Shown here: positions 1-64,000 of the stretch, one piece after another
Position numbering within the stretch: the stretch's first letter is position 1
How the letters are laid out: the number at the start of each line of letters is the position of its first letter
From: an uncultured Turicimonas sp.
GTDB lineage: Bacteria; Pseudomonadota; Gammaproteobacteria; Burkholderiales; Burkholderiaceae_F
Reading direction: 5' to 3'
DNA: 64,000 nucleotides
Assembly (NCBI GenBank): GCA_947854175.1
Contig: CANTYJ010000001.1
Coordinates: forward strand, 1 to 64,000
Translations under genes and position numbers: made by a program
The notes under the pieces: generated by a model
What the model saw: the letters and a program-made list of their open reading frames with translations, nothing else
What the model was told of the DNA's origin: nothing
The model's database searches: none

Positions 1-362
1 CGACTGCCAATTTTTGAGATTATGTAATTTTCGAGTCGTCGTTTTTCATCCGGATAAGATTTGATTCTTCCCTTCTTTTTGGCGCACCAAAACCTGAAAG
101 CATCTTTGACTGTAAAGGACTTTGGTGGTTCAAGTTCAAGCTCTTTCTTCTTTTGTCTTGCAAGTGCACGAGCTTGCATAAGAGAAACTTCTGGCCAATG
201 GCCCAACGAAATGTCTACGACTCTGCCGTTTTGAGGGATTCTCAGAACCCAAGATTTGATACCTGATTTTTGTACCCGGATAGCTAAACCGTGACCGTCA
301 GTGACCTGAAATCGTTTTTCTTTTGGTGTGAGAGATGAGATTATTTTTGTTGTTAGAGGCAT
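1..362 (-). CDS. Tyrosine integrase, N-terminal part (cut by the window edge)
   Basis: The leftward frame opens with ATG at 362-360 and stays open to base 1, giving about 120 residues. The start, MPLTTKIISSLTPKEKRF, followed by DGHGLAIRV, GIKSWVLR and LGHWPEVSLMQARALA, is the DUF4102 arm-type DNA-binding domain of P4-like prophage and island integrases. The catalytic domain lies outside the window, so activity cannot be judged. The gene runs away from the tail and lysis genes that start at 497. It probably belongs to this prophage or to an element beside it. The family call is firm; the ownership is inference. Confidence 0.85.
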   Translation of the reverse strand, partial: MPLTTKIISSLTPKEKRFQVTDGHGLAIRVQKSGIKSWVLRIPQNGRVVDISLGHWPEVSLMQARALARQKKKELELEPPKSFTVKDAFRFWCAKKKGRIKSYPDEKRRLENYIISKIGS

Positions 363-496
363 AAGACTTTCCTATTGAAAATCTTGAATATATCTACCCC
401 TACCCCCATTGTTTACACAACTCAAATAGGAAAAACAGGACAAATGCCCTGTAGGTCGCCGTTTAAAGTTAAACAACAAACAATGGAGTTTTAAAA

Positions 497-1291
497 ATGA
501 ACATTAAAACCGTTTGGGTTTACGATGAGGATGGTTTTTTCGAGGACACGCACATTGCTCAGCCAAACCCGCGCCGTCCGGGAAGCTGGCTGTTTCCTCC
601 CAGAGCAACAACTGTGAAACCCGCTATGGAGGCTAAGGTTTTTTACAAGATCAAAGATCCCACTGATACCGACAGCGAATGGGAGGCTATACCGTATCCT
701 GCGGGCCCTGAGGATTTCGTAGGCCTTGAAATTTCTCATCAGTCACGCACTCAGCGTTCTGAGACTCTGCGCAAATGGTTGAGAAAATTTGTCGCGGATC
801 AGCCGGAGCTCTGGCGTGAAAAACAGATCAACGATGAAGACGGAAATTTACAGGCGATCACCATAGAAGCAATTCCTCAACCGACAGCTGAAGAACTGTT
901 AGAGAAAAAATCGCAAGAGATTCGTGCTAAACGAGATTATTACCTGCAATTAACAGATTATTTGGTGGTAAACGACTATCCGATCACTGAAAACGAGCGT
1001 GAACAAGTTTTAGCCTATAGACAGTTCCTCAGAGATCTACCGCAGGCACAAAATTTTCCAGAAAACATCGAATGGCCAGAGCCTCCGACTGTCGCAAAAG
1101 CCGCACATAAGGTCTGGAAATCTAATGAAATGCACAAAGAAATTCAAATAAGAATTACAACAATTCAGCAACGATCCGACCTGAACAACGAACAAAAGAC
1201 TGCGATTGTTGAACAGCTTCATGCTGTAGCTCAACAGCCGGGATTCCCATATGAGATTGTCTGGCCAGATCCGATTCCAGTCGCTGTCTAA
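497..1291 (+). CDS. Phage tail fibre assembly / tail assembly chaperone-like protein
   Basis: This 264-residue protein carries, in its middle, the pattern RDYYLQLTDYLV ... YRQFLRDLPQ ... FPENIEWPEPP. That is the signature of the phage tail-assembly chaperone family (Phage_tail_APC type). A similar FPYEIVWPDP ending occurs at the extreme C-terminus, suggesting a duplicated or partial second copy. Members help assemble tail fibres in the cytoplasm and usually lie just after the fibre gene, which is not visible here. AATGGAG lies 7-13 bases before the ATG as ribosome binding site. It leads the rightward tail and lysis group. Confidence 0.75.
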   Translation: MNIKTVWVYDEDGFFEDTHIAQPNPRRPGSWLFPPRATTVKPAMEAKVFYKIKDPTDTDSEWEAIPYPAGPEDFVGLEISHQSRTQRSETLRKWLRKFVADQPELWREKQINDEDGNLQAITIEAIPQPTAEELLEKKSQEIRAKRDYYLQLTDYLVVNDYPITENEREQVLAYRQFLRDLPQAQNFPENIEWPEPPTVAKAAHKVWKSNEMHKEIQIRITTIQQRSDLNNEQKTAIVEQLHAVAQQPGFPYEIVWPDPIPVAV

Positions 1292-1321
1292 GAGTTAGTT
1301 TTAATCCGGGGAGAAAACAGA

Positions 1322-1687
1322 ATGGCAACAAATGAACCGGCTGTCTGGAGTGATTTTCTGACTGCCATTTCTCAAATCACAGCGGTGTTAATCATCGTCT
1401 GTGCATTGGCAGGACCAGCACAGCCCTACATCAAAGGCGAGGAAAAATTTGTGTTTATCAAATACATCGTTGAGGTTATCACCTCTGCACTGTCTGGAGT
1501 GATTGTTTTTTTGCTGTTGCGAGTTATCGACATGCCGGAAGAATGGCTTGCTGCATTTACAGGCATTGGGACATTTTTTGGCTTGAAGTTGATGAATGTT
1601 TTTTACCGAATTCTCGTAGGTCGCCTCAAGGTCATTTTTCAGCAAGACGATGAAAAAAAGAAGGAGGCTGAAAATGGAAAAAATTAA
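1322..1687 (+). CDS. Putative phage holin (small membrane protein)
   Basis: The 121-residue protein has hydrophobic segments near residues 15-36, 48-66 and 75-95 and ends in a strongly charged tail (QQDDEKKKEAENGKN). That layout, together with its place just before lysozyme and spanin genes, fits a class I-like holin that permeabilises the inner membrane at lysis. The family is assigned from topology and context, not from a signature I can name. A purine-rich GGGGAGAAAACAGA precedes the ATG. Its end overlaps the next gene by 14 bases, as is usual in lysis cassettes. Confidence 0.65.
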   Translation: MATNEPAVWSDFLTAISQITAVLIIVCALAGPAQPYIKGEEKFVFIKYIVEVITSALSGVIVFLLLRVIDMPEEWLAAFTGIGTFFGLKLMNVFYRILVGRLKVIFQQDDEKKKEAENGKN

Positions 1688-1982
1688 TAAATTGCCCCCG
1701 TGGCCTGAGTTTTGGGCAGGTTTACTGAAAGCGTTGCTTTTTGGCGCATTCTATATTGCCGGCGTGCTGTCCAGCACTCAACTCTCTCAGTTCACGATTT
1801 CAAGTCAACAGGATAGGATTGCGGCCTTGGAACATGAAACCGCCCTGCAACAGTTACAAATCAACGAACTGAACCGACTTTCACGTCAAAACAAAAAGAA
1901 TCTCGAAGCACTTGAATCAATTAAAAAAGACTTGAATTTTGTCAAGAAAGAGGTTCAAAAATTACAAGGCCTTCATAAATGA
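1674..1982 (+). CDS. Small phage membrane protein with coiled coil, lysis cassette
   Basis: I start this at ATG 1674 because AAGGAGG lies 7 bases upstream at 1661-1667; an earlier in-frame ATG at 1650 has no ribosome site. The 102-residue product has a short N-terminus, one membrane helix (about residues 14-32, ALLFGAFYIAGVLSS) and a long helical tail rich in Q, E, L and K that looks like a coiled coil. It may be an antiholin or another accessory lysis protein. Its stop overlaps the lysozyme start as ATGA. I do not recognise a named family. Confidence 0.6.
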   Translation: MEKINKLPPWPEFWAGLLKALLFGAFYIAGVLSSTQLSQFTISSQQDRIAALEHETALQQLQINELNRLSRQNKKNLEALESIKKDLNFVKKEVQKLQGLHK

Positions 1983-2458
1983 TCAGGAAAAATGTTTTAA
2001 GTTACGACCCATCAGTCGCAGTGCCGTTCATTGCCAAATGGGAAGGAGAAAACGGCAAACCTGTACTGAAAGCTTATTTATGCCCAGCAAAAGTTTGGAC
2101 AATTGGATTTGGTCATACCACGGGTGTCAAGAGCGGCATGGTCATTAACACAAACGAGGCCTATGATCTGCTCGAAAAAGACCTGAAAAAATTCCAAGAC
2201 GAACTTGCTAGTGTTGTGCACGTTCCAGTCACTCAAAATGAATTCATTGCTCTTCTTTCATGGATTTTCAATCTCGGACTCACGCCCGCCGTTCGCAATT
2301 CCACACTGTTGAAAAAACTTAATGAGAGCGACTATGAAGGGGCAAGTTCCGAATTCCCGAAATGGAGAAAATCACGAGGAAAAGTCTTGGATGGCTTGGT
2401 AAATCGCAGGCGTGCTGAACGAGAATTGTTCGATAAAAAGGAGTGTGGAAATGATTGA
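1979..2458 (+). CDS. Phage lysozyme (endolysin), glycoside hydrolase family 24
   Basis: This 159-residue muramidase cleaves the glycan strands of peptidoglycan. FIAKWEG supplies the catalytic glutamate (E22) and VWTIGFGHT carries the conserved threonine (T41). The residue six before that threonine is Cys35 rather than Asp, giving the E-C-T variant known in this family. The glutamate-to-Cys spacing is longer than usual because of an insert, GENGKP. The C-terminal GLVNRRRAERELF is also typical of RrrD-like lysozymes. There is no signal or SAR helix, so release should depend on the holin upstream. Confidence 0.92.
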   Translation: MIRKNVLSYDPSVAVPFIAKWEGENGKPVLKAYLCPAKVWTIGFGHTTGVKSGMVINTNEAYDLLEKDLKKFQDELASVVHVPVTQNEFIALLSWIFNLGLTPAVRNSTLLKKLNESDYEGASSEFPKWRKSRGKVLDGLVNRRRAERELFDKKECGND

Positions 2459-2621
2459 AAGAGAGGGGGTCAAATTAGAAGATAACGAAAGAACACCTTG
2501 CGAGGTCTGGACTCGTGTGATGGGATACCACCGACCGATTGATTCGTTCAACATCGGGAAAAAAGGAGAGGTCGCGGAGAGAAAATATTTCAAAGAGGAT
2601 AAGGCTTGTAAATGCCGGTGA
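2451..2621 (+). CDS. Stand-alone NrdD-like glycyl-radical mini-protein
   Basis: The ATG at 2451 follows AAGGAG and overlaps the lysozyme end. The 56-residue product contains CEVWTRVMGYHRP followed by FNIGKKGEVAERKYF, matching the extreme C-terminus of anaerobic ribonucleotide reductase NrdD, where the glycine in the RVxGY motif holds the radical. The rest of NrdD is absent. Such minigenes are seen in prophages; their role is unproven. By analogy with GrcA, which repairs oxygen-damaged pyruvate formate-lyase, it might repair cleaved host NrdD. That role is inference. It ends overlapping the Rz start. Confidence 0.75.
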   Translation: MIEREGVKLEDNERTPCEVWTRVMGYHRPIDSFNIGKKGEVAERKYFKEDKACKCR

Positions 2622-2992
2622 GAAAACTGATTGTCTCGATCGGATTTTTGTTGGTAGTTATTTCAGTTTATCTGTATGGCTATTTTCAGGGACAAAATTC
2701 GGAGGAACTCAAACATGCACGGCTTGAAATATCAACGCTCACAAAAACAATTCAGGAATTTAAAGCCAAGCAAACGAACGATGCGCTTGCTTTATCTGAA
2801 CTTCGCATTGCTGAGTCTGCTTCTCGTAATGAACTTGACCGGATGCGCCAGCAACTGTCCGCAATCGAAAGAGCCGCCAAAACTCACGCCGATCGAGAAC
2901 GTAATCGATGCCTCTCGTTTGGAGTCAGATGTCAAGAAGCTCTCGAAAGAGCTGCACGAGCTGTTAGATTCTGCGCAGAAAACCACAAATAA
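2612..2992 (+). CDS. Rz-like inner-membrane spanin subunit
   Basis: The 126-residue product starts with one membrane helix (residues 5-22, LIVSIGFLLVVISVYLYG) followed by a long helical periplasmic region, as in i-spanins. The C-terminal half, with RCLSFGVRCQEALERAARAVRFC, resembles Rz proteins of Burkholderiales phages. Spanins join inner and outer membranes to finish lysis. The coding region for its partner is nested inside it in another frame (2781-2996), the classic Rz/Rz1 layout. It overlaps the NrdD-like gene by 10 bases. Confidence 0.8.
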   Translation: MPVRKLIVSIGFLLVVISVYLYGYFQGQNSEELKHARLEISTLTKTIQEFKAKQTNDALALSELRIAESASRNELDRMRQQLSAIERAAKTHADRERNRCLSFGVRCQEALERAARAVRFCAENHK

Positions 2993-2996
2993 CTGA
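2781..2996 (+). CDS. Rz1-like outer-membrane spanin lipoprotein, nested in Rz
   Basis: The frame opens earlier, but ATG 2781 gives a clean lipoprotein: MRLLYLNFALLSLLLVMNL then the lipobox LTGC with Cys22 as lipid anchor. The mature part starts CASNCPQSKEPPK, with a short proline-containing stretch, and ends in a helical tail. At 71 residues it is the right size for Rz1. It lies almost wholly inside the Rz gene in a different frame and runs 4 bases past its stop. Frame, lipobox and position agree, so I count it as real despite the overlap. Confidence 0.8.
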   Translation: MRLLYLNFALLSLLLVMNLTGCASNCPQSKEPPKLTPIENVIDASRLESDVKKLSKELHELLDSAQKTTNN

Positions 2997-3004
2997 ATCA
3001 TTTA

Positions 3005-3070
3005 GTCCCATATGGTAATATTTTTAAAATCATAAAGTTGCGGTTAAATATTACCGTTTTGGTCCCATAT
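3005..3070 (+). repeat. Direct repeat GTCCCATAT x2 enclosing an inverted repeat
   Basis: GTCCCATAT occurs at 3005-3013 and 3062-3070. Between them GGTAATATTT (3014-3023) is inverted as AAATATTACC (3046-3055). The unit lies just after the spanin genes and before the convergent leftward genes. It could be a regulatory or recombination site; the repeats are short and no function is shown. Confidence 0.4.
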
Positions 3071-3087
3071 CTTTTTGATGAAAAACT

Positions 3088-3112
3088 AAAGGGGCTAACG
3101 CCCCTTTATTTA
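3088..3112. terminator. Bidirectional terminator-like hairpin
   Basis: AAAGGGG (3088-3094) and CCCCTTT (3101-3107) form a 7-bp stem with a 6-base loop between the lysis genes and the convergent leftward genes. The T tracts are short, so termination strength is uncertain. Confidence 0.6.
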
Positions 3113-3556
3113 TCTGAAAAACTTATCTACTTTCTTTGTGATCCGTTTCATCAGTCTTTTTTCGTTCAGTTCAAAATATTTGTCGAACAGAATTGAATCA
3201 GTTTTGAAAACTGATAACGGTTCTCCGTCATTATCAGTCAACTGGACTGATTCTCCTTCACTGGTCTGGATTGACCATAATCCACAACCAATGTCGTAAT
3301 AGTCTTCAGTCTCTTTGTCTGATTCGACTTCGCTATTGCCGGTACAGAGGCAAAATACGGCTTCTTCGTAATCAGCAACAATTTTGTATTTTGTACTTAA
3401 AAATAGAACCAAGTTTTTGTTTTCAAATTTGGCTGAAACTTTACCTGTTTCCAATTCCCCAAATTCAGTTCCACGGGCACGATCCACAAATTCGATCGTG
3501 GATTTAAAACGACCTACAGCAAAAACGTTAAATTCGTCTAATGTCAATTTAATCAT
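3110..3556 (-). CDS. Hypothetical protein, prophage accessory region
   Basis: The 148-residue product is acidic, with no signal peptide or membrane segment. It reads as a beta-rich cytoplasmic protein ending in a basic helix (RLMKRITKKVDKFFR). Its ATG overlaps the end of the small RHH-like gene by 8 bases, so the two are probably translated together. I recognise no family. Its place beyond the lysis genes, in the opposite direction, is typical of phage-borne accessory genes (morons), which may be expressed in the lysogen. Confidence 0.6.
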   Translation of the reverse strand: MIKLTLDEFNVFAVGRFKSTIEFVDRARGTEFGELETGKVSAKFENKNLVLFLSTKYKIVADYEEAVFCLCTGNSEVESDKETEDYYDIGCGLWSIQTSEGESVQLTDNDGEPLSVFKTDSILFDKYFELNEKRLMKRITKKVDKFFR

Positions 3557-3710
3557 TTTTTTCTTCCTTTTCTTTTTCTACTTTGTTTTTTATCCACTCT
3601 GCTCCGCCATGCGCCTTAATGTAAGCGATGGCCTCCACAGGCAAGTAAAACGTAACGTTTTTTCCCCCGTTGGGCGTTTTGCGGGGGCGCCCCATTTTTT
3701 TTGTTTCCAT
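3549..3710 (-). CDS. Small ribbon-helix-helix-like DNA-binding protein
   Basis: The ATG at 3710-3708 opens a 53-residue frame that ends at 3549. MGRPRKTPNGGKN is a basic arm, VTFYLPVEAIAYIKAHGG gives a beta strand plus helix, and AEWIKNKVEKEKEE a second helix, the expected order for a ribbon-helix-helix fold. The ending GG-x-x-W-I/V-x-x-K/Q-V/I-E-K closely parallels the N-terminal domain of the UmuD at 32878-33516. It sits in a three-gene leftward group whose promoter carries a palindrome (4106-4119) that it may bind. The fold assignment is inference from sequence pattern. Confidence 0.65.
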   Translation of the reverse strand: METKKMGRPRKTPNGGKNVTFYLPVEAIAYIKAHGGAEWIKNKVEKEKEEKND

Positions 3711-3712
3711 TA

Positions 3713-4060
3713 TTAATCGTTTTCTTCATTCAATTCTTCGGCTTTATTCCACGCCTTTTCTTCATCGAGTGACCAGAACTCGCATTCGGTAGAGTTGGCA
3801 ACAGCAGGCCTCCACTCGCCACGTGCAACATTTTCTCTGATCCAATCTACCTGAGCAAAAACATCGGCTGCACTTTGGAGTTCGTCCAGATCCTCAAAAC
3901 CGCCTTTGAGTTCGTCCTTGTCGAAGGTAAGGTTGAATTGGTCGCAGAGGTTTTCAGTGACAACTTCGTACCCGTTATACCCTTGACGAACCCAAAAAAT
4001 CTTTAACTTTTGAATTTCATTGATGGCGTTCAAAATTTCTTTTCTTGTTTGTTCGTTCAT
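3713..4060 (-). CDS. Hypothetical acidic protein, prophage accessory region
   Basis: The 115-residue product is helical and acidic, with a tryptophan-rich middle and end (VDWIRENVARGEWRP, CEFWSLDEEKAWNKA). No signal peptide, membrane helix or known motif is seen. It is the first gene of the leftward three-gene group: CTCCT at about 4068 (AGGAG on the coding strand) provides the ribosome site, a strong promoter lies at 4101-4129, and the next gene starts 3 bases after its stop. I cannot assign a function. Confidence 0.6.
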   Translation of the reverse strand: MNEQTRKEILNAINEIQKLKIFWVRQGYNGYEVVTENLCDQFNLTFDKDELKGGFEDLDELQSAADVFAQVDWIRENVARGEWRPAVANSTECEFWSLDEEKAWNKAEELNEEND

Positions 4061-4100
4061 TTTTTTCTCCTAAATTTGTGTTTGTTTATTAATTACTTAA

Positions 4101-4129
4101 ATTATACATTTATAAATGTGAAAAGTCAA
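4101..4129 (-). promoter_or_regulatory. Sigma-70 promoter with palindromic operator in the spacer
   Basis: On the minus strand TTGACT (4129-4124), a 17-base spacer and TATAAT (4106-4101) make a near-consensus promoter for the leftward group starting at 4060. The spacer contains the perfect 14-bp palindrome ACATTTATAAATGT (4106-4119). A repressor bound there would block RNA polymerase. The RHH-like protein of the same operon is a natural candidate, by inference. Confidence 0.75.
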
Positions 4130-4220
4130 GTAATTTTGACTAATTTTTTTAAAAATTTAAAGAATTTTTGGAGTTTTACAGAAAAATTTTAGATCTTTTT
4201 TAGATAACTTATTGATTTTA

Positions 4221-4266
4221 TTGATTAGATTGGTGCAGACCTCTCGCACCAAAATGTTCTAATCAA
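4221..4266. repeat. Two-part inverted repeat between prophage region and recombinase
   Basis: TTGATTAGA (4221-4229) is inverted at 4258-4266, and inside it TTGGTGC (4230-4236) is inverted at 4246-4252. The 4061-4505 gap otherwise holds only the leftward promoter and A/T-rich sequence without a gene. The structure lies just upstream of a tyrosine recombinase gene, so it could be a recombination or operator site, or a weak terminator. No T tract follows directly. Confidence 0.5.
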
Positions 4267-4505
4267 TTCTGTTACCGCTTGATTTACACGTTTTTCAAGC
4301 TGTTTTTTCCTTTATATCCTGAAGCAAACTGAAATGTGCCGTGTAGAATTGCAGAGTTTTTTGCGGATATCCACAATGATGCAATTCTCTCAATGTTTAA
4401 AAAGACTCCGATTTTTTACTTTTGAGTTTCTTTCACGCAAACCTCCCATTACAATGACTGTGCACCTTGTCACAAATACAAAAAAATTCCGGAGTAATAA
4501 TTACA

Positions 4506-6068
4506 ATGTCAAACCTTGATTTCGATGCGCCTCTTACTCAATACTTCTTTAAAGAGACCGCAGAAAAATTATTTCAAAACGACATTTCTACACTCGACGA
4601 TCTCATGGATCTGATCTATGTCAATGAGAATAACTGGTGGAAGTCCATCCATTTGGAAAAAGATATTGCCAACGGAATTCAAAAATGGCTTTACGACCAC
4701 CGGCATGAAGGCATCGAGTTACCGGAGTCTGTTCTAAAGAAATCACTGGAACTAACAAAAAGTTATTACGGCCACCCTATCGCGCAAGTTGCAGGAGCTC
4801 TTTTTTCAGAGGTTGTAAATCCTGAATCCAGGAATAAAGCTACCCCCAGAGCAGGATTTATGCATTCTGAAAAAGCTAAAGTTCTTCCGATAGAAACTTT
4901 TAAAGTTCCTGAACAATTTAATGGAGTAAACGGTACAAATAGAGGACCAAAAAATAACTGTGCACTTTCGGCCAACGATGACCTTTCAGCTATTAAAGCC
5001 TGGTTAACAGCGAGGGCAAAAAACGCTAATACCAAAGTTGCATATAAAAAAGAATCTGAACGGTTTTTCTTGTGGGCTGTATTAGAAAAAAGAACGGCTC
5101 TTTCCTCTTTAACACTTGAAGATTGTGCATCATATTTAACCTGGTTAGAAATGTTGGGACGCTCATCAGATGAAGATTGGGCAAAAAAATGGCACCAACC
5201 TCAGAGTCAGTGGCTCGGTCCTAAAAATGTTCCCCGCTCTTCAGGATTATGGAAACCGTTCAACTCACCTTTATCTTTTGCCAGTAGAAAAGTGGCAATG
5301 ACGGTCATTCGCCAACTCTTCTCTTTTCTTCAGAAGACCGGTTACCTTCAAATGAACCCGTTTGACCAAATTTCTCCGAAGATTCCGTTGCTTCCCGGTG
5401 AAGGTAAACCAAAAGAATATGCAGATCGCTCTTTGACCAAAGACCAGTGGGAAGAGATAATGGCTTATCTTGAAAACATGCCGGACTCTCTACAGAAATT
5501 AAGACTGAAAGTGATTCTGTTATTAGGAAAAGGTCTTGGTATGAGATGCAGCGAAATAATTAACGCTCGATGCTTCTGGATTTCCGACCGGATCATTGGT
5601 TCTGAAACCGTCAAAACTATTACCATTATTGGAAAAGGCGACAAAGAAAGAAGACTGCCGCTCTCAGAAGAACAGGTTCAAATTATTTCTGATTATCTTG
5701 CAGAAAGAAAGATAGCTCCTTTGGGAATGGAGGAATCTCAGAATGAATTTCTCATTGCTTCTATGCGCAAGTCAAAGAAAAATACAGGAGGCGGAGTATC
5801 CCGTTCCGGATTGTATGTAATTTTGTCCTCATTTCTTGCTGAAGTAGCTGACAGCGTCCGCAAGGAAAGGCCAATTGATTCTGCAAAATTAAGAACCAGT
5901 TCAACTCACTGGTTGCGTCATACTTTTGCGGTAACTAGTCTGGAAGTAATGTCAGTGAACGTTGTACAGGCAGCTTTAGGGCATGCATCGGTTTCAACAA
6001 CCGGTAAATACATCGTTCCTGACGAGGAAACTATCAAAGATGCTTTGTTAAAAAAACCTGCGCTTTAA
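4506..6068 (+). CDS. Large site-specific tyrosine recombinase
   Basis: The ATG at 4506 follows CGGAG; an in-frame TTG at 4467 is less likely. The 520-residue protein has an N-terminal helical region (about 1-90) like the DUF3701/SAM-like domain of some Burkholderiales integrases, a core-binding region (about 160-290), and a catalytic domain. Visible catalytic residues include Arg in GLGMRCSEI, HxxR as HWLRH, and the tyrosine in TTGKYIV. It is far longer than XerC or XerD (about 300 residues). It could serve a mobile element or a chromosomal resolution task; substrate sites are unknown. Confidence 0.8.
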   Translation: MSNLDFDAPLTQYFFKETAEKLFQNDISTLDDLMDLIYVNENNWWKSIHLEKDIANGIQKWLYDHRHEGIELPESVLKKSLELTKSYYGHPIAQVAGALFSEVVNPESRNKATPRAGFMHSEKAKVLPIETFKVPEQFNGVNGTNRGPKNNCALSANDDLSAIKAWLTARAKNANTKVAYKKESERFFLWAVLEKRTALSSLTLEDCASYLTWLEMLGRSSDEDWAKKWHQPQSQWLGPKNVPRSSGLWKPFNSPLSFASRKVAMTVIRQLFSFLQKTGYLQMNPFDQISPKIPLLPGEGKPKEYADRSLTKDQWEEIMAYLENMPDSLQKLRLKVILLLGKGLGMRCSEIINARCFWISDRIIGSETVKTITIIGKGDKERRLPLSEEQVQIISDYLAERKIAPLGMEESQNEFLIASMRKSKKNTGGGVSRSGLYVILSSFLAEVADSVRKERPIDSAKLRTSSTHWLRHTFAVTSLEVMSVNVVQAALGHASVSTTGKYIVPDEETIKDALLKKPAL

Positions 6069-6073
6069 CACTT

Positions 6074-6099
6074 CCTCGCCTATAACGGCGAGGATTTTT
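6074..6099 (+). terminator. Rho-independent terminator after the recombinase
   Basis: CCTCGCC (6074-6080) pairs with GGCGAGG (6087-6093) over a 6-base loop, followed by ATTTTT. It sits between the convergent recombinase and holB genes. Confidence 0.85.
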
Positions 6100-6115
6100 G
6101 ATTATTCGAAAAGCT

Positions 6116-7147
6116 CTAGTTCACAAAACAATTTTTATATTTCATCAGAAGATCTTGCTCGATTAGACGGGCATTCAAGGCGATCTGTGCATGACGTTTA
6201 TTTTGAGCTAACTCATCCACAAACCCATACATTTTTCTTAAATCAAGAGCTGTAGAAGCAGACTTTATTTGCTCTTTTCTTCTAAGAAAATACCTGGCAT
6301 TCAATCCCTCTCTCATCAGTATTAAATCGACACAACAGCGTTGCATTAGTGTGAGAAACGGAAGGAGAGGAAAATCAGAAGCCGTTAATTCAATAATCAT
6401 CCGGCTATCAAGGTTTTTCCCTTTTGCCAATAAATCGAGAAGAATTTCTTCTTTTTTTTCGTCAATCTTTAACTTAACGTCCTCTTCGAAGTAAAGCAGT
6501 GGCATTCCGCCAAATTTGGCTAACATTTCTTCAGGATGTTCAACATTCTTAGCTTTCAAAAAAGCACAACCCTGTTCAGGAGTCGGAGGCGTTACGCGAA
6601 CAATCTGACAGCGGGAACGGATAGTCGGTAGCATCGAATCCAAATTATCAGAAACAAGAAGAAAAATCACTCCTGCAGGAGGCTCTTCCAATGTCTTTAA
6701 AAGAGCTGAACTCTGATCAGCCATCATCGTATCGGCCGGATAAATCAGAACAACTTTTCTGCCGCCACGTCGTGAGCTCGTCGACACAAATTCACTTAAT
6801 GAACGAATTTGTTCTATTGAAATTTGGCGTGATAAAGATTTTTTTGCCGTAACGGTTTTTTCTTCTTTTTGCCATGGTAACGGATGAATCGCCTCTTCAG
6901 CCTCAGAAAGGAGAAGTTTAAAGTCCGGATGGTTGCCTGCTTCCAGAAGCTTACACTCCGGACATTCTCCGCACGGAGCCCCTTCTATTGGAGAACTGCA
7001 CAGAAGAGACCTGGCAAAAGCATTTGCTAATTCAAAGGTCCCGCTTCCTCTCGGCCCATGGATAAGAATTGCGCCGGGTAAATTGACACGAAACTTATTA
7101 AGAGCTTCTGCCGGTTTAGTCAGCCAGACAAACGGAGCTAATCCCAT
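6116..7147 (-). CDS. holB: DNA polymerase III delta prime subunit
   Basis: This 343-residue clamp-loader subunit helps load the beta clamp in replication. GPRGSGTFELA near residue 31 stands at the Walker A position, and PCGECPECKLLEAGNHPDF is the zinc-binding module typical of HolB. LLKTLEEPPAGVIFLLVSD and the arginine-finger region TIRSRCQIVR follow, as in AAA+ clamp loaders. It overlaps tmk by 10 bases and follows mltG-tmk, a gene order common in proteobacteria. It is shown as the last gene of the leftward operon. Confidence 0.93.
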   Translation of the reverse strand: MGLAPFVWLTKPAEALNKFRVNLPGAILIHGPRGSGTFELANAFARSLLCSSPIEGAPCGECPECKLLEAGNHPDFKLLLSEAEEAIHPLPWQKEEKTVTAKKSLSRQISIEQIRSLSEFVSTSSRRGGRKVVLIYPADTMMADQSSALLKTLEEPPAGVIFLLVSDNLDSMLPTIRSRCQIVRVTPPTPEQGCAFLKAKNVEHPEEMLAKFGGMPLLYFEEDVKLKIDEKKEEILLDLLAKGKNLDSRMIIELTASDFPLLPFLTLMQRCCVDLILMREGLNARYFLRRKEQIKSASTALDLRKMYGFVDELAQNKRHAQIALNARLIEQDLLMKYKNCFVN

Positions 7148-7758
7148 GTAGAAAACTCCTCTTGAAGTAGTTGGCTTATCTCTTCTTTCGGCTTTGATGA
7201 ATCAACAACCAAAAATCTATCAGGTTGTTCTTCAACTAATTTCAAATATCCCTTTCTAACTCTCTTGTGGAATTCAGAGTTTTCTGATTCAAAACGGTCC
7301 AACTTTCTTTCAAGCCGTTTCATTGCAATGTCTGTATCCAGATCAAACAAGACAGTTCTATCCGGTTGAAGATCGTGGTGGACAAAATCAGATAATTCAT
7401 CCACCCATTCTTTCGGTTGCTCTCTGCCATAAACTTGATAAGCATAAGAAGCATCCGTAAAGCGGTCACATAAAACCCATTTTCCTGCAGCAAGAGCGGG
7501 ACGAATGACTTTGTCCAAATTTTCTTGTCTTGAAGCAAACATCAATAATGCTTCGCACTTCGGGCTCATCGGTTCACTAAGAAGAATCTCGCGAATTTTT
7601 TCCGCGGTCGGGGTTCCGCCGGGTTCACGGGTTATGACTAGCTCAATTCCCCGGTTTCGAATAGTCTCTGCAATAACTTGAATTTGAGAACTCTTCCCCG
7701 CTCCATCGACTCCTTCAACAGTGATAAAACGTCCTCTTTTTATCTTTTGCTCTGACAT
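7138..7758 (-). CDS. tmk: Thymidylate kinase
   Basis: This 206-residue enzyme phosphorylates dTMP to dTDP for DNA synthesis. It has the P-loop GVDGAGKSSQ at residues 16-25, the DR(F/Y/H) motif as CDRFTDASYAYQ, and a basic lid region near RKLDRFESE. Length and motif order match the bacterial family. Its ATG overlaps the mltG stop by one base and its end overlaps holB, so the three genes form a tight operon. Confidence 0.96.
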   Translation of the reverse strand: MSEQKIKRGRFITVEGVDGAGKSSQIQVIAETIRNRGIELVITREPGGTPTAEKIREILLSEPMSPKCEALLMFASRQENLDKVIRPALAAGKWVLCDRFTDASYAYQVYGREQPKEWVDELSDFVHHDLQPDRTVLFDLDTDIAMKRLERKLDRFESENSEFHKRVRKGYLKLVEEQPDRFLVVDSSKPKEEISQLLQEEFSTWD

Positions 7759-8783
7759 TACTTTCCTTTGCTTCTTAGATACTTCTGAACAGCTGCATTA
7801 TGCTCTCTAAGCGATTTGGAAAAATAAGATTTTCCCTCACCCATGGCGACAAAATATAAAAAATCAGTTTTTGCCGGGTGAGAGGCGGCTTGCAAAGAAG
7901 CTAAACCGGGATTTGCAATCGGTGTCGGAGGCAGTCCCGGACGGATATAAGTGTTATATGGATGGTCCGTGTTGAGGTGGGAGCGGAGAATCTTTCCCTG
8001 AAAATCTTTAATTCCATAGACAACCGTCGGATCTGTCTGCAACAGCATGTTTTTCTTCAAACGATTATTAAACACACTGGATACCAGTTCTCTGTCGTTT
8101 TTATGTCCGGTTTCTTTTTCAATAATACTTGCCATAATCAGGAGCTGATATGGATTTTTAACCGCAATGGACTTATCTCTTTGCTCCCAAGCCTTCTTCA
8201 GCCGGCTTTTTTGCAGGTTGTAGGCGGATTTAAGGATTGTATCAACAGACGACCCGGCTGCATAAACGTAAGTATCGGGGGCTAACTGTCCTTCGGGATG
8301 CGTGCCTTTGGGAGCTCCTGCTTTTTCCATTACGTTGGAAAGATTGATAGGTTCAGAGCCATGTTCAACATCTTTCAATCCGTTTAGCTTATCGATGAAT
8401 TGCTGGGTTGTAGTCCCTTCGATAAATGTCACTTTATCCATAATCACGTCGCCGGAAGCCAGATGAAGAACAATGTCCTTTAAGGTCTTATGTTCTTCAA
8501 GCAAATACCATCCGACATGAACTGACTTATCCGCATCAAAAAATTTGAAAGCCAATCTGGCTAGATCGGGATGAATATCCAAACCTTCCCGATTCATCTC
8601 ATCAATAATGCTTTTGATTGAAGCACCTTTTTCAACTTTAAGAACAATTTCTGATTTGCCTGAGGGGAACGGAACAATCCTTTCGCTCACATACCAAAAT
8701 ATGTAATACCCGAAAGCACAACAAGCCAGAACTGCAGTAACCAAAAGAATCTTGAAGAGTTTTAACAAAGCCTGCTCCACCAT
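7758..8783 (-). CDS. mltG: Endolytic murein transglycosylase
   Basis: This 341-residue membrane-anchored enzyme cuts nascent glycan strands and so sets their length. An N-terminal membrane helix (about residues 9-30) is followed by the YceG-like domain. The conserved catalytic glutamate is in MASIIEKETG, with RLKKNMLLQTDPTVVYG and PYNTYIRPGLPPTPIANPG further on, all family hallmarks. It is the first gene of mltG-tmk-holB. Confidence 0.95.
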   Translation of the reverse strand: MVEQALLKLFKILLVTAVLACCAFGYYIFWYVSERIVPFPSGKSEIVLKVEKGASIKSIIDEMNREGLDIHPDLARLAFKFFDADKSVHVGWYLLEEHKTLKDIVLHLASGDVIMDKVTFIEGTTTQQFIDKLNGLKDVEHGSEPINLSNVMEKAGAPKGTHPEGQLAPDTYVYAAGSSVDTILKSAYNLQKSRLKKAWEQRDKSIAVKNPYQLLIMASIIEKETGHKNDRELVSSVFNNRLKKNMLLQTDPTVVYGIKDFQGKILRSHLNTDHPYNTYIRPGLPPTPIANPGLASLQAASHPAKTDFLYFVAMGEGKSYFSKSLREHNAAVQKYLRSKGK

Positions 8784-8973
8784 TTATATAAAATCCTTTT
8801 GAAATTTTAAGGCAATACTTAAGAAGAGATATCCGCCTTTCAAAGTATTAAAAGTTGAATTTCAAACTTTTTTACAAAAGCAAAGCATCTAATACCCAAA
8901 ATGTCTCCAAAAATTCATCTGTTGAAATCAAAGCAGTAAGATTCAGAACATCTTTTTTAGGAAGCAAATAAAA

Positions 8974-9888
8974 ATGAATATGCCAGTATCCGATTTGTGG
9001 ACCTTTAGTAATGAGCCGAATTACCGGCTTGTTTCTGTTACAGGTGAAGATGCCGCTCAATTTCTCCAGGGGCAACTAACTCAGGACGTTTTAAACCTCA
9101 AGGAAAATGAGGCCAAATGGACCTGTAGCTGTAACTATCAGGGAAGAGTCGCCTCTTCTTCTTTAATTATTAGAGTTCCTAACGGTTTCGGATTATTAAT
9201 GCCTGCCTCAATAGCAGAAACAGAAATCAATCGTCTTAATAAATTTGTTCTCCGTAGCAAAGTCGAAATCGCTCTTTTGGCTACACCAATTACATTCTTT
9301 GCCACACAGGAAAAAGAGTCAGCCAAAATTTCAGCCTGTCCGGCAATTCCTATTGAACCAATGACTGTTTACCACGGAAATTCCGTGATTGTTGTAAGAC
9401 TTCCGAGTCTGGCTGCAAACGGTTTTTCTGCTAAGTTTGTTGCTTTCGGCAAATTACCCGATGCCATGGAAAACGGAAAGAAAGCTTCAAATATGCTTCA
9501 GTCTGCACTTATCGAAGAAGGTATCGCGTTAATCGATAAACCGGAAGCTCTTGAATGGTTACCTCAATTCTTAAATATGGATCTTATCGGCGCCATCAGC
9601 TTCAGCAAAGGCTGCTATACAGGCCAGGAAGTTGTCGCTAAGACACAGCATCTGGGACGTGTAAAACGTCGTATGCTTCTTGGTACAGCTCAGGTTGAAA
9701 ATCCCGATGAAGGAACAGAAGTCTTCATGGAAAATGAACCGATGGGCAGAATCATTCAAAGCGACGGGGATAAATTCCTTTTCATTATCAGAGCCGACTA
9801 TCTTGATTCTGAATTTACCGTCAAAGGAGCACAAATCTCCAAACAACAGCTCCCATATGACGTCACAATTCCACTTAGCAAAATCTAA
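8974..9888 (+). CDS. ygfZ: Folate-binding YgfZ/GcvT-like Fe-S maintenance protein
   Basis: The 304-residue protein is related to the aminomethyltransferase GcvT and supports folate-dependent repair or assembly of some iron-sulfur enzymes, including tRNA-modifying ones. The diagnostic motif KGCYTGQE appears at about residues 211-218, followed by VVAKTQHLGRVKRRM. AGGAAG lies 10 bases before the ATG. It is transcribed alone, divergent from mltG, and ends in a strong terminator. Confidence 0.92.
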   Translation: MNMPVSDLWTFSNEPNYRLVSVTGEDAAQFLQGQLTQDVLNLKENEAKWTCSCNYQGRVASSSLIIRVPNGFGLLMPASIAETEINRLNKFVLRSKVEIALLATPITFFATQEKESAKISACPAIPIEPMTVYHGNSVIVVRLPSLAANGFSAKFVAFGKLPDAMENGKKASNMLQSALIEEGIALIDKPEALEWLPQFLNMDLIGAISFSKGCYTGQEVVAKTQHLGRVKRRMLLGTAQVENPDEGTEVFMENEPMGRIIQSDGDKFLFIIRADYLDSEFTVKGAQISKQQLPYDVTIPLSKI

Positions 9889-9900
9889 TTTTTGCTAACT

Positions 9901-9927
9901 AAAAAAGCCGGGGTTTCCGGCTTTTTT
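9901..9927. terminator. Bidirectional rho-independent terminator
   Basis: AAAAAAGCCGG (9901-9911) and CCGGCTTTTTT (9917-9927) pair over a 5-base loop. The A and T tracts allow it to end both ygfZ and the convergent locus. Confidence 0.9.
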
Positions 9928-9940
9928 GATCTTTGGCTTG

Positions 9941-10552
9941 TTAACCGGCTTTAATCTTATTGAAATAATCTTGTTTATTTCTGGCTTTCCCGGTTACTTT
10001 TTCAATTTTGATTTTCCAAACCTGAATACCTTTATTTCCGGTCTGGTAGTACTTTTCGGTTCCTTCAGCGCCTGCTTGGGGAACGTGTCTCATCGCAATT
10101 GCTGTAGCTAGTTTTTTCTTTTTAGCTTCATCAGTTACCGAGATTGCTTTGCCGGTTAGAATGGCTGAGGCATAATTGACAGAAAACTCTCCCGGCAACT
10201 CATCAGAAGCTGTTTCTTCTTTACCGACAAAAGTCACACTGACCTTCGGATTTTGACGCATATTTTCCCATTTTCTGCCTTTTGGATCTGCGGCTTCGTG
10301 GAACACTAAATAATCACCAACTTAAACAGGAGAAATCGGAACTCCATAAGGTTGACCACTGGCATCAGTTGTACAAAGCACAGCATGCGGAGTGTGTTTA
10401 ATGACTTCGTAGGCTTCTTCTGTTGTAAAAGCACGATCCTTTCTTCTAATCAGACGACCAGTACTTTGTGCTTCTGCAGCATGGACGCTTGCACCAATAC
10501 CCAAACCGGATTCCAACAAAGTTGAGGTAGTAAGCATTGTTCTTCTATTCAT
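9941..10552 (-). pseudogene. NimA/PNPOx-like flavin protein gene with in-frame stop
   Basis: Two open stretches are in the same frame and are separated by a single TAA at 10324-10322. The upstream part starts MNRRTMLTTSTLL, a signal-like sequence with twin Arg, and runs to QPYGVPISPV. After the stop, translation would continue VGDYLVFHEAADPKGRKW, the expected next part of the pyridoxamine-oxidase-like flavin-binding fold. The full length would be about 203 residues. Such proteins bind flavin and some reduce nitro compounds. The stop implies inactivation or a sequence error. The divergent neighbour is also broken, which favours real decay. Confidence 0.8.
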
Positions 10553-10673
10553 TTTGTAAATCTTCTTGGAAAATATTTATGAGAAAATTTTATTTCTTAA
10601 ATACTCTAGAGACCCATACAGTTTTCTTTCATATTATCCATACAAACTCAGATGATTAATCATAAGAAAGAAA

Positions 10674-12175
10674 ATGAGAACCTCAACAGTTGCTTTAAAT
10701 ATTGACTTAAACCGCTTCCCGGAGTTAAGTGCTTATAAGAGCATCAGCGCGCAGATTCAAGAATATATCGAAACAGGCATTATTAGAGAAAAAGAGGAAT
10801 TACCAAGCATAAGAATGCTTGCTTCAACTCTCAAGACCTCCCCAGATACTGTTAAATCAGCCTATACAGATCTTCTAGACCAAGGATTTATCCAATCGGT
10901 TCCTCGTTCCGGTTAAATTGTTTCCTAGAGATTACAAATACACACTCCGGACAGAACTCCATCAATTTTTCATCAAAGCCGGCCTCGTCCATTAAGCGCA
11001 AAAGCAAGAAAAGCCGCACAATGCTTACAAAGTAACTATGCTAGAAAGCAATAATCACGGCCTTTTGATTGTTTTGTAAATGAAAAAGGTGAATTTATTT
11101 CTCCTGAATGGGTAAAAGAAGCTGTACGGATCATCAAATCGACCTGGAACCATAACAATTACAGTGATCCGTTTGGTTACCTTCCTTAGAGAAAAATTAT
11201 TTGTGACAGACTAAGGCAAACAAGAGGAATCATAACGGAACCTCATCAAATCATTATCACCTCAAGAACGGTTCAATCAGTTTCTTTGTGTACTCAAATT
11301 TTATTTAACTCCGGAGAAAGTTTCTTCCTGGAGGATCCGGGCTTACCGATATTCAGGAAAATTTTTTCTTTTAACGGTATTCAACCTACCATGATTCCCG
11401 TCGCTGAAAATGGTGCCAACCTCGACTCCGGTCTAAAGAAAGATTCCTCTGCCGGAGGAATACTGGTCACACCTTCCTGTCAATATCCAATGAGTGTTTG
11501 CTTAAACAAGAAAAGACGTGAACAAATGACTGAATGGGCACGGGTGACCGACAGCTGGATAATTGAGGATGACATTGACAGTTTGCTGACTTATGAGAAG
11601 AATCCTACTCTGCCCATTCGAAGTATGGCCGGAGCTGATCTATGTACGATATACCTTGACAGTTTCTCTTTGCTTATTTACCCGGGAATCCGGCTTGGTT
11701 TCATGGTCGTTCCGGAACAATTAGCTGAATCTTTCGCCGAAGCAAAACTACTGATGGATCGGCAATGTCCTGAAATGACCCAGGCCATGTTAACTTCATT
11801 TCTAGGTTCTACCTCTTATGAATCCCATTTACGAAAATTAATCACTCGATTAAAAAAAGGAAAACATTTCTAGAAGAACTTCTTGGTCAACACATGAAGA
11901 ATTACGGCCGAACTTTAAAATGTAATAATGGCTCGCTCCTGAGTTTTTTGTTGGAAGAGCAATATATAGATTCGGAGATCTCCTCACTTTTAGATACAAA
12001 AGGAGTCGCTGTTACTCCGATATCAAAATTTTGCGACGAAACCCCGGTTAACGGATTTGTTTTAGGATTAGGTACCTTTAAAGAGGAAGAGTTAGAAAGA
12101 ATCAAATTAACATGGGTTCTCATAGAGGTATGGAAGCCGAAGCTTCCATATATCAAGTTAATTAAGTCCGTTTAA
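10674..12175 (+). pseudogene. MocR/GntR-family regulator, decayed
   Basis: The first 80 codons encode a GntR winged-helix domain (SAYKSISAQIQEYIETG, LPSIRMLA, SPDTVKSAY, LDQGFIQSVPRSG) and stop at 10916. Aminotransferase-like sequence then resumes in pieces at about 11066-11190, 11286-11873 and 11894-12175, divided by stops and a frameshift. In the largest piece the usual EDDYDSE region reads EDDIDSL, and the PLP lysine region GTFSK-x-L reads DSFSLLIYPG, so the lysine is lost. MocR regulators often control a divergent PNPOx-like gene, as here. The tail overlaps the 3-prime end of the NrfD-like gene. Confidence 0.85.
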
Positions 12176-13087
12176 CTGTCCTGCATACAGGATAAACAGT
12201 CGCAAACACATCATACCGACGATAGCAGCTGAGCATCCGAAGTAGAAGCAGACTGCGGAATGAGACAGACTGCATGCCAGCGGTATAACCATGCCAATCA
12301 AAATTGCGCCCACCCAGAATACTACGGCCCAGGTACCCGATGTAAAAGCTGTAAATGCAACTTGAGCAGCTTCTGTTCCCGTAATCAAAGAGACTGCAAT
12401 CATGAAGATACACATGGCCTCTACCAGGATAATCGGGTATTCTGCAAGATGTAACTGGTGCATTTGTGGATCACCTCGGTTGGCTCCGAAGATAACAGCA
12501 ACCAGTCTGACCGCTGCTCCGCCAGCAGAGAAACCTGAGGCAACAAACAATGCAGGCAATACAGCTGTATTTATCAGCGGGAACCTTATCAGTGCTGAAA
12601 TAAGGAATCCGGTATAAGCACAGATAACGATTGCCAGAATCATAACCAGCCAGTCCAAAACTGTCCGGAAGTTGGCAAGAAAGTCAGTTAACGGTTTAAG
12701 GAATTTCAGAATCGGCAGATCTCTGAACACAACCAGTGTTAAAACAAATAACAACGGTATGTAAAAGAGCAATGCCGCCACACCGATACTCATAACGGAA
12801 GTCGGATTGTAATAAATCAGAATCCGCCAGAATTGGAATGGATCCGTTAAGTCCAAAACCAGACATACCATACCCAACAGAATAGTTACAAGACCAACGC
12901 AGGTGGCTGCTTTCATCTGAGGATTGTCGGTATGTTCTTTGTGGAAAAGATTCAAAAGAATTGCCAGGGCCACAGCGCCGCCGGAAATACCTGCCAGGAA
13001 CAGGTAAACAGCAATCGGCCACGGCCACGCAACGCTTCCTGATAATCCGGTCGTGAAATCAATGATAATGTCAGTTGTTCCGTTCAT
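12158..13087 (-). CDS. NrfD/PsrC-type membrane subunit of a respiratory complex
   Basis: The 309-residue protein has about eight membrane helices and motifs of the NrfD/PsrC family near the N-terminus (PWPIAVYLFLAGISGGAV). Such subunits bind quinone and exchange electrons with a periplasmic ferredoxin-like partner; that partner gene ends 1 base upstream. It is the last gene of the leftward AOR operon and takes the place of the cytochrome b subunit YdhU in the Escherichia coli ydh operon. It probably anchors the complex and links it to the quinone pool. Direction of electron flow cannot be read from sequence. Confidence 0.88.
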   Translation of the reverse strand: MNGTTDIIIDFTTGLSGSVAWPWPIAVYLFLAGISGGAVALAILLNLFHKEHTDNPQMKAATCVGLVTILLGMVCLVLDLTDPFQFWRILIYYNPTSVMSIGVAALLFYIPLLFVLTLVVFRDLPILKFLKPLTDFLANFRTVLDWLVMILAIVICAYTGFLISALIRFPLINTAVLPALFVASGFSAGGAAVRLVAVIFGANRGDPQMHQLHLAEYPIILVEAMCIFMIAVSLITGTEAAQVAFTAFTSGTWAVVFWVGAILIGMVIPLACSLSHSAVCFYFGCSAAIVGMMCLRLFILYAGQLNGLN

Positions 13088-13088
13088 C

Positions 13089-13757
13089 TCACACCTCTTC
13101 TTTCATTTGTGGAATGTAACGAAGATTCGGTTTTGTTCCTAAATGAGCTCTTACACGAACAGTATCTTTGACATCCAACAGCTTATTGACATAAGAATTG
13201 GGATTATTGACGTCTCCGAACACCAGCGCATCGTAACGACAGGCTTGAACACAGGCCGGTTGTTCGCCTTTTGCCAGTTTGGTATGAAGACAGAAATCAC
13301 AATTCTCTGCAACCTTCGTTTCTTCATTGATAAAACGAACATTGTAAGGACAACCCGCAATACAGTATTTACAACCGACACATCGGGAATTGTCCATGGT
13401 AACAATGTTTGTTGCCGGATCAATGTGAGCTGCCCCTGTCGGACAAACTCGGACACACGGAGGCTCAGAACACTGCTGGCAAGAAACACGGACGTACTTA
13501 CGACTGCCGGCCGGTCCGTCAAGCGGAGACTGTCTTTCAAGAGTCATTCTTAACTGACCTTTCGGTACGTTATTTGTTTCCGAACAGGCTTCTTTGCAAG
13601 CACCGCAACCGACACATTTGTTCTGGTCAAAGACCATCACAAAACGTGGCTGGTAACCGCTGACATTGGCTGCTTGGGCTTCTTTGTCCAGAACAATTAC
13701 CGAACCGATTGCTCCGACGGCTGCGCTAGTTAAAAATTTTCTACGATCTATGGTCAT
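13089..13757 (-). CDS. Tat-exported ferredoxin-like electron transfer subunit (NrfC/YdhX type)
   Basis: The 222-residue protein begins with a twin-arginine signal, DRRKFLTSAAVGAIGS, and so should be folded before export to the periplasm. Four cysteine groups (CVGCGACKEAC, CQQCSEPPCVRVC, CVGCKYCIAGC, and CDFC...CVQAC) can hold four [4Fe-4S] clusters, as in NrfC, PsrB and YdhX. It lies directly before the NrfD-like membrane gene, with the start codon of that gene 1 base after its stop. It most likely passes electrons between that subunit and the tetrahaem cytochrome upstream. Confidence 0.9.
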   Translation of the reverse strand: MTIDRRKFLTSAAVGAIGSVIVLDKEAQAANVSGYQPRFVMVFDQNKCVGCGACKEACSETNNVPKGQLRMTLERQSPLDGPAGSRKYVRVSCQQCSEPPCVRVCPTGAAHIDPATNIVTMDNSRCVGCKYCIAGCPYNVRFINEETKVAENCDFCLHTKLAKGEQPACVQACRYDALVFGDVNNPNSYVNKLLDVKDTVRVRAHLGTKPNLRYIPQMKEEV

Positions 13758-13795
13758 AATTTTCCCCGCAACCTTCTCAGGCTGCGGACTCCCGG

Positions 13796-14875
13796 TTACT
13801 TGAGAGGATTGACTGCTTTCTTTGAAAACTCGCCTTTATCAAGAATTTCTTGAGCTTTGCGAACGTAGTTTTGTGCAGCAGCGAGACGTTGAGTCAAGTA
13901 ATTATTGGCATGTGCGCCCCAAGAACCGTCTTTTTCAATCATATCGGCAATGTTAGTTGCCAAATCAACATAAGAAAGAACCTGTGTTCTTTGGTCACGG
14001 TCCAGACGAGTTACTTCCAGAAGCTTATTGATGCGTTCTGTAGCACCGACAATTTCCTTGTAGCCGTCTTTAATCGGATTCTGCCAATTCATCAACTCAC
14101 CGTAAACCTGTTTCTGGTCCTTATATACAAGACCTTCTTCAAGTTTGGAGGTATATTGGCTGTGGCAACCTTTGCCTTCAAATACGGTCCAGTCAGCCGG
14201 TGCATTTCTGGCACAACTCCACATCAAATCGATATAGTCGTTACCATTTTCATCCTTAGCCAATACATAGCGGGAGACCTTCTTTCCGTCCATCTCAACT
14301 TCTTCTTTGACATAAGACGATTTATCAGGAGACGGATTGATCTTATACATATGGGCACGATACAAAGCAGTTGCAGCAACTTTGCTCTGGTCGTTTGTAT
14401 ATAGTTCAGGTAATGGCATATTCGGCATATGGCAAGCTATGCAATCGACTTTGCTATGAGTATCGGCATGTTTGAAAACGTCAGCCTGAACGGTATGACA
14501 GCTTTGGCAGTCCTGTTTCATCTGCGGATTGCTGATATAAGCCATCCATGAAACACCTTGAATCTGAGACTGGTCATGACATGATAAGCACCCTACTCCA
14601 CGGTTAGCATGAACACTCATAAAGTGTTGAGCTGTCTTGTCGTTGTAATTGGTTTCTGCCATAGTCCGTAATTCTTTCTTTGTGAACTGTTTGGCCTGAG
14701 AAATTTCATCAACACCGAGAGATTTCAAAAAACCGTCTACACCTTCAATTTTGAAAGGGGCGTTTTTAAGACTTTCGGGTATCGGTGCCGGAACATTATC
14801 TTTGGCATATGCCGCAGAAGACAAACCCAGGCAAGCTAATGCTGTCAGTAATAAAACGGATTTAGTATTGAACAT
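13796..14875 (-). CDS. Periplasmic tetrahaem cytochrome c with a CX15CH motif
   Basis: The 359-residue protein has a Sec signal (about residues 1-24) and three standard haem c motifs: C96-LS-CH, C123-QS-CH and C145-IA-CH. A fourth candidate is C221, fifteen residues, then C237-H238. That CX15CH spacing is the special haem site known from MccA sulfite reductases, which are octahaem proteins about twice this length. The C-terminal WGAHANNYLTQRL helix recalls the NrfA/MccA superfamily. Lying between AOR and NrfC/NrfD genes, it could be a redox partner or a catalytic haem protein. Haem attachment at the CX15CH site is inference. Confidence 0.85.
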   Translation of the reverse strand: MFNTKSVLLLTALACLGLSSAAYAKDNVPAPIPESLKNAPFKIEGVDGFLKSLGVDEISQAKQFTKKELRTMAETNYNDKTAQHFMSVHANRGVGCLSCHDQSQIQGVSWMAYISNPQMKQDCQSCHTVQADVFKHADTHSKVDCIACHMPNMPLPELYTNDQSKVAATALYRAHMYKINPSPDKSSYVKEEVEMDGKKVSRYVLAKDENGNDYIDLMWSCARNAPADWTVFEGKGCHSQYTSKLEEGLVYKDQKQVYGELMNWQNPIKDGYKEIVGATERINKLLEVTRLDRDQRTQVLSYVDLATNIADMIEKDGSWGAHANNYLTQRLAAAQNYVRKAQEILDKGEFSKKAVNPLK

Positions 14876-14898
14876 TTTTGACCTTTACTTTCTTTAAT

Positions 14899-15732
14899 TT
14901 AAGGATTCAGCGGTCTACTTTCCTGCTCTTCAGCCAGAAAGTCCGCAAAATCATCTTCCAAATATTTGTCTGAGTAAAAGAAGATGGTTCCTAACGAAGT
15001 TCTTGTAAATTTGATGTCTTTGTATTGCTCATTTTGTCCGATTGACTCAATCAGATCTTCCAAATGGCTTCTTTCGATATTGAAAGGATTTTCCAAAAAC
15101 ATCTGAGCAGGAACCGGTCTCGGATAGATTCTTGAATTCTCACGAATCTGATCACAAATCAGAGCCTCCTCGTCATCTTTTGCCGCAAGAAGCCTTGCGT
15201 ATGATCCGGATAGCAATGGTTTGAAGTAAAAATTCCGCTGATTTTGTGGAGTCATGACCGGATAGATGCCTAATTCCGCATCCAAAGCAGCTTCCAGGAC
15301 CTGTTCGAAATAACCCGGCAAGTCCTGTTCCAGCTGTTCGTCTGACTTCAGATCCGAAGGATGAATGTCTCCGCTCACGAGGTTACGTAACATCTCTCTG
15401 CGACTCAAAGTCTTGCGGCTCGGCCTAAGGTTCGGATGTTCAGCCTCATAAAGATCAACTTTACCTTGAGGTGTGAGCTGAATCTCGTAATCCAGTTCTT
15501 CTTTTCTGCGTAACGCTCTTTGAAGGACATCATCAACGGTTACTTCAGCTGCAGCCTGCACTTCTTCCGGAGTTGGCATTTTGGCTGTACTTAAGCGACG
15601 AAGAAACGTATCTTTGAGTTTCTCCTCATCGATAAGTTCAGTTTTTCCACTGGCATCTGCGACGATGTCAACCAGAAGAAGGACATGGCTCTTAAAACGA
15701 GGCAAATTGTAAGGATTTTCTTTTTTACTCAT
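14899..15732 (-). CDS. Uncharacterised cytoplasmic protein in AOR operon (YdhW position)
   Basis: The 277-residue product has no signal, membrane helix or cysteine cluster. It is acidic and helical, with PRFKSHVLLLVDIVAD near the start and GSYARLLAAKDDEEALICDQIRE in the middle. It sits straight after the AOR gene, the position of ydhW in the Escherichia coli ydh operon, whose role is also unclear. An assembly or maturation factor for the AOR or cytochrome would fit its lack of export signal, but that is inference from place alone. Gaps to both neighbours are about 20 bases. Confidence 0.7.
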   Translation of the reverse strand: MSKKENPYNLPRFKSHVLLLVDIVADASGKTELIDEEKLKDTFLRRLSTAKMPTPEEVQAAAEVTVDDVLQRALRRKEELDYEIQLTPQGKVDLYEAEHPNLRPSRKTLSRREMLRNLVSGDIHPSDLKSDEQLEQDLPGYFEQVLEAALDAELGIYPVMTPQNQRNFYFKPLLSGSYARLLAAKDDEEALICDQIRENSRIYPRPVPAQMFLENPFNIERSHLEDLIESIGQNEQYKDIKFTRTSLGTIFFYSDKYLEDDFADFLAEEQESRPLNP

Positions 15733-15752
15733 GATGGAAGACTTCTAATCTG

Positions 15753-17846
15753 CTAAATAAGACCTTCTTTTTGTAAAACCGGGATTACAAAATCAAGCTG
15801 ATATGCTTTGAGAGTTTCGGTTGTCGGAACACCGGTCTCTTTGTTAAAGCCCATTTGTTCAAAGAAAATGTCAAAGCTCTTTTGGATGTCATCCGGATCC
15901 ATACGGACGGTACCTTTTGTAAACGGCTTCTTGTCCTTCGGATCGTAGTAAATCCAACCCGGAACGTGGTCGTGATCTTTTCTCATATTGGAAGAACCCA
16001 TTTGTCTCATGGTGTAGACACGCTGTAGGATCCAAGCACGGATAGCTTCACGGTCCAAATCATCGCCCGTCTTATTTACGCCGGTAACGGCGGAGAAGAC
16101 TTTGGCCTCAATATTGGGATCACCAACATACTGATTCTTTTCATCAGGACAGTATTCCCAAGGACCCATCCAAGAGCAAAGGCCAAGCATGTTATGAAGT
16201 TCTGTTCTGGCGATAACCCAAGCCAGACGTTTCATCTTGTATTCATTTACCGGAGTGTAATCACCAATCTGGTCGACTGCACTTTCGTCACCCCAAGTAA
16301 CCTTAGCAATATGCTTTTGTTCCTTGATTGGTAATCCGCTTCTTGTGAAATTAACGTGGGCATGTGCCATCGGGTCACGGTTCCACATACAATTAAGAAC
16401 GCAACCTAATTGACCGTCGTCTTCATTGGTGTGATGCTTCGGATGACCGCATGACCAGTAAAGAGTGCGTTTATCGTCGCTCCATGTCTTGAGAGGAATA
16501 CCGAAATGCTCAAGCATAACCGGTGTAGTTTCTCCCATCCATTTTCCAAACTCGCCCTGACGATAGGCAATTCTCGGGAGAAAATCCTGCATTGCGGAAG
16601 CATCGACGTCATCAATCTTCTTCCATGGAATGGAGTCATATTCTTCTTTCGGAAGAACTTTCTTCCAATGACCGTCTGTATACATGACGACCAGGTCACG
16701 CTGGATCTGACCGTAGTTACACCACAGTCCGAGTTCATCCATTAACTGACTACCAACGATAGCGATTTCAATATTTCTTTCAGGATGTTTTGCCAGATTC
16801 GGATAGAAGAAGACCGGGAACAACAATCCGCCGCAGGTTTGTTCAGTAATCGGATTGACGTTGTACTTAGCAGCTGTCTTAACATCTTTGATAACAGGAT
16901 AACAACGGATCGGGCAAGAGAAGCAACCGTTATTTCTAACATGCAAACCCCATTCCTTGTCACCAAGGAAGAATTCACCGGCGTTTGTACGGAAAGCCAT
17001 CTTAGACAAGCGGCGTGTATCCAAAGGAACATTAATCGGAGGATTAGCTGCTCCCCACTGTTTGCCGGGCATGCCTGACCAGCGGGAGTTCAATGAATGA
17101 TATTCAAACAGCGGATGAGGATAACGGGAAACAACTGTCTGAGTTAATGCACCCATCAATTCTTTATGACGGTTAATAAGTTTTTCCCAATCTTCTTTGT
17201 CGGCTGCAATGTGAATTGCCTGATCGCCGTCGATTGCAATACCTTTTAAGTTCTTGGAACCGAAGACACCGCCGACACCACCGCCGGTATGACTTTTAGC
17301 ATTAATCAAAACGGACATCGGAAGTAGATTTTCACCGGCCGGTCCGATGACAGAAACGGATGCTGTCGGGGAGGTTTCCTGACTGATGAGCTCGTGAGAG
17401 CGGCGTGTTCTTTCACCCCAGATGTGGTTTGCCGGGCGAATTTGAACATCGTCGTTATTAATGTAAATATAAACCGGCTCTTTTGCCTTGCCTTCAATAA
17501 TGACGAAATCGTATCCGGCGTATTTAATTTTTGCACCGATATCACCGCCGATGTGTGCACTACCGATCATGTGAGTCGGATAAGTGGTCGGATACATCGT
17601 TGTGATTGAAGTTCTGCCTGAGCATACAGCACCTGTACCGGTTAATGGTCCGGGAGCGATAACGAGTTTATTGGCTTCGTCAAAGGCCATGGTTTTTGGA
17701 GGAACTTCATCCCAGAAAATCTTATAACCGAGGGCTGTACCGCCAATCCAGTCTTTTTGTGTCGGAACAATTGAAACTTCACCGGTGGAAAGATTGATTC
17801 TTAATCCTTTTCCTGTCCAACCAAATCTTTTTGTTTCTACTGACAT
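15753..17846 (-). CDS. Aldehyde ferredoxin oxidoreductase-family protein (YdhV-like)
   Basis: I place the start at ATG 17846, after GAAAGG; the frame is open further upstream but that part overlaps the preceding gene. The 697-residue length matches YdhV. The N-terminal FGWTGKGLRINLSTGEV, VIAPGPLTGTGAVCSGR and HTGGGVGGVFGSKNLKG mark the pterin-binding AOR fold. CFSCPIRC plus a later Cys (LGLCSW) should hold one [4Fe-4S] cluster. AORs use tungsten or molybdenum bis-pterin and oxidise aldehydes or act on related substrates. The substrate here is unknown. No export signal is seen although its partners have them. Confidence 0.9.
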   Translation of the reverse strand: MSVETKRFGWTGKGLRINLSTGEVSIVPTQKDWIGGTALGYKIFWDEVPPKTMAFDEANKLVIAPGPLTGTGAVCSGRTSITTMYPTTYPTHMIGSAHIGGDIGAKIKYAGYDFVIIEGKAKEPVYIYINNDDVQIRPANHIWGERTRRSHELISQETSPTASVSVIGPAGENLLPMSVLINAKSHTGGGVGGVFGSKNLKGIAIDGDQAIHIAADKEDWEKLINRHKELMGALTQTVVSRYPHPLFEYHSLNSRWSGMPGKQWGAANPPINVPLDTRRLSKMAFRTNAGEFFLGDKEWGLHVRNNGCFSCPIRCYPVIKDVKTAAKYNVNPITEQTCGGLLFPVFFYPNLAKHPERNIEIAIVGSQLMDELGLWCNYGQIQRDLVVMYTDGHWKKVLPKEEYDSIPWKKIDDVDASAMQDFLPRIAYRQGEFGKWMGETTPVMLEHFGIPLKTWSDDKRTLYWSCGHPKHHTNEDDGQLGCVLNCMWNRDPMAHAHVNFTRSGLPIKEQKHIAKVTWGDESAVDQIGDYTPVNEYKMKRLAWVIARTELHNMLGLCSWMGPWEYCPDEKNQYVGDPNIEAKVFSAVTGVNKTGDDLDREAIRAWILQRVYTMRQMGSSNMRKDHDHVPGWIYYDPKDKKPFTKGTVRMDPDDIQKSFDIFFEQMGFNKETGVPTTETLKAYQLDFVIPVLQKEGLI

Positions 17847-17865
17847 ATTTAACCTTTCAAGAAAA

Positions 17866-18576
17866 TCATCCGTGACAAACACCGCACTGATCGTTACTGT
17901 TTTGTGGCAAGTAACCGTGTGGAACGCCTCTGGTGGGTTCTTTTGAACGATCCATCCAAGGAACATATCTGATTGCTTCTGTCGGGCAGGCTTTAACACA
18001 TTTCGGATCGCCGTTGCATAAGAAGCACTTACTGGCAACATTCTTTTCGACGTCAAAGCTCATCATGTTCCATGGGCAGGCCTTCTGGCAAAGACCGCAA
18101 CCGACGCAGATATTTTCGTCTACATAACGGGCACCGGTTTTCGGATTCACGCGGATAGCACCTTTCGGACAAGCGTTTGCACAAGGAACCGGGTGATCGC
18201 ATTGTCTGCAGGTATCCTGAATGCTCACAGGTGCAGAACCAAATGCTCCGTTGACACCGCTGACTAAAGGAGTACCTTCCGTTCCGAAGAACATGCCGCG
18301 ATTGATCTTGATTCTGGCTAATTTCGGATCTGCTTTGCCGTCGTTAAATTCTGTACAAGCCAATTCACATCTTTGGCAGCTAACACACAAACTCGGGTCA
18401 GCAATCAAAATGCCTTTCGGTGCTGAAAGAATGATATAAGGCTGGGCGCCTGTTTGAGCTCTTGCTTTGTTGATTGCAGCCATGGCAGCAACCACGGTAG
18501 AGACTTCTAAAAAACCGCGTCTGGTGATATCCAACGGTAGACGCACTTTGGTGAGTAGCTCTTTAAGTTCTAACAT
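17866..18576 (-). CDS. Ferredoxin-like subunit (YdhY type) with C-terminal CXXCH
   Basis: The 236-residue protein has a Tat-like signal (DITRRGFLEVSTVVAAMAA) and four cysteine groups: CVSCQRCELAC, CRQCDHPVPCANAC, CVGCGLCQKAC and CFLCNGDPKCVKAC. It is the likely electron partner of the AOR encoded 19 bases downstream. Compared with YdhY it has a C-terminal extension ending NSNDQCGVCHG, a perfect CXXCH haem c motif two residues from the end. If haem is attached, this is a ferredoxin/cytochrome hybrid able to hand electrons to the tetrahaem protein. CGGAG precedes the start. First main gene of the operon. Confidence 0.88.
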   Translation of the reverse strand: MLELKELLTKVRLPLDITRRGFLEVSTVVAAMAAINKARAQTGAQPYIILSAPKGILIADPSLCVSCQRCELACTEFNDGKADPKLARIKINRGMFFGTEGTPLVSGVNGAFGSAPVSIQDTCRQCDHPVPCANACPKGAIRVNPKTGARYVDENICVGCGLCQKACPWNMMSFDVEKNVASKCFLCNGDPKCVKACPTEAIRYVPWMDRSKEPTRGVPHGYLPQNSNDQCGVCHG

Positions 18577-18655
18577 TAGAGACTCCGGTAATTAAGAGAA
18601 TAAGGGATCCCTCTGCATAAAAAATGCATTATTAAAAATCTGATTTTTTTGAGAG

Positions 18656-18682
18656 AAAAAGAATACGAGGGTTATTCTTTTT
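18656..18682 (-). terminator. Terminator- or attenuator-like hairpin in the operon leader
   Basis: On the minus strand AAAAAGAATA and TATTCTTTTT (bases 18682-18673 and 18665-18656) form a perfect 10-bp stem with a 7-base loop. It lies 14 bases after the stop of the 38-residue ORF and about 80 bases before the YdhY-like start. The U-rich 3-prime arm could end transcription or act as an attenuator. Confidence 0.55.
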
Positions 18683-18696
18683 AGAAAGAAAGGGAA

Positions 18697-18813
18697 CTAT
18701 CTCGCAGGAGGAGGAACGCAATAGGTATTTTGATTAATGTGGATTCTGCAGATGCAATAGTGCATCAGCAGCAGATTACCGGTCGCAATCTTTGAAACTT
18801 TCGAGGAATGCAT
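18697..18813 (-). CDS. 38-residue Cys-rich peptide ORF in the AOR operon leader
   Basis: ATG 18813 follows a strong AGGAAGGA site, and the frame ends at TAG 18697. The peptide starts MHSSKVSKIATGNLLLMHY, continues CICRIHINQN, and ends TYCVPPPAR. It has three cysteines and a proline-rich end, and no family I recognise. It is the first coding unit after the FNR-like box and before a terminator-like hairpin, so it may be a leader peptide controlling the operon, a tiny subunit, or a precursor of a modified peptide. The ribosome site and position support translation; function is unknown. Confidence 0.55.
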   Translation of the reverse strand: MHSSKVSKIATGNLLLMHYCICRIHINQNTYCVPPPAR

Positions 18814-18976
18814 TGTGTGCTCCTTCCTGAGATGTTAATGGGTGCATTTGTTTCTTTTCGTTTCAAAATATACGCTCAAGTTATTAATTTTTCAATTACT
18901 TGAATTTAAAAGAAATAAATAGCTTTTTAATGGTATTGCATTAATCCGAACGGATGATATTTTTGTGAAATTTCCG

Positions 18977-18990
18977 TTGATTAATAACAA
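18977..18990 (-). promoter_or_regulatory. FNR/CRP-family-like box upstream of the AOR operon
   Basis: TTGATTAATAACAA matches the FNR consensus TTGAT-N4-ATCAA at nine of ten positions. It lies 163 bases upstream of the 38-residue ORF, with A/T-rich promoter-like sequence between. A nearly identical site, TTGATTTATAACAA, occurs at 34203-34216 before another respiratory gene. Oxygen-controlled expression is inferred. Confidence 0.6.
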
Positions 18991-19253
18991 ATTGAAATAT
19001 ATACAAATTTTCACAAAATAACGTTTTCCCTAATTTTCAGATACTCATAATGAGTATGGAGAGAATTTTTTACTTCTTCTACAGGTTTTCATTAACTTTT
19101 TGTTTAAAAAGGGAATTATTAAAATTTCTAGTACAAGGAAGAGAAAGATACCCTGTTCTTAGGATATCTTTAATTTATTGTTGCTTTTTTCGTACTTTGC
19201 GCCTTATTTTCTTGTGAGCAAAAAAATTTCAAGGAACTAACCTTGGAATTTTT

Positions 19254-20395
19254 TATAGTAAACGACAAAATTAATTGTGAATAATTCATAATACTCTTAT
19301 ACAGGAGAGTGTTATGCCTAAACGAGTCTATATATCTGATGTTAACGAGCTTCTGAAAGAAGGAAAAAAGTTAATCGAAAGTGAGCCAAATGGTAAATTC
19401 ATTCACAAGGTTGGGATAGTTAATCTTGTTCTTTCCGGACTTCCGGTTTCAACCATTAGCAAACACATTGGAGAGAGCGTAAACACAATTACTTTGTGGG
19501 TTAAGAAAGTTGACGAGCAGGGCTTTACAAGTCTTCTGCCAAAAAGCCATTCTGGTCGACCCCCTAAGCTCGATCTAAAACAACGTGAGAAGATTCGAAC
19601 TGCACTTTTAAGTCCTCCTGAGAATCATGGATACAGGGTGTGGGACGGTCCGGCTCTTTCTAATTTTATCGAAAAGACTTTTACGGTTAAGATGAGTACT
19701 CGGCAATGTCAGCGCTTATTCCATGAACTTGGTTTTTCGCTCCAACGCCCTCAAGTACTCCCATGCAAGAACCCTGATTCTCAGGAGAGGATTGAGTTTA
19801 AAAAAACTCCAATCGGTAGAAAAAGATCCAAACCTTGTTAGAGCTTTTCAGGATGAGCTTCATTTCAAAATTACTACTTCGGAAATGCGGCAATGCCACC
19901 TAAGGGCAGTAAGCCTAGAATTTCATCTTCGCCATCCCAGCATAAAGTCGCATATAGCGGTTTTGTATTTCCAGGCACCGGAGAACTGATAATCAATAAG
20001 TCAGAAGTTTTTAACCATGAAACTGTTATAGCTTCTTTACGGGAATTCTTAAGAAAAGTATACCTTCCAGAGAATCGAAAAGTTGCCTTAATTCGCGATA
20101 ATGCACCTTGGCACAAAAAGGTCTTCAGACGAATTGAAACTGAAGATCAGCCTGAGTATGCAGATATTCGTGAAAAACTCACGCTCATACGCCTACCACC
20201 TTATTCTCCGGATTTGAATCCAATTGAGCAGTGTTGGCGGGTAACTCGAAGAGAAGTAGCGCATAATCGCTACTTCTCCGATTTACAGACTATGGAAAGA
20301 GCGTTGGACAAATATTTTAAGGAGTTTAAGTTGCCGAATGAAAAATTAAGAAGTCTCTGCACCTTTTTTCACAAATAATTTTGCCGCTTACTATA
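19254..20395 (+). mobile_element. IS630-family insertion sequence
   Basis: Inverted repeats of 31 bases bound the element: 19254-19284 and the complement of 20365-20395 share TATAGTAA-CG-CAAAATTA-TTGTGA with four mismatches. The outer TA on each side fits the TA target duplication of IS630/Tc1-like elements. One transposase gene lies inside. The right end is 13 bases past the feoC stop and the left end lies in the long leader region of the AOR operon, about 260 bases upstream of the FNR-like box. Confidence 0.88.
19314..20378 (+). pseudogene. IS630-family transposase, frame broken twice
   Basis: The first part (19314-19841) has a helix-turn-helix (LSGLPVSTISKHIGESVNTITLWV), a GRPPKLD linker and a winged helix. 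At 19798-19806 a run of seven A shifts the frame; the next segment, in another frame, carries FQDELHF with the first catalytic Asp. Near 19885 the frame shifts back, and 19893-20378 holds LIRDNAPWHK (second Asp) and PPYSPDLNPIEQCW (Glu). The D-D-E set is complete. Removing one A restores the first join. A +1 slip is not the usual programmed -1 event, so this copy is probably inactive. Confidence 0.85.
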
Positions 20396-20408
20396 GTTGG
20401 GATAGGAA

Positions 20409-20657
20409 CTAGAGTTTTTTAAAAGAAATAACCTTCGGTCCTATCCATTCGTAATGGAACCGGTCGTCAGTGCTACAGAAGCTACATCCGGAACATTGCT
20501 CTTTTGAAAAATCAACTTTCCTGACGACGCCCTTTTCAATCCAGCGCTCCATCATAGCTTCTATTGCAGACTCATCTGAACGGAAATGGACAGAGAGTTC
20601 ATGCAAAGAAGCACTTCCTCGTTCTCTGACATATCCCTTTAATTCAGTTAGGTTCAT
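20409..20657 (-). CDS. feoC: FeoC-like ferrous iron transport regulator
   Basis: The 82-residue protein has a winged-helix region (LTELKGYVRERGSASLHELSVHF) and a CSGCSFCS cysteine motif, as in FeoC, a small cytoplasmic protein thought to bind an iron-sulfur cluster and protect or regulate FeoB. It lies 12 bases after feoB and ends the feo operon. An IS630-type element has inserted just beyond its stop, leaving the gene intact. Confidence 0.85.
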   Translation of the reverse strand: MNLTELKGYVRERGSASLHELSVHFRSDESAIEAMMERWIEKGVVRKVDFSKEQCSGCSFCSTDDRFHYEWIGPKVISFKKL

Positions 20658-20669
20658 AGACCGCTCCTT

Positions 20670-23027
20670 TTAATTGTCTGTATCTTTTCCTGCCTTTGCC
20701 AAGCCGACAAAAGTCAGAAGGAACATGGCGAGAACACATGCAATACAGATCATGGAGTAAGTCGGATGATTACTGAACCTACCGACCTGGTATATGACTG
20801 TTGCAAGGCCGTAACCAAGTAAAGAGGTCCAGAAGGCTCCGAACAAAGTCCATTTGGCTCCGATTTCTCTATACATTGCACCTATAGAAGCACAACACGG
20901 AATGTAAAGAAGAACCATAACAAGGTAAGCAAAAGCTCCGAGATCCCCATCAAATAATTTCTTCATATTCTTGATAGTGCCGACTCCAACTTCCTGCTCC
21001 GCTGCTTGTTCATCAACATCAGTCAAGTCTTTTTCAACATTAACTCCCAGCGGGTCGACAAGGAAATCACCAAGTTGGGATAAATTCTCTCCGATACTTG
21101 CAAAAGCTTCTTTAGTAGAGTTCCAAATGCTGAAATCTTTTTCTTCGGATTCCTCTTCCTCCTGAGCAACCGCAGGAGAAGCCTCTTTAACTGTATTAAC
21201 GGTTTCATCGCCGTGAGCTGATCTTGTACCCATTCCTGAATACAAGGAATCCAGAGTTCCTACAACAGCTTCTTTAGCAAGAATACCGGTAAAGATACCG
21301 ACTGCTGCAGGCCAGTTATCTTTTTGCATTCCCATTGGTTCAAATACAGGAACGATTGTTTTACCGATATTAGACAAAACTGATTTATCAGAATCTTCGT
21401 TTCCGAAGCTACCATCAGTTCCTAAGGAGTTCAGGAAAGCCAGAACAGCCACAATAATGACAATCAATTGGCCGGCTTTGAGAATAAAGCTCTTCAAGCG
21501 ATCCCATGTTCTGTAGGCCAATGTTTTGATGGTCGGCATGTGATAAGGCGGAATTTCCATCACAAATGCGGTCGGTTCCCCCTTTAAAGCAGTTCTCTTC
21601 AACACAAAACCGGTAATAATTGCAACCACAATACCGATTAAGTACAGGGAGAAAACCAGGTTTTGTCCGCCCAAAGGCCAGAAAGCTGTAGCAAAAAGGA
21701 CGTAAACAGGAAGACGAGCACCGCAGCTCATAAACGGAGCCATCAGCACGGTTGTAATCCGATCTGTCTTCTTTTCCATTGTTCTGGCACCCATAATTGC
21801 CGGAACACCGCAACCAAAACCAACAATAAGAGGAACAAACGATTTACCGGGTAAGCCCAGAGTCCTCATCATTCTGTCCATGACGAAAGCTGCTCTGGCC
21901 ATGTAACCGGAATCTTCCAGGAATGACAGAGATAAGAACAAACATGCAATCACAGGAATGAAGGTTGAAACGGTTTGGATACCTCCGCCGATACCGTCAG
22001 CCAAAATGGTCTTTAACCAATCCGGAGTTCCCCACGAAGTTAAGAGATTACCGAAACCTTCAACAAAAATCGCTCCGAATAAAATATCGAAGAAATCGAT
22101 AAATGCAGAACCAATGTTAATGGAGAACACAAACATCAGGTACATGACAAATAAGAAGAATGGAATCCCGAGCCAGCGGTTCAAAACTATCTTATCGATC
22201 TTATCTGTGGTACTTTGCTTAACCTCTCCCTTGCGGATAATGCTGTTATGTGCAACTTCAGAAACAAACTGATATCTTGCATCAGCCATAGCGATGTCAA
22301 GATCTCCGTTGTACTTCTTATTAAGTTCTTCTATTATCGGTTTGGTCTCCGAAAGATCAACTCCTTTAAGATACTCAACCAAGGCTTCGTCACCTTCCAA
22401 CAACTGCTCAGCAACCCAAGCCGGATTTTCTACGTGTTGTTTCTGAAGTATCTGACTTATTTTCTGAATAGTCTCAGTGATGTCAGCCGGTAATGTGATG
22501 GGATTCGGCGGAACTTTAAGATTATCCAGTTCCTTATCAATTGCATCACAGAGGTCTTTAAGACCTTTCTCTTTTGAAGCAACGATACCGACGACCGTAC
22601 AGTCAAGATCTTTACGGAGAGCCTCTAAATTAATTTCAATTTTGTGGGCCTCAGCGACGTCGAGCATGTTCACTACAACAATCATTGGAACACGCATTTC
22701 TATGAGCTGGGCGGTTAAATAAAGATTTCTTTCCAGATTGCTGGCATCAACAATATTAACGACCAGTTGTGCTTCGTTTTCCAGGATGTAATCTCTGGCA
22801 ACTTTTTCGTCAATACTGGCAGTTGAACTCGGCTGAAGAGAATAAATACCCGGCAAATCAACGATAGTAATCTGTCGGTCTTTATATTTAAATTCACCGC
22901 TTTTCTTTTCGACAGTTACTCCGGGCCAGTTACCTACAATTTGGTTTGAACCGGTTAATCCGTTGAATAAAGTGGTCTTACCGCAGTTGGGGTTGCCAAC
23001 TACGCAAATAATATTTTTTGTGCTCAT
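20670..23027 (-). CDS. feoB: Ferrous iron transporter FeoB
   Basis: The 785-residue protein has an N-terminal G domain with GNPNCGKTTLFN (G1), DLPGIYSL (G3) and VVNMLDV (G4), and a C-terminal membrane domain with two Gate motifs, including GFGCGVPAIMGAR and YIPCCASIGAMYRE. It brings Fe2+ into the cytoplasm under low oxygen. A hydrophilic insert near residues 600-660, rich in E and S (VAQEEEESEEKD), is less conserved. It lies 7 bases after feoA and 12 before feoC. Confidence 0.97.
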   Translation of the reverse strand: MSTKNIICVVGNPNCGKTTLFNGLTGSNQIVGNWPGVTVEKKSGEFKYKDRQITIVDLPGIYSLQPSSTASIDEKVARDYILENEAQLVVNIVDASNLERNLYLTAQLIEMRVPMIVVVNMLDVAEAHKIEINLEALRKDLDCTVVGIVASKEKGLKDLCDAIDKELDNLKVPPNPITLPADITETIQKISQILQKQHVENPAWVAEQLLEGDEALVEYLKGVDLSETKPIIEELNKKYNGDLDIAMADARYQFVSEVAHNSIIRKGEVKQSTTDKIDKIVLNRWLGIPFFLFVMYLMFVFSINIGSAFIDFFDILFGAIFVEGFGNLLTSWGTPDWLKTILADGIGGGIQTVSTFIPVIACLFLSLSFLEDSGYMARAAFVMDRMMRTLGLPGKSFVPLIVGFGCGVPAIMGARTMEKKTDRITTVLMAPFMSCGARLPVYVLFATAFWPLGGQNLVFSLYLIGIVVAIITGFVLKRTALKGEPTAFVMEIPPYHMPTIKTLAYRTWDRLKSFILKAGQLIVIIVAVLAFLNSLGTDGSFGNEDSDKSVLSNIGKTIVPVFEPMGMQKDNWPAAVGIFTGILAKEAVVGTLDSLYSGMGTRSAHGDETVNTVKEASPAVAQEEEESEEKDFSIWNSTKEAFASIGENLSQLGDFLVDPLGVNVEKDLTDVDEQAAEQEVGVGTIKNMKKLFDGDLGAFAYLVMVLLYIPCCASIGAMYREIGAKWTLFGAFWTSLLGYGLATVIYQVGRFSNHPTYSMICIACVLAMFLLTFVGLAKAGKDTDN

Positions 23028-23034
23028 AACAGAA

Positions 23035-23265
23035 TTAATTCAATGGTTTTACATCAAGAATTTCAATTTCGCCCTTCCGAACGCTGATGTAAGAACCGCG
23101 GATTTTGATTTCAACAGGATCACCTAAAGGAGCAACTCTAGTCACCTCAAAATCTGTCCCGGGAATAGCTCCGAGAGCCAAAAGTCTTTTTCTATATTCA
23201 GGTAAACCCTGTTTAAAAGCTACAATTTCGCCTTTTTCTCCGGGATGCATATTCTTTAATAACAT
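23035..23265 (-). CDS. feoA: FeoA-domain protein
   Basis: The 76-residue SH3-like protein shows the FeoA pattern: KGEIVAFKQGLPEYRKRLLALGAIPGTDFEVTR at the start, then PLGDPVEIKIRGSYISVRKGEIEILDV. FeoA binds the FeoB G domain and supports iron uptake. It lies directly before feoB and after a second FeoA-like gene. Confidence 0.93.
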   Translation of the reverse strand: MLLKNMHPGEKGEIVAFKQGLPEYRKRLLALGAIPGTDFEVTRVAPLGDPVEIKIRGSYISVRKGEIEILDVKPLN

Positions 23266-23278
23266 TTATCTTGCCTTC

Positions 23279-23524
23279 TTATAAAATAACTTTCAATTCT
23301 TTGGAAACTTCATGACCAAGAGCCACGCGGGAGTCATTAAGCACCACCACTAGTGGACCGGAAACACTCAGTTCTGTGACTTTAAGTGTTACACCTAATA
23401 AAATTCCCATGTGCTCAAGTCTGTCAATGGTTTTTTGATCCAAATTTCCCCACTTAACCAAAGTACATTCCTTATCGACAGGAACGGTATCTAATGCAAC
23501 AGGTTCCAAACTATCGTGTTCCAT
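23279..23524 (-). CDS. Second FeoA-domain protein, first gene of feo operon
   Basis: The 81-residue protein has the same fold pattern as the next gene (CTLVKWGNLDQKTIDRLEHMGILLGVTLKVTE, then SGPLVVVLNDSRVALGHEVSKELKV) but with low identity to it. Paired FeoA proteins occur in several proteobacterial feo operons. Its start lies about 30 bases downstream of a Fur-like box. It probably works with FeoB as well; what the two copies do separately is not known. Confidence 0.85.
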   Translation of the reverse strand: MEHDSLEPVALDTVPVDKECTLVKWGNLDQKTIDRLEHMGILLGVTLKVTELSVSGPLVVVLNDSRVALGHEVSKELKVIL

Positions 23525-23552
23525 TTAAACTCCCAAACTTCAATATTTGAAT

Positions 23553-23572
23553 AAGAATGATTATCAATAATT
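23553..23572 (-). promoter_or_regulatory. Fur-like box of the feo operon
   Basis: On the minus strand AATTATTGATAATCATTCTT resembles the Fur consensus GATAATGATAATCATTATC, sharing the central ATTGATAATCATT. It is 29 bases upstream of the first feoA start, so it probably overlaps the promoter. Iron repression of feo is the expected outcome. Confidence 0.75.
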
Positions 23573-23669
23573 CTAAATCATAGAACTATTTAATGTTTGT
23601 TTCCATGATCGCTAACCAAAATGGAGAAAAAAGTTTATTACTGCTGCAGAAGGACGTCCCAAAGGAAAA

Positions 23670-23700
23670 GTCCTCCGAGAAAAAATCTCCTCAGAGGACG
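23670..23700 (-). terminator. Terminator-like hairpin after the M16 peptidase
   Basis: GTCCTCCGAGA and TCTCCTCAGAGGAC pair imperfectly around an A-rich loop, about 20 bases beyond the peptidase stop. A T-rich stretch follows on the minus strand. Confidence 0.6.
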
Positions 23701-23720
23701 AATTTTAATATTGCTTAGAC

Positions 23721-26489
23721 TTATTTAGTAGTTTCTTTTGTTTTTTTCATATCTCCGGCCAAAACGTATGAGATCTCATCCGGTTTGATATATTTTCTTA
23801 AAGCTGCATTGACTTGTTCAGTGGTAAGAGACTTAATTTTGTCTTCCATCTGACGGTTAAACTGCCAATCACGATTAAGTTCAAGTTTTTTAGTCCAGGA
23901 TGCTGCAATCACTCGGTCCTGAGCTCTTGCGACAGCCTGGCTCTGAAGGAAGCCTTTTTTAGCCTCTTCAACTTCCTGATCAGTAAATCCGTCCTTAACG
24001 GCCTGATTGATCACTTCTTTAGCACTTGCTTCAGCCTTAAGAAGATTTTGAGGTGCTACGATAGCTCTCATTGCAAATACACCTGCGTTCCCTTCAGAAG
24101 GAATCTTGACGCCGGTCCCGGCTCCGTACGATAAGCCTTCTTTCTGACGCAGTCTTTCGATCATGCGGTTTGATAAACCGGTGCCACCACCCAAAATCCA
24201 GTTAGCCACCATCAGTGCCGGTGCGTCTTCGTCCGTGTCCTTAATCGGGAATACGCTGCGTGCTGTCAGAACTGCATTTTCCTTTTCAGGAGTGTCAATC
24301 ACAATCCTGGTCGCTGAGACCGGCTTGTACTCACGAATGATTTTGCCGTACTCGGCTTTGCTTTTATCAGAAGCAAAAACTTTCCTGATGGTTTCTTCGG
24401 CTTTTTTAGCGTCGAAATCACCGACAATTGCAATCTCACCTCTTGCAGTTCCGAAAAAGTCATTAGCAAAAGCTTTGACTTGTTCATCGGTTACTTTTTT
24501 GATTTCTGCTAACTTTTCGTCTATCGAAGCAGAATATCTGGGATCACCCTTCGGATAAGTATTGAAATGGAGTGTCATTGCCTGTTCAGCAAGAGAGTCC
24601 GGCTTGTCTTTCATGCTTTCAAGCATGACGATCAGTTTCTTCTTGAGTTCATCTAATTCAGCTTTCGAATAGACGGAGTTTTTCCACAAGTCTCCGACAA
24701 GCTGCAAGGACGCATCGAGATTAGGACCGGTCGTTACGTAATTAGAGATAGATCCAACCATTTTCAGCTTTGTCATTTCATCTTCAATTTCACCACGGGA
24801 CATTGACTTTGTTCCATGGGTGAGCAAAGCTGCAGCCAAAGACATCTCTGCATCTTTGTTGGTCAGGTTCTTAACGTTGCCGTAATCAAATTTAAGCTGA
24901 ACGGTGACTGTTTCTCCTCTATTTTTCTTAGGCAGGAGAGCGACCTTTAAGTCTCCAACCTGAAAACGGATGGTTCTCTTATCTAAGTTGTCAAAGGAAG
25001 AGTCAAAGTTCTCGACTTCCTGTCCTTGTGTTTTGGAGACATACTTGCTCAAAATCTCTTCGGCTGTTGGAGCCTTAGGAATGACTGCTCTCTGAGGATT
25101 ATCTTCCGGAATGAATTCTCCGACTACCCTGTTATCTCTTACGAAATATTTCTGAGCCGCTTTTTCGGCTTCCTCGGCTGTCACTTTTTGAGATTGATCT
25201 CGGCCATAGAAAAAGAGTCTCCAGTCTCCTAATGCGATGAATTCAGAAAGTCCAACGCCAAAAGCTTCAGGATCTGAGAACGCCAATTCATAAGAATTTA
25301 AAGCTTCCGTCTTAGCCCTATCTAATTCTTTTTCCGTTACGGGGTTCTTTTCCAGAGATGTTTCAATGGTTTCAATCAACGCTTTTTTTACCGGTTCAAG
25401 TGGTTCGCCCTTCTTTACGACAGCCATAAAGATGGCATAACCCGGCTGCTTAGTACCCATGAGAGTGCCGAATACTTTAGTTGCCAGACCACTCTTGACC
25501 AGGTTTTGATACAAACGCCCGTTTGGCTCATCGCTTAAAACATCCACAGCTGTTTCCAAAGATTGGAAATCAGGGTGTAGTGCACTGGATACTCGATAAG
25601 CAATAGCTACTAACTGCGACTCTCCTTTTCTTCTGATTTGGAAACTTCTTTCTCCATCAGCAGTCGGCTCTACAGTCCATTCAGCCGGAAGACTTTCCTC
25701 AGGATTTTCAATACTTCCAAAATCCTTGGCAATCAAGGCGAGAGTCTTCTCAACATCAAATTTTCCACTGACGGTCAGGACCGCATTATCGGGGCGATAA
25801 AACCTGTGATAGAAATTCTGAAGGTTTTCGATTTTGACGTTTTCAATATCGCTTCGGTTTCCGATTGTGCTCTTTCCGTAGTTGTGCCAGTCATAGATCA
25901 TGGACTGCATACGTTTGAACATCACGCTTGTCGGAGAGTTTTCGCCCATTTCATATTCATTGCGGACAACACTCATTTCACTGTCCAAATCTTTTTGAGC
26001 AATGAATGAGTTTCTCATGGCATCTGCACTCCAGGCCAAAGCCCATGCCAAGTTATCCTCAGTTGCTGAGAACGAGACATAGTAATTAGTACGGTCAAAC
26101 CAAGTTGAACCGTTCATTCTGAATCCACGGCGTGAAAACTCTTTTGTTGGATCCGGAAAGTTTTTACTTCCCTTGAAAATCAGATGCTCCAACAAATGAG
26201 CCATTCCGGTTTCACCATAATTTTCCTGCCTGGAACCGACAAGGTAAGTCATGTTAACTGTGGCCGTTGCTTTTGAAGCATCGGGGAAAAGAACTACTCT
26301 TAAACCGTTTTGAAGTCTGTATTCAGTGATACCTTCAACAGTCGGTCCTTTAATGACGCCGGCAGGAAGAGTCACTCCGGCTTTTGGAGCCTCAGCTCTG
26401 ACATCAGAAATCATTTTTGTTTGATCGTTCATAGAAAATAAAGCAACTCCAACACAGGCTGCTAAAGCAAGTTTTTTTATTGTTTTCAT
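23721..26489 (-). CDS. Exported M16-family zinc peptidase
   Basis: The 922-residue protein starts with a probable signal peptide (MKTIKKLALAACVGVALFS). The inverted zinc motif HLLEH is at residues 98-102, with the third ligand expected in the NEYEMGENSPT region. Two M16 halves follow, as in pitrilysin-like peptidases: an active N-terminal half and a C-terminal half with RLRQKEGLSYGAGTGV. It is likely periplasmic and degrades peptides. It is transcribed alone. The family is certain; the substrate is not. Confidence 0.92.
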   Translation of the reverse strand: MKTIKKLALAACVGVALFSMNDQTKMISDVRAEAPKAGVTLPAGVIKGPTVEGITEYRLQNGLRVVLFPDASKATATVNMTYLVGSRQENYGETGMAHLLEHLIFKGSKNFPDPTKEFSRRGFRMNGSTWFDRTNYYVSFSATEDNLAWALAWSADAMRNSFIAQKDLDSEMSVVRNEYEMGENSPTSVMFKRMQSMIYDWHNYGKSTIGNRSDIENVKIENLQNFYHRFYRPDNAVLTVSGKFDVEKTLALIAKDFGSIENPEESLPAEWTVEPTADGERSFQIRRKGESQLVAIAYRVSSALHPDFQSLETAVDVLSDEPNGRLYQNLVKSGLATKVFGTLMGTKQPGYAIFMAVVKKGEPLEPVKKALIETIETSLEKNPVTEKELDRAKTEALNSYELAFSDPEAFGVGLSEFIALGDWRLFFYGRDQSQKVTAEEAEKAAQKYFVRDNRVVGEFIPEDNPQRAVIPKAPTAEEILSKYVSKTQGQEVENFDSSFDNLDKRTIRFQVGDLKVALLPKKNRGETVTVQLKFDYGNVKNLTNKDAEMSLAAALLTHGTKSMSRGEIEDEMTKLKMVGSISNYVTTGPNLDASLQLVGDLWKNSVYSKAELDELKKKLIVMLESMKDKPDSLAEQAMTLHFNTYPKGDPRYSASIDEKLAEIKKVTDEQVKAFANDFFGTARGEIAIVGDFDAKKAEETIRKVFASDKSKAEYGKIIREYKPVSATRIVIDTPEKENAVLTARSVFPIKDTDEDAPALMVANWILGGGTGLSNRMIERLRQKEGLSYGAGTGVKIPSEGNAGVFAMRAIVAPQNLLKAEASAKEVINQAVKDGFTDQEVEEAKKGFLQSQAVARAQDRVIAASWTKKLELNRDWQFNRQMEDKIKSLTTEQVNAALRKYIKPDEISYVLAGDMKKTKETTK

Positions 26490-26747
26490 AGTAAACAGAA
26501 GCGAACTTTACTCTTTTATAAAGATCCGTTAAGGATATATCCTTATTCTTAATAGAACTTAAGTGTCTGAGAGTGGCAGCGAGGTTCAAAGCCTATTTTG
26601 TTTAAGCTTGTTACAGATGGACTGAAACAGCAAATCTTTTTGACATAAAGATATTTAATTTAGCAGGTTTAGTCGGGAGATTTCTAATTTAACAAAAGAA
26701 ATCTTTTTTTGTAAAATTCATATAAAGTTATATTTTGGGGGTCTTCG

Positions 26748-27368
26748 GTGAAGTTTTTGTATGACCTTTTGCCGGTCATTCTGTTTTTTGTCACGTTTAA
26801 GTTCGCTCAGGGAAATTCAGAGTACGCGGCAGACTTGTGCAATTCTGTCCTTGGCAGTGGTTTTGACGCAACCCAGGCACCTATTATTTGTGCCACAGCC
26901 ATCGCTATTATTGCGTCTTTACTACAGGTCGTTTACAACTTAGTTTGTGGGAAGAAAGTGGAACCGATGTTGTGGATTTCGGTAGCGATTATTCTCGTTT
27001 TTGGTTCATTGACCATCTGGCTTCACGATGAGATGTTTATTAAGTGGAAACCGACCATACTTTACGGAGTCTTTGCCGCAATCTTGGGATTTGGCCAACT
27101 AACCAAAAGAAACTTTATAAAAAGTATTTTAGGGAAACAAATTAGTTTACCCGCGAAACAATGGAATGTAATCCAGCTTTCCTGGATAGCTTTCTTTGTG
27201 TTAGTCGGAATATTAAACGTATTAGTAGCCTACACATGTTCTACTAATTTCTGGGTTAATTTCAAGCTGTTCGGCTTAATGGGATTGACTCTTTTATTTA
27301 CAGTGGCCATAGGCTTCTACATTACCCCTTATGTCGCAGAAAACAATTCGAGAGGAAATCAAAAGTGA
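26748..27368 (+). CDS. yciB: YciB/IspZ-type inner membrane protein
   Basis: The start is a GTG after GGGGG. The 206-residue protein has about six membrane helices and the family start KFLYDLLPVILFFVTFKFA, with WKPTILYGVFAAILGFGQ and GKQISLPAKQWNVIQLSW in the middle. YciB (intracellular septation protein A) takes part in envelope synthesis or septation. Its stop overlaps the GTG start of bolA. In betaproteobacteria yciB, bolA and a parvulin isomerase often form one operon, as here. Confidence 0.93.
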   Translation: MKFLYDLLPVILFFVTFKFAQGNSEYAADLCNSVLGSGFDATQAPIICATAIAIIASLLQVVYNLVCGKKVEPMLWISVAIILVFGSLTIWLHDEMFIKWKPTILYGVFAAILGFGQLTKRNFIKSILGKQISLPAKQWNVIQLSWIAFFVLVGILNVLVAYTCSTNFWVNFKLFGLMGLTLLFTVAIGFYITPYVAENNSRGNQK

Positions 27369-27631
27369 GTCATACTCCGTCATTAGAAAGGATCACAACA
27401 GCATTAGAACCTTTGTTCCCCATTGAATTAAGGTTTTCTAATCAATTTTTACCCGGAAATCCTCAACCGGTTTCTGGTTTGTATCACCTCTTTGTTATTT
27501 CAAGAAGGTTTGAAGGCTTGCCTAAAATTGAAAGACACAGATTAGTTTTTGAATACTTAAAACCGTTTATCGGTCATGGAATTCACAATATTAATATGAC
27601 ACTCCTTGCACCAAGTGAGTCACGTCATTAA
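27365..27631 (+). CDS. bolA: BolA-family protein
   Basis: The 88-residue protein has the BolA core: FLPGNPQPVSGLYHLFVISRRFEG, then IERHRLVFEYLKPFIGHGIHNINMTLLAP with the conserved C-terminal histidine. BolA proteins bind monothiol glutaredoxins and iron-sulfur clusters and affect envelope and stress genes. It starts with GTG overlapping the yciB stop and is followed 21 bases later by the isomerase gene. Confidence 0.9.
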   Translation: MSHTPSLERITTALEPLFPIELRFSNQFLPGNPQPVSGLYHLFVISRRFEGLPKIERHRLVFEYLKPFIGHGIHNINMTLLAPSESRH

Positions 27632-27652
27632 TTTTATTTAAAGGATCTTTTG

Positions 27653-28441
27653 ATGAAGAAAACTATGCTTGCATTGGCCTTGGTTTCTTTAGGAACAGTT
27701 GCTAATGCTCAAACGGCTTTTTCTGTAAACGGTCAGACAATTTCTGCAAATGCTCAGAAAAATATCATGACTCAGTTAGAAGCCAGAGGTGTTTCTGACA
27801 AGAAACAACAGGAAAACATGGCCCGCGCCCTTTTGATTGAACAGACAGTCATCAGCCAGGAAGCGCGTAAGCAAAAAATTGATCAGTTACCAGCTGTGAA
27901 AGAAGAGTTGGCTGCTCTCAAACACAGGGTTTACGTCAATGAACTTCTTAAAAAGAATGTCCTTGATAAAAAGCCTACAGATAAAGAAATCAACGCCTTA
28001 TATGAGAGAGCCAAAGACAATTATGATCCTCACGAGGTAAAAATCAGTCATATCCTTGTTAAGGATGAATCCGAAGCACGAGATTTAATTAAACAAATCC
28101 AGGGCGGTGCTGATTTTGCAAAATTAGCTAAGGAGAAGAGCTTGGATCAAGCCACAGCAAAAAACGGTGGTGGCCTTCCAATGGTCAATGTTCGTCAATT
28201 GCAGCTTCCCGGCCTGGCAGAAGCCGCTGTTTCTTTAAATAAAGGTCAACTCCTTGCCATTCCATTTAAAGGAACAAGTGGTTATCATGTTGTCAGACTT
28301 GATGACAAAAAGGAAGTTCCTTTCCCGTCTGAAGCCGATTTAAAGGATCAACTGGTTAATATCTGGAAACAGGAACAGTCAGTTAAATATTTGAGAGAGT
28401 TAGTCCAGAAGGCTAAGATTAGTACTGCTAAAGGAAAATAA
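27653..28441 (+). CDS. Periplasmic parvulin-type peptidyl-prolyl isomerase
   Basis: The ATG at 27653 is preferred to an in-frame TTG three bases earlier; AAGGAT precedes it. The 262-residue protein has a signal peptide ending ANAQ, an N-terminal helical chaperone region, and a parvulin domain near residues 130-225 (VKISHILVKDESEARDLIKQ, GGADFAKLAKEKSLD, NGGGLPMVN, TSGYHVVRLDD). It assists folding of exported proteins, like PrsA or SurA relatives. It ends the yciB-bolA operon before a strong terminator. Confidence 0.92.
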   Translation: MKKTMLALALVSLGTVANAQTAFSVNGQTISANAQKNIMTQLEARGVSDKKQQENMARALLIEQTVISQEARKQKIDQLPAVKEELAALKHRVYVNELLKKNVLDKKPTDKEINALYERAKDNYDPHEVKISHILVKDESEARDLIKQIQGGADFAKLAKEKSLDQATAKNGGGLPMVNVRQLQLPGLAEAAVSLNKGQLLAIPFKGTSGYHVVRLDDKKEVPFPSEADLKDQLVNIWKQEQSVKYLRELVQKAKISTAKGK

Positions 28442-28453
28442 TTTTCTGAATCC

Positions 28454-28488
28454 AAATAAAAATCCGCCTTCGTAGCGGATTTTTATTT
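28454..28488. terminator. Bidirectional rho-independent terminator
   Basis: AAATAAAAATCCGC (28454-28467) and GCGGATTTTTATTT (28475-28488) form a perfect 14-bp stem with a 7-base loop. It serves the isomerase gene and the convergent Hpt gene. Confidence 0.92.
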
Positions 28489-28837
28489 ACCCTTCAATGG
28501 CTTTTATCAATTTTTCGTATTCTTCTTTAATATCAGGCTGAATTCGATAACCTTCTTCCCATTGCTCTTTTTTAAAGAAATTATCCTGTGTTAAGAGCAA
28601 CTCGTAAAGCCTCATCATCCCTAGAGTTCCACTAATGCCCTTAAGAGTATGGGAGTATCGATGGCAAAGTTCGGTATTTTTTTCCTTAATTGCTATCTCT
28701 AAGTCAGCAAATGTACTATCCGAACAAAACTTATTCAAAAACTTCTCGTACATAGGCTCGATGCCCATAAAACTGTTCAGCCCTTTCTTAATATCGATTC
28801 CGGCGTCAGACAGTTTGGCTTTTTTTAATTCGTCCAT
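28487..28837 (-). CDS. Stand-alone Hpt phosphotransfer protein
   Basis: The 116-residue helical protein has the Hpt active-site pattern CHRYSHTLKGISGTLGM, where the histidine after RYS accepts phosphate. It lacks any kinase or receiver domain. It lies 6 bases after the receiver/HD-GYP-like gene, so the two probably form a relay pair. The hybrid kinase that would feed them is not in the window. Confidence 0.85.
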   Translation of the reverse strand: MDELKKAKLSDAGIDIKKGLNSFMGIEPMYEKFLNKFCSDSTFADLEIAIKEKNTELCHRYSHTLKGISGTLGMMRLYELLLTQDNFFKKEQWEEGYRIQPDIKEEYEKLIKAIEG

Positions 28838-28843
28838 GTTCTT

Positions 28844-29914
28844 CTATTTTATGATGGGATAAAGCCCTTTTATTTCATCAGATAAAGCTTTTACAGCATT
28901 GATAACCTTCGGATTAAACTCTCCGAACTCACCACTTTCAATTCTTTTCATTGTTTCCTCAAATGCCGTTCCAGAACCGGTTTCAGAATTTTCCATGATG
29001 TCATCAAGCTTCATTGCAAAAGTAACAGCCTGAGCCCATAGAGGGATCTGATCCTGCTTTAACCCTGACGGAAGTCCTTTTCCATCCCACTGTTCATATT
29101 GATATAAAGCAATGTCCCGGGTGTATCCGACAAGTTTAGAATCCTCCGAGTTATTAATGTAGTTTAGAAATTCAACCGCTCTATTGTTTCGTCCGAGCAA
29201 TACTTCCTGTTCTTCCATAGTAGGGTGCAAAAGCGGACGTTCCAGAGCAGGATCTTGGGCTAACACCCCCAATCTTCTCAAAGAAATAGCATTCATAATG
29301 TCTTTAATATCGTCTTCTTTGAGTTCTTTGCCTAATTCTGTTTGCGTAAGAAGAAGTCTGGAAACTGCTTTAATTCTTGAGGCATAGCTTTCTGTTTCTG
29401 CTCTCTTCGGAGAAAAGAGCGCGTCCATCAGTAACTTAAGACCGCTGCTAAATCTTTCAACTTTTGCATTTTCAATTTCAAGCAATCTTTTTAAGGCATC
29501 TCTAGTCTTAAAAAGCTCTATGAATGCTTCTACGCGTTTCAAGACTATGAATGCAGAAATCGGGCGTTGAATAAAATCAACCACACCTAGTTCATAGGCT
29601 CTCGATGCCAAAGAATCTTCTTCTTCGGAGGTGATTAGGAAGATGGGAATATTATTCAGGAGCTTTTCTCTTTTAATAATCTCCAATAATTTAATTCCGT
29701 CCATTTCCGGCATTAAATAATCGACAAGCATCGCAGAATAGCGATTATCCGGATTACGGATTAAGTCGAGTGCTTCTGTTCCATTGGAGGCTACAACAAC
29801 CGAATATTCGGAGAAAATAATAGAAAGAATTTCTCGGTTTAGTTCATTATCATCAACGATAAGAATAGGAAACTTCTTTTCAAGTTCTTCCTTAGCCCGA
29901 AGAATTTCATCCAT
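28844..29914 (-). CDS. Response regulator with degenerate HD-GYP output domain
   Basis: The 356-residue protein starts with a receiver domain (FPILIVDDNELNRE; phospho-acceptor Asp in AMLVDYLMPEMDG; Lys/Thr region FLITSEEED). The second half keeps the HD-GYP-like stretch YQYEQWDGKGLPSGLKQDQIPL, but the HHE and the HD metal-binding pair are missing, and GYP reads GLP. It is therefore unlikely to hydrolyse cyclic di-GMP and may act by binding. It heads the Hpt operon. GGAGGGGAAG precedes the start. Confidence 0.85.
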   Translation of the reverse strand: MDEILRAKEELEKKFPILIVDDNELNREILSIIFSEYSVVVASNGTEALDLIRNPDNRYSAMLVDYLMPEMDGIKLLEIIKREKLLNNIPIFLITSEEEDSLASRAYELGVVDFIQRPISAFIVLKRVEAFIELFKTRDALKRLLEIENAKVERFSSGLKLLMDALFSPKRAETESYASRIKAVSRLLLTQTELGKELKEDDIKDIMNAISLRRLGVLAQDPALERPLLHPTMEEQEVLLGRNNRAVEFLNYINNSEDSKLVGYTRDIALYQYEQWDGKGLPSGLKQDQIPLWAQAVTFAMKLDDIMENSETGSGTAFEETMKRIESGEFGEFNPKVINAVKALSDEIKGLYPIIK

Positions 29915-30046
29915 CTTCCCCTCCTTGAGACTTTAGTTTTTTAAAAGCAAGAAAAAACATCCAAAGCATTTAACATGCGACAGATATTTTTCATTCTAAC
30001 AAGCTAATTTGTAAATAAGCAAATAATTTTCTTTGTTATTTTTCTC

Positions 30047-30619
30047 TCATGAATCACTTTCTGAAGAACTAAAACGACGATCCAGACTACATGGTTCAAT
30101 TTTTAAGAACGGATCAGACGAAGCTATCAGCTTACCAAGGACTGAATATTTGTAAGCTAAGTATTCAGCATGTTCAGCTTCAGTTTTACAGCCTTCCTGT
30201 TTAGCTGCCACCGCTTCGAACCATTGTTTGTCAAAAATTTTTGGAGAAAGCGTGTAAGCAAAACATTTATTGCGGTAACCAATTTCAAAATACATGTAGC
30301 CACCGGCCGGCGATGGGGGTGCATAAGCCGGCGCTTTGTCCGGATCTAAAATGTATCTGCCTCTGGTGACAGCTCTTGTCACTAACTCAATACCGTCAAC
30401 CACATCTGATCCCGGAAAAGATGACAAAACATATATTTCGTTCCTCATCGGAGGTTCATGAGGAGATAAATCTGAAAATGCACGCGACAAAAGTTTCATA
30501 GTCAGGCCGCTTGCGATTAAGCCTCTCGGCCCTGAATATCTCATTAAATCTTCTAACTGAAAAACCAAAAAGCCTTCAGGTTCTCTAACACTGACATAGT
30601 TTTTCATCTGAAAATACAT
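30047..30619 (-). CDS. Uncharacterised protein paired with an orphan solute-binding protein
   Basis: The 190-residue product has no clear signal or membrane helix. Landmarks are GPRGLIASGLTMKLLSRAF, VLSSFPGSDVVDGIELVTRA, and a proline-rich stretch YAPPSPAGGYMYFEIG. I do not recognise the family. It starts 9 bases after the stop of an ABC solute-binding protein gene, so both are likely co-transcribed. The start could be the ATG at 30619 or the one at 30607. It might be an enzyme acting on the imported substrate, by context only. Confidence 0.6.
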   Translation of the reverse strand: MYFQMKNYVSVREPEGFLVFQLEDLMRYSGPRGLIASGLTMKLLSRAFSDLSPHEPPMRNEIYVLSSFPGSDVVDGIELVTRAVTRGRYILDPDKAPAYAPPSPAGGYMYFEIGYRNKCFAYTLSPKIFDKQWFEAVAAKQEGCKTEAEHAEYLAYKYSVLGKLIASSDPFLKIEPCSLDRRFSSSESDS

Positions 30620-30627
30620 AGTTACGG

Positions 30628-31572
30628 CTACTCCTTTGCTAACGGTAAAACCAATTCACCTATTGGTACTGTCCGACCGATAAATCCATAATTTTTTAGA
30701 AACCGCTGAGTTAACTCTAACTGTTTAATATCTCCGGTCGACAGTTTCTGATAATAGCCGTACTTCTTAGCCAAATTCTCTGCCTGTTCGATCGGAATAC
30801 CCAATTCGTGAGCTCCCTGCTCTATTGTGTCTTTGGGATTATTTTTGATTAGCTCAAAAGCTTTTTCCTGGACGTCCACAATTTTTCTGACAGCTTCAGG
30901 ATATTTTTCAGCGAATTCCTTTTTAACTACCAAACCCAGGTTAACTCCTGTGAAATTCTTGGCATTCGCTACTTCTTTAGCTCCGTTCTGCTTTGCCTTT
31001 TCCAGCAACGCTCCTGCCAACAACGCACAATCTATTTTTTCCGTCAAAAGAGCGGAAAGGGCCGCATTTTGTGTCATATGAATAAACTTTGGCTCAACTT
31101 TTTGTTCTTTTTTTGAGTTCATATAGTCGGCAAAAAGTTGGTGAAGTGCTGTCCCTTTGGGTCCTCCGACAACAGTATCATTTGAGTCTTTCGGTGTTTT
31201 TCCTTTTGTGCACACAAGCGCAAATAATTCTGACGGCCGGGCAACCCCGGAAACAATTTGGATTTTATTGCCATTTGTATTAGCCAACAGCAAAGAAGAA
31301 AAGTTCATTGCCGTTGCTACTTGCGCACTGTTGGATGCGAGGGCTTGTGCCTGTCTGGCACCACTGCCCATCTCAATCCAGTTAATTTTGACCCCGTCCT
31401 TTTCAAATTCTTTTTCCAGCATCTTATTTTTCTTCATAAGAATTCCCTGGAGATTAAAAGGATTTTTAACATAAAGAACATCTATTTGTCGGGGCAGTTC
31501 AGCACTTGCCTTCGCTTGGAAAATACAGATGACAGCGAACGCCGTCAATAATAAAGTTAGGAGTTTTTTCAT
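30628..31572 (-). CDS. Periplasmic ABC solute-binding protein, nitrate/sulfonate (NMT1/TauA) type
   Basis: The 314-residue protein has a signal peptide ending KASAE and the two-lobe pattern of SsuA/TauA-like binding proteins: NWIEMGSGARQAQALASNSAQ, GGPKGTALHQLFADYM, and KIDCALLAGALLEKA. Such proteins catch nitrate, sulfonates or thiamine precursors. No permease or ATPase gene lies nearby; instead an unknown gene follows. It may serve a distant transporter or a sensor. Substrate cannot be told. Confidence 0.82.
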   Translation of the reverse strand: MKKLLTLLLTAFAVICIFQAKASAELPRQIDVLYVKNPFNLQGILMKKNKMLEKEFEKDGVKINWIEMGSGARQAQALASNSAQVATAMNFSSLLLANTNGNKIQIVSGVARPSELFALVCTKGKTPKDSNDTVVGGPKGTALHQLFADYMNSKKEQKVEPKFIHMTQNAALSALLTEKIDCALLAGALLEKAKQNGAKEVANAKNFTGVNLGLVVKKEFAEKYPEAVRKIVDVQEKAFELIKNNPKDTIEQGAHELGIPIEQAENLAKKYGYYQKLSTGDIKQLELTQRFLKNYGFIGRTVPIGELVLPLAKE

Positions 31573-31584
31573 AGTCTTTGAATT

Positions 31585-32868
31585 TTAAGCAACTTGAGGG
31601 ATATCGGCCAGACACGTAGTATAGGCAGGGCTTAAACGGTAACGAGCCATTCTCCACTGCTCCTCCGAGAGTTTACTGCCGGCATAACAAAGGCAATACT
31701 TACCGAAACGCCGGTTAATTGCATCGACTGCATCAGATAACTTTTGTCTGTCTTTTCTCTGTTCTTCTTCAAACAAATCCATCGGTACAGACTTCATTGG
31801 CACCACTTCGGAAGCATAAACTCCGGCTCGTTTAAACAAATAACCGGGGCGAAAGTACGTATGAAGTAAATCACAAGCCGCCTCTATGATGCTTTTCGAA
31901 TCATTGGTCGCAAAGTTTAGTCCTTTTGCGGGGTAGATATGGTATTGGAGATCATGCTCTCTAAAAGGATTGGTGTTAAGAATAATGCCAATGACATGAG
32001 CTGCTGTTTTTTCTTTTCTTAACGTTCTGGCAGTTTCTTCTGCATGAAAAATGATTGCGCCTTCCAGTTCTTCTTCCGTCGAAATCAACTGATTAAAGCT
32101 TCGGCTTCTTACGACCTGTTTCCTTTGTGCCCTGACCTCTTCCAAAGGTAAACAGCTTTCTCCTCTCAGTTCCAGTACTGTTTGTGCCAAAACAAGGCTA
32201 AACTGCTTTCTTATCCAATCGGGCGGAGTTACTGTCAGATCCCAGGCGGTATAAATACCAAACGAATTAAGTCTTGTCTTTAAACGTCTTCCGACTCCCC
32301 AAATTTCATCGACCGGCTGGCACATTAGAGCTTTTTGTCTTCTGTCTGCTGATAGTTCAAACCAGTTGCACACACCGTTTAAGGAAGGAAACTTTTTTGC
32401 AAGATGGTTGCAATACTTGGCCAATGTTTTTGTCGGAGCAATTCCCACACAAGTCGGAATGCCAACCCATTGGAGTACACGCTCTTTAATATTAGTCCCT
32501 AATGTTGTTAACTGCTCCGGAGTGGTGCTCAAGCCTGACATATCTGCAAATGCTTCGTCAATACTATATTGCTCTACTGCCGGAACTAAGCTGGCAATCG
32601 CAGAGATCATCCGCCCGGACAGGTCTCCGTAAAGCTCATAATTACTGGAAAAAGCCACTACTCCGTTTTTCTTGCAGAAGTCTTCAATTTCGAAAAAGGG
32701 TTGGCACATTTTGATCCCAAGTTTTTTAGCCTCAGCACTTCGCGCAACAACACAACCGTCGTTGTTACTGAGTACAACCACAGGAGTATGTGCAAGGTCA
32801 GGGCGAAAAACCTTTTCACAAGAGGCAAAAAAAGAATTTCCGTCAATTAAGGCAAAAACCGGATCCAT
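31585..32868 (-). CDS. umuC: DNA polymerase V catalytic subunit
   Basis: This 427-residue Y-family polymerase copies past damaged DNA during the SOS response. The catalytic acidic residues are in FALIDGNSFFASCE and YSIDEAFADM, and the little-finger and C-terminal regions match UmuC (FRPGYLFKRAGV, INRRFGKYCLCYAGS). It starts 9 bases after the umuD stop, as in umuDC operons. Control seems to rest on an unusual inverted repeat before umuD. Confidence 0.95.
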   Translation of the reverse strand: MDPVFALIDGNSFFASCEKVFRPDLAHTPVVVLSNNDGCVVARSAEAKKLGIKMCQPFFEIEDFCKKNGVVAFSSNYELYGDLSGRMISAIASLVPAVEQYSIDEAFADMSGLSTTPEQLTTLGTNIKERVLQWVGIPTCVGIAPTKTLAKYCNHLAKKFPSLNGVCNWFELSADRRQKALMCQPVDEIWGVGRRLKTRLNSFGIYTAWDLTVTPPDWIRKQFSLVLAQTVLELRGESCLPLEEVRAQRKQVVRSRSFNQLISTEEELEGAIIFHAEETARTLRKEKTAAHVIGIILNTNPFREHDLQYHIYPAKGLNFATNDSKSIIEAACDLLHTYFRPGYLFKRAGVYASEVVPMKSVPMDLFEEEQRKDRQKLSDAVDAINRRFGKYCLCYAGSKLSEEQWRMARYRLSPAYTTCLADIPQVA

Positions 32869-32877
32869 ACAGTGAAC

Positions 32878-33516
32878 TCATGCTTTTTTGATAATGTAAG
32901 TCACCACACCGACAAAATTCCAGACATCACCTTCTTTTGGAACAATGTCTAAATAAGCGGGATTAGAGCTTTCAGGATGAAGAATAATGTTTCCGTCCCT
33001 TTTGATAAGACGTTTAACCGTGAATTCTTCGTTGATGTTGACAATTACAATATCTCCGTTGCGAGCCTGTTTAGAACGGTCGACCACCAACAAATCTCCT
33101 TGGTCAAGCCCGGCCAAATCCATGGAGTCTCCTTTTACTCTTACAAAGAAGGTCGCAGCCGGAATATCCACCATCATTTCATTCAGATCAATGCGCGCTC
33201 CAACATAACTTTCTGCCGGGGACGGAAACCCTGCCTGGACAAAACTTTCCGCTAAAGGCAGCTCCAGCTTTTCAGGATTAAGACTGGGAAACTGACAGTC
33301 AGGAGGAAGATTCTTTTTAAAGTAAACAGCCTTTTCTATTTGTTCCCGGACCCACTTGGATCCTCCGAGTTTTTTAAAGTCTTCTTTGAGGGCATCTGAA
33401 ATAATCAATGTCGTCACAAACTTCCCCGGCAATGGCTTCCGACCTGCTCCCGGTCTTGCCCCACCCTTTTCAGAAGAAGGCTCAGTTGTTTTTGATGTTT
33501 GTTCTTTCTTATTCAT
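32878..33516 (-). CDS. umuD: UmuD with an added ribbon-helix-helix-like N-terminal domain
   Basis: I start at ATG 33516, after AGAGG; an ATG 30 bases upstream is possible. The last 140 residues are UmuD: the A-G cleavage site in SFVQAGFPSPAESYVG, catalytic Ser in KGDSMDLAG and Lys in FTVKRLIK. The product is 212 residues against about 139 for E. coli UmuD. The extra N-terminus, GGARPGAGRKPLPGKF, VTTLIISDALKEDFKKLGG and SKWVREQIEKA, resembles small RHH regulators, including the one at 3549-3710. This suggests a self-cleaving repressor like UmuDAb of Acinetobacter, with a different DNA-binding fold. Confidence 0.9.
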   Translation of the reverse strand: MNKKEQTSKTTEPSSEKGGARPGAGRKPLPGKFVTTLIISDALKEDFKKLGGSKWVREQIEKAVYFKKNLPPDCQFPSLNPEKLELPLAESFVQAGFPSPAESYVGARIDLNEMMVDIPAATFFVRVKGDSMDLAGLDQGDLLVVDRSKQARNGDIVIVNINEEFTVKRLIKRDGNIILHPESSNPAYLDIVPKEGDVWNFVGVVTYIIKKA

Positions 33517-33523
33517 AAAAAAA

Positions 33524-33565
33524 CCTCTTTTATTGAAAAATAACATACTTTTTCAATAAAAGAGG
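33524..33565 (-). promoter_or_regulatory. 17-bp perfect inverted repeat covering the umuD ribosome site
   Basis: CCTCTTTTATTGAAAAA (33524-33540) is exactly inverted at 33549-33565 with an 8-base spacer. On the umuD transcript the second arm ends in AGAGG, the ribosome site, followed by seven T and the ATG. The element could be a DNA operator, a hairpin hiding the ribosome site, or a terminator. It does not look like a LexA box of the CTGT-N8-ACAG type. Confidence 0.85.
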
Positions 33566-33594
33566 ATAAAAAGAATATCTTTTTTCAAAACAAA

Positions 33595-33618
33595 ACTCCC
33601 GGAACCTATTCCGGGAGT
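33595..33618 (-). terminator. Terminator after the FMN-binding protein gene
   Basis: ACTCCCGGAA (33595-33604) and TTCCGGGAGT (33609-33618) form a 10-bp stem with a 4-base loop, followed on the minus strand by TTTGTTTTG. Confidence 0.85.
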
Positions 33619-33646
33619 TCATTCAGTTCAAAACTGAAAATGCTTA

Positions 33647-33973
33647 TTACTTAGCCTTTGCCAAAGCGTCGTTTACAGCAGCGATGATACCCTTAGAAGA
33701 GTTAGTAGCACCGGCAATTGTTTCTACACCGGCTGTACCGTCTTTCTTAACGATTTCAGGAATAAGGTTATCGATCGGAGCCTGAATGATCATGTCTGTT
33801 TCAGTATGTTTTACAACCTTAACATCAGCAACTTTACCGCCTTTAACTGTTACAGCAACAGTAATTTTACCGTGGTTACCGTCGCCCATACCTTCGTATG
33901 TACCGTCTTTGTATGCAGCCTGAGCAGCTGACATTAAACCAACGCTAGCCAATAAAAGGACTAATTTTTTCAT
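33647..33973 (-). CDS. Small exported FMN-binding (flavinylated) domain protein
   Basis: I start at MKKLVLLLASVGLMSAAQA (ATG 33973), a clear signal peptide; the frame is open upstream without a ribosome site. The mature part of about 90 residues is an FMN_bind domain (YEGMGDGNHGKITVAVTV, IPEIVKKDGTAGVETIAGATNSS). GATNSS fits the site where FMN is attached covalently by ApbE. Such proteins carry electrons to secreted FAD reductases; one is encoded divergently at 34426. Together they probably make a split fumarate-reductase-like system. ApbE is not in the window. Confidence 0.88.
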   Translation of the reverse strand: MKKLVLLLASVGLMSAAQAAYKDGTYEGMGDGNHGKITVAVTVKGGKVADVKVVKHTETDMIIQAPIDNLIPEIVKKDGTAGVETIAGATNSSKGIIAAVNDALAKAK

Positions 33974-34144
33974 CGGAAAATCTCCTAAGCATTTAAAAAC
34001 TTTCTTTTCGGGAACGAGGTCCCGCACGGTGAGAATTTTAAAAGTTTTTTTAGTACGTTATGTTTTTCCGAATAGACTTTGTTCCCATTTCGTTTGAATC
34101 ATTTCAAACTATTTCTAAAAACCAATCTTTTTTACTTTAATTAT

Positions 34145-34171
34145 CGCTCAGTTACCGACAGTCGCTCGGTG
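34145..34171 (+). promoter_or_regulatory. Direct repeat TCGCTCRGT, 18 bases apart
   Basis: TCGCTCAGT (34145-34153) and TCGCTCGGT (34163-34171) lie in the 452-base gap between the divergent FMN-binding and FAD-reductase genes; ACCGA/TCGGT also form a small inverted repeat there. It could bind the TtrR-like regulator encoded nearby. The gap otherwise holds the FNR-like box and no gene I can support. Confidence 0.4.
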
Positions 34172-34202
34172 TTAACTAAAAATAGAAGCCGACAGTATCC
34201 AT

Positions 34203-34216
34203 TTGATTTATAACAA
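34203..34216. promoter_or_regulatory. FNR/CRP-family-like box between divergent flavoprotein genes
   Basis: TTGATTTATAACAA fits TTGAT-N4-ATCAA at nine of ten positions and differs from the box at 18977-18990 at a single spacer base. It lies 209 bases before the FAD reductase start and 229 before the FMN protein start. Anaerobic control is inferred. Confidence 0.6.
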
Positions 34217-34425
34217 TTAATTTAATCATTGAGATTTTTCTTTTTCGAAAAAAAGTTATTTCTTTTATGGAATACAACAGAACTGATTTCAAGGAGCTTC
34301 CAATAAGCATGAGTGAGCTTGAGAGAATATTTGAAGGATACTTGACTTGGATCAAGGTACTTAAGTACCGCTCAATGAAAAAATCCAATCATTGCTTCAG
34401 CGTACGAGTTTTCCAAGGAGAAAAA

Positions 34426-35829
34426 ATGAAACATTTATTAATTGCTTCCGTCTGTTCATTAGCCTTAGCTTCTTTTGCCTTTGCAGAGGAAACCGATTTA
34501 GTTGTTGTCGGATCAGGCGGTGCAGGAATGTCTGCTGCTTTAACAGCTGCTCAAGCGGGTAAGAAAGTTGTTGTTCTTGAAAAAATGCCTATTATCGGTG
34601 GTAATACGAACCGTGCTGAAGGCGGGATGAATGCAGCCAGAACGCTTCAACAACTGGAACACAAAATCACAAATGATAGTCCGATGCTCATGTCTTTAGA
34701 CGCACAAAAAGGCGGCCACTATCTTAACAATCCGGAACTCACATTAACATTGGGAGAAAACGCAAAAGATGCAGAAGCCTGGATGCTCTCACTTGGAGCT
34801 GACTTCTGCCATAGAATGGGAAGAGGCGGCGGCCAATCAGTTGCCCGAGGCCATGGACCATGTGATGGTTCAGCTGTTGGAGCTCACATCATGAAACTCT
34901 TTTACAAAACAGCCCAGAGCATTCCGAACATTGAAATTCGTCCATCTAATAAAGTTACCGAAGTCATTGTTAAGGACGGTAAGGTTGCCGGGGTTAAAGT
35001 AGAAGGCAAAGATAAAAAAGAATACACAATTGATTCCAAAGCTGTTGTACTCGCTACAGGAGGCTTTGGTGCCAACGCTAAAATGGTTGAATCCTTACGT
35101 CCTGAATACAAAGGCTTTGCAACCACTAACCAGCCCGGTGCCTTGGGAGAAGGTATTAAGCTGGGACTCGGTGCCGGTGCAACACTTGTTGATATGAGAG
35201 AAATTCAGGCTCATCCGACAGTCGTTCCGGTCAAAGGTATATTAATTTCTGAATCCATGAGAGGCCGCGGTGCATACATGGTCAATCAGGAAGGCAAACG
35301 CTTCATAAATGAACTTCTTCCCAGAGACATCGTTGCTGCAGGGGTACTTGCCCAACCAACTAAAAAAGCATGGATCCTGATTGACAATGCACTTGTTCAA
35401 AAAAATAAACTTGCTCAAGGCTATGTTCAACAAGGTCTTGCGGTTAAAGGAAACAATGTTGAAGAACTGGCTAAAGCTATCGGAGTTCCGGCAGCAAACT
35501 TAAAAGCTACGATGACTCAGTACACAAAAGCCTATGAAACTAAAAAAGATGAAGCTTTTGGCCGTCCTGAAATGATTACACCCAACAATGTATTCCCGAT
35601 GTATGCTATTCAGATTACACCGGCCATCCATCACACCATGGGCGGGCTGAGAATTAACAAAAATTCTGAAGTTATCGGTGTAAATGCTAAACCTATCCCC
35701 GGATTATTTGCGGCTGGTGAAGTCACCGGCGGTGTCCACGGTGGAAATAGAATTGGTGGTAACGCTGTTGCAGATATTATTACTTTCGGCCGTATCGCTG
35801 GTAAAAGCGCAGCCAACTACATGAATTAA
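34426..35829 (+). CDS. Secreted FAD-dependent reductase, flavocytochrome c/fumarate reductase type
   Basis: ATG 34426 follows AAGGAG and begins a signal peptide (MKHLLIASVCSLALASFAFA). The 467-residue protein has the FAD motif VVGSGGAGMSAALTAAQAGK and the active-site set of soluble fumarate reductases: QAHPT, the Arg in LLPRD, IHHTMGG and GNRIGG. It lacks haem and FMN domains; the divergent FMN-binding protein can supply electrons. A TtrSR-like pair is encoded convergently next to it. It probably reduces fumarate or a related unsaturated acid in the periplasm as terminal electron acceptor. Exact substrate is unproven. Confidence 0.9.
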   Translation: MKHLLIASVCSLALASFAFAEETDLVVVGSGGAGMSAALTAAQAGKKVVVLEKMPIIGGNTNRAEGGMNAARTLQQLEHKITNDSPMLMSLDAQKGGHYLNNPELTLTLGENAKDAEAWMLSLGADFCHRMGRGGGQSVARGHGPCDGSAVGAHIMKLFYKTAQSIPNIEIRPSNKVTEVIVKDGKVAGVKVEGKDKKEYTIDSKAVVLATGGFGANAKMVESLRPEYKGFATTNQPGALGEGIKLGLGAGATLVDMREIQAHPTVVPVKGILISESMRGRGAYMVNQEGKRFINELLPRDIVAAGVLAQPTKKAWILIDNALVQKNKLAQGYVQQGLAVKGNNVEELAKAIGVPAANLKATMTQYTKAYETKKDEAFGRPEMITPNNVFPMYAIQITPAIHHTMGGLRINKNSEVIGVNAKPIPGLFAAGEVTGGVHGGNRIGGNAVADIITFGRIAGKSAANYMN

Positions 35830-35850
35830 CCCGTTAACAACTTAATCATT

Positions 35851-35883
35851 CCGCAAACGTTCCCTGGGACGTTTGCGGTTTTT
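35851..35883. terminator. Bidirectional terminator between reductase and response regulator
   Basis: CCGCAAACGT (35851-35860) and ACGTTTGCGG (35869-35878) form a 10-bp stem followed by TTTTT. The last bases overlap the response regulator stop region. Confidence 0.88.
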
Positions 35884-36511
35884 AGTCTTTCAAGTGAGAT
35901 AACAACGTTGCAATCTCTGCCGGTAGGTTGATTTTCAATTTTTTTGTCGCAGATAATCGATGAGCTTCAATGGTCCTTTCTGATAAGCCAAGACGTCGTC
36001 CTATCTCTTTATTGATAAGACCATTCGCAACCAGTGTGATGACCTCTTTTTCTCTCTTACTTAAAGATTCATATCTGGCCAGCTCTTCCTCAGGTGATAT
36101 CACCCAACCTCTATGATTCAAATCCCAGTTTATTGCTTTAGAAACCGCTGTTAAGAGTCGCTCCTCATCGACAGGCTTCTGAATAAAATCAGCAGCGCCC
36201 TTTTTCATTGAATCCACTGCCATGTCAATATCTCCATGACCGGTCAGAAAAATAACGGGAGTTTCGTACCCTCTTTCAATCATCATCGTGTGAAGCTGCA
36301 GACCTGTCATTTCAGGCATACTCACATCTAAAACAATGCACCCCGGAACGGACGGTGCGTCTTCGGTTAGAAATTCTTTTGCTGAACTGTAATCCTTAAC
36401 GTTCCATCCTTCCATTTCAAGAAGAACTTTCAACGCTCTGCGCATGGACGGATCGTCGTCGACAACTCGAACCAACGGCGATATTTTGTTAGTTTTCATA
36501 TGTTTTTCCAT
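35882..36511 (-). CDS. FixJ/TtrR-type response regulator
   Basis: The 209-residue protein has a receiver domain (VRVVDDDPSMRRAL; phospho-acceptor Asp in CIVLDVSMPEMTG; FLTGHGD; Lys in FIQKP) and a LuxR-type helix-turn-helix (LSKREKEVITLVANGLINKEIGRRLGLSERTIEAH). It overlaps the kinase gene by 23 bases, so both are made together. Likely targets are the FAD reductase and FMN-binding genes next door, by inference from position. Confidence 0.92.
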   Translation of the reverse strand: MEKHMKTNKISPLVRVVDDDPSMRRALKVLLEMEGWNVKDYSSAKEFLTEDAPSVPGCIVLDVSMPEMTGLQLHTMMIERGYETPVIFLTGHGDIDMAVDSMKKGAADFIQKPVDEERLLTAVSKAINWDLNHRGWVISPEEELARYESLSKREKEVITLVANGLINKEIGRRLGLSERTIEAHRLSATKKLKINLPAEIATLLSHLKD

Positions 36512-38258
36512 CTTTGAAGGTTGGAATCTGAATAGTTATTTTTAATCCACCCAACTTTGATTTTGAGAACCGGATGCTCCCACTATGATTTTCTACAATG
36601 GCCTTAACAATTGAGAGTCCAAGTCCCAATCCTTCCCGTTTAGACGAATTAAGTGGTTGCGATAAACTATTTAACAATTCATCTGAAATACTTCCATTGT
36701 CTTCAACAACTATTTGAGCATCACTGTCGACTTTACGGATATCAACCGTTATCAGAGGTTGTTTGGTCTTTAAATTATTGAGAGAGTATTGTGCGTTTCT
36801 AATAAGGTTTATCAGCACTAATTCCATTTCCAATTTATTAGCACTGATAACCGGATTCGCAGTCTGCAAATACTTTACTTCGATTGAATAGCTTGAATGT
36901 CTCAAATAATTGTTGACTACACAGCTTGAGAAGTCACCTAAAAAAATATCTGTCCTCTCTGATTTCTCTCCTTTCGCATAGCTTCTTACCCGTTGAACGA
37001 TTTCACTGGCTTTAAAGGATTCCCGTCTGATCTCTTCTAAAACTTCAAGAAGTTTCTCTTTTGTCAAATTTCCGAGATCGGCGGCCCGGATTAGACTTCT
37101 TGCATAAAGATTTAATGAACCCAACGGCTGATTTAATTCATGAGCCAGCAAACCGGAGACCTGTCCTACAACGCCAGCTCTTTGTAAAGACATCATCCTT
37201 TCCTGGGCTTTTTTTGTTTCCTCATTCAGACGTCTTTCTCTTTCTAAAGCTTCTTCCAATTGCCGGGTTCTTTTCTTTACCGCGCTTGACAAAAAAGCGG
37301 AATAAGAAAAAAGCATCAATAAGAAAAAAATTGCGAAGAAAAAATATTGATAGTTATCTAGTAAGAATCTCCGAATCGACAATCTAGTAGCTTTTTCATA
37401 AGTGCCAATCTTCAGAAGTTCCTGTAACTTATCCAGTTCACTTAGATCACTGCCAACCTGCCAGTAGTTTCCAAGTTTTGTTTTGGGTTGATTTATCAAA
37501 GCTACCGTAACTTTACTAGTCAATTCGGAGCTTAAAGAAGGCATGGAAGCTAATGTCCAATTGGGATATAACGCTGTTGAGCGTTTACAAATATGCTTTT
37601 CATCATTTTTTAGGTTAATAAACTTAACGTCCGACTCCTTAAGAACTTTTCTATTAATAGCATCTTCAAGATAGCAAATTCTTAATATGCCAACATCAGA
37701 ATCTCCGTTTAGTACATCTTGGATTATGTTGTCTCTTTCCAATCCGTGAAACCGAGAAACAGAAAAGAACGTATTCGGATTAAATCCCTCTCTAGCAATC
37801 TCTCCCATTCCAGCAATATACATACCAAACGCTGTCGGTCTTCCTGCTGAAACTCTTTTACCTTGAAGATCTGCAATTTTCTCTATATCTTGTCTGTCTG
37901 CCTTAACAATAAACAATGAACCTTCACTCTTGTTTGGATCTTTCGAAAAAGGAGAGGCCGCGACAGTTAAGTCTCTTGTTCCTTCTGCTTGAAATTTTTT
38001 TGTGAAATTACTTGTACCAAGAAATAAGTCGACTTGTTTATTTTTTACTTCATTTTCTAACTGCGGTAATTCAAGAAATTTGACCTCCAACTTTCGAGGT
38101 TCAACAGCGCTTCTCAAAGTCTCTATAGTTTCTTCTACAAATTCTTTTGTAAGTAATGGATTAACAGCTGAATTAATAGCAAGTACCAGAGGCTTTTCCT
38201 CCGGTGAGGCCATGACACAGCAGCTCCAAAAGAATAACAAAAAGAAATACTTTTTCAA
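36489..38258 (-). CDS. TtrS-like sensor histidine kinase with periplasmic binding domain
   Basis: The 589-residue protein has a signal-like N-terminus, a periplasmic PhnD-like binding domain (about 22-290, with DLFLGTSNF, GKRVSAGRPTAFG, GDSDVGILRICYLE), one membrane helix (about 308-328), a coiled coil, the H box LLAHELNQPLGS with His373, the N box LINLIRNAQYSL and the G box GLGLGLSIV. This is the layout of TtrS, which senses tetrathionate. The ligand here is probably the acceptor of the neighbouring reductase. Cys residues in ICYLE and HICKR recall the cysteines TtrS-type sensors use. Confidence 0.9.
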   Translation of the reverse strand: MKKYFFLLFFWSCCVMASPEEKPLVLAINSAVNPLLTKEFVEETIETLRSAVEPRKLEVKFLELPQLENEVKNKQVDLFLGTSNFTKKFQAEGTRDLTVAASPFSKDPNKSEGSLFIVKADRQDIEKIADLQGKRVSAGRPTAFGMYIAGMGEIAREGFNPNTFFSVSRFHGLERDNIIQDVLNGDSDVGILRICYLEDAINRKVLKESDVKFINLKNDEKHICKRSTALYPNWTLASMPSLSSELTSKVTVALINQPKTKLGNYWQVGSDLSELDKLQELLKIGTYEKATRLSIRRFLLDNYQYFFFAIFFLLMLFSYSAFLSSAVKKRTRQLEEALERERRLNEETKKAQERMMSLQRAGVVGQVSGLLAHELNQPLGSLNLYARSLIRAADLGNLTKEKLLEVLEEIRRESFKASEIVQRVRSYAKGEKSERTDIFLGDFSSCVVNNYLRHSSYSIEVKYLQTANPVISANKLEMELVLINLIRNAQYSLNNLKTKQPLITVDIRKVDSDAQIVVEDNGSISDELLNSLSQPLNSSKREGLGLGLSIVKAIVENHSGSIRFSKSKLGGLKITIQIPTFKDGKTYEN

Positions 38259-38398
38259 TTTTTTATACCGACCGGCGTCGAATTATTTTCTATTAAAAAC
38301 TTTTCCCTAACATGATGTTAACAACGTTTCAAGTTTTCTAACTTTAATTTCACAAAAAGTCAGTTCTAATCACTCAAGCAAATTAAAGAAAATGAAAT

Positions 38399-39361
38399 CT
38401 ATTCTTGCTGTTCTTTCGCTCGGACATGTTTCAACATATCTTTAACCATTTCATCCAGCGTAAATTTTGGTTTCCAGCCCCACTCTTTTTCAGCGCAGGT
38501 TTCGTCCATCTTGTTTGGCCAACTTTCCGCTATAGCCTTGCGTAAAGGATCTACTTCATAATGTATCTTGAACCCTGGGACATTCTTTTTAATGGCTTCG
38601 GCAATTTCTGCCGGAGAAAAACTCATTGCCGTGATGTTAAAACTATTCCGGTGGATAAGTTTTGTCGGGTCTGTTTCCATAATTTCAATGGCTGCTCTTA
38701 TAGCGTCGGGCATATACATGAAATCCATTTTTTCATTTTCCGGAATCGGACAGGCAAATGGCTCATTTCTAACTGCAGAATAGAAGATGTCAACCGCGTA
38801 ATCTGTAGTACCGCCTCCCGGAGGTGTTGCGTAAGAAATCAGTCCCGGAAAGCGTACGCTGCGTGTATCGACTCCATATCGCCTGAAGTAATAATCGGAA
38901 AGTAGCTCTCCGGTCACTTTACTGACTCCGTAAATTGAGGTCGGGCGCATTACACAATCCTGTGGAGTGTTATTTTTTGGAGAATCCGGGCCGAAGGCGC
39001 CTATCGAACTTGGCGTAAAGACCGCACATCCGTAAATTCTGGCAACTTCAAGAACATTGATCAATCCGTCAATACCAACTCTCCATGCATTGACAGGATT
39101 GGCTTCAGCGGTAGCCGATAAGACAGCAGCCAAATTATAAATAGTATCGATTTGATATCTTTTAACAACTTCTTCTATATTGTCTTTATCCAAAATATCG
39201 ACAAGTTCCGCCGGGCCAGTCTCCCGGATTTGTGCCGGGACTCCTCTGCGTTTTGTATATCCGGCAACAACCGTGCCTTTTTCTTTTAAGTGTTCACGCA
39301 GTGCAACAACGAGTTCTGATCCGATTTGGCCGGTAGAGCCAATGATTAAAACGTTTTTCAT
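38399..39361 (-). CDS. L-threonine 3-dehydrogenase, SDR (epimerase-like) type
   Basis: The 320-residue protein has the NAD-binding motif GSTGQIGSEL and the active-site YGVSK of extended short-chain dehydrogenases. The stretch RFPGLISYATPPGGGTTDYA with EPFACPIPENEKMDFMYMPDA is characteristic of the SDR-type threonine dehydrogenases known from Flavobacterium and animals, rather than sugar epimerases. It would oxidise L-threonine to 2-amino-3-oxobutyrate with NAD. The partner ligase Kbl is not in the window. Confidence 0.85.
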   Translation of the reverse strand: MKNVLIIGSTGQIGSELVVALREHLKEKGTVVAGYTKRRGVPAQIRETGPAELVDILDKDNIEEVVKRYQIDTIYNLAAVLSATAEANPVNAWRVGIDGLINVLEVARIYGCAVFTPSSIGAFGPDSPKNNTPQDCVMRPTSIYGVSKVTGELLSDYYFRRYGVDTRSVRFPGLISYATPPGGGTTDYAVDIFYSAVRNEPFACPIPENEKMDFMYMPDAIRAAIEIMETDPTKLIHRNSFNITAMSFSPAEIAEAIKKNVPGFKIHYEVDPLRKAIAESWPNKMDETCAEKEWGWKPKFTLDEMVKDMLKHVRAKEQQE

Positions 39362-39396
39362 AATTCTTCTATATTAGGATTAAGTTTTTTGAGTCT

Positions 39397-40155
39397 TTAG
39401 AAGTAACGATAAACCAAAGAACCTACCAATAACACCAAGACGACATACAGAATATTTCTGACAAACTTGCCTCCGATTTTTATTGCGTAATAGGCCCCGA
39501 CTCTGTTTCCAATCATACTCGATACTGCGCACGGAATAGCAATAGAATAAAGGACCGAGCCTCCGGCCGCAAAGGCAAGAAAAGCTCCGAAATTTGCTGC
39601 CAGGTTAAAGACTTTTGACGTAGCAGAAGCATGAACCATACCCATCTTCATAAAAACATGAAGTGCAATTAGGTAAAAGGTACCGGCTCCCGGGCCAAAA
39701 AATCCTTCATAAAGACCGACGATAGCGCCAATGAGTCCGATTCGAAGCCAGAAGCCTTTTTTAGGAAGCTCGCCTTCGCTTAATTTAAAACCGCCTGAAA
39801 AAATGGTCAAAAGAATAGCCAATGGCAACATAATGATTATTATTTTACCCATCATTTCTGCGGGAACGAGAAGAGCAAGATTTCCACCTGTAATTGAACC
39901 GGCCATAGATGAGGCAATGCCAAGAGGAACTGCTCTCATCAAGATCAAATTTCCACGCCAAAAAGTCCAAATGGCTGCTAAAGAACCAATGCTTGTTGCA
40001 AGCTTCCCGGTACCTAAGGCCAAATGTGGAGGTACTCCGCATAACAATAAGGACGGCACTGTAATAAAACCTGCACCGCCGGCGATTGAATCGATGAATC
40101 CGGCAACAAAAAAAGCGGCGATGCAAATAAGAATAATGGTAAAGGTGACTTCCAT
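39397..40155 (-). CDS. TSUP-family (TauE/SafE) membrane transporter
   Basis: The 252-residue protein has about eight membrane helices and the family start FFVAGFIDSIAGGAGFITVPSLL, with GTGKLATSIGS and a second repeat GLYEGFFGPGAGTFYLIA. TSUP proteins move small organic or sulfur-containing anions. It is not clearly in an operon with its neighbours; the threonine dehydrogenase gene starts 36 bases downstream of it in the same direction and might be co-transcribed. Confidence 0.9.
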   Translation of the reverse strand: MEVTFTIILICIAAFFVAGFIDSIAGGAGFITVPSLLLCGVPPHLALGTGKLATSIGSLAAIWTFWRGNLILMRAVPLGIASSMAGSITGGNLALLVPAEMMGKIIIIMLPLAILLTIFSGGFKLSEGELPKKGFWLRIGLIGAIVGLYEGFFGPGAGTFYLIALHVFMKMGMVHASATSKVFNLAANFGAFLAFAAGGSVLYSIAIPCAVSSMIGNRVGAYYAIKIGGKFVRNILYVVLVLLVGSLVYRYF

Positions 40156-40277
40156 AACCTTCTCCTCTTGATTCTTTAATTACATTTGTGGATTGTAATC
40201 ATTTTGTAATACTAGGAGAATAGCTTTAAACCGTCACGAGTATTTCTGTTGTTTTTAGTGTTATGTCGGACTACTGA

Positions 40278-40724
40278 TTAGAGTTTGCCGGTTGCCAAAA
40301 AGTAGATTAACAGCGTTAACAAAATCCCAATTAAAATGCCAAGAACCCAGTTTGTGAAATTTGTTTTTGGAGGTTGTTCAAATTTTTCTAAAAGTTCGTT
40401 GCACTTTGGACAGAACGTGGATTTAACTTTCCCCTCAACCACTTTTGCCTTCGGCATAATAGATTGACCGCAATGAGGACACTTAACTTTTAAATCCACT
40501 GAGGAAGATTGTGCGGGCGCCCCCTTTTGACGGTGGTAGAGAGTGATGGCAAACGGTTGGTCTTCAATTAAAGTAAATTCCACCACATCATTGAGAACAG
40601 GAGAATAACCTGCGTGAAGCTGTTCACTTGTATAAGTGAATTTGTTATTTTTTCCACAGTTAATTTCTCCGATATTTCCATTGTCCATAACTTTTGTTAT
40701 GACACCTTTTAATTTTTCTTCCAT
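40278..40724 (-). CDS. Cold-shock-like domain plus zinc ribbon, membrane-anchored
   Basis: The 148-residue protein has three parts. Residues 1-65 (KGVITKVMDNGNIGEINCG, DVVEFTL) look like a small OB or cold-shock-like domain. Residues 78-115 hold CPHCGQ and CPKCNE, a zinc ribbon. Residues 127-145 form a membrane helix (WVLGILIGILLTLLIYFL). The combination suggests a membrane-tethered nucleic-acid or protein binder. No named family is recognised; domain calls are by pattern. Confidence 0.7.
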   Translation of the reverse strand: MEEKLKGVITKVMDNGNIGEINCGKNNKFTYTSEQLHAGYSPVLNDVVEFTLIEDQPFAITLYHRQKGAPAQSSSVDLKVKCPHCGQSIMPKAKVVEGKVKSTFCPKCNELLEKFEQPPKTNFTNWVLGILIGILLTLLIYFLATGKL

Positions 40725-40806
40725 TTTTATCTTTCCTTCTTCTCAGAAATCCACACCCGCTGAAGTTACTCACGGAGAACTTTAATTTTTTTATCTCTTT
40801 AGCTTC

Positions 40807-41721
40807 TCATTTTTTAGATTCTTCTTCAGGCTGAACCGTAATATGCGTAATGCCATACTTCGCATCGAGTGCTTCTCTTATTAAATCCAGAATTTCCGGC
40901 CAGTTCTGAAAATTGTTGATCGTGACGTGAGCAGATAATGCAACCTCACTTCCTGTCATATTCCAGATATGCAAATCATGAACCGATAAAATTCCGGGAA
41001 CATTGGACATCGTCGCTCCGATTTCATGATAGGACAGACCGTCAGGCACGCCGTCTAACAACAATCTGAGAGATGTTTTTACTATTGAATATGAAGACTT
41101 CAAAATAAGACAGCTGACAAACATAGAAAGAATCGGGTCAGCTTGTTCCGGGCCTCCAAAAAATATGATTAAACCCGCCAAAATCGCTGCGACAGAACCA
41201 AGCAAATCGCCCAGAACGTGAAGAAGAGCAGCCTTTGTATTAATGTTTTTTGAATCTTTGGATAAGGTCCAGGCAACTGCAATATTAACCAAGAGTCCAA
41301 TCACAGCGACAACGGCTACCCCAAGCCCATGGACCGGTTGCGGATTCGTCAATCTTTGGATGGCTTCATAAAAAATCCAACCGACAACAACAAACATAAC
41401 CAGCCCGTTAATCAGAGCTGATACAACTTCAGCCTTCGCTAAACCATATGAATATTGGGGACTGGCTGCACGTTGAGACAAAATGCTCGCCATCAACGCA
41501 AAAAGCAAGGAGGCTGAGTCCGTCACCATATGTCCGGCATCAGACAATAAGGCTAACGAATTTGAAACATAACCGCCGATAATCTCGATAACAGCAAATC
41601 CTAAAGTCAGAAAACAGGCCGCCGCAAGTAATTTTTTTGATTTCGAATCACTTTGATGTACATATTCCGAGTCTCCCCTCTGATGGGAGAGCAATTCACT
41701 GTTTTTTGGCTCTTGTAACAT
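40807..41721 (-). CDS. Cation diffusion facilitator (zinc/cobalt exporter)
   Basis: The 304-residue protein has six membrane helices and the CDF metal sites in LLSDAGHMVTDSASLLFAL and LHVLGDLLGSV, then a cytoplasmic C-terminal domain ending HDLHIWNMTGSEVALSAHV and ITHITVQPE. It exports Zn2+ or similar ions in exchange for protons, like ZitB or CzcD. It stands alone. Confidence 0.93.
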   Translation of the reverse strand: MLQEPKNSELLSHQRGDSEYVHQSDSKSKKLLAAACFLTLGFAVIEIIGGYVSNSLALLSDAGHMVTDSASLLFALMASILSQRAASPQYSYGLAKAEVVSALINGLVMFVVVGWIFYEAIQRLTNPQPVHGLGVAVVAVIGLLVNIAVAWTLSKDSKNINTKAALLHVLGDLLGSVAAILAGLIIFFGGPEQADPILSMFVSCLILKSSYSIVKTSLRLLLDGVPDGLSYHEIGATMSNVPGILSVHDLHIWNMTGSEVALSAHVTINNFQNWPEILDLIREALDAKYGITHITVQPEEESKK

Positions 41722-41913
41722 AATGAATCATTTCTGTTTTTAACACCGGTTGGATATATTTATACTCTTGGCCTTCCCGAAAATGTCGACCACCCGACCA
41801 AAATCGGCTTAAAACTCAAATCCGCTGAAATAAATCCGGTCAACAAAAAAATTAGAAGATCGGTCATTAAACCAAAACCATTTGTTCGAATTAAACCCAT
41901 TTTGAGAAAACTT

Positions 41914-41941
41914 TTTACAAATTCCACTTTACTTTTATAAG
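41914..41941 (+). promoter_or_regulatory. Promoter of a probable small RNA
   Basis: TTTACA (41914-41919), 16 bases, TATAAG (41936-41941). Transcription would start near 41948, in a region without an ORF that ends in a strong rightward terminator. Confidence 0.65.
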
Positions 41942-41947
41942 GGTTTA

Positions 41948-42133
41948 TTCTAATATCACGAATGAGAGATGCGAATGCACTCTCACTCCTTGGGATTTGA
42001 GGTTACCAAGTTGGCTAACTTTCCCGAGCTGCCAAACAGCTCAAAAGTTGAACCACTTGGATTTGAGGATTTGAGTTCCCGTTAACTCAGTGGAACAATG
42101 AACCGCATACTTTACAGTGTGCGGTCTTTTTTT
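41948..42133 (+). ncRNA. Probable structured small RNA of about 185 bases
   Basis: The transcript would have its own promoter and terminator and no credible ORF. Structures: hairpin I (TGAGAG 41963-41968 with CTCTCA 41980-41985); a long three-part hairpin II (CCAAGT 42006-42011 with ACTTGG 42055-42060, AACTTT with AAAGTT, GAGCTG with CAGCTC); a small GAGTT/AACTC stem; then the terminator (42102-42110 with 42117-42125 and seven T). GGATTTGAG occurs three times (41993, 42059, 42067), outside the stems or at their edge. It resembles no family I can name; 6S and SRP RNA signatures are absent. Confidence 0.65.
42102..42133 (+). terminator. Terminator of the small RNA
   Basis: ACCGCATAC and GTGTGCGGT form a 9-bp stem with one G-U pair, followed by C and seven T. 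On the other strand the T run would precede the stem, so it is a rightward terminator. Confidence 0.85.
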
Positions 42134-42136
42134 GTC

Positions 42137-42424
42137 TTAATTCTTCGTTCCTTCTTCCTGGAAAGCCGGCGAGCCGAGCATTGGAAGAACCGGAGGAAAA
42201 GAAATGATGTCATCATCACTCATCTCTAACAACGCATTCGGACCTTCCTCAGCACTGTGGAATGCATAATTGAGTTTTGCATAAACGTTGACAAGTTCTT
42301 CGTCGAGGATTTCTTTAACCTCTTCCGGACTATCTTCAATTTCCGCAATAACTTTTTCAAGCGCTTCTAGTGCATCATTTAATGTCGCCAATGTCCATTC
42401 CGGATCGTATTTAATATCGTCCAT
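42137..42424 (-). CDS. Hypothetical small acidic protein
   Basis: The 95-residue product is very acidic, with a helical first half (TLATLNDALEALEKVIAEIE, DEELVNVYAKLNYAFHSAEEG) and a loose C-terminus (SFPPVLPMLGSPAFQEEG). There is no signal or membrane helix. It begins 26 bases downstream of the acetyltransferase stop, so the two are probably co-transcribed. I recognise no family. Confidence 0.65.
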   Translation of the reverse strand: MDDIKYDPEWTLATLNDALEALEKVIAEIEDSPEEVKEILDEELVNVYAKLNYAFHSAEEGPNALLEMSDDDIISFPPVLPMLGSPAFQEEGTKN

Positions 42425-42450
42425 TCGAATCTCTGCCTCTTATTAATCAT

Positions 42451-42987
42451 TTATTCCAGGGTCGGGGGCACGGTGGCTCCGGGCGCCAGAGTCTTTTGAT
42501 AAATAACGGTGTCCAACCATTTCCCGAACTTCCATCCTACGGATTTTAATTCTCCGGCCAGCTCAAAACCGCATTTTTCATGTAAACGGATGGCAACAGA
42601 ATTTGTTTTGTCGCCGATATAGGCAATCATTTGACGATAACCGATGGATTCACATTGAGCTATCAAAGCAGTCAAAAGCTGTGTCCCTACTCCGTCTCCC
42701 CGTGCTTCAGGATGAACAAAAACATGATCTGTCACTGAGTTTTTATAGCCCTGCTCAGGACTGTATGGCATGGCATATGCAAAACCTACAATTTCGCCTC
42801 CTACTTCAGCAACAAAACAGGGACAACCGTGATCCTGTGCATATTCCCGGTTACGGTTGATTTCCTTTTCCGTCGGCAACTGACGGTCCAGAGTTCCTGT
42901 ACCAAGGACGACTATTTGACTATACAAACACAACATTGCAGGAATATCTTTTTCCGTTGCATTCCTAATCTGAACTTCCAGATCCAT
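42451..42987 (-). CDS. GNAT-family N-acetyltransferase
   Basis: The 178-residue protein has the GNAT core: [43 protein letters not shown] (acetyl-CoA loop R-G-D-G-V-G) and [23 protein letters not shown]. The last motif and length resemble phosphinothricin-type acetyltransferases, which acetylate small amines such as methionine sulfone; the substrate here is not known. It is divergent from aroC. Confidence 0.88.
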
Positions 42988-43110
42988 TTTTTTCTCCTAG
43001 ACCTGTTCATTCTAAAAAGATATTTGTTCTTCTTTACAAAATGTGTCCTTAATAGGCACCAAAGAAAAAATTTCAACCTAAAATTCTTTAATCAAAGAAA
43101 AAGGGAAAAA

Positions 43111-44187
43111 ATGTCTGGATCTAGCATTGGAAAATTATTTGTCGTCACCAATTTCGGCGAATCTCATGGAGTTGCGATCGGTGCAGTCATTGATGGCTGT
43201 CCGCCGGGACTGGAACTATCAGAAAGTGATATTCAAAAAGAACTTGACAGGAGAAAACCCGGAACTTCCAAATATGTTACCCAAAGAAAGGAAAGTGATA
43301 CAGTCCAGATACTGTCAGGCGTTTACAAAGGAAAAACAACCGGAACCCCGATGGCTCTATTAATAAAAAATGAAGATCAAAGAAGTAAGGACTATTCTTC
43401 GATAGAAAATATTTTCCGCCCTGCTCACGCGGACTGGAGCTATTTCTGCAAATATGGGATTCGCGATCCGCGGGGCGGCGGCAGAAGTTCTGCCCGTTTA
43501 ACCGCACCAACGGTAGCAGCCGGCGCCGTTGCAAAAAAATGGCTTAAAGAATATTTCAACATTAATATTCAAGCGTGTTTATGCCAGATAGGAGAGATTC
43601 AACTGAAGACAGATGACTTCAGCATTGTTGACGAAAACTGTTTTTTTACAGCAGACAAAGACAAAATTCCCGAATTAGAAAGATATTTGGATTCCATTCG
43701 GAAATCTCAAGACTCCGTCGGAGGTAAAGTATTTATAAAAGCTGAGAACGTTCCTGCGGGCCTCGGCCAACCGCTTTATGACAGGCTTGATGCACAGTTA
43801 GCTTATGCATTCATGGGATTAAATGCTGTAAAAGGCGTTGAAATCGGTGAAGGCTTTAATAGTGCAGAATTAAAGGGAAGCATTAATGCCGATGAGATGA
43901 GCCAGGAAGCTCCCCACTATTTCAAAACAAACCATCACGGCGGCATCCTGGGAGGGATTTCTTCAGGAAATACTATATATGCCAAAGTGGCAATTAAACC
44001 TACTCCGTCAATTAGCAGACCTTTACAATCTCTTAATACCGAATTGAAAGATACTGAAGTAAGAACGACCGGCAGACATGATCCATGTGTTGCCATCCGG
44101 GCAGTACCTGTCCTCGAAGCGTTAACTGCAATTGTCCTGATGGATATGGTCCTTCAACATCATGCTCAGTGCAGCTGGGACAGATAA
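43111..44187 (+). CDS. aroC: Chorismate synthase
   Basis: The ATG at 43111 follows AAAGGG; the frame is open far upstream, but homology starts here ([20 protein letters not shown]). The 358-residue enzyme makes chorismate from EPSP, using reduced FMN without net redox change. Family signatures [30 protein letters not shown] and [16 protein letters not shown] are present. It is followed by two terminator hairpins. Confidence 0.96.
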
Positions 44188-44192
44188 ATTTA

Positions 44193-44250
44193 AACCTCCG
44201 GCTAAGGAGGTTTTCTCTTAACTCAAGACCACCTCATCAAGGTGGTCTTA
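44193..44250 (+). terminator. Tandem terminator hairpins after aroC
   Basis: AACCTCC/GGAGGTT (44193-44212) is followed by TTTCT, and AAGACCACC/GGTGGTCTT (44225-44249) comes just after. The second may also serve the convergent small gene. Confidence 0.8.
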
Positions 44251-44259
44251 CTATTTGTT

Positions 44260-44412
44260 TTATTTAGAAGAACAACCGCAGCCACATTCTTCTTTTTTTG
44301 CTTCCTTCTTCTCTTTCTTGGATTCAGGACCGCAATCAGTAGCCGCTTCAACTTCTGCATCCATCAAAGCTTCAGTTTCGAGTTGTTCTTTTACTTCTTC
44401 TTTCTTGTTCAT
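44260..44412 (-). CDS. 50-residue Lys/Glu-rich protein with CGCGC tail
   Basis: ATG 44412 follows AAGGAGA and opens 50 codons ending at TAA 44262-44260. The product is highly charged (MNKKEEVKEQLETEAL, ESKKEKKEAKKEE) and ends CGCGCSSK, with one more Cys in TDCGPES. The tight Cys-Gly cluster could bind a metal ion or act in thiol chemistry. It is flanked by terminators, so it is probably a separate small transcript. The ribosome site and clean ends support a real gene; I recognise no family. Confidence 0.65.
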   Translation of the reverse strand: MNKKEEVKEQLETEALMDAEVEAATDCGPESKKEKKEAKKEECGCGCSSK

Positions 44413-44503
44413 CGGACAATCTCCTTAACTATTAAATTAGATCTGCGTTTATTTTGCCGCTATTTCAATTCCCGCTTCTGAGATTGAGCCAATTTTGAGA
44501 AAT

Positions 44504-46054
44504 CTAATTAACCTCCTTGGCATTCAAGTCAGAGATCCGGTACCCACATATAGCTAAGGTCCCAAGATAGCAAAAAGCTGCACCGAGAATGATTGCGCAC
44601 AACAATGAAAGCTTCATTAACCAGGTCATTTGAAGATGCGCCCAGTCAATCCGGGTTTGAACAAAGAATAGAATCAAAGAAAGGATGATGCTCGCAAGAG
44701 CTACAGAACAAAACAGTTTTCTCCATCCTTGTAAGGGAGTAAAGATTTTTCTTTTTCTAAGTATCATCAATAATATGAAACTATTAAAGCACGCACCCAG
44801 ACCTACAGATAAAGCCAGACCTGCATGAGCAAAAACAGGAACGTTAATAAGATTAAAAAGCTGAGTGACAATTAAAGCAACACAGGCAACTTTGACCGGC
44901 GTTTTAATATCTTTTTGTGCATAAAAGCCGGGAGCCAGAATTTTAATGCCGATTAATCCAATGAGACCGACTGAATAACCGAGAACAGCAGTGGAAGTTT
45001 GAACCACATCGTTAGCATTAAATAAGCGGCTTTGAAAAAGTACAGACACCAACGCTTCACTAAGAAAAGCCAGTCCCAAAGCAGCGGGTACTGCAAAAGC
45101 AACAATCAGCTTTAGACCCCAGTTAAGAAGAGCGTTATATTTGTCCATTGCTCCTTTGGCATAAGCAGCCGATAAATTCGGTAAAAGAACTGTGCCTAAT
45201 GCCACCCCCAGCAAAGCTGTCGGAAACTCCATCAATCTATCCGCATAAGTCAGCCAAGTCACTGAACCTTCAGCAAGAAACGAAGCGATATTCGTGTTAA
45301 TGAGAATAGAGATATGGGCAACACCAACTGCAAATAATGCCGGCACCATCAGTTTTAAAACTTTTCTGACAGCTGCGTCTTTCAGAGAGGTTAAAGGTGA
45401 AATCGGTTTTGGCAATAAACCCCGTTTCCAAAGAGCCGGAATCTGAACGGCTAACTGTAGAAAGCCTCCTCCCATTACGCCAATTGCTAACGCAAAAATC
45501 GGTCGTTCCATATGAGGTGCAATAAACAGTGTTGCACCTATCAGCGATAAGTTAAGCAAGATAGGAACAGCTGCCGGGATTGCAAACTGCTTCCATGTAT
45601 TTAATATTGAGGAACTTAATGCAACCAGTGACATGAAGAAGATGTATGGAAACATGATTCTTGTCAATTGTGTAGCTGTCAGAAAGGTCTGAGGTTCTTC
45701 ATACAAACCGGAAGCAATGATCCAAACAAGGGCCGGGGCACAAATCACACCTAAAATACTTATCAGGAGCACGGCGCAAGCTAATAAACTTGCAACTTTG
45801 TCAATGAAAAGTTTAGCTTCACTTTGCTCTTTCGTCGATTTTGCGTCTGCAAGCATTGGCACAAAAGCTTGTTGAAATGCTCCTTCGGCAAATAATCTCC
45901 TTAGCAAATTAGGCAAACGAAAGGCTACATAATAAGCATCGGTATCTCCGCTGACGCCAAAAAAACGGGCTATCAGAATATCCCGGATCAAGCCTGTGAT
46001 TCGGGAGAGTAAGGTCATCGCAGAAATGACTGCAGCACTCTTAAAAATACTCAT
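44504..46054 (-). CDS. murJ: Lipid II flippase
   Basis: The ATG at 46054 begins the family start MSIFKSAAVISAMTLLSRITG; the frame is open 47 codons further but that part is unrelated. The 516-residue protein has about 14 membrane helices and carries MurJ motifs (GVSGDTDAYYVAFRLPNLLRRLFAEGAFQQAFVP). It flips lipid II across the inner membrane for peptidoglycan synthesis. It is divergent from rpsT, a common arrangement in proteobacteria. Confidence 0.95.
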   Translation of the reverse strand: MSIFKSAAVISAMTLLSRITGLIRDILIARFFGVSGDTDAYYVAFRLPNLLRRLFAEGAFQQAFVPMLADAKSTKEQSEAKLFIDKVASLLACAVLLISILGVICAPALVWIIASGLYEEPQTFLTATQLTRIMFPYIFFMSLVALSSSILNTWKQFAIPAAVPILLNLSLIGATLFIAPHMERPIFALAIGVMGGGFLQLAVQIPALWKRGLLPKPISPLTSLKDAAVRKVLKLMVPALFAVGVAHISILINTNIASFLAEGSVTWLTYADRLMEFPTALLGVALGTVLLPNLSAAYAKGAMDKYNALLNWGLKLIVAFAVPAALGLAFLSEALVSVLFQSRLFNANDVVQTSTAVLGYSVGLIGLIGIKILAPGFYAQKDIKTPVKVACVALIVTQLFNLINVPVFAHAGLALSVGLGACFNSFILLMILRKRKIFTPLQGWRKLFCSVALASIILSLILFFVQTRIDWAHLQMTWLMKLSLLCAIILGAAFCYLGTLAICGYRISDLNAKEVN

Positions 46055-46583
46055 CTTTGATTTTCCATTTTTTGTTTGACGAAAGTTGGTCTTGAAAGAC
46101 AATGATGTGTTTGACGGTGCAGATCTTAATTGATACTTTGGTCGTGTTCCTGTTGTTAAGCTACTGAATTCCTGGTTTTTGTTGTTACGCAACAAAAATT
46201 AAAATGTAAAAAGACGAAAAATTAGACAGTTGTGAAGACTTTAAAAAACAAGCCGGTTCTTCCATTTTTAATTAAAAACAATCCTTTAAATTCAATAAAT
46301 CATTTAAATTCAAATGGTTGCATATAAATGTTTTTAAAAGATATACTTTACAGACGAATTTTTAACAACCTTTTAGGTTGTTAATCCCCTCTATATTTAT
46401 TCTTTGTTTTCTACTCAGAAAAATAAAATTTGTTGTATACTCTCGGACTTATCTGATGACGGCTGCCTCGGAACTGTCGTCTAGTATTTTTGATTAACTT
46501 TTAACAACCGGCCTAGCCCTATATTGCAGTGGCAACCGGTGATTTTTGTACAAGCCACTCGCATAGGCAAGGAATTTAAAACA
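46055..46583. promoter_or_regulatory. murJ-rpsT divergent intergenic region
   Basis: This 529-base A/T-rich gap holds no gene I can support. TATACT at 46436-46441, preceded by TTG, is the best rpsT -10 element; a -35 is weak. GATGACGG and GTCGTC further down (about 46455-46482) can form an imperfect leader hairpin. The remainder near murJ presumably carries its promoter. Confidence 0.45.
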
Positions 46584-46847
46584 ATGGCAAATACTAAACA
46601 AGCTCGCAAGCGCGCTATTCAGTCTGTTGCTCGCAACAAACACCTCTCAGCACAGCGCACTCGCTATCGTACAGCAATCAAATCCGTTCGCAAAGCTATC
46701 GCCACTGGCGACAAGGCTGAAGCTCAGAAAGCTTTCATCGCAGCTCAGTCTGTTATCGATTCAATGGCTGACAAGAATGTTCTGCACAAAAATGCAGCTG
46801 CTCGTCATAAGAGCCGCTTGAGTGCATTCATCAAAGCAATGGCCTAA
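46584..46847 (+). CDS. rpsT: 30S ribosomal protein S20
   Basis: The ATG at 46584 gives [20 protein letters not shown], the usual S20 start; an earlier in-frame start is not needed. The 87-residue protein is helical and strongly basic, ending FIKAMA, and binds 16S rRNA early in 30S assembly. AAGGAAT precedes the start. A terminator follows. Confidence 0.97.
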
Positions 46848-46867
46848 TCTTAGGGCGAACAGAGAAG

Positions 46868-46892
46868 AGGAGCTGAAAGGCTCCTTTTTTTT
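46868..46892 (+). terminator. Terminator after rpsT
   Basis: AGGAGC (46868-46873) and GCTCCT (46880-46885) pair over six bases, followed by a run of T. Confidence 0.88.
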
Positions 46893-47015
46893 ATATCAGA
46901 ATTCAAAATAAAACTTCTTCAAAAGAATTTATACCTTCAATCTTGCCTATAATTGAAAAATTAAGCTCCTTTTGGAGTTCTTTTAACGTATCTTTCAATA
47001 AGGATAGATTTGCCA

Positions 47016-48194
47016 ATGTCGAATCTCATGAACAATTACGGACGTCTCCCTGTCGAATTTGACCACGGTCAGGGCGTCTGGCTTTGGGATAAAGAGGGAA
47101 ATAAGTATTTAGATGCCCTCGCAGGTATTGCAGTTAATTCTGTCGGGCATGCTCATCCCCGTCTTGTTAAAGCCATTAGCGATCAGGCTGCCAAGCTGAT
47201 TCATTGTTCCAATTATTTTCAAATTGGTTTACAGGAGCAAGTAGCTGAAAAACTTCTACAGCACTCCGGAATGAAGGCTGTTTTCTTCTGCAATTCCGGT
47301 CTTGAAGCCAATGAGTGTGCATTTAAGATTGCCCGTAAATACGGTCATGATAAAGGTATCGAAGTTCCCAACATCATCGTTCTGAGTAGGGCATTCCACG
47401 GCCGCTCCATCGCAACTTTATCTGCCACCGGCAATCCTAGCGTCCGTGAAGGTTTTGCACCTTACACAAGAGGATTTATCCATGTCGACGCAAATGACAT
47501 CGACGCTATCCGTGAATTGGCCAAAACTAACAAAGATATTGTTGCTTTGATGTTCGAACCGATTCAGGGTGAAGGCGGCGTTCTCCCAATCGATCTTCAC
47601 ACGATGAAAGAATTCCGACAGATCTGTGATGAAAACGACTGGCTGTTGATGGTTGACGAAATCCAATGCGGACTTGGCAGAACCGGTAAATGGTTTGCAC
47701 ACCAATGGGCAGAAATTAAACCTGATGTGATGACACTTGCAAAAGGTTTGGCCGGAGGCGTTCCTGTCGGCGCCGTCGTTGTTGATGAGAAAGCTAATAT
47801 CTTCAAACCCGGAAATCATGGCTCAACCTTTGGCGGCAACCCATTAGCCATGCGTGCAGCCCTTGAAACATTAAACATTATTGAAGATGAAAATCTAGTC
47901 GAAAATGCATTTAATGTTGGAAAGAAACTTAAAAAAGATTTGTCAAAGTCACTTAATGGCTTTTCCGGCGTTTTAGAAATCCGTGGTAAAGGTCTGATGC
48001 TCGGAATTGTGCTTGATCGCGATGCACACGACATTCTTGAACCGGCATTAAAAGCCGGCCTGACTTTTAGTGTAACAGCAGGAAATGTTATCCGCTTGGT
48101 ACCTTCGCTTATCCTTACAGAAGCAGAAGCGGAAGAAATTGTGAAGCGGATTACACCGGTTATAAGAGCATTTTTAGCTCAACCAAAAATCTAA
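47016..48194 (+). CDS. argD: Acetylornithine/succinyldiaminopimelate-type aminotransferase
   Basis: The ATG at 47016 is chosen, with AAGGAT upstream. The 392-residue class III PLP enzyme has FFCNSGLEANECAFKIARKY, the EPIQGEGGV and LMVDEIQCGLGRTG motifs, and the PLP lysine in MTLAKGLAGGVPVGA. It makes N-acetylornithine in arginine synthesis and may also serve lysine synthesis. It is transcribed alone. Confidence 0.93.
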   Translation: MSNLMNNYGRLPVEFDHGQGVWLWDKEGNKYLDALAGIAVNSVGHAHPRLVKAISDQAAKLIHCSNYFQIGLQEQVAEKLLQHSGMKAVFFCNSGLEANECAFKIARKYGHDKGIEVPNIIVLSRAFHGRSIATLSATGNPSVREGFAPYTRGFIHVDANDIDAIRELAKTNKDIVALMFEPIQGEGGVLPIDLHTMKEFRQICDENDWLLMVDEIQCGLGRTGKWFAHQWAEIKPDVMTLAKGLAGGVPVGAVVVDEKANIFKPGNHGSTFGGNPLAMRAALETLNIIEDENLVENAFNVGKKLKKDLSKSLNGFSGVLEIRGKGLMLGIVLDRDAHDILEPALKAGLTFSVTAGNVIRLVPSLILTEAEAEEIVKRITPVIRAFLAQPKI

Positions 48195-48207
48195 TTTTCG
48201 TCTTTGA

Positions 48208-48236
48208 CCGGCCTCTTTGAGGCCGGTTTGTTTTTT
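48208..48236 (+). terminator. Terminator after argD
   Basis: ACCGGCCT (48208-48215) and AGGCCGGT (48221-48228) pair over five bases and are followed by TTGTTTTTT. Confidence 0.9.
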
Positions 48237-48350
48237 TATCGTTATTACTGCTTCTCCTCTGTTTTTTTATCTCTCATTTGTTAACCGCTTATTTAATGAG
48301 AGAAAAACGTATTGATGGGTAAAATATTTTCAAGTTTACAAGTACTGTAA

Positions 48351-49685
48351 ATGCCATTCGCGAGAGATCGAAATAGACCCAATTTTTCACATTCAATATT
48401 AAAAATTGAAAGGTATGGGTATTTTGGAAATGTCTTCAAAATTCTTTTTCTGAATCGTTCTTTCTTCTCCGTGACAAGGAATTTCCAAAAAGAAGAGTTT
48501 TATCTTTTTGGAAAGAAATTTTTCAGCCGAAATCTTTCTTCCTGTTTCTCTCAATACTCATTACTTAACATTTTGTTCTCTCGGCTTAACGAAGAACTCA
48601 TCGAACAATCTTCAAAAATTCAAACACTGACAAATAACAATTCTCTATCTTCTACAAACAGAAAGCGAATTCTTTTATTGACAGATCATTTGGCTCAAGT
48701 TGGAGGAGCCGAAACAAGAATATGTAAGACAGCAGAACTTTTGGAACAATTAAAGTTAGTTCCAATAATCTTGGCTCAGCATAATAGCTTCGCTCAGTCT
48801 CATAAATATACAAGTCTCACTTTAGATCTTAGAGATCCTCATTTGCCTTCTATACTCAGTCGCTGGATAGAAAAAGGAAAAATTCACGGAATTGAAATTC
48901 ACGTAAAAAATCCTAGAGTCATTTATGATCTTCCGCTGTTTGCCTGGAGTAAGAAAATTACTATCGGCGCTGTCTTCCACAATGTTTTTCCAATCACAGA
49001 TAGATTACGACAGCAGCTTACTCACTGCCATTATCTTCTGTCCTCCCAGATTAAGATTGTTCCGAATGTCGTCGTGGTAAGGAATTGGACCGATAACTTT
49101 CCGATAGTATGGAAGTACCGTCAACAAAAAACAGCCTTGTTAATTTCACGTTTATCCAAAGACAAGAGTCTTCATTTTTCAAGATTTGTTGATTTCTGCA
49201 GGACAAACAACTTTAAAATTCGCATCGCTTCAGAACACCCGGAAAAACCATGGCAAACTGGTTTCATTCGTTCATTAAATCTAAGCCCGGAAGAATTTAT
49301 TGGACCAATTTCTACATTATCTTACTTAGAAAATCATTCTGATGAATTCCTTTTTGTAGCAGGAGTCGGTCAAATACCGCTGGAAGCATCTTCATTAGGA
49401 TTTCCAGTGGCAGTAATGTCTTCTAAAAAAAAGGCAGAGTTTCCCGAGCCTTTAATTTTTTTAGATAATCAGAATGTCGAATTTCTGAATCAATGGAATT
49501 TTGTTATTAATGAATGTCCATCTCAGGAATTAGAAGCTAACTCGAAAGAATTTTTGGACAGCGTCAATAACGACAAAATTTCAGCTAAGTTTTTTGTTAA
49601 AGAAAAAATTCAAAAAATTCGTGAACCGGGAGAATTGATAAAAATCTACAAAAATTATTTTGTTGATTCGACTACAACTTGTTGA
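48351..49685 (+). CDS. Glycosyltransferase-like protein, possibly acquired
   Basis: The 444-residue product has an A/T-rich, phenylalanine-rich N-terminal 110 residues without a recognised domain, then a GT4/GT-B-like part: KRILLLTDHLAQVGGAETRI (nucleotide-sugar lobe start), a second lobe from TALLISRLSKDKSLHF, and FVAGVGQIPLEASSLGFPVAV in place of the usual GEG...EA donor site. The start is unsure, since no good ribosome site is seen. It is isolated between argD and murB, with base use more A/T-rich than its neighbours, which hints at transfer. The substrate is unknown. Confidence 0.7.
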   Translation: MPFARDRNRPNFSHSILKIERYGYFGNVFKILFLNRSFFSVTRNFQKEEFYLFGKKFFSRNLSSCFSQYSLLNILFSRLNEELIEQSSKIQTLTNNNSLSSTNRKRILLLTDHLAQVGGAETRICKTAELLEQLKLVPIILAQHNSFAQSHKYTSLTLDLRDPHLPSILSRWIEKGKIHGIEIHVKNPRVIYDLPLFAWSKKITIGAVFHNVFPITDRLRQQLTHCHYLLSSQIKIVPNVVVVRNWTDNFPIVWKYRQQKTALLISRLSKDKSLHFSRFVDFCRTNNFKIRIASEHPEKPWQTGFIRSLNLSPEEFIGPISTLSYLENHSDEFLFVAGVGQIPLEASSLGFPVAVMSSKKKAEFPEPLIFLDNQNVEFLNQWNFVINECPSQELEANSKEFLDSVNNDKISAKFFVKEKIQKIREPGELIKIYKNYFVDSTTTC

Positions 49686-49825
49686 TTTTTTTATAACAAA
49701 ATCAATTCGTTCAAAAAATAAAGACGCTGTTAAGGCACAAAGCGGCCTGAAATCTAAAAGAAAAACAGAGCAAGTTCTCTCTTACAAAACTCACTCTGTT
49801 CTTGTTTTACGACTTACCGTCTAAT

Positions 49826-50875
49826 TTAGACGATTACCACTTCAGATTCCAGCTTTACTCCGAAATAATTTTTCACTCTTAAACGGATGTCTTGAGCCAT
49901 CGCAACTATGTCTTCGCCATAGGCTTGTCCATAATTGACAATGATAAGCGGCTGTTTCTCATAGACTCCAACATCCCCCATGCGGATACCTTTAAGACCG
50001 GCACTGTCAATTAACCAGGCAGCTGATACTTTGTATCTTCCTCCGGCCATCGGATATGCAACCACCGAAGGTGCTCTTTCCTGCAATGTAAAGAAGTCTT
50101 CTTTGCTTAAAATCGGATTTTTGAAAAAGCTTCCGGCATTTCCAAGTTTTCTTGGTTCCGGTAATTTTCTCTTCCGGATAGCAACAACAGCTGAATAAAT
50201 GTCTGTCGGGTACAAAGCCGGGGCATGGCAATTCTGTAGTTCTTCCCTTAATTCTTTATAGTTGATCACCGGTTCCCATTTTTTGGGGAGCTTAAAGACG
50301 ACTCCTGTGATATATGCGTCTTTCATCTCCGGCTTCTTAAAAATAGAAGTCCTATAGCCAAAGTCGCATTCTTCATTACTCAGAGCCTTCTTCTGTCGGG
50401 TTTTAAGATCAAAATACTCAACGCTATGTATACGCTCTGCAACTTCCAAACCGTAAGCGCCTATATTTTGAATAGGAGCTCCGCCGACAGTGCCGGGAAT
50501 CAAAGCCAGATTTTCAAGTCCGGGCTTATTAGCATCCAACGTTCTGAGAATAAAGCTATGCCAGTCTTCACCGGACGCCGCACGGACATAATAGAAATCG
50601 TCATCCTCGCCGACAGGTTCAATCCCGTAAAGACAGTTATGGATGACTAACCCGTCATAGTCTTCACTGAACAAAACATCCGAGCCCCCTCCAATGATCA
50701 GAAACTTTTGCTCTGGGTACTGTGCAAGATAATCTGCAAGTTGTAAAAGCTCCATTTCGGCCTTAATCGTGGTGAACTCTTTTGCCTTAGCAGTTACTTT
50801 GAATGTATTTAATTTCGTTAAATCAACATTCTGTTCTATAGCTGGACTCATACATAGCTCCGGATTTTCATTCAC
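49826..50875 (-). CDS. murB: UDP-N-acetylenolpyruvoylglucosamine reductase
   Basis: The 349-residue flavoenzyme makes UDP-N-acetylmuramate. FLIIGGGSDVLFSEDYDGLVI and LALIPGTVGGAPIQNIGAYG are FAD-binding and family motifs; the catalytic serine is in KLGNAGSFFKNP, and the type I C-terminus is present. It overlaps the end of dxs by 8 bases and ends the leftward isoprenoid group. Confidence 0.95.
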   Translation of the reverse strand: MNENPELCMSPAIEQNVDLTKLNTFKVTAKAKEFTTIKAEMELLQLADYLAQYPEQKFLIIGGGSDVLFSEDYDGLVIHNCLYGIEPVGEDDDFYYVRAASGEDWHSFILRTLDANKPGLENLALIPGTVGGAPIQNIGAYGLEVAERIHSVEYFDLKTRQKKALSNEECDFGYRTSIFKKPEMKDAYITGVVFKLPKKWEPVINYKELREELQNCHAPALYPTDIYSAVVAIRKRKLPEPRKLGNAGSFFKNPILSKEDFFTLQERAPSVVAYPMAGGRYKVSAAWLIDSAGLKGIRMGDVGVYEKQPLIIVNYGQAYGEDIVAMAQDIRLRVKNYFGVKLESEVVIV

Positions 50876-52733
50876 TTAATCGTGCTTTGATTTTTTCTTT
50901 AATACTTTCATTGTCTAACCCGCATTCTCTAAATAAGGACGCGTTGTCACCCTGTTCGATAAATTCATCTGGAATACCAATCTGCAAAACAGGTCGGCAA
51001 ATTCCTAACTTCGACATCGCTTCAAGGCAAGCGGAACCTGCTCCTCCCTGAATCACATTTTCCTCAGCTGTGACTAGCAAGTCATGCGTTTTAGCGGCTT
51101 GAGCAATAGCTTCTTCGTCGATTGGTTTAACAAATCTCATATCGATTAATGTTGCATCTAATTCTTCTGCTAGTGGCAATAATTGATAAACCATCGACCC
51201 AAATGCAAGAAAAGCAATTCTTTTTCCTGTCTCGGCAGTTGAACTTCTCAAAGTTCTCGATTTGCCGATAGGAAGTTCTTTCATTTCCTTCTCAACAGTA
51301 ATTCCCGGCCCCTTCCCTCTCGGATATCTCACAACAGCCGGTCTATTGAGCTTATAGCCTGTGTAAAACATTTGTCTTGCTTCATTTTCATCGCTCGGAG
51401 CCATAATCGTCAGATTCGGAATACAGCGCAGGAACGACAAATCAAATGCCCCGTGATGAGTGGCCCCGTCTGCTCCGACGATTCCACCTCTATCCAACGG
51501 GAAGAGCACAGGTAGATTCTGCAGTGCTACATCGTGAACGATCTGATCAAAAGCCCGCTGAGAAAAGGTTGAATAAATTGCACACACCGGTTTCATGTCA
51601 TCAACAGCCAGTCCTGCAGCAAATGTTGCTGCATGCTGTTCTGCAATTGCGACATCAAAGAAGCGTTTCGGATATTTTGTTGCAAAATCAGTAAGCCCTG
51701 AACCTGATTCCATCGCGGGTGTAATACCGATAACTTTTTCATCTATTTCTGCAATGTCACAAAGCCAATCACTAAAGACTTCCGTATACGTTTTTGCATG
51801 TGCTGTCTTTTGAATCCCTACTTTTACATCAAAAGGGGAAATGCCGTGATATTGAGTGGGATTGTGCTCTGCAGGTTCGTACCCATGACCTTTTTCTGTT
51901 ACGACATGAAGTACCAGTGGACCCGGTAACTCTTTCATGTTCTTCAAAAGAGGAATTAAAGCCTCCAAATCATGACCGTCAATGGGACCGTGATAGTTCA
52001 AGCCGAATTCTTCAAATAAAGTCGAATCCGGTGAGACCATGCCTTTACTATATTCTTCAGCTTTACGGGTCAAATCGTATAACTTAGGAATTGGCCGAAC
52101 AAGAGCTTTACCAATTTCTCTAGCCTGAGCATAAAAATGTCCGCTCATTAAATGCGAAAAATGCTTACTTAAGGCGCCGACAGGAGGAGAAATGGAACAA
52201 TCATTATCGTTGAGGATAACCAAAAGTCTTACATCTTTCATGTCGCCGGCACAGTTCATCGCTTCGAAAACCATACCGGCAGTCATTGCACCGTCGCCGA
52301 TAACGGCAATGTGATGACGATCTGTAAGACCTTTTTCTTTGGCTGAAACTGCCATTCCTAATGCAGCAGATATCGATGTTGATGAATGACCGGTTCCAAA
52401 TGCGTCGTAAGGACTTTCTGTGACTTTAGGAAATCCTGAGAGTCCTTTGTACTGACGCAGAGTACTCATCTGCTCACGACGCCCCGTCAGAATCTTGTGG
52501 GCATAGGCCTGATGACCCACATCCCAGATTAATTTGTCATCCGGAGTATCGAATACGTAATGGATCGCTATAGCCAGCTCGACACATCCCAGCGAAGACG
52601 ATAAATGACCTCCCGTTTTCGATACGGAGTCGATGATGAAACTCCTCAACTCTTTTGCCAGAACCTTCAGTTCAGGCATACTGAGCTGCTTCAAATCGGC
52701 CGGAGAATTTACTTTACTTAAAAGATCGTACAT
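50868..52733 (-). CDS. dxs: 1-deoxy-D-xylulose-5-phosphate synthase
   Basis: The 621-residue thiamine-diphosphate enzyme starts the MEP pathway from pyruvate and glyceraldehyde phosphate. It has GHLSSSLGCVELAIALHYVF-like start (here AIHYVF), the TPP motif VIGDGAMTAGMVFEAMN ... LVILNDND, and FLRCIPNLTIMAPSDE. It lies 2 bases after ispA, in the order xseB-ispA-dxs common in proteobacteria. Confidence 0.97.
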   Translation of the reverse strand: MYDLLSKVNSPADLKQLSMPELKVLAKELRSFIIDSVSKTGGHLSSSLGCVELAIAIHYVFDTPDDKLIWDVGHQAYAHKILTGRREQMSTLRQYKGLSGFPKVTESPYDAFGTGHSSTSISAALGMAVSAKEKGLTDRHHIAVIGDGAMTAGMVFEAMNCAGDMKDVRLLVILNDNDCSISPPVGALSKHFSHLMSGHFYAQAREIGKALVRPIPKLYDLTRKAEEYSKGMVSPDSTLFEEFGLNYHGPIDGHDLEALIPLLKNMKELPGPLVLHVVTEKGHGYEPAEHNPTQYHGISPFDVKVGIQKTAHAKTYTEVFSDWLCDIAEIDEKVIGITPAMESGSGLTDFATKYPKRFFDVAIAEQHAATFAAGLAVDDMKPVCAIYSTFSQRAFDQIVHDVALQNLPVLFPLDRGGIVGADGATHHGAFDLSFLRCIPNLTIMAPSDENEARQMFYTGYKLNRPAVVRYPRGKGPGITVEKEMKELPIGKSRTLRSSTAETGKRIAFLAFGSMVYQLLPLAEELDATLIDMRFVKPIDEEAIAQAAKTHDLLVTAEENVIQGGAGSACLEAMSKLGICRPVLQIGIPDEFIEQGDNASLFRECGLDNESIKEKIKARLSE

Positions 52734-52735
52734 AT

Positions 52736-53644
52736 TTAGTGATCCCGGGAAAAAATAAAGTCAGCTATTTCTCTAAGCCGTTGTGTCTTGTTTTCTCCCA
52801 CAATAGCCTCAGCTTTTTCCAAAGCGCCTAAAGCTTTGTCATATTGTTCCCGGGCAAGCTCTCTGGACTTTTCCAGTCCGAGAATAGAAACATAAGTCGG
52901 TTTATCTTCCAGAGCGTCTTTTCCGGCAGTCTTCCCTAATGTTTTTGCATCTGATGTCACATCCAGAATATCGTCAATGATCTGGAATAGCAGTCCGATG
53001 CTATGGCCGTATTCAGAAAGAGCGTCTGTCAAATCCTCATTGACCGACTCTTTTTTTCCGCACCATAAACCCGCCATCACAGAAGAATGCAATAGCATTC
53101 CGGTCTTCAGGGAATGCATATGAACAAGTTCCGACAGAGTCATTTTTTTGCCGACCATACAAAGATCGATCGCCTGTCCTCCGCACATCCCTCTACTTGA
53201 CGAGGCTTCAGCAAGTAATGAAATCAGAACCAGTTTCTGGTGGGGATTCAAAGTCGTCTCAGAAATATAGGAAAATGCTTCGGGCTGGAGTGCATCACCG
53301 GCCAGCATAGCCATTGCTTCTCCAAATTTTGCATGTGTCGTTAACTTACCGTGTCTTAGCCGGTCATTATCCATGCATGGCATGTCATCATGAATCAAAG
53401 AGTAGGAATGGATACATTCTATTGCCAGAGCAACACGGTCCACGTTTTTAATGTCAGCATCAAGGAGTTCACTGACGGCGTATACAATCAGAGGACGAAC
53501 TCGTTTACCTCCTCCGATCACGGAGTAACGCATTGCTTCATGAAGAATCTTCGGCTCGATTTGGACTGAAGGAAGTAACGTCTCAGCAGCTTTTTCTACT
53601 CTATCCTGTCTGCCTTTAACCCATTGTGAAAAACTTTCATTCAT
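52736..53644 (-). CDS. ispA: Farnesyl diphosphate synthase
   Basis: The 302-residue prenyltransferase joins isopentenyl and allylic diphosphates. The first Asp-rich motif is HDDMPCMDND, the second is QIIDDILDVTSD, and GGGKRVRPLIVYA binds diphosphate. It lies between xseB (13 bases) and dxs (2 bases). Confidence 0.95.
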   Translation of the reverse strand: MNESFSQWVKGRQDRVEKAAETLLPSVQIEPKILHEAMRYSVIGGGKRVRPLIVYAVSELLDADIKNVDRVALAIECIHSYSLIHDDMPCMDNDRLRHGKLTTHAKFGEAMAMLAGDALQPEAFSYISETTLNPHQKLVLISLLAEASSSRGMCGGQAIDLCMVGKKMTLSELVHMHSLKTGMLLHSSVMAGLWCGKKESVNEDLTDALSEYGHSIGLLFQIIDDILDVTSDAKTLGKTAGKDALEDKPTYVSILGLEKSRELAREQYDKALGALEKAEAIVGENKTQRLREIADFIFSRDH

Positions 53645-53657
53645 TTTTATATTTCAT

Positions 53658-53918
53658 TTAAAAGGGAATATCCTCCCGAAGATCCTGCTTAGTAATGTCA
53701 GTTAATTGAGCATCAAGTTTTTGGATCTTTTTCTGGGCTGTATCGAGCAGTTTTTGGCAATGTGCTCCAAGCTCTACTCCCCGCTGATATGTTTGAACCG
53801 ATTCATCAAGAGTCAACCCTCCCTGACTCATCTTGTTGGAGAGAGCTTCCAGTTCAGTCAATGCTTCTTCATAGCTCATCTCTTCAATAGGTTTGTCTTT
53901 AATTTTGTTTGGTTCCAT
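53658..53918 (-). CDS. xseB: Exodeoxyribonuclease VII small subunit
   Basis: The 86-residue protein shows the XseB pattern: MSYEEALTELEALSNKMSQGGLTLDESVQTYQRG, then LGAHCQKLLDTAQKKIQKLD. It forms coiled bundles with XseA, which is not in the window, and the enzyme degrades single-stranded DNA. It is the first gene of xseB-ispA-dxs-murB. Confidence 0.93.
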   Translation of the reverse strand: MEPNKIKDKPIEEMSYEEALTELEALSNKMSQGGLTLDESVQTYQRGVELGAHCQKLLDTAQKKIQKLDAQLTDITKQDLREDIPF

Positions 53919-54111
53919 TTGTCTTTACAGAGTCTCGAAAAATTACTGCTTTAACTTTTTAATCGAATATATCCTCACAGTACTCGATTCTAACAAACAC
54001 CAATATATTTTCCAGTAAGATTTGGCAAGGCAGGAGCTCAATATCTCGATTTACTATTTCTTTTTTCATGCTCAGAAAGATACAATAGCTCCAATTCTTT
54101 CGGAGGCTTAA

Positions 54112-54978
54112 ATGATATTTACAACACTCATCGACGTTTCTGAACTCCATACTCTTCTTTTGAATCAGAAAGTCTCAGGTAACAAGAATAATCTCGTAAT
54201 TCTTGACTGCCGTTGTTCAATTCAGGATCCTGAAGTGGGAATCAAGTTATATAAAGAAGCTCATATCCCCGGAGCCGTTCTATGTGACTTTGACCGGCTG
54301 GTTACAGGGACAGTTTCTCATGGAACGGGAAGACATCCCATGCCTGACCGTGAACAATTCAAAGAAAATATGCAACGTTTGGGCGTCGGCTCCAACAAAC
54401 AAGTTGTTCTTTACGACCAAGGAGGCCTGGGTTTCGCAACACGTTTATGGTTCGAACTCAGGTGGCTTGGCCTAGAAAAAGTCGCAGTCTTAAACGGTGG
54501 TTTCAAAGCCTGGACCAATGCTAAATACCCGGTATCTTCCGAACCGGTTGAGCCCTCCCCGGCCGTAATTGAAACGGCTTCCTCGCTTGAAACCCCGATC
54601 CCCATGTCGGTTGTTCAGAATAATCTTAAGAAACACTCTTATCTTGTCGTCGATGCCAGGCCAGAATCCCGTTTCCATGGCATTGGAGAAAACGTCGACC
54701 ATAAAGCCGGTCACATTCCGGGGTCAGTTTCCCGACCCGGTTCGGAAAACTTTAATCCGGACGGAACGTTCAAATCCCCTGTCGAACTTAGAAAAGAATT
54801 TCTAATACTTCTGAACGGTAGAAATCCGTCACAGATCATCAATTCCTGTGGTTCAGGAGTAAACGCATCCGTTAATCTCTTTGCAATGGATTACGCCGGG
54901 TTGGTTGGCTCTCATTTATATGTTGACTCCTGGAGTCAATGGATTGATGATGACAGCAATCCCGTTGAAGTTAACTAA
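54112..54978 (+). CDS. sseA: Two-domain thiosulfate/3-mercaptopyruvate sulfurtransferase
   Basis: The 288-residue protein has two rhodanese domains. The first (LVILDCRCSIQDPEVGIKLY ... GAVLCDFD) is inactive-type; the second has the active cysteine in NSCGSGVNA, with ARPESRFHGIGENVDHKAGHIPGS before it. It moves sulfur from 3-mercaptopyruvate or thiosulfate to a thiol acceptor. TCGGAGG precedes the ATG. It is transcribed alone and ends in a terminator. The symbol is by family; substrate preference is unproven. Confidence 0.88.
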   Translation: MIFTTLIDVSELHTLLLNQKVSGNKNNLVILDCRCSIQDPEVGIKLYKEAHIPGAVLCDFDRLVTGTVSHGTGRHPMPDREQFKENMQRLGVGSNKQVVLYDQGGLGFATRLWFELRWLGLEKVAVLNGGFKAWTNAKYPVSSEPVEPSPAVIETASSLETPIPMSVVQNNLKKHSYLVVDARPESRFHGIGENVDHKAGHIPGSVSRPGSENFNPDGTFKSPVELRKEFLILLNGRNPSQIINSCGSGVNASVNLFAMDYAGLVGSHLYVDSWSQWIDDDSNPVEVN

Positions 54979-54993
54979 AGGCAAGCTTGAAAT

Positions 54994-55022
54994 GCCGGAG
55001 TTTGTTCTCCGGCTTCCTTTTG
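54994..55022. terminator. Terminator between sseA and the ZIP transporter
   Basis: GCCGGAG (54994-55000) and CTCCGGC (55007-55013) pair over six bases, followed by TTCCTTTTG. Confidence 0.85.
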
Positions 55023-55042
55023 TTTATTTGTTTACTCACTTG

Positions 55043-55804
55043 CTAATGAATGTGAAGAGATTCTGTAGCCATAACGGCGATAACAACACCTAAAACGATA
55101 AAGAACATCTGACTCCAAAACTTTTCTTTTCCATTTCTTACCATCTCAGGCATTAGATCCGATAACGCAATATAAATAAAGCTGGCCGCTGCTACAGCAA
55201 ATGCGTATGGGATAAGCCACGATACCTTATCCAATAGAAAATATCCGATTACACCGCCGATTACGGCTGTAAAACCGGAAAGCAGATTACATAAAAGGGC
55301 TTTTCCTCTCGAGAATCCGGAATGCAAAAGTACCATGAAGTCCCCTACTTCCTGAGGAATCTCATGAGCCATGATGGCCAGAGCCGTCACCCAGCCAAGG
55401 CTCGGACTAATCATGAAAGAGCTTGCAATTAAAACTCCGTCTGTAAAGTTGTGAAACGCATCTCCCAATAATATAGCCTGTCCTCCTCGGCCTTTTGCCT
55501 TCCTGCTTTCTTCAATGATTTCGGAAATGTTCTCTGCTTCATGGCCGGAAAAGAATTGTTCGACTCCAAAAAGAAACAACACGCTGATAAGAAGCGTCCA
55601 GCCAATGTAATGGGCCTCATCGTGATGCTCAAAAGCTTCAGGCAGAAGGTGTGTAAAAGCCACTGCCAGCAAAAGTCCTGCGGACAGACACAACATCTTG
55701 GTCATGTATCTGTCAAGAAATTTAAAACTGATTATTCCGGCTAGAAATATAGATAATGCCGAAGATACAATTGTCGCAAGTACTATCTGTAAAACCGTTT
55801 CCAT
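55043..55804 (-). CDS. ZIP-family metal transporter
   Basis: The 253-residue protein has about eight membrane helices and the ZIP metal sites GDAFHNFTDGVLIASS and MAHEIPQEVGDFMVLLHSG, with an early AFTHLLPEAFEHHDEAHYI. It takes up Zn2+, Fe2+ or similar ions into the cytoplasm. It is closest in pattern to the bacterial ZIP7/LIV-1-like group. It stands alone. Confidence 0.92.
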   Translation of the reverse strand: METVLQIVLATIVSSALSIFLAGIISFKFLDRYMTKMLCLSAGLLLAVAFTHLLPEAFEHHDEAHYIGWTLLISVLFLFGVEQFFSGHEAENISEIIEESRKAKGRGGQAILLGDAFHNFTDGVLIASSFMISPSLGWVTALAIMAHEIPQEVGDFMVLLHSGFSRGKALLCNLLSGFTAVIGGVIGYFLLDKVSWLIPYAFAVAAASFIYIALSDLMPEMVRNGKEKFWSQMFFIVLGVVIAVMATESLHIH

Positions 55805-55885
55805 ACTTATTATTCTCCACGTAAGATGAGGATACTATGAAGGTCAATAAGTATGCTTTCAATGAGCCTAATTCAAGGAGTATCG

Positions 55886-56857
55886 CTAATCAATTTCAAA
55901 AGTCAACTTTTTGTTCCAGCTTCGTTTGAAGCCTTCTTTAACCGAAACCGGTGGAGTCCAGTCCAACAATAATTTATTCTTTGAAATATCCTCTACCTGA
56001 CTTTCAAAGAAAAATTCTCCCCAAGCCCGCCTTCCGATATAGCTGTTAAACAGAGCAAGTAACTTCTTTGGAAAAGGCCAAAGCAGGCACGGACGGTTTC
56101 CGGTTTTAGCCAATAGTTTGAATATTTCGTAAGTTGAAAGGTCGTTTCCGTCACTGACTAAAAAAATTTCATTGGCTGCTTTCTTATGTTCAGAAACACA
56201 CTTTAAAAAGCTAATGAGATTATCAATACAAACCAGAGACCTCTCGTTATCGTTCGTATTTCTTAAAGGCAATGGTAAACAAAAATTCACCATAATCTGT
56301 ACTGCTCTAAAAAAGTTATGGCAACCCGGACCATAAATCATCGGACTGCGAACAATCACCAACTCCATTCCTGTTTCTTCGCAGACTTTTTGTAACTCAC
56401 GTTCCGTGGTGAGTAATGTTTTTCCTGTCGGTAACTTTGGCCTTGGCAATGAGTCAGCATAAAACTTTTTACCGGGCGGCGTGATTTCCCCGTCAACACT
56501 GATTGAACTCAGAAAAACAAAACGCTTAACACCGTTGTAGGCTGCTGCACGGGCCAGATATATAGCTCCCATGACATAAAGTCTTTCGATAGACGATAGT
56601 TTATGGGAATATCCCAGTGAATCCTGAGCCAAGGCAGTCACATGAATGACAACATCGCAGTCTCTCAGTACTTCGCTCAAATCCGGCCTGTTCTCCAAAC
56701 GTTCGCATTCAAAACATTGCAGTCCGGCTTTATAGATGGCACTTCCGATAGGACAAGTTGTACGAACTTCGTATTCATGAGGATGATTAAGATAGTCGTT
56801 TATAAGAGCTTGTCCCGCATAAGTAGAGCCGCCTGTAATCAGTATTTTTTTGGCCAT
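55886..56857 (-). CDS. NAD-dependent epimerase/dehydratase-like protein
   Basis: The 323-residue protein has a nucleotide-binding start KKILITGGSTYAGQALIN and follows the extended SDR fold (DVVIHVTALAQ, FVFLSSISVDGE, IVRSPMIYGPGC). At the usual YxxxK position the sequence is less clear (FYADSLPRPKLPTGK), so catalysis may differ. Relatives act on UDP-sugars for surface glycans. No polysaccharide genes surround it. The function stays open. Confidence 0.78.
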   Translation of the reverse strand: MAKKILITGGSTYAGQALINDYLNHPHEYEVRTTCPIGSAIYKAGLQCFECERLENRPDLSEVLRDCDVVIHVTALAQDSLGYSHKLSSIERLYVMGAIYLARAAAYNGVKRFVFLSSISVDGEITPPGKKFYADSLPRPKLPTGKTLLTTERELQKVCEETGMELVIVRSPMIYGPGCHNFFRAVQIMVNFCLPLPLRNTNDNERSLVCIDNLISFLKCVSEHKKAANEIFLVSDGNDLSTYEIFKLLAKTGNRPCLLWPFPKKLLALFNSYIGRRAWGEFFFESQVEDISKNKLLLDWTPPVSVKEGFKRSWNKKLTFEID

Positions 56858-56969
56858 GTTGTTTGGTATTGAGTCGTATCTGCCTAAATAGGTATCAAAT
56901 AAGTATTCATCGTTTTATCTGATCTATGATAACCGATTGACGTGATTTTTTTGATAACGGAGCAATCTA

Positions 56970-57614
56970 ATGGACTTTTTAGAATTATCTAAAGCAAGAT
57001 TCACAGCTAAAAAATTTGACCCTGCAAAAAAAATATCAGATGGGGATATCGCAAAACTCAAAGAAATTCTTCGTCTGTCTCCTTCTTCTGTTAACAGTCA
57101 GCCCTGGGTTTTCCTCTTTGGCTCCAGCGACAGCGCAAAACAGAAAATCCGCCCTGCTATAGCCGATTTTAACTGGCCGAGAACAGATACGTGCTCCCAC
57201 TTTGTCATCATTGCAGTCAGAGACGGGTTGGATGAAAAATTCCAGAAAGAAGTTCTTCAAAAGGAAATTGAAGACGGAAGACTTCTTAGCGAAGAAATTG
57301 CCAAAGAACAGTACGAAAGCAGAAAGTATTTTATCGGTCTGAGAGAAGCCGCCGGCACTACTGTTACCTGGGAAGAAAAACAGGCTTACATCGCAATGAC
57401 AACCTTGTTATACGGATCTGCCAGCCTCGGAATTAACTCAACTCCGATCGAAGGATTCGATGAGAGAAGACTCGATAAGCTTCTGGGACTTGATAACTAT
57501 GGGTTGAGATCAGTGCTTGTAGTCACACTTGGTTATGATGCAGAAAACGACCACAATGCAACAAGACCTAAATCCAGATTACCTCTTGAAAAAGTCGTCT
57601 GGGACATGAAGTAG
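56970..57614 (+). CDS. NAD(P)H nitroreductase (NfsB-like)
   Basis: The 214-residue FMN enzyme shows the NfsB pattern: LELSKARFTAKKFDP, ILRLSPSSVNSQPWVFLF, GREAAGT-like region (here LREAAGTTVTWEEKQAYI), GSASLGINSTPIEGFDE, and VLVVTLGYDAENDHNA. It reduces nitro groups or quinones with NAD(P)H. Divergent from the epimerase gene, it ends in a strong terminator. Confidence 0.9.
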   Translation: MDFLELSKARFTAKKFDPAKKISDGDIAKLKEILRLSPSSVNSQPWVFLFGSSDSAKQKIRPAIADFNWPRTDTCSHFVIIAVRDGLDEKFQKEVLQKEIEDGRLLSEEIAKEQYESRKYFIGLREAAGTTVTWEEKQAYIAMTTLLYGSASLGINSTPIEGFDERRLDKLLGLDNYGLRSVLVVTLGYDAENDHNATRPKSRLPLEKVVWDMK

Positions 57615-57630
57615 ATATTTCATGCAAAGA

Positions 57631-57661
57631 ACGGACCCTCTTCCTGGTGGTCCGTTTTTTC
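57631..57661. terminator. Bidirectional terminator after the nitroreductase
   Basis: ACGGACC (57631-57637) and GGTCCGT (57649-57655) pair over an 11-base loop, followed by TTTTT. It lies between convergent genes. Confidence 0.88.
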
Positions 57662-58522
57662 TTATTGAGCTCCGATTATTGTCACCGGCTCATCTTCTGA
57701 AAGCCCCTTCATCGGAATTTTTTGTGTCAGCCTGCCAACTTCTACTCCGTTATAAAAGACTGTTCCCCGTTTATTCAAACTTAGGTAACCGGGACTTGCA
57801 TCAGTCGGTTTAAGTTGCGCCTCCAAGTTGCCGGAATAATATGAAAACTTAGTGGTTCTCGGTAGTTTACGGGCGAAATCCTTATCTGTTATTTTAATTT
57901 CAAAAATTACTTTTTTAGCCGGATCTGCCTCAATACCACGAACCACCGTCGCTCTGGCAGGAATTGTATTTTCCAGAAATTTTTTAAGCCGGGTTTCTAT
58001 TCGCGAGTCCGATGTCTGATTGCAACGGTAAAGAGAAATGAATTTTGCTACAGGAACACCTTTGAGCATACTCTCCAATTTATCGAAAGTATTCCCTAAT
58101 CTGCCGTATCCACAGGCTACTGCGATCACTTCTTTCCCTTTTAAATCCAAATGTTCCAGGTATTGTTGCATCGGTAAAGCAACGGTATAACCCCAAACGG
58201 GAAATACCAGAATAACTCTGGAGAACTGTTTTAATCTCGGCTGTTTTCTGTGGACCGCCGGCAATTTTCCTGACTCTCTGTCTTGTCTGGCTGAGTAAGG
58301 ATCGTATGGACGGAGAGTCTTTATTTCAAAAGTCTCTGCATTGTATAGGCGAGATAATATTTCGGCCGTTTTAGCAGCTGTGCCCGAATGACTGTAATAG
58401 ATAATCAGTGTTTTTTCCTCCGGTTGTTGCCCGTCAGTAGACAGAGGCAATGTTTGTGCATATACACCGGAAAGTAAAAGCACCAGAGGTGATAATAAAA
58501 CGGTTCTTCTATTTAAGCCCAT
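57662..58522 (-). CDS. Exported flavodoxin-like protein with extra C-terminal domain
   Basis: The 286-residue protein starts with a signal (LNRRTVLLSPLVLLLSGVYA, with two Arg, so Tat export of a folded flavoprotein is possible). Residues 36-180 are flavodoxin-like: LIIYYSHSGTAAKTAEIL binds the FMN phosphate, and VFPVWGYTVALPMQQYLEHL is typical of Flavodoxin_4 proteins. About 100 more residues (KITDKDFARKLPRTTKFSYY to the end) form a domain I cannot name. It stands divergent from the second TtrSR-like module and may work with it as a periplasmic electron carrier, by inference. Confidence 0.8.
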   Translation of the reverse strand: MGLNRRTVLLSPLVLLLSGVYAQTLPLSTDGQQPEEKTLIIYYSHSGTAAKTAEILSRLYNAETFEIKTLRPYDPYSARQDRESGKLPAVHRKQPRLKQFSRVILVFPVWGYTVALPMQQYLEHLDLKGKEVIAVACGYGRLGNTFDKLESMLKGVPVAKFISLYRCNQTSDSRIETRLKKFLENTIPARATVVRGIEADPAKKVIFEIKITDKDFARKLPRTTKFSYYSGNLEAQLKPTDASPGYLSLNKRGTVFYNGVEVGRLTQKIPMKGLSEDEPVTIIGAQ

Positions 58523-58667
58523 CTTTTTCGTCCTTGAACATCAGCAAAAAATTATAATTCAAGCCGTTTCCTCTTTTTTGCCGGTTTCTCTTCGCATCAA
58601 TCAATACCTCAAAGATTTGATGAAAATCCTAATAATTTTTTTGCTTGCAATTTGAGAAAATCTCGAC

Positions 58668-60473
58668 ATGCGAAATTGGAAAAATTTATTCTCTTTGGTA
58701 TTGATCGGAGGTGCCCTAACGGTGACCTTGTCAGGGCAAGCCACGGCTGATCACAGGCCTACAGTGAGCATTGGTTATATCAGCCAGACAGTCTATGGCG
58801 TTGAAGATAATCCGGTAGGTTCAACTATCGAGTATCTGCAGGACAAGCTTAAAGAGCGTTACCGGTTTAAGATGGTGCGTCTGACCTCTTCCAATTTAAT
58901 AGAAGATATCAAAAATCAGAAACCCAATTTCATCATCGTCCCGAGTGAATATTTTATTCAGGTGACCTCGGAAGCCGGGTTAGGTGCTCATGACATCGCT
59001 GTCAGAAAAACAATCTTTTCTACTGACGCCTCCAGATCTATCGGTTCGGTCTTTATCACGACTTTTGGAAGAAATGATTTAAACACCGTTGAATCTTTAA
59101 AAGGGAAAAGTATTGCAACGGCTGACACTGATACCGTCGGAGACTGGTGGGCTGCGTTAGGAGAAATCAAGAACCGTGGTTTTAACCCTGAACAGTTCTT
59201 TGGAAAAGTCAACCTTTCCCCGTTCTTCTTTACCGGAGTCGTTGAAGAAGTACTCTCAGGAAAGTCCGATGCCGGCATATTACCGACTTGTGCTCTGGAA
59301 CTAATGCAAGGCGAAGGTCTGTTATCGCCGAACTCTATCAAAGTCATTGACCCGGTTAAGCCCAATACCGGCAACAAGGACTTCTTTTGTCTGCGATCGA
59401 CTCAAAACCTATACCCCGGCACAGTTATGGCTTCCATGCAACATACGCCTGATGCTGTAGTCAAACAGGTTGCTATCGCTTTATTTACGATGCCTGCAAC
59501 GTCAAAATCTGAATGGGCTGTCAGCAACGATTTCTCTGAGATACTGGCATTAATGAAAGAGTTGAAGTTCGGTATGTTCTCAACTTTAAGAGACTATTCT
59601 TTTACAACTATCGTTAAAAGATACTCAACTGAAATTATCTTTGTTCTATTAGTGTTATTTTTGCTTTTTTTGAATGAAGTCCGTATTCACAGGCTCGTCG
59701 ATAAAAGAACGTTTCAACTATCCTCCGCCCTAAGAGCAAAAGAAAAAGCAGAGAAAGAAGCAATCGAAGGACGAAAGAGGCTGTCCCATATAGAAAGATC
59801 CGGTGTTATTTCTCAAATGTCCAATATTATTGCCCACGAACTTAAACAACCGCTCGGAGCTTTAATTAATTACGCGGCAGTTCTCAAGCTGAAAGAAAAA
59901 AAACAGCAACTTGGAGACGCCTTGACAACCACTATTGTGTCCAATATTGATTCTGAGGCGAAAAGAATTGCTGCGATTGTCGATAGTGTCAGGAAGTTTG
60001 CAAAAAAAGAACAGGCGCCAAAAATCCCTTGCGATCTTCTTGCTATTACCCGGAAAGCTATCAGAACATATCAGCAGCAGGAAGATCCGGATATTATCAT
60101 CCCGCTGGAAACGCAATTTACTCAAGCTCCGGTAACGGCTGACCCGTTATCGCTTGAGTTGTTAATTTTGAATGTCATCCGAAACGGTGCCTCTGCAAGT
60201 AAGACAGACTCGGGGGTGGCCAGTGTCGGTATTAAATTGTCATTAGAAAACTCTAAATGGCTGCTGTCGATCTCCAACGAAGGGAACGAGTTAACAGATG
60301 AACAACTGGCTCGTCTTTCCATTATGGGTGAAAGCGTGAAACCCGAAGGTCTGGGGCTTGGTTTATCAATCGTCAGAGAAATTGCAGATTACCATTCTGC
60401 TTCACTGGTCTTTGAAAAGCGCCCGGGCGGTGGTATCACAGCCGAGATTGCCATGGACAAAAGAGACGATTAA
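58668..60473 (+). CDS. TtrS-like sensor histidine kinase, second copy
   Basis: The 601-residue protein has a signal (ending QATADH), a PhnD-like periplasmic domain (about 30-300; STIEYLQDKLKERY, GKSIATADTDTVGDWWAALG, GKSDAGILPTCALE), a membrane helix (about 325-343), a coiled coil, the H box IIAHELKQPLGAL with His390, the N box LILNVIRNGASAS and the G box GLGLGLSIV. It shares architecture with the kinase at 36489-38258 but the sensor domain differs. It forms an operon with a response regulator and a flavoprotein, so its ligand is probably that enzyme's substrate. Confidence 0.9.
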   Translation: MRNWKNLFSLVLIGGALTVTLSGQATADHRPTVSIGYISQTVYGVEDNPVGSTIEYLQDKLKERYRFKMVRLTSSNLIEDIKNQKPNFIIVPSEYFIQVTSEAGLGAHDIAVRKTIFSTDASRSIGSVFITTFGRNDLNTVESLKGKSIATADTDTVGDWWAALGEIKNRGFNPEQFFGKVNLSPFFFTGVVEEVLSGKSDAGILPTCALELMQGEGLLSPNSIKVIDPVKPNTGNKDFFCLRSTQNLYPGTVMASMQHTPDAVVKQVAIALFTMPATSKSEWAVSNDFSEILALMKELKFGMFSTLRDYSFTTIVKRYSTEIIFVLLVLFLLFLNEVRIHRLVDKRTFQLSSALRAKEKAEKEAIEGRKRLSHIERSGVISQMSNIIAHELKQPLGALINYAAVLKLKEKKQQLGDALTTTIVSNIDSEAKRIAAIVDSVRKFAKKEQAPKIPCDLLAITRKAIRTYQQQEDPDIIIPLETQFTQAPVTADPLSLELLILNVIRNGASASKTDSGVASVGIKLSLENSKWLLSISNEGNELTDEQLARLSIMGESVKPEGLGLGLSIVREIADYHSASLVFEKRPGGGITAEIAMDKRDD

Positions 60474-60490
60474 GAAAAGGAAGAACTTAA

Positions 60491-61117
60491 ATGGATAACT
60501 TACAAAACAAAGCCCTGATTCGGATTGTCGACGATGATGCCAGTCTGCTCTTTTCGACCCAAATATATCTTGAAGCTCTGGGCTGGAAAGTTCAATCCTA
60601 TTCCGATGCGGTTGAGTTTCTTAACCGTGATAATTTAACTACACCCGGCTGTCTGATTCTTGATGTAAGAATGCCAAAAATGACTGGTCTGCAACTTCAG
60701 GAGCTCTTGAACGAAAAAGGATTTGGGTTCTTTCCTATTATTTTCCTCTCCGGACATGGCGATATCGAAATGGCGGTTCATACCATGTCTCATGGAGCAG
60801 TCACCTTTTTGGAAAAACCGGCTGATCCTGAAAAACTGGCTCAGGCTGTTGAAAAGGCTGTCTCGCTAGGCTTAAAGAAAATTAAAGAGAACAAAGAAGT
60901 AATTCAATTAAAACGTAAATTCAGCTCGTTAACCAACCGCGAAAAGGATGTTATCGAACTTGTCAGTGAAGGTCTATCAAATAAGGAAATCGGCGAAAAA
61001 CTCAATGTTGCACTGACCACTGTCAAAATGCACAGAAGCAATGCCTTAGAAAAATTAGATATTCACTCGGTTGCCGAATTGACGAAGGCTCTGATGATTG
61101 TTAAAGGTGAATCATGA
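60491..61117 (+). CDS. FixJ/TtrR-type response regulator, second copy
   Basis: The 208-residue protein has a receiver domain (IRIVDDDASLLFSTQIYL, phospho-acceptor Asp in CLILDVRMPKMTG, FLSGHGD, Lys in FLEKP) and a LuxR-type helix-turn-helix (LTNREKDVIELVSEGLSNKE, ALTTVKMHRSNALEKL). It follows the kinase by 17 bases and overlaps the flavoprotein start as ATGA, so all three are translated together. Confidence 0.92.
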   Translation: MDNLQNKALIRIVDDDASLLFSTQIYLEALGWKVQSYSDAVEFLNRDNLTTPGCLILDVRMPKMTGLQLQELLNEKGFGFFPIIFLSGHGDIEMAVHTMSHGAVTFLEKPADPEKLAQAVEKAVSLGLKKIKENKEVIQLKRKFSSLTNREKDVIELVSEGLSNKEIGEKLNVALTTVKMHRSNALEKLDIHSVAELTKALMIVKGES

Positions 61118-62544
61118 TTAGCCGCCGGAAATTATTGAGTGCTTCGGCATTAGCCTTAACTCCGGCAGTTAATGCCTTCGGAGCTCTTAACTTTAATATC
61201 AATAAAACATGGGACGTGATCGTCATCGGATCCGGACTTGCGGGTTTATCAGCGGCAATAGCAGCTAAGGAAAACAAAGCGAAGGATGTCCTTATCATCG
61301 AAAAAACTTCTTTAATCGGAGGCCATTCCAGATCGTCTTCCGGTTCCTTTTGTGCGGCTCTTCCCACCAATATCGATAAAAACGGCGTTCCTGATAGTCC
61401 GCAGCTCATGGCCAGGGAGATTTATGAATACGGCGGCAAGCTCGGCTCCATGGAACTTATTAATATCTTGGCCGAGCAAAGCGTTAACGCTTACCGCTGG
61501 CTGGCTTCCAAAGGTGTTAAATGGTCTGCTCCGTTTATTCCTGTCGGTGCGAGTTATCCGAGAGGATTTCATTCCAATGCGCCTTTATCGGGCTTTGATT
61601 ATGTCCACAAACTGACGACAAACGCCAGAGAATTAGGAATTAATTTTTTGTTCCGCCGGGAAGTCACTGATTTGTTAACCGATGATGGAAGAGGTGCCGT
61701 CTGTGGCGTTGTCATTCGTGATACTTATGGGACTTTAAAGTATCTGAAAGCAAAAACAGTCATTCTTGCGACCGGCGGCTTCACGGATAATCCGGTAATG
61801 CGCGCCCGATATGACTCACGCCTGTCTTCCTCCCTCCATAGTACCGCCAATCCGTTTGGCCGGGGCTTATTAACCGCCACAGGAGACGGCATCCGGATGG
61901 CACAGGAACTCGGTGCCGATACTATTGATATGGAACACATCCAGACCCTGTTCTACTTAGGAGGAAGACTGCTTGATTATGTCGGAGGAGATATCTATCT
62001 TGACTCCCGTGGAAAACGGTTCATCAATGAAGGTTCTTCTTTGAAGCAAATCTCGGACACGGTTTTTTCCTTGGGACTCAAAGAGGTATGGATATTAACC
62101 GATGCTAAGTCCCATAAAGGTCCGAACTTTGAAAACCGGATAAAAAACGGTATCGTCAATAAGTGCAACTCCCTTGAAGAGGTAGCCTCTCTGATTCGCT
62201 GCCCGATTGAAAATTTAAAAAGAACTCTCGATCGTTATAACACCGATGCCGAATCTAATAGCGACTCAGAATTCGGAAAAACAACCGTCCTACAAAAAAT
62301 CGATCGTCCTCCCTATTTTGTCGGAAAGGAAAAATTAGGCGTCCATTTTTGTTGCGGAGGCTTAAAGTTCGACCGTTATGCCCGTGTGCTTGATACCTAC
62401 GAGGCTCCTATCCCGAATCTTTACGTTGCCGGTGAAGCTGCCGGTGGTATACACGGGAATAACCGGATGGGTGGCTGTGCATTAGTCGAGTGTGTGGTTT
62501 TCGGAAGGATAGCAGGAACCCACGCTGCAGAGATATCGCTATAA
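61114..62544 (+). CDS. Exported FAD-dependent flavoprotein with altered substrate site
   Basis: The 476-residue protein begins with a Tat-like signal (MISRRKLLSASALALTPAVNA), then VIVIGSGLAGLSAAIAAKEN for FAD. It belongs with flavocytochrome c/fumarate reductase proteins, but key sites differ from the one at 34426: QAHPT reads QTLFYLGG, LLPRD reads GSSLKQIS, and HHTMGG reads HFCCGG. GNNRMGG is kept. Loss of the usual His and Arg suggests another substrate. No FMN or haem domain is present. Its gene is tied by overlap to a sensor and regulator pair. Confidence 0.88.
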   Translation: MISRRKLLSASALALTPAVNAFGALNFNINKTWDVIVIGSGLAGLSAAIAAKENKAKDVLIIEKTSLIGGHSRSSSGSFCAALPTNIDKNGVPDSPQLMAREIYEYGGKLGSMELINILAEQSVNAYRWLASKGVKWSAPFIPVGASYPRGFHSNAPLSGFDYVHKLTTNARELGINFLFRREVTDLLTDDGRGAVCGVVIRDTYGTLKYLKAKTVILATGGFTDNPVMRARYDSRLSSSLHSTANPFGRGLLTATGDGIRMAQELGADTIDMEHIQTLFYLGGRLLDYVGGDIYLDSRGKRFINEGSSLKQISDTVFSLGLKEVWILTDAKSHKGPNFENRIKNGIVNKCNSLEEVASLIRCPIENLKRTLDRYNTDAESNSDSEFGKTTVLQKIDRPPYFVGKEKLGVHFCCGGLKFDRYARVLDTYEAPIPNLYVAGEAAGGIHGNNRMGGCALVECVVFGRIAGTHAAEISL

Positions 62545-62549
62545 AAAAT

Positions 62550-62583
62550 CCGATCGGTATCGCTGCCTTTGATACACGATCGG
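62550..62583 (+). terminator. Strong hairpin after the flavoprotein gene
   Basis: CCGATCG-GTATC and GATAC-A-CGATCGG pair with one bulge around a 9-base loop. Only a short TTTT follows 6 bases later, so termination is possible but not certain. Confidence 0.55.
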
Positions 62584-62604
62584 CCAAATTTTAAGGAGAA
62601 CTAA

Positions 62605-62658
62605 ATGACGCTGAGTTGTATTCTCAACGTAATCTGTAGATTAAGACAACCATTTTGA
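62605..62658 (+). CDS. Possible 17-residue leader peptide before ispD
   Basis: ATG 62605 follows a very good AAGGAG site and reads MTLSCILNVICRLRQPF before TGA. No longer protein or family is evident. It might be a leader peptide, a tiny gene or chance. The only support is the ribosome site and its spacing. Confidence 0.25.
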   Translation: MTLSCILNVICRLRQPF

Positions 62659-62762
62659 ACGCGATACCTCCTTTGGTACATTAGCCTTTAGGAGTAAGTA
62701 AAATTGCTTACACTGCAATTTTCGCCTTCTTATAAAAAAAGAATGGATAAAAAGGAATTTTC

Positions 62763-63464
62763 ATGGAAAAACAGGATATTTCACTGACTGCTATTGTTGT
62801 TGCAGCCGGAGTCGGATCAAGAATGGGAGACAAGTCTCCCAAACAATATAAGAAAATCGGCACCAAAACGATGTTGGAACTGTCGGTTGAAGCCTTGGCC
62901 GCCGAACCCCGTATTAAAAGAATTGTCGTTGTTGTTTCCCCTTCTGATCTTCTTGCCCAGCATTTGAAATTTGAGGATCCGTCCGTCAAAATTGCGAGGG
63001 TCGGTGGCTTAACCAGAGCTTCGAGTGTTTTAAATGGACTCGGATTTTCGGCCTTTACCTCCAATGATTGGGTTTTAGTTCATGACGCCGCAAGACCTTG
63101 TCTATTAACTTCGGATGTCAGTAAATTAATTGACTCCTGTTTGGAAGAAAACACAGGCGGATTACTGGCAGTCCCGGTCAATGACACGTTGAAAATGGAA
63201 AATGAAAACGGGACTGTGTTAAAAACAGTCGATCGTAAAGGTCTATGGGCGGCTCAGACTCCGCAAATGTTCAGAGCATTTGACCTTATCAATGCCCTTG
63301 AGAAGGCCGGGGATTCCGTCACAGACGAATCAAGTGCCATAGAACTCGCGGGTCTGCCTGCACTTCTGGTGGAAGGATCAACCACTAACATTAAAGTGAC
63401 CAGACCAAATGATTTATGGCTGGCTGAAGCAATCTTTGAAAAACGGAATAATGAAACAAAATGA
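62763..63464 (+). CDS. ispD: 2-C-methyl-D-erythritol 4-phosphate cytidylyltransferase
   Basis: The 233-residue enzyme joins CTP and methylerythritol phosphate in the MEP pathway. [22 protein letters not shown] is the CTP-binding start, [12 protein letters not shown] and TDESSAIE are family motifs, and [16 protein letters not shown] is near the end. It overlaps ispF by four bases (ATGA). Confidence 0.96.
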
Positions 63465-63946
63465 GTTGTAATTTGAGAGTCGGACAAGGATACGATGTCC
63501 ATAAGCTGGTAGAAGGCAGAAAACTAATTCTTGGCGGAGTTGAAATTCCTCATGAGAAAGGACTTTTAGGTCATTCAGATGCGGATGTCCTTCTTCACGC
63601 TATCACGGATGCAATTTTTGGAGCCGCTGCTTTAGGAGATATCGGGCGACATTTTCCTGATACCGATGAAGCATTTAAGGGCGCAGACAGCAAGGTTTTA
63701 TTAAAAGAAGCCGCAAGACGCGTTGCCGGTAAAGGTTTTCAGATCGTCAATATTGATTCGACTATCATTGCTCAGAAGCCGAAACTCGCACCTCACATCA
63801 ATGCTATCCGTGACAGTATTGCAGCAACTCTCGGCCTGGATGCATCAGATGTAAACGTAAAAGCCAAGACAAACGAAAAATTAGGCTTCGAAGGTCAGGA
63901 AGAAGGAATTGTTGCACAGGCAATCGTTCTTCTCGAGAAGGCTTAA
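63461..63946 (+). CDS. ispF: 2-C-methyl-D-erythritol 2,4-cyclodiphosphate synthase
   Basis: The 161-residue enzyme forms the cyclic diphosphate in the MEP pathway. [19 protein letters not shown] supplies zinc ligands Asp and His, [21 protein letters not shown] the third His, and [14 protein letters not shown] binds the CDP part. It overlaps ispD. With dxs and ispA elsewhere in the window, several steps of isoprenoid synthesis are covered. Confidence 0.96.
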
Positions 63947-64000
63947 TTCTTAGACTTAAATCCTTTTCTGTTCAGTAACCCGGTGGTTACAAGAGGAATC

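Follow-up and report, generated by a model that had tools for sequence, protein, structure and literature searches.

The window, a stretch of 64,000 nucleotides from an uncultured Turicimonas sp., carries on its minus strand a pol V operon in which a complete umuC directly follows an elongated umuD. Reading frame, strand and coordinates of umuD, and the position of the inverted repeat before it, were given exactly in the first-pass annotation. The features of the locus are the following.

31585-32868, minus strand: umuC (pol V catalytic subunit), complete, 9 nt downstream of umuD
32878-33516, minus strand: umuD homologue with a putative N-terminal DNA-binding extension, 212 aa, stop codon within the coordinates
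32881-33231, minus strand: UmuD S24 peptidase domain, residues 96-212; S131 codon at 33124-33126, K168 codon at 33013-33015
33229-33234, minus strand: predicted self-cleavage site A95-G96 (VQA/GFPSPA)
33310-33420, minus strand: RHH-like strand-helix-helix, residues 33-69, from AlphaFold2 (pLDDT block means 84-97)
33433-33465, minus strand: basic GGARPGAGRKP arm, residues 18-28, predicted to be disordered
33524-33565, no strand assigned: full inverted repeat, 42 bp, with 17-bp perfect arms
33533-33556, no strand assigned: inner box and operator candidate TTGAAAAAGTATGTTATTTTTCAA (TTGA-N16-TCAA), a putative site and the sole match in the genome
33593-33620, minus strand: intrinsic terminator of the upstream gene, ending at 33593

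The full UmuD self-cleavage module that had been claimed for the protein is intact. Peptidase S24 (PF00717) matches residues 91-205 (5.8e-28), the NCBIfam model of the pol V autoproteolytic subunit, NF007621, gives 135 bits (cut-off 110), and A95-G96, S131 and K168 are spaced as in UmuD. Furthermore, the core of the AlphaFold model can be superposed on structures of UmuD'. The rest of the S24 proteins found in the genome are one phage-type repressor and one paralogue that is catalytically dead, so that the window protein is the sole intact UmuD of its genome and presumably serves pol V too. This double role is uncertain, since in E. coli UmuDAb of Acinetobacter did not act as UmuD for pol V (PMC4807011).

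About 80 N-terminal residues of the protein are extra and net basic (+7). They include the arm, whose GRK/GRP core may be likened to an AT-hook. Two AlphaFold models agree with high confidence on helices at 41-49 and 53-69, preceded by an extended segment at 33-39, and the turn LGGSxWxR (LGGSxWxRxxI) is compatible with a ribbon-helix-helix (RHH) topology; the models are of monomers, in which the paired strands of a ribbon cannot show. Pfam and PDB sequence-profile searches with the N-terminal domain (NTD) returned nothing significant and no RHH Pfam family over its cut-off, and Foldseek gave no match in the PDB, so that the case for RHH is one of topology. The NTDs of relatives show weak Pfam matches (E 0.0044) to the antitoxin BrnA, an RHH protein, and related N-terminal motifs match unrelated phage families weakly as well. 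Of the proposed basic domain resembling small RHH repressors, the basic charge and the predicted topology thus stand; the fold itself is unproven, although plausible and more likely than not.

Several other proteins carry the same motif. The protein at G000:C57:8031-8549 (L041/L003; P0002) joins the same RHH-like N-terminus to a degenerate S24 domain whose catalytic residues are replaced and whose cleavage site is gone; it is possibly a non-cleavable repressor, with relatives at L163, L166, L167 and L168 and with fdhD adjoining in several genomes. A 184-aa protein at L040:1238-1792, minus strand (G000:C69), has the strand-helix-helix motif (LGGSSWIREQI) on its C-terminal side and lacks a peptidase domain. 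Two genus g16 genomes hold more paralogues (L164, L165), in which the serine is kept, the catalytic lysine has become arginine, and the cleavage site is missing.

Since the upstream gene is terminated at 33593, umuDC needs its own promoter within the approximately 75 bp before its ATG, most of which is taken up by the inverted repeat. No consensus promoter was scored in this stretch; a possible -10, TATGTT, lies inside the box, the core of which reads AGTATGTTA and lacks GTnAC. The umuD-proximal arm of the repeat holds the ribosome-binding site. In relatives the outer repeat arms are not kept and only the inner TTGA...TCAA box is, which upholds a palindromic operator candidate at this place. 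With up to three mismatches allowed, the box occurs once in the genome, before umuDC, and the recA promoter of the same genome has none; the suggested separate solution to SOS control is therefore too broad. A stricter pattern, TTGAAA-N9-13-TTTCAA, was considered for a wider regulon and rejected, as it gave five sites, fewer than its reversed control, and the other four lie within genes or lack a plausible link.

No protein over the LexA family cut-off was found in this genome, which is rated 99.96% complete and has recA. The window protein itself reaches 70 bits against LexA (TIGR00498, cut-off 110.95), and over residues 93-210 only. Had close relatives lost the N-terminal region, this would, by the first-pass annotation, have spoken against a DNA-binding UmuD; instead, a UmuD with such an N-terminus is kept in 34 of 67 family genomes (genera g1, g2, g4, g9, g15, g16 and g17), at 32-54% full-length identity to the window protein across the seven genera. 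Named relatives in the alignment scan include Parasutterella excrementihominis, Dakarella and Sutterella MAGs, by which the window would most probably belong to Sutterellaceae. LexA over the cut-off is present in 22 of the 67, belonging to ten other genera, and none of these 22 has an NTD-bearing UmuD, an exclusion that may reflect a single evolutionary event. Five genus g15 genomes combine an NTD-bearing UmuD with a divergent LexA-like protein below the cut-off; those at G044:C1:205327-205920 and G047:C5:1466-2059 are full-length and divergent, at 99-102 bits. Outside the family, LexA was found in 6 of 21 NTD-bearing genomes.

Many NTD-bearing umuD genes have a TTGA-N14-16-TCAA palindrome 23-48 nt ahead of their start. 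At a palindromicity of at least 0.55, TTGA-N13-16-TCAA precedes 27 of 55 NTD-bearing umuD genes and 0 of 44 short ones; these are plain gene counts, for which a phylogeny-aware independent-pairs test was underpowered. At 0.7 or above, the box precedes 5 of 25 umuD genes in Sutterellaceae and 17 of 30 in the others, the shuffle means being 0.02 and 0.05. The N-terminal extension is conserved in seven genera, and relatives show the box far more often than shuffled sequences do; neither is a chance feature. The groups with a box before an arm-bearing umuD are Sutterellaceae, Thioglobus/SUP05, Methylococcales and Cycloclasticus, and GTnAC is found in most of the gammaproteobacterial N15 boxes. A search of ten genomes for the consensus, allowing three mismatches at most, found all their umuD boxes again and only one site besides; the reversed control pattern gave no match. 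A second Parasutterella site lies before an unrelated exported protein.

Only 7 of 25 Sutterellaceae umuD promoters have the TTGA...TCAA box; in the others different palindromes, or none, were recognised. LexA boxes also drift. A different long palindrome precedes umuD at L030 and L033, in two g4 genomes (ATGCAAAATAAT...ATTATTTTGCAT in L030), and is perhaps an operator of changed specificity. A GCATAC motif suspected in other Sutterella promoters was discarded: at L012 at least, it marked the beginning of a divergent umuC. In most Sutterellaceae loci umuC adjoins umuD, downstream or divergently; where it is divergent (L009, L011, L012, L030, L031, L033, L034, L035), one promoter region could control both genes.

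A protein-only query of genome contigs gave no match, whereas an alignment query of GTDB genomes found NTD-bearing UmuDs in Thioglobus/SUP05, Cycloclasticus, Methylococcales, Nitrotoga, Lysobacterales and Acinetobacter. UmuDAb, of 203 aa with E24, K40, S119 and K156 in place, was recovered in a search of 59 Acinetobacter-group genomes. Its box is TTGAAAATGTAACTTTTTCAA, with N13 spacing, and a divergent 83-aa ORF occupies the expected place of ddrR. Its N-terminus, MPKKKEFEHGGARENAGRKAQFNEPTKVIRVPESQVNFIKNWLL, has the same arm and, after it, a strand and a helix, and published mutagenic primers give the same sequence (AGRKAKYQ-PTK, RVPESQVAFI-WLLDN; PMC4807011). In hhalign comparisons of the NTD only, Sutterellaceae and Acinetobacter align at 97% probability with a score of 51.7, against at most 14.5 for column-shuffled controls, which cover the Sutterellaceae NTD comparisons; the gammaproteobacterial set and Acinetobacter align at 99%. 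Without the arm the probability between Sutterellaceae and Acinetobacter falls to 14%, so that the homology of the window protein to UmuDAb lies mainly in the short basic arm motif. The first-pass annotation had held the DNA-binding region to differ from that of UmuDAb. As a complete difference this is not supported, as both have the same GGxRx(G/N)AGRK arm and strand and TTGA...TCAA operators, while the remainder diverges. UmuDAb has been described with a LexA-like helix-turn-helix (HTH) (PMC4807011, PMC11332147); judged from the arm and strand, this view deserves re-examination.

In Acinetobacter, repression of umuDC by UmuDAb works through its NTD and a TTGA...TCAA operator, and self-cleavage inactivates the repressor (PMC4807011, PMC11332147). 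By analogy, repression by the N-terminus, the role of the operator and relief by cleavage would hold for the window protein, which is probably a UmuDAb-type bifunctional UmuD and an autorepressor of its pol V operon, not a general SOS regulator. In the undamaged cell, an intact dimer would sit on TTGA-N16-TCAA over the umuDC promoter via the basic arm and the RHH-like domain, and so repress it. Upon DNA damage, RecA filaments would trigger self-cleavage at A95-G96; the cut would remove the DNA-binding part, lifting repression and freeing UmuD' for pol V. The regulon looks minimal, as in Acinetobacter.

A larger role, in which the window protein replaces LexA as master SOS regulator with recA and repair genes under its control, would fit the fact that neither this genome nor the NTD-bearing part of the family has LexA over the cut-off. 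It is made improbable by the single box of this genome, away from recA, by the finding of just one box in almost every other genome tested, and by the umuDAb-independent induction of recA and ssb in Acinetobacter (PMC3978071). The inverted repeat could also be read as an RNA element, either a terminator or a hairpin that masks the ribosome-binding site, with the extension tuning cleavage, dimerisation or turnover. Its 17-bp perfect stem is followed by seven T and was scored terminator-like, and AAAGAGG lies within the umuD-proximal arm; but the stem has only four G-C pairs, its outer arms are not conserved, the inner box in relatives leaves the ribosome-binding site uncovered, and the box accompanies the NTD and is missing before short umuD genes. 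Such an element is very improbable.

That the NTD binds and represses, yet arose by an independent RHH-UmuD fusion whose arm and operator resemble those of UmuDAb by convergence, is unlikely but deserves more weight. Neither UmuDAb nor the gammaproteobacterial proteins have the second helix and its LGGSxWLR turn, the comparison with Acinetobacter is not significant once the arm is removed, and the same domain is found on other proteins of the genome. A tree of the core (116 columns) does not unite all NTD-bearing UmuDs and does not settle whether the extension had one origin or several. Against convergence, arm and strand follow the start directly and in register in Sutterellaceae and Acinetobacter alike, the layout of the box and its place relative to umuD are common to both, and the Sutterellaceae and gammaproteobacterial NTDs still align at 85% without the arm motif, with a few residual arm columns left in that test.

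UmuDAb is probably no invention of Acinetobacter: in a widespread and so far unrecognised class of proteobacterial pol V operons, UmuD itself would act at a private TTGA-N13-16-TCAA operator as a repressor that is cleaved on damage, and in Sutterellaceae without LexA a single protein would be repressor and polymerase subunit, binding by an arm and an RHH domain and not by a LexA-like HTH. The literature takes UmuDAb, its operator and the supposed LexA-like HTH as Acinetobacter features, and self-repressing UmuDs outside that genus appear to be common and unreported in the literature searched. On this reading, gut (Parasutterella, Sutterella) and marine (SUP05/Thioglobus) bacteria would be among the many in which UmuD directly controls its own mutagenic polymerase, pol V, and this would explain how mutagenesis is kept off in bacteria without LexA. 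Arm and box together would provide a sequence signature to find such systems, and the correction to the DNA-binding model of UmuDAb would be testable by structures.

Among known systems, E. coli UmuD shares with the window protein the S24 core and the pol V operon arrangement; its cleavage site is preceded by only some 24 residues, a DNA-binding part is absent, and it is repressed by LexA. LexA is an S24 repressor that self-cleavage inactivates, the principle proposed here, but its DNA-binding part is a winged HTH and the window protein matches it in the peptidase domain only. HdiR, the non-canonical LexA of Bacteroidetes and Francisella FddR are likewise non-LexA S24 repressors that have taken over damage-inducible genes (PMC8565304, PMC13148647), but they are kin of phage repressors and not an arm and RHH-like domain on a UmuD core. 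In contrast to UmuDAb of Acinetobacter baylyi and A. baumannii, the window protein has a second helix and the LGGSxWxR turn, its operator is spaced by N16 instead of N13 and lacks GTnAC at its core, nothing like ddrR was seen beside its umuD, and its umuC is complete and directly downstream. Nevertheless, UmuDAb is the system with which it shares the UmuD-type S24 core with the A-G cleavage site and the S/K dyad, a genus without LexA, a strand preceded by the GGxRx(G/N)AGRK arm, and the TTGA...TCAA palindrome before umuD.

Follow-up and report, generated by a model that had tools for sequence, protein, structure and literature searches.

The window (the whole stretch of DNA analysed here, 64 kb) carries a umuDC operon on the minus strand, downstream of a gene for an FMN-binding-type protein on the same strand. 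Between the terminator of that gene and a long palindrome adjoining umuD, about 27 nt are left for any promoter that would transcribe both arms of the palindrome. The features considered are listed in the order of transcription, all on the minus strand.

33593-33620, minus strand: intrinsic terminator of the upstream gene, with a 12-pair stem, shielding umuD from read-through
33524-33565, minus strand: inverted repeat with arms 33549-33565 and 33524-33540 (17/17 nt complementary) and the 8-nt spacer GTATGTTA
33533-33556, minus strand: proposed operator TTGA-AAAA-GTATGTTA-TTTT-TCAA (TTGA-N16-TCAA), a UmuDAb-type box proposed from its sharing with the umuD genes of relatives, its single copy in the genome, genome scans and the Acinetobacter consensus (PMC11332147)
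33524-33528, minus strand: ribosome-binding site AGAGG, the last bases of the downstream arm, 7 nt before the ATG at 33516
33517-33523, minus strand: seven T, forming the gap between palindrome and ATG
32878-33516, minus strand: umuD homologue, 212 aa, with an N-terminal DNA-binding-like extension and a Peptidase S24/UmuD domain
33313-33429, minus strand: proposed ribbon-helix-helix domain, UmuD residues 30-68 (extended segment 30-38, helix 41-49, helix 53-68), from an AlphaFold2 model and weak matches of relatives to ribbon-helix-helix families
33229-33234, minus strand: predicted self-cleavage site Ala95-Gly96 (VQA/GFPSP), aligned with C24-G25 of UmuD and conserved in relatives
33124-33126, minus strand: predicted catalytic Ser131 (GDSM), from sequence comparison with relatives
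33013-33015, minus strand: predicted catalytic Lys168 (FTVKR), from the same kind of comparison
31585-32868, minus strand: umuC homologue (Y-family polymerase, catalytic subunit of Pol V), second gene of the operon

On the minus strand, the palindrome reads CCTCTTTTATTGAAAAA-GTATGTTA-TTTTTCAATAAAAGAGG and is followed by TTTTTTT and the ATG at 33516. The first-pass annotation had described it as a perfect 17-bp palindrome ending in AGAGG, with seven T and the ATG behind it; the arms are indeed 100% complementary and the coordinates agree. No other perfect inverted repeat of the window is as long: its arms measure 17 bp and those of the runner-up 14, and the longest arm per shuffle was 8-12 when the whole window was shuffled 20 times with dinucleotides preserved. 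Two other perfect inverted repeats were recorded, one terminator-like with 14-bp arms, a GC core and a T run (28454-28488), the other AT-rich with 12-bp arms (48482-48514). A second in-frame ATG of umuD is located within the palindrome at 33546; the ATG at 33516 was preferred as the start because it is preceded by AGAGG. The informative core of the palindrome is its inner 24 bp (33533-33556), TTGAAAAAGTATGTTATTTTTCAA, with the TTGA/TCAA arms, rather than the full 17-bp arms. The outer arm (CCTCTTTTA/TAAAAGAGG) is not accounted for by the TTGA box; it may make additional contacts with protein or have a secondary role at the RNA level. A search of 33301-33800 for a LexA-type box (CTGT-N8-ACAG) found none, the nearest match having 2 of 8 bases wrong, which bears out an earlier remark that no such box is visible near the palindrome.

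From residue ~83 onwards, the umuD product consists of a UmuD/S24 domain (135 bits with the UmuD model at a cut-off of 110; 5.8e-26 for the match to UmuD in the PDB), and the Ala-Gly site, Ser131 and Lys168 are conserved throughout the umuDC-type relatives. E. coli UmuD has nothing that corresponds to the first ~80 residues; within these, the segment GGARPGAGRK (residues 18-27) precedes the proposed ribbon-helix-helix domain. As AlphaFold2 was useless when run from the single sequence (pLDDT 33), a run with a 31-row family alignment was used in its place. The resulting model, a monomer, was confident for the S24 domain and had a pLDDT of ~83-93 over residues 41-70 and of 74 over residues 31-40. 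It is likely that the extension has a ribbon-helix-helix fold, since the modelled succession of extended segment, helix and helix has the ribbon-helix-helix order and the profile matches of relatives agree with it: these were 0.002-0.16 for BrnA_antitoxin and 0.17 for RHH_1, both ribbon-helix-helix families, and all sub-threshold. Comparison of the model with the PDB by Foldseek returned the S24 domain only, among the matches listed, and speaks neither for nor against this N-terminal fold; the N-terminal domain, used as a profile against the PDB, gave no significant match.

LexA is the usual SOS repressor. In the window's genome (G000, 99.96% complete), no match to full-length LexA was found, which accounts for the absence of a LexA box near umuD; the LexA-profile matches in this genome were the S24 part of the UmuD fusion and one weak S24 hit, with no others. 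Against the NCBIfam lexA model, the fusion reached 70 bits (cut-off 111) with its S24 part only, and no winged-helix domain was matched. Among 67 Sutterellaceae genomes, 22 encode a LexA over the curated cut-off and none of these 22 the UmuD fusion, which is found in genera without such a LexA. Across 300 Burkholderiales genomes, a LexA over the cut-off was missing from 43 of the 50 with the N-terminal domain and from 93 of the 250 others (Fisher p = 1.5e-10), a count that hangs on the curated LexA cut-off and ignores shared ancestry. Several of the Burkholderiales genomes with an N-terminal-domain UmuD contain a lexA-like match of ~93-108 bits that includes the N-terminal part and falls below the cut-off, and a report of a non-canonical betaproteobacterial LexA is cited in PMC13148647. 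Given both, we softened the description of all N-terminal-domain-UmuD genomes as LexA-less; beyond the window's genome, 'no canonical LexA' is the safe wording because of the lower-scoring lexA-like genes in several genomes.

A TTGA-N-TCAA box precedes the fusion umuD in the window and at 3/3 loci of genus g16 (Parasutterella; 0.14 expected), where it reads TTGAAATAGTATGATTATTTCAA, TTGATATAGTATTATTAAATCAA and TTGATAAAATACGTTAGAAATCAA. In the Sutterellaceae as a whole it was found before the fusion umuD at 10 of 30 loci (~1.1 expected from shuffles), and in Acinetobacter before umuD at all 8 of 8; in both sets, the end of the box is usually located ~10-25 nt 5' of the umuD start. For the other Burkholderiales, 20 loci were sampled, all with the same UmuD architecture, and 10 of the 18 testable ones have the box at no more than 40 nt from the umuD start, with 0.18 expected. 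The box is not universal (0/7 loci in genus g4, 1/6 in g17, 2/5 in g15), its arm spacing varies from N13 to N17, and the window's core GTATGTTA departs from GTWAC. Two genome scans addressed its specificity. The Sutterellaceae-style pattern TTGAWWWWGTANNAYWWWWTCAA occurs at 6 distinct places in the 67 family genomes, 4 of them before a fusion umuD, with 0 matches in genomes with a canonical LexA and 0 for the reversed control in the same 67 genomes. The strict 23-bp pattern TTGANTNNTGTNACANNANTCAA, drawn up after some of the umuD loci had been read, matched 5 places in the 300 Burkholderiales genomes, all at most ~45 nt from an N-terminal-domain umuD; three of the five (G311, G282 and the unread part of the genomes) stood outside the loci from which the pattern was derived or bore out the lack of further copies. 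The reversed control gave 0.

Scanned with three box patterns, the window's genome contains the box in a single copy, and the regulon is therefore probably the umuDC operon alone; the region upstream of recA in this genome is without an obvious box. Two extra box matches in Parasutterella (L124 and L126) do not precede recognisable SOS genes. At two loci where the TTGA box is missing (L026 and L029), a palindrome with TTGCAT half-sites precedes the fusion umuD, and the operator may have changed there together with the DNA-binding domain. At three Parasutterella-type loci (L014, L015 and L020), likewise with no TTGA box, a frame resembling an S24 repressor's end continues straight into umuD.

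We favour, with a probability of about 0.8, the reading that the palindrome serves as an operator at which UmuD, independently of LexA, represses its own umuDC operon, with relief through RecA-stimulated self-cleavage. A repressor operator was one of the options that the first-pass annotation had offered, and the recurrence of the TTGA/TCAA box before the relatives' umuD supports it; the likely repressor, which that annotation had missed, is UmuD itself. Established by computation are the palindrome itself, the domain layout of UmuD, the conservation of its cleavage site and catalytic residues, the lack of a full-length LexA match in the genome and the recurrence of the box; binding to DNA, cleavage stimulated by RecA, the places of promoter and transcript start, and a ribbon-helix-helix fold within a dimer are inferred. 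Uncleaved UmuD dimers, bound to the TTGA/TCAA arms and to the core, would sit over the umuDC promoter and keep the operon off. Upon DNA damage, RecA filaments would stimulate cleavage of UmuD at Ala95-Gly96, which would remove the DNA-binding end and let umuDC be transcribed, and the same cut would produce the UmuD' form used by the polymerase. Overall, one gene would provide an SOS switch that works without LexA, in the manner of UmuDAb. Ribbon-helix-helix repressors commonly bind arm-plus-core sites as pairs of dimers. In a scan of the region before umuD for sigma-70 promoters, none passed; the candidates are weak and place their -35 or -10 element within the palindrome, and relatives show a like overlap of promoter and box, e.g. 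TTGACT-17-TATGAT in L004. If the promoter does overlap the palindrome, the transcript would start inside the repeat and no RNA hairpin could form.

We consider it unlikely that the palindrome acts, alone or on top of an operator, as an RNA hairpin on a transcript starting 5' of it, hiding AGAGG and lowering the translation of umuD. Folded as RNA, it reaches -20.4 kcal/mol (z = -6.5) with AGAGG covered, and in P. muris (L006) the hairpin also extends to the ribosome site (-17.6 kcal/mol). L003 and L004 carry the box too, yet fold no better than shuffled sequence (z = -0.2 and -0.1, respectively, with only the 3' part of the box in the folded fragment of L004), the other relatives yield modest folds that mostly stop short of the ribosome site, and no promoter was seen in the ~27 nt between terminator and palindrome. 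A box adjoining the start codon, moreover, overlaps the ribosome site by position alone. Compensatory changes in the arms were not counted in favour of RNA, as they would equally arise in a palindrome bound by a protein. The translation-blocking hairpin put forward in the first-pass annotation is thus possible on paper and finds no backing in the relatives, where a hairpin over the ribosome site is mostly absent; nor is the layered control envisaged there needed to explain the palindrome, with so little room left by the upstream terminator for a promoter transcribing all of it.

It is highly improbable that the operator serves an unlinked repressor, such as the paralogue G000:C57 or a prophage repressor, instead of UmuD: the N-terminal domain does recur in this genome, in a protein whose S24 domain is degenerate, but the box is single-copy in the genome, follows the umuD fusion across many families and does not occur before this paralogue. 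An intrinsic terminator or attenuator, composed of the hairpin with T7 and ATG behind it and also among the options first offered, is conceivable on paper and barely credible, as the palindrome is listed by a simple terminator scan (stem 17, 4 GC pairs, then TTTTTTTATG) but has an AT-rich stem and a long loop, the upstream gene is already ended ~30 nt earlier by a better terminator, termination before the first ATG of the operon requires a leader RNA that the available space does not allow, and the structure is not conserved in, and gains no backing from, the relatives.

The preferred reading, UmuD autorepression at the TTGA/TCAA box, has its closest counterpart in Acinetobacter UmuDAb, a LexA-independent umuDC repressor in a LexA-less host that cuts itself at Ala83-Gly84 (PMC4807011, PMC11332147) and whose operator is TTGA(N4)GTWAC(N4)TCAA (PMC11332147, PMC4807011). 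A gene search with the family alignment returned, besides Sutterellaceae proteins, Acinetobacter proteins that align over the extension too. Comparison of the N-terminal domains of Sutterellaceae and Acinetobacter with hhalign gave a probability of 95.8% (E 7.9e-9, 37 columns), with the second helix not shared. Common to both systems are a UmuD with an N-terminal DNA-binding end (predicted in the window), an Ala-Gly cleavage site and a Ser/Lys dyad, the place of first gene in umuDC in a genome where no LexA is detectable, a TTGA/TCAA palindrome just 5' of the gene, and a homologous GGxRxGAGRK-strand-helix start of the domain. The window's domain differs in an extra conserved helix (LGGxxWLR); whereas the UmuDAb domain is described as helix-turn-helix-like in the literature, the modelled one looks ribbon-helix-helix. 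The window's box matches the UmuDAb operator in its TTGA/TCAA arms, but is 24 bp long with the core GTATGTTA and N16 instead of N13. Its locus is without a divergent ddrR, a gene reported as Acinetobacter-specific (PMC11332147), and in the S24 tree the Sutterellaceae and Acinetobacter domains were not grouped together (AU p = 0.066). The window's protein was not filed as a member of UmuDAb because ddrR is missing, the box has another core and another spacing, and the S24 domains did not come out as sisters in the tree.

With LexA, the window's UmuD shares a DNA-binding end (predicted in the window) joined to a self-cleaving S24 domain and, by the proposed mechanism, autoregulation and SOS logic, but it has no winged-helix domain and no LexA box. 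With E. coli UmuD, a subunit of Pol V, it shares the C-terminal domain, the cleavage site and the partner UmuC, whereas the E. coli protein is without a DNA-binding domain and is repressed by LexA. The LexA-like S24 repressors of Bacteroidetes, HdiR and Francisella FddR likewise exert SOS-like control where LexA is missing, through other DNA-binding ends; they differ in being of phage-type repressor origin or an S24 family of their own, not UmuD-derived (PMC8565304, PMC13148647).

The N-terminal domain was also encountered in other proteins. In the paralogues G000:C57 (L032:2523-3092) and G064:C1 (L036:6638-7192), it is joined to a degenerate S24 domain without cleavage site and catalytic residues; both genes are flanked by MerR-like and fdhD-like genes, and the protein may regulate formate metabolism without being cleavable. 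Two Parasutterella genomes encode comparable short proteins in which the N-terminal domain is combined with a degenerate S24 domain (L034:1865-2398, L035:1990-2508). In two genomes of the genus, the same small domain forms the C-terminal end of a 163-184 aa protein without S24 domain (L033:1238-1792, L036:1289-1780), the gene of which adjoins an alanyl-tRNA-editing-like gene. Two loci of genus g17 (L030 and L031) contain two adjacent UmuD-like genes, one with the N-terminal domain and one without.

The control of error-prone polymerases by UmuDAb has been regarded as a Moraxellaceae speciality (PMC8565304, PMC11332147). The system of the window is a variant of UmuD-based, LexA-independent control, and our survey suggests that it is common in Burkholderiales; a literature search, with most subscription literature outside its reach, returned no description of this variant for Burkholderiales and no paper with both umuDC and Sutterella. 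The wider view that a ribbon-helix-helix UmuD and a TTGA-box form an SOS switch in its own right, complete in itself and with one protein as sensor, repressor and polymerase subunit, across Sutterellaceae, many other Burkholderiales and Acinetobacter, replacing a lost canonical LexA, and that the Acinetobacter UmuDAb domain is a reduced ribbon-helix fold and not a LexA-like helix-turn-helix, is put forward tentatively, at somewhat below even odds. The proposed domain provides a concrete fold hypothesis for the unexplained DNA-binding end of UmuDAb, and a ribbon-helix-helix fold would give a natural reason for its odd operator through arm-plus-core binding by dimer pairs. Finding the same architecture and box in gut Sutterellaceae, and also in several further families of Burkholderiales, points to a wide distribution of LexA-independent mutagenesis control by UmuD, and DNA-damage sensing without LexA in gut commensals becomes directly testable.
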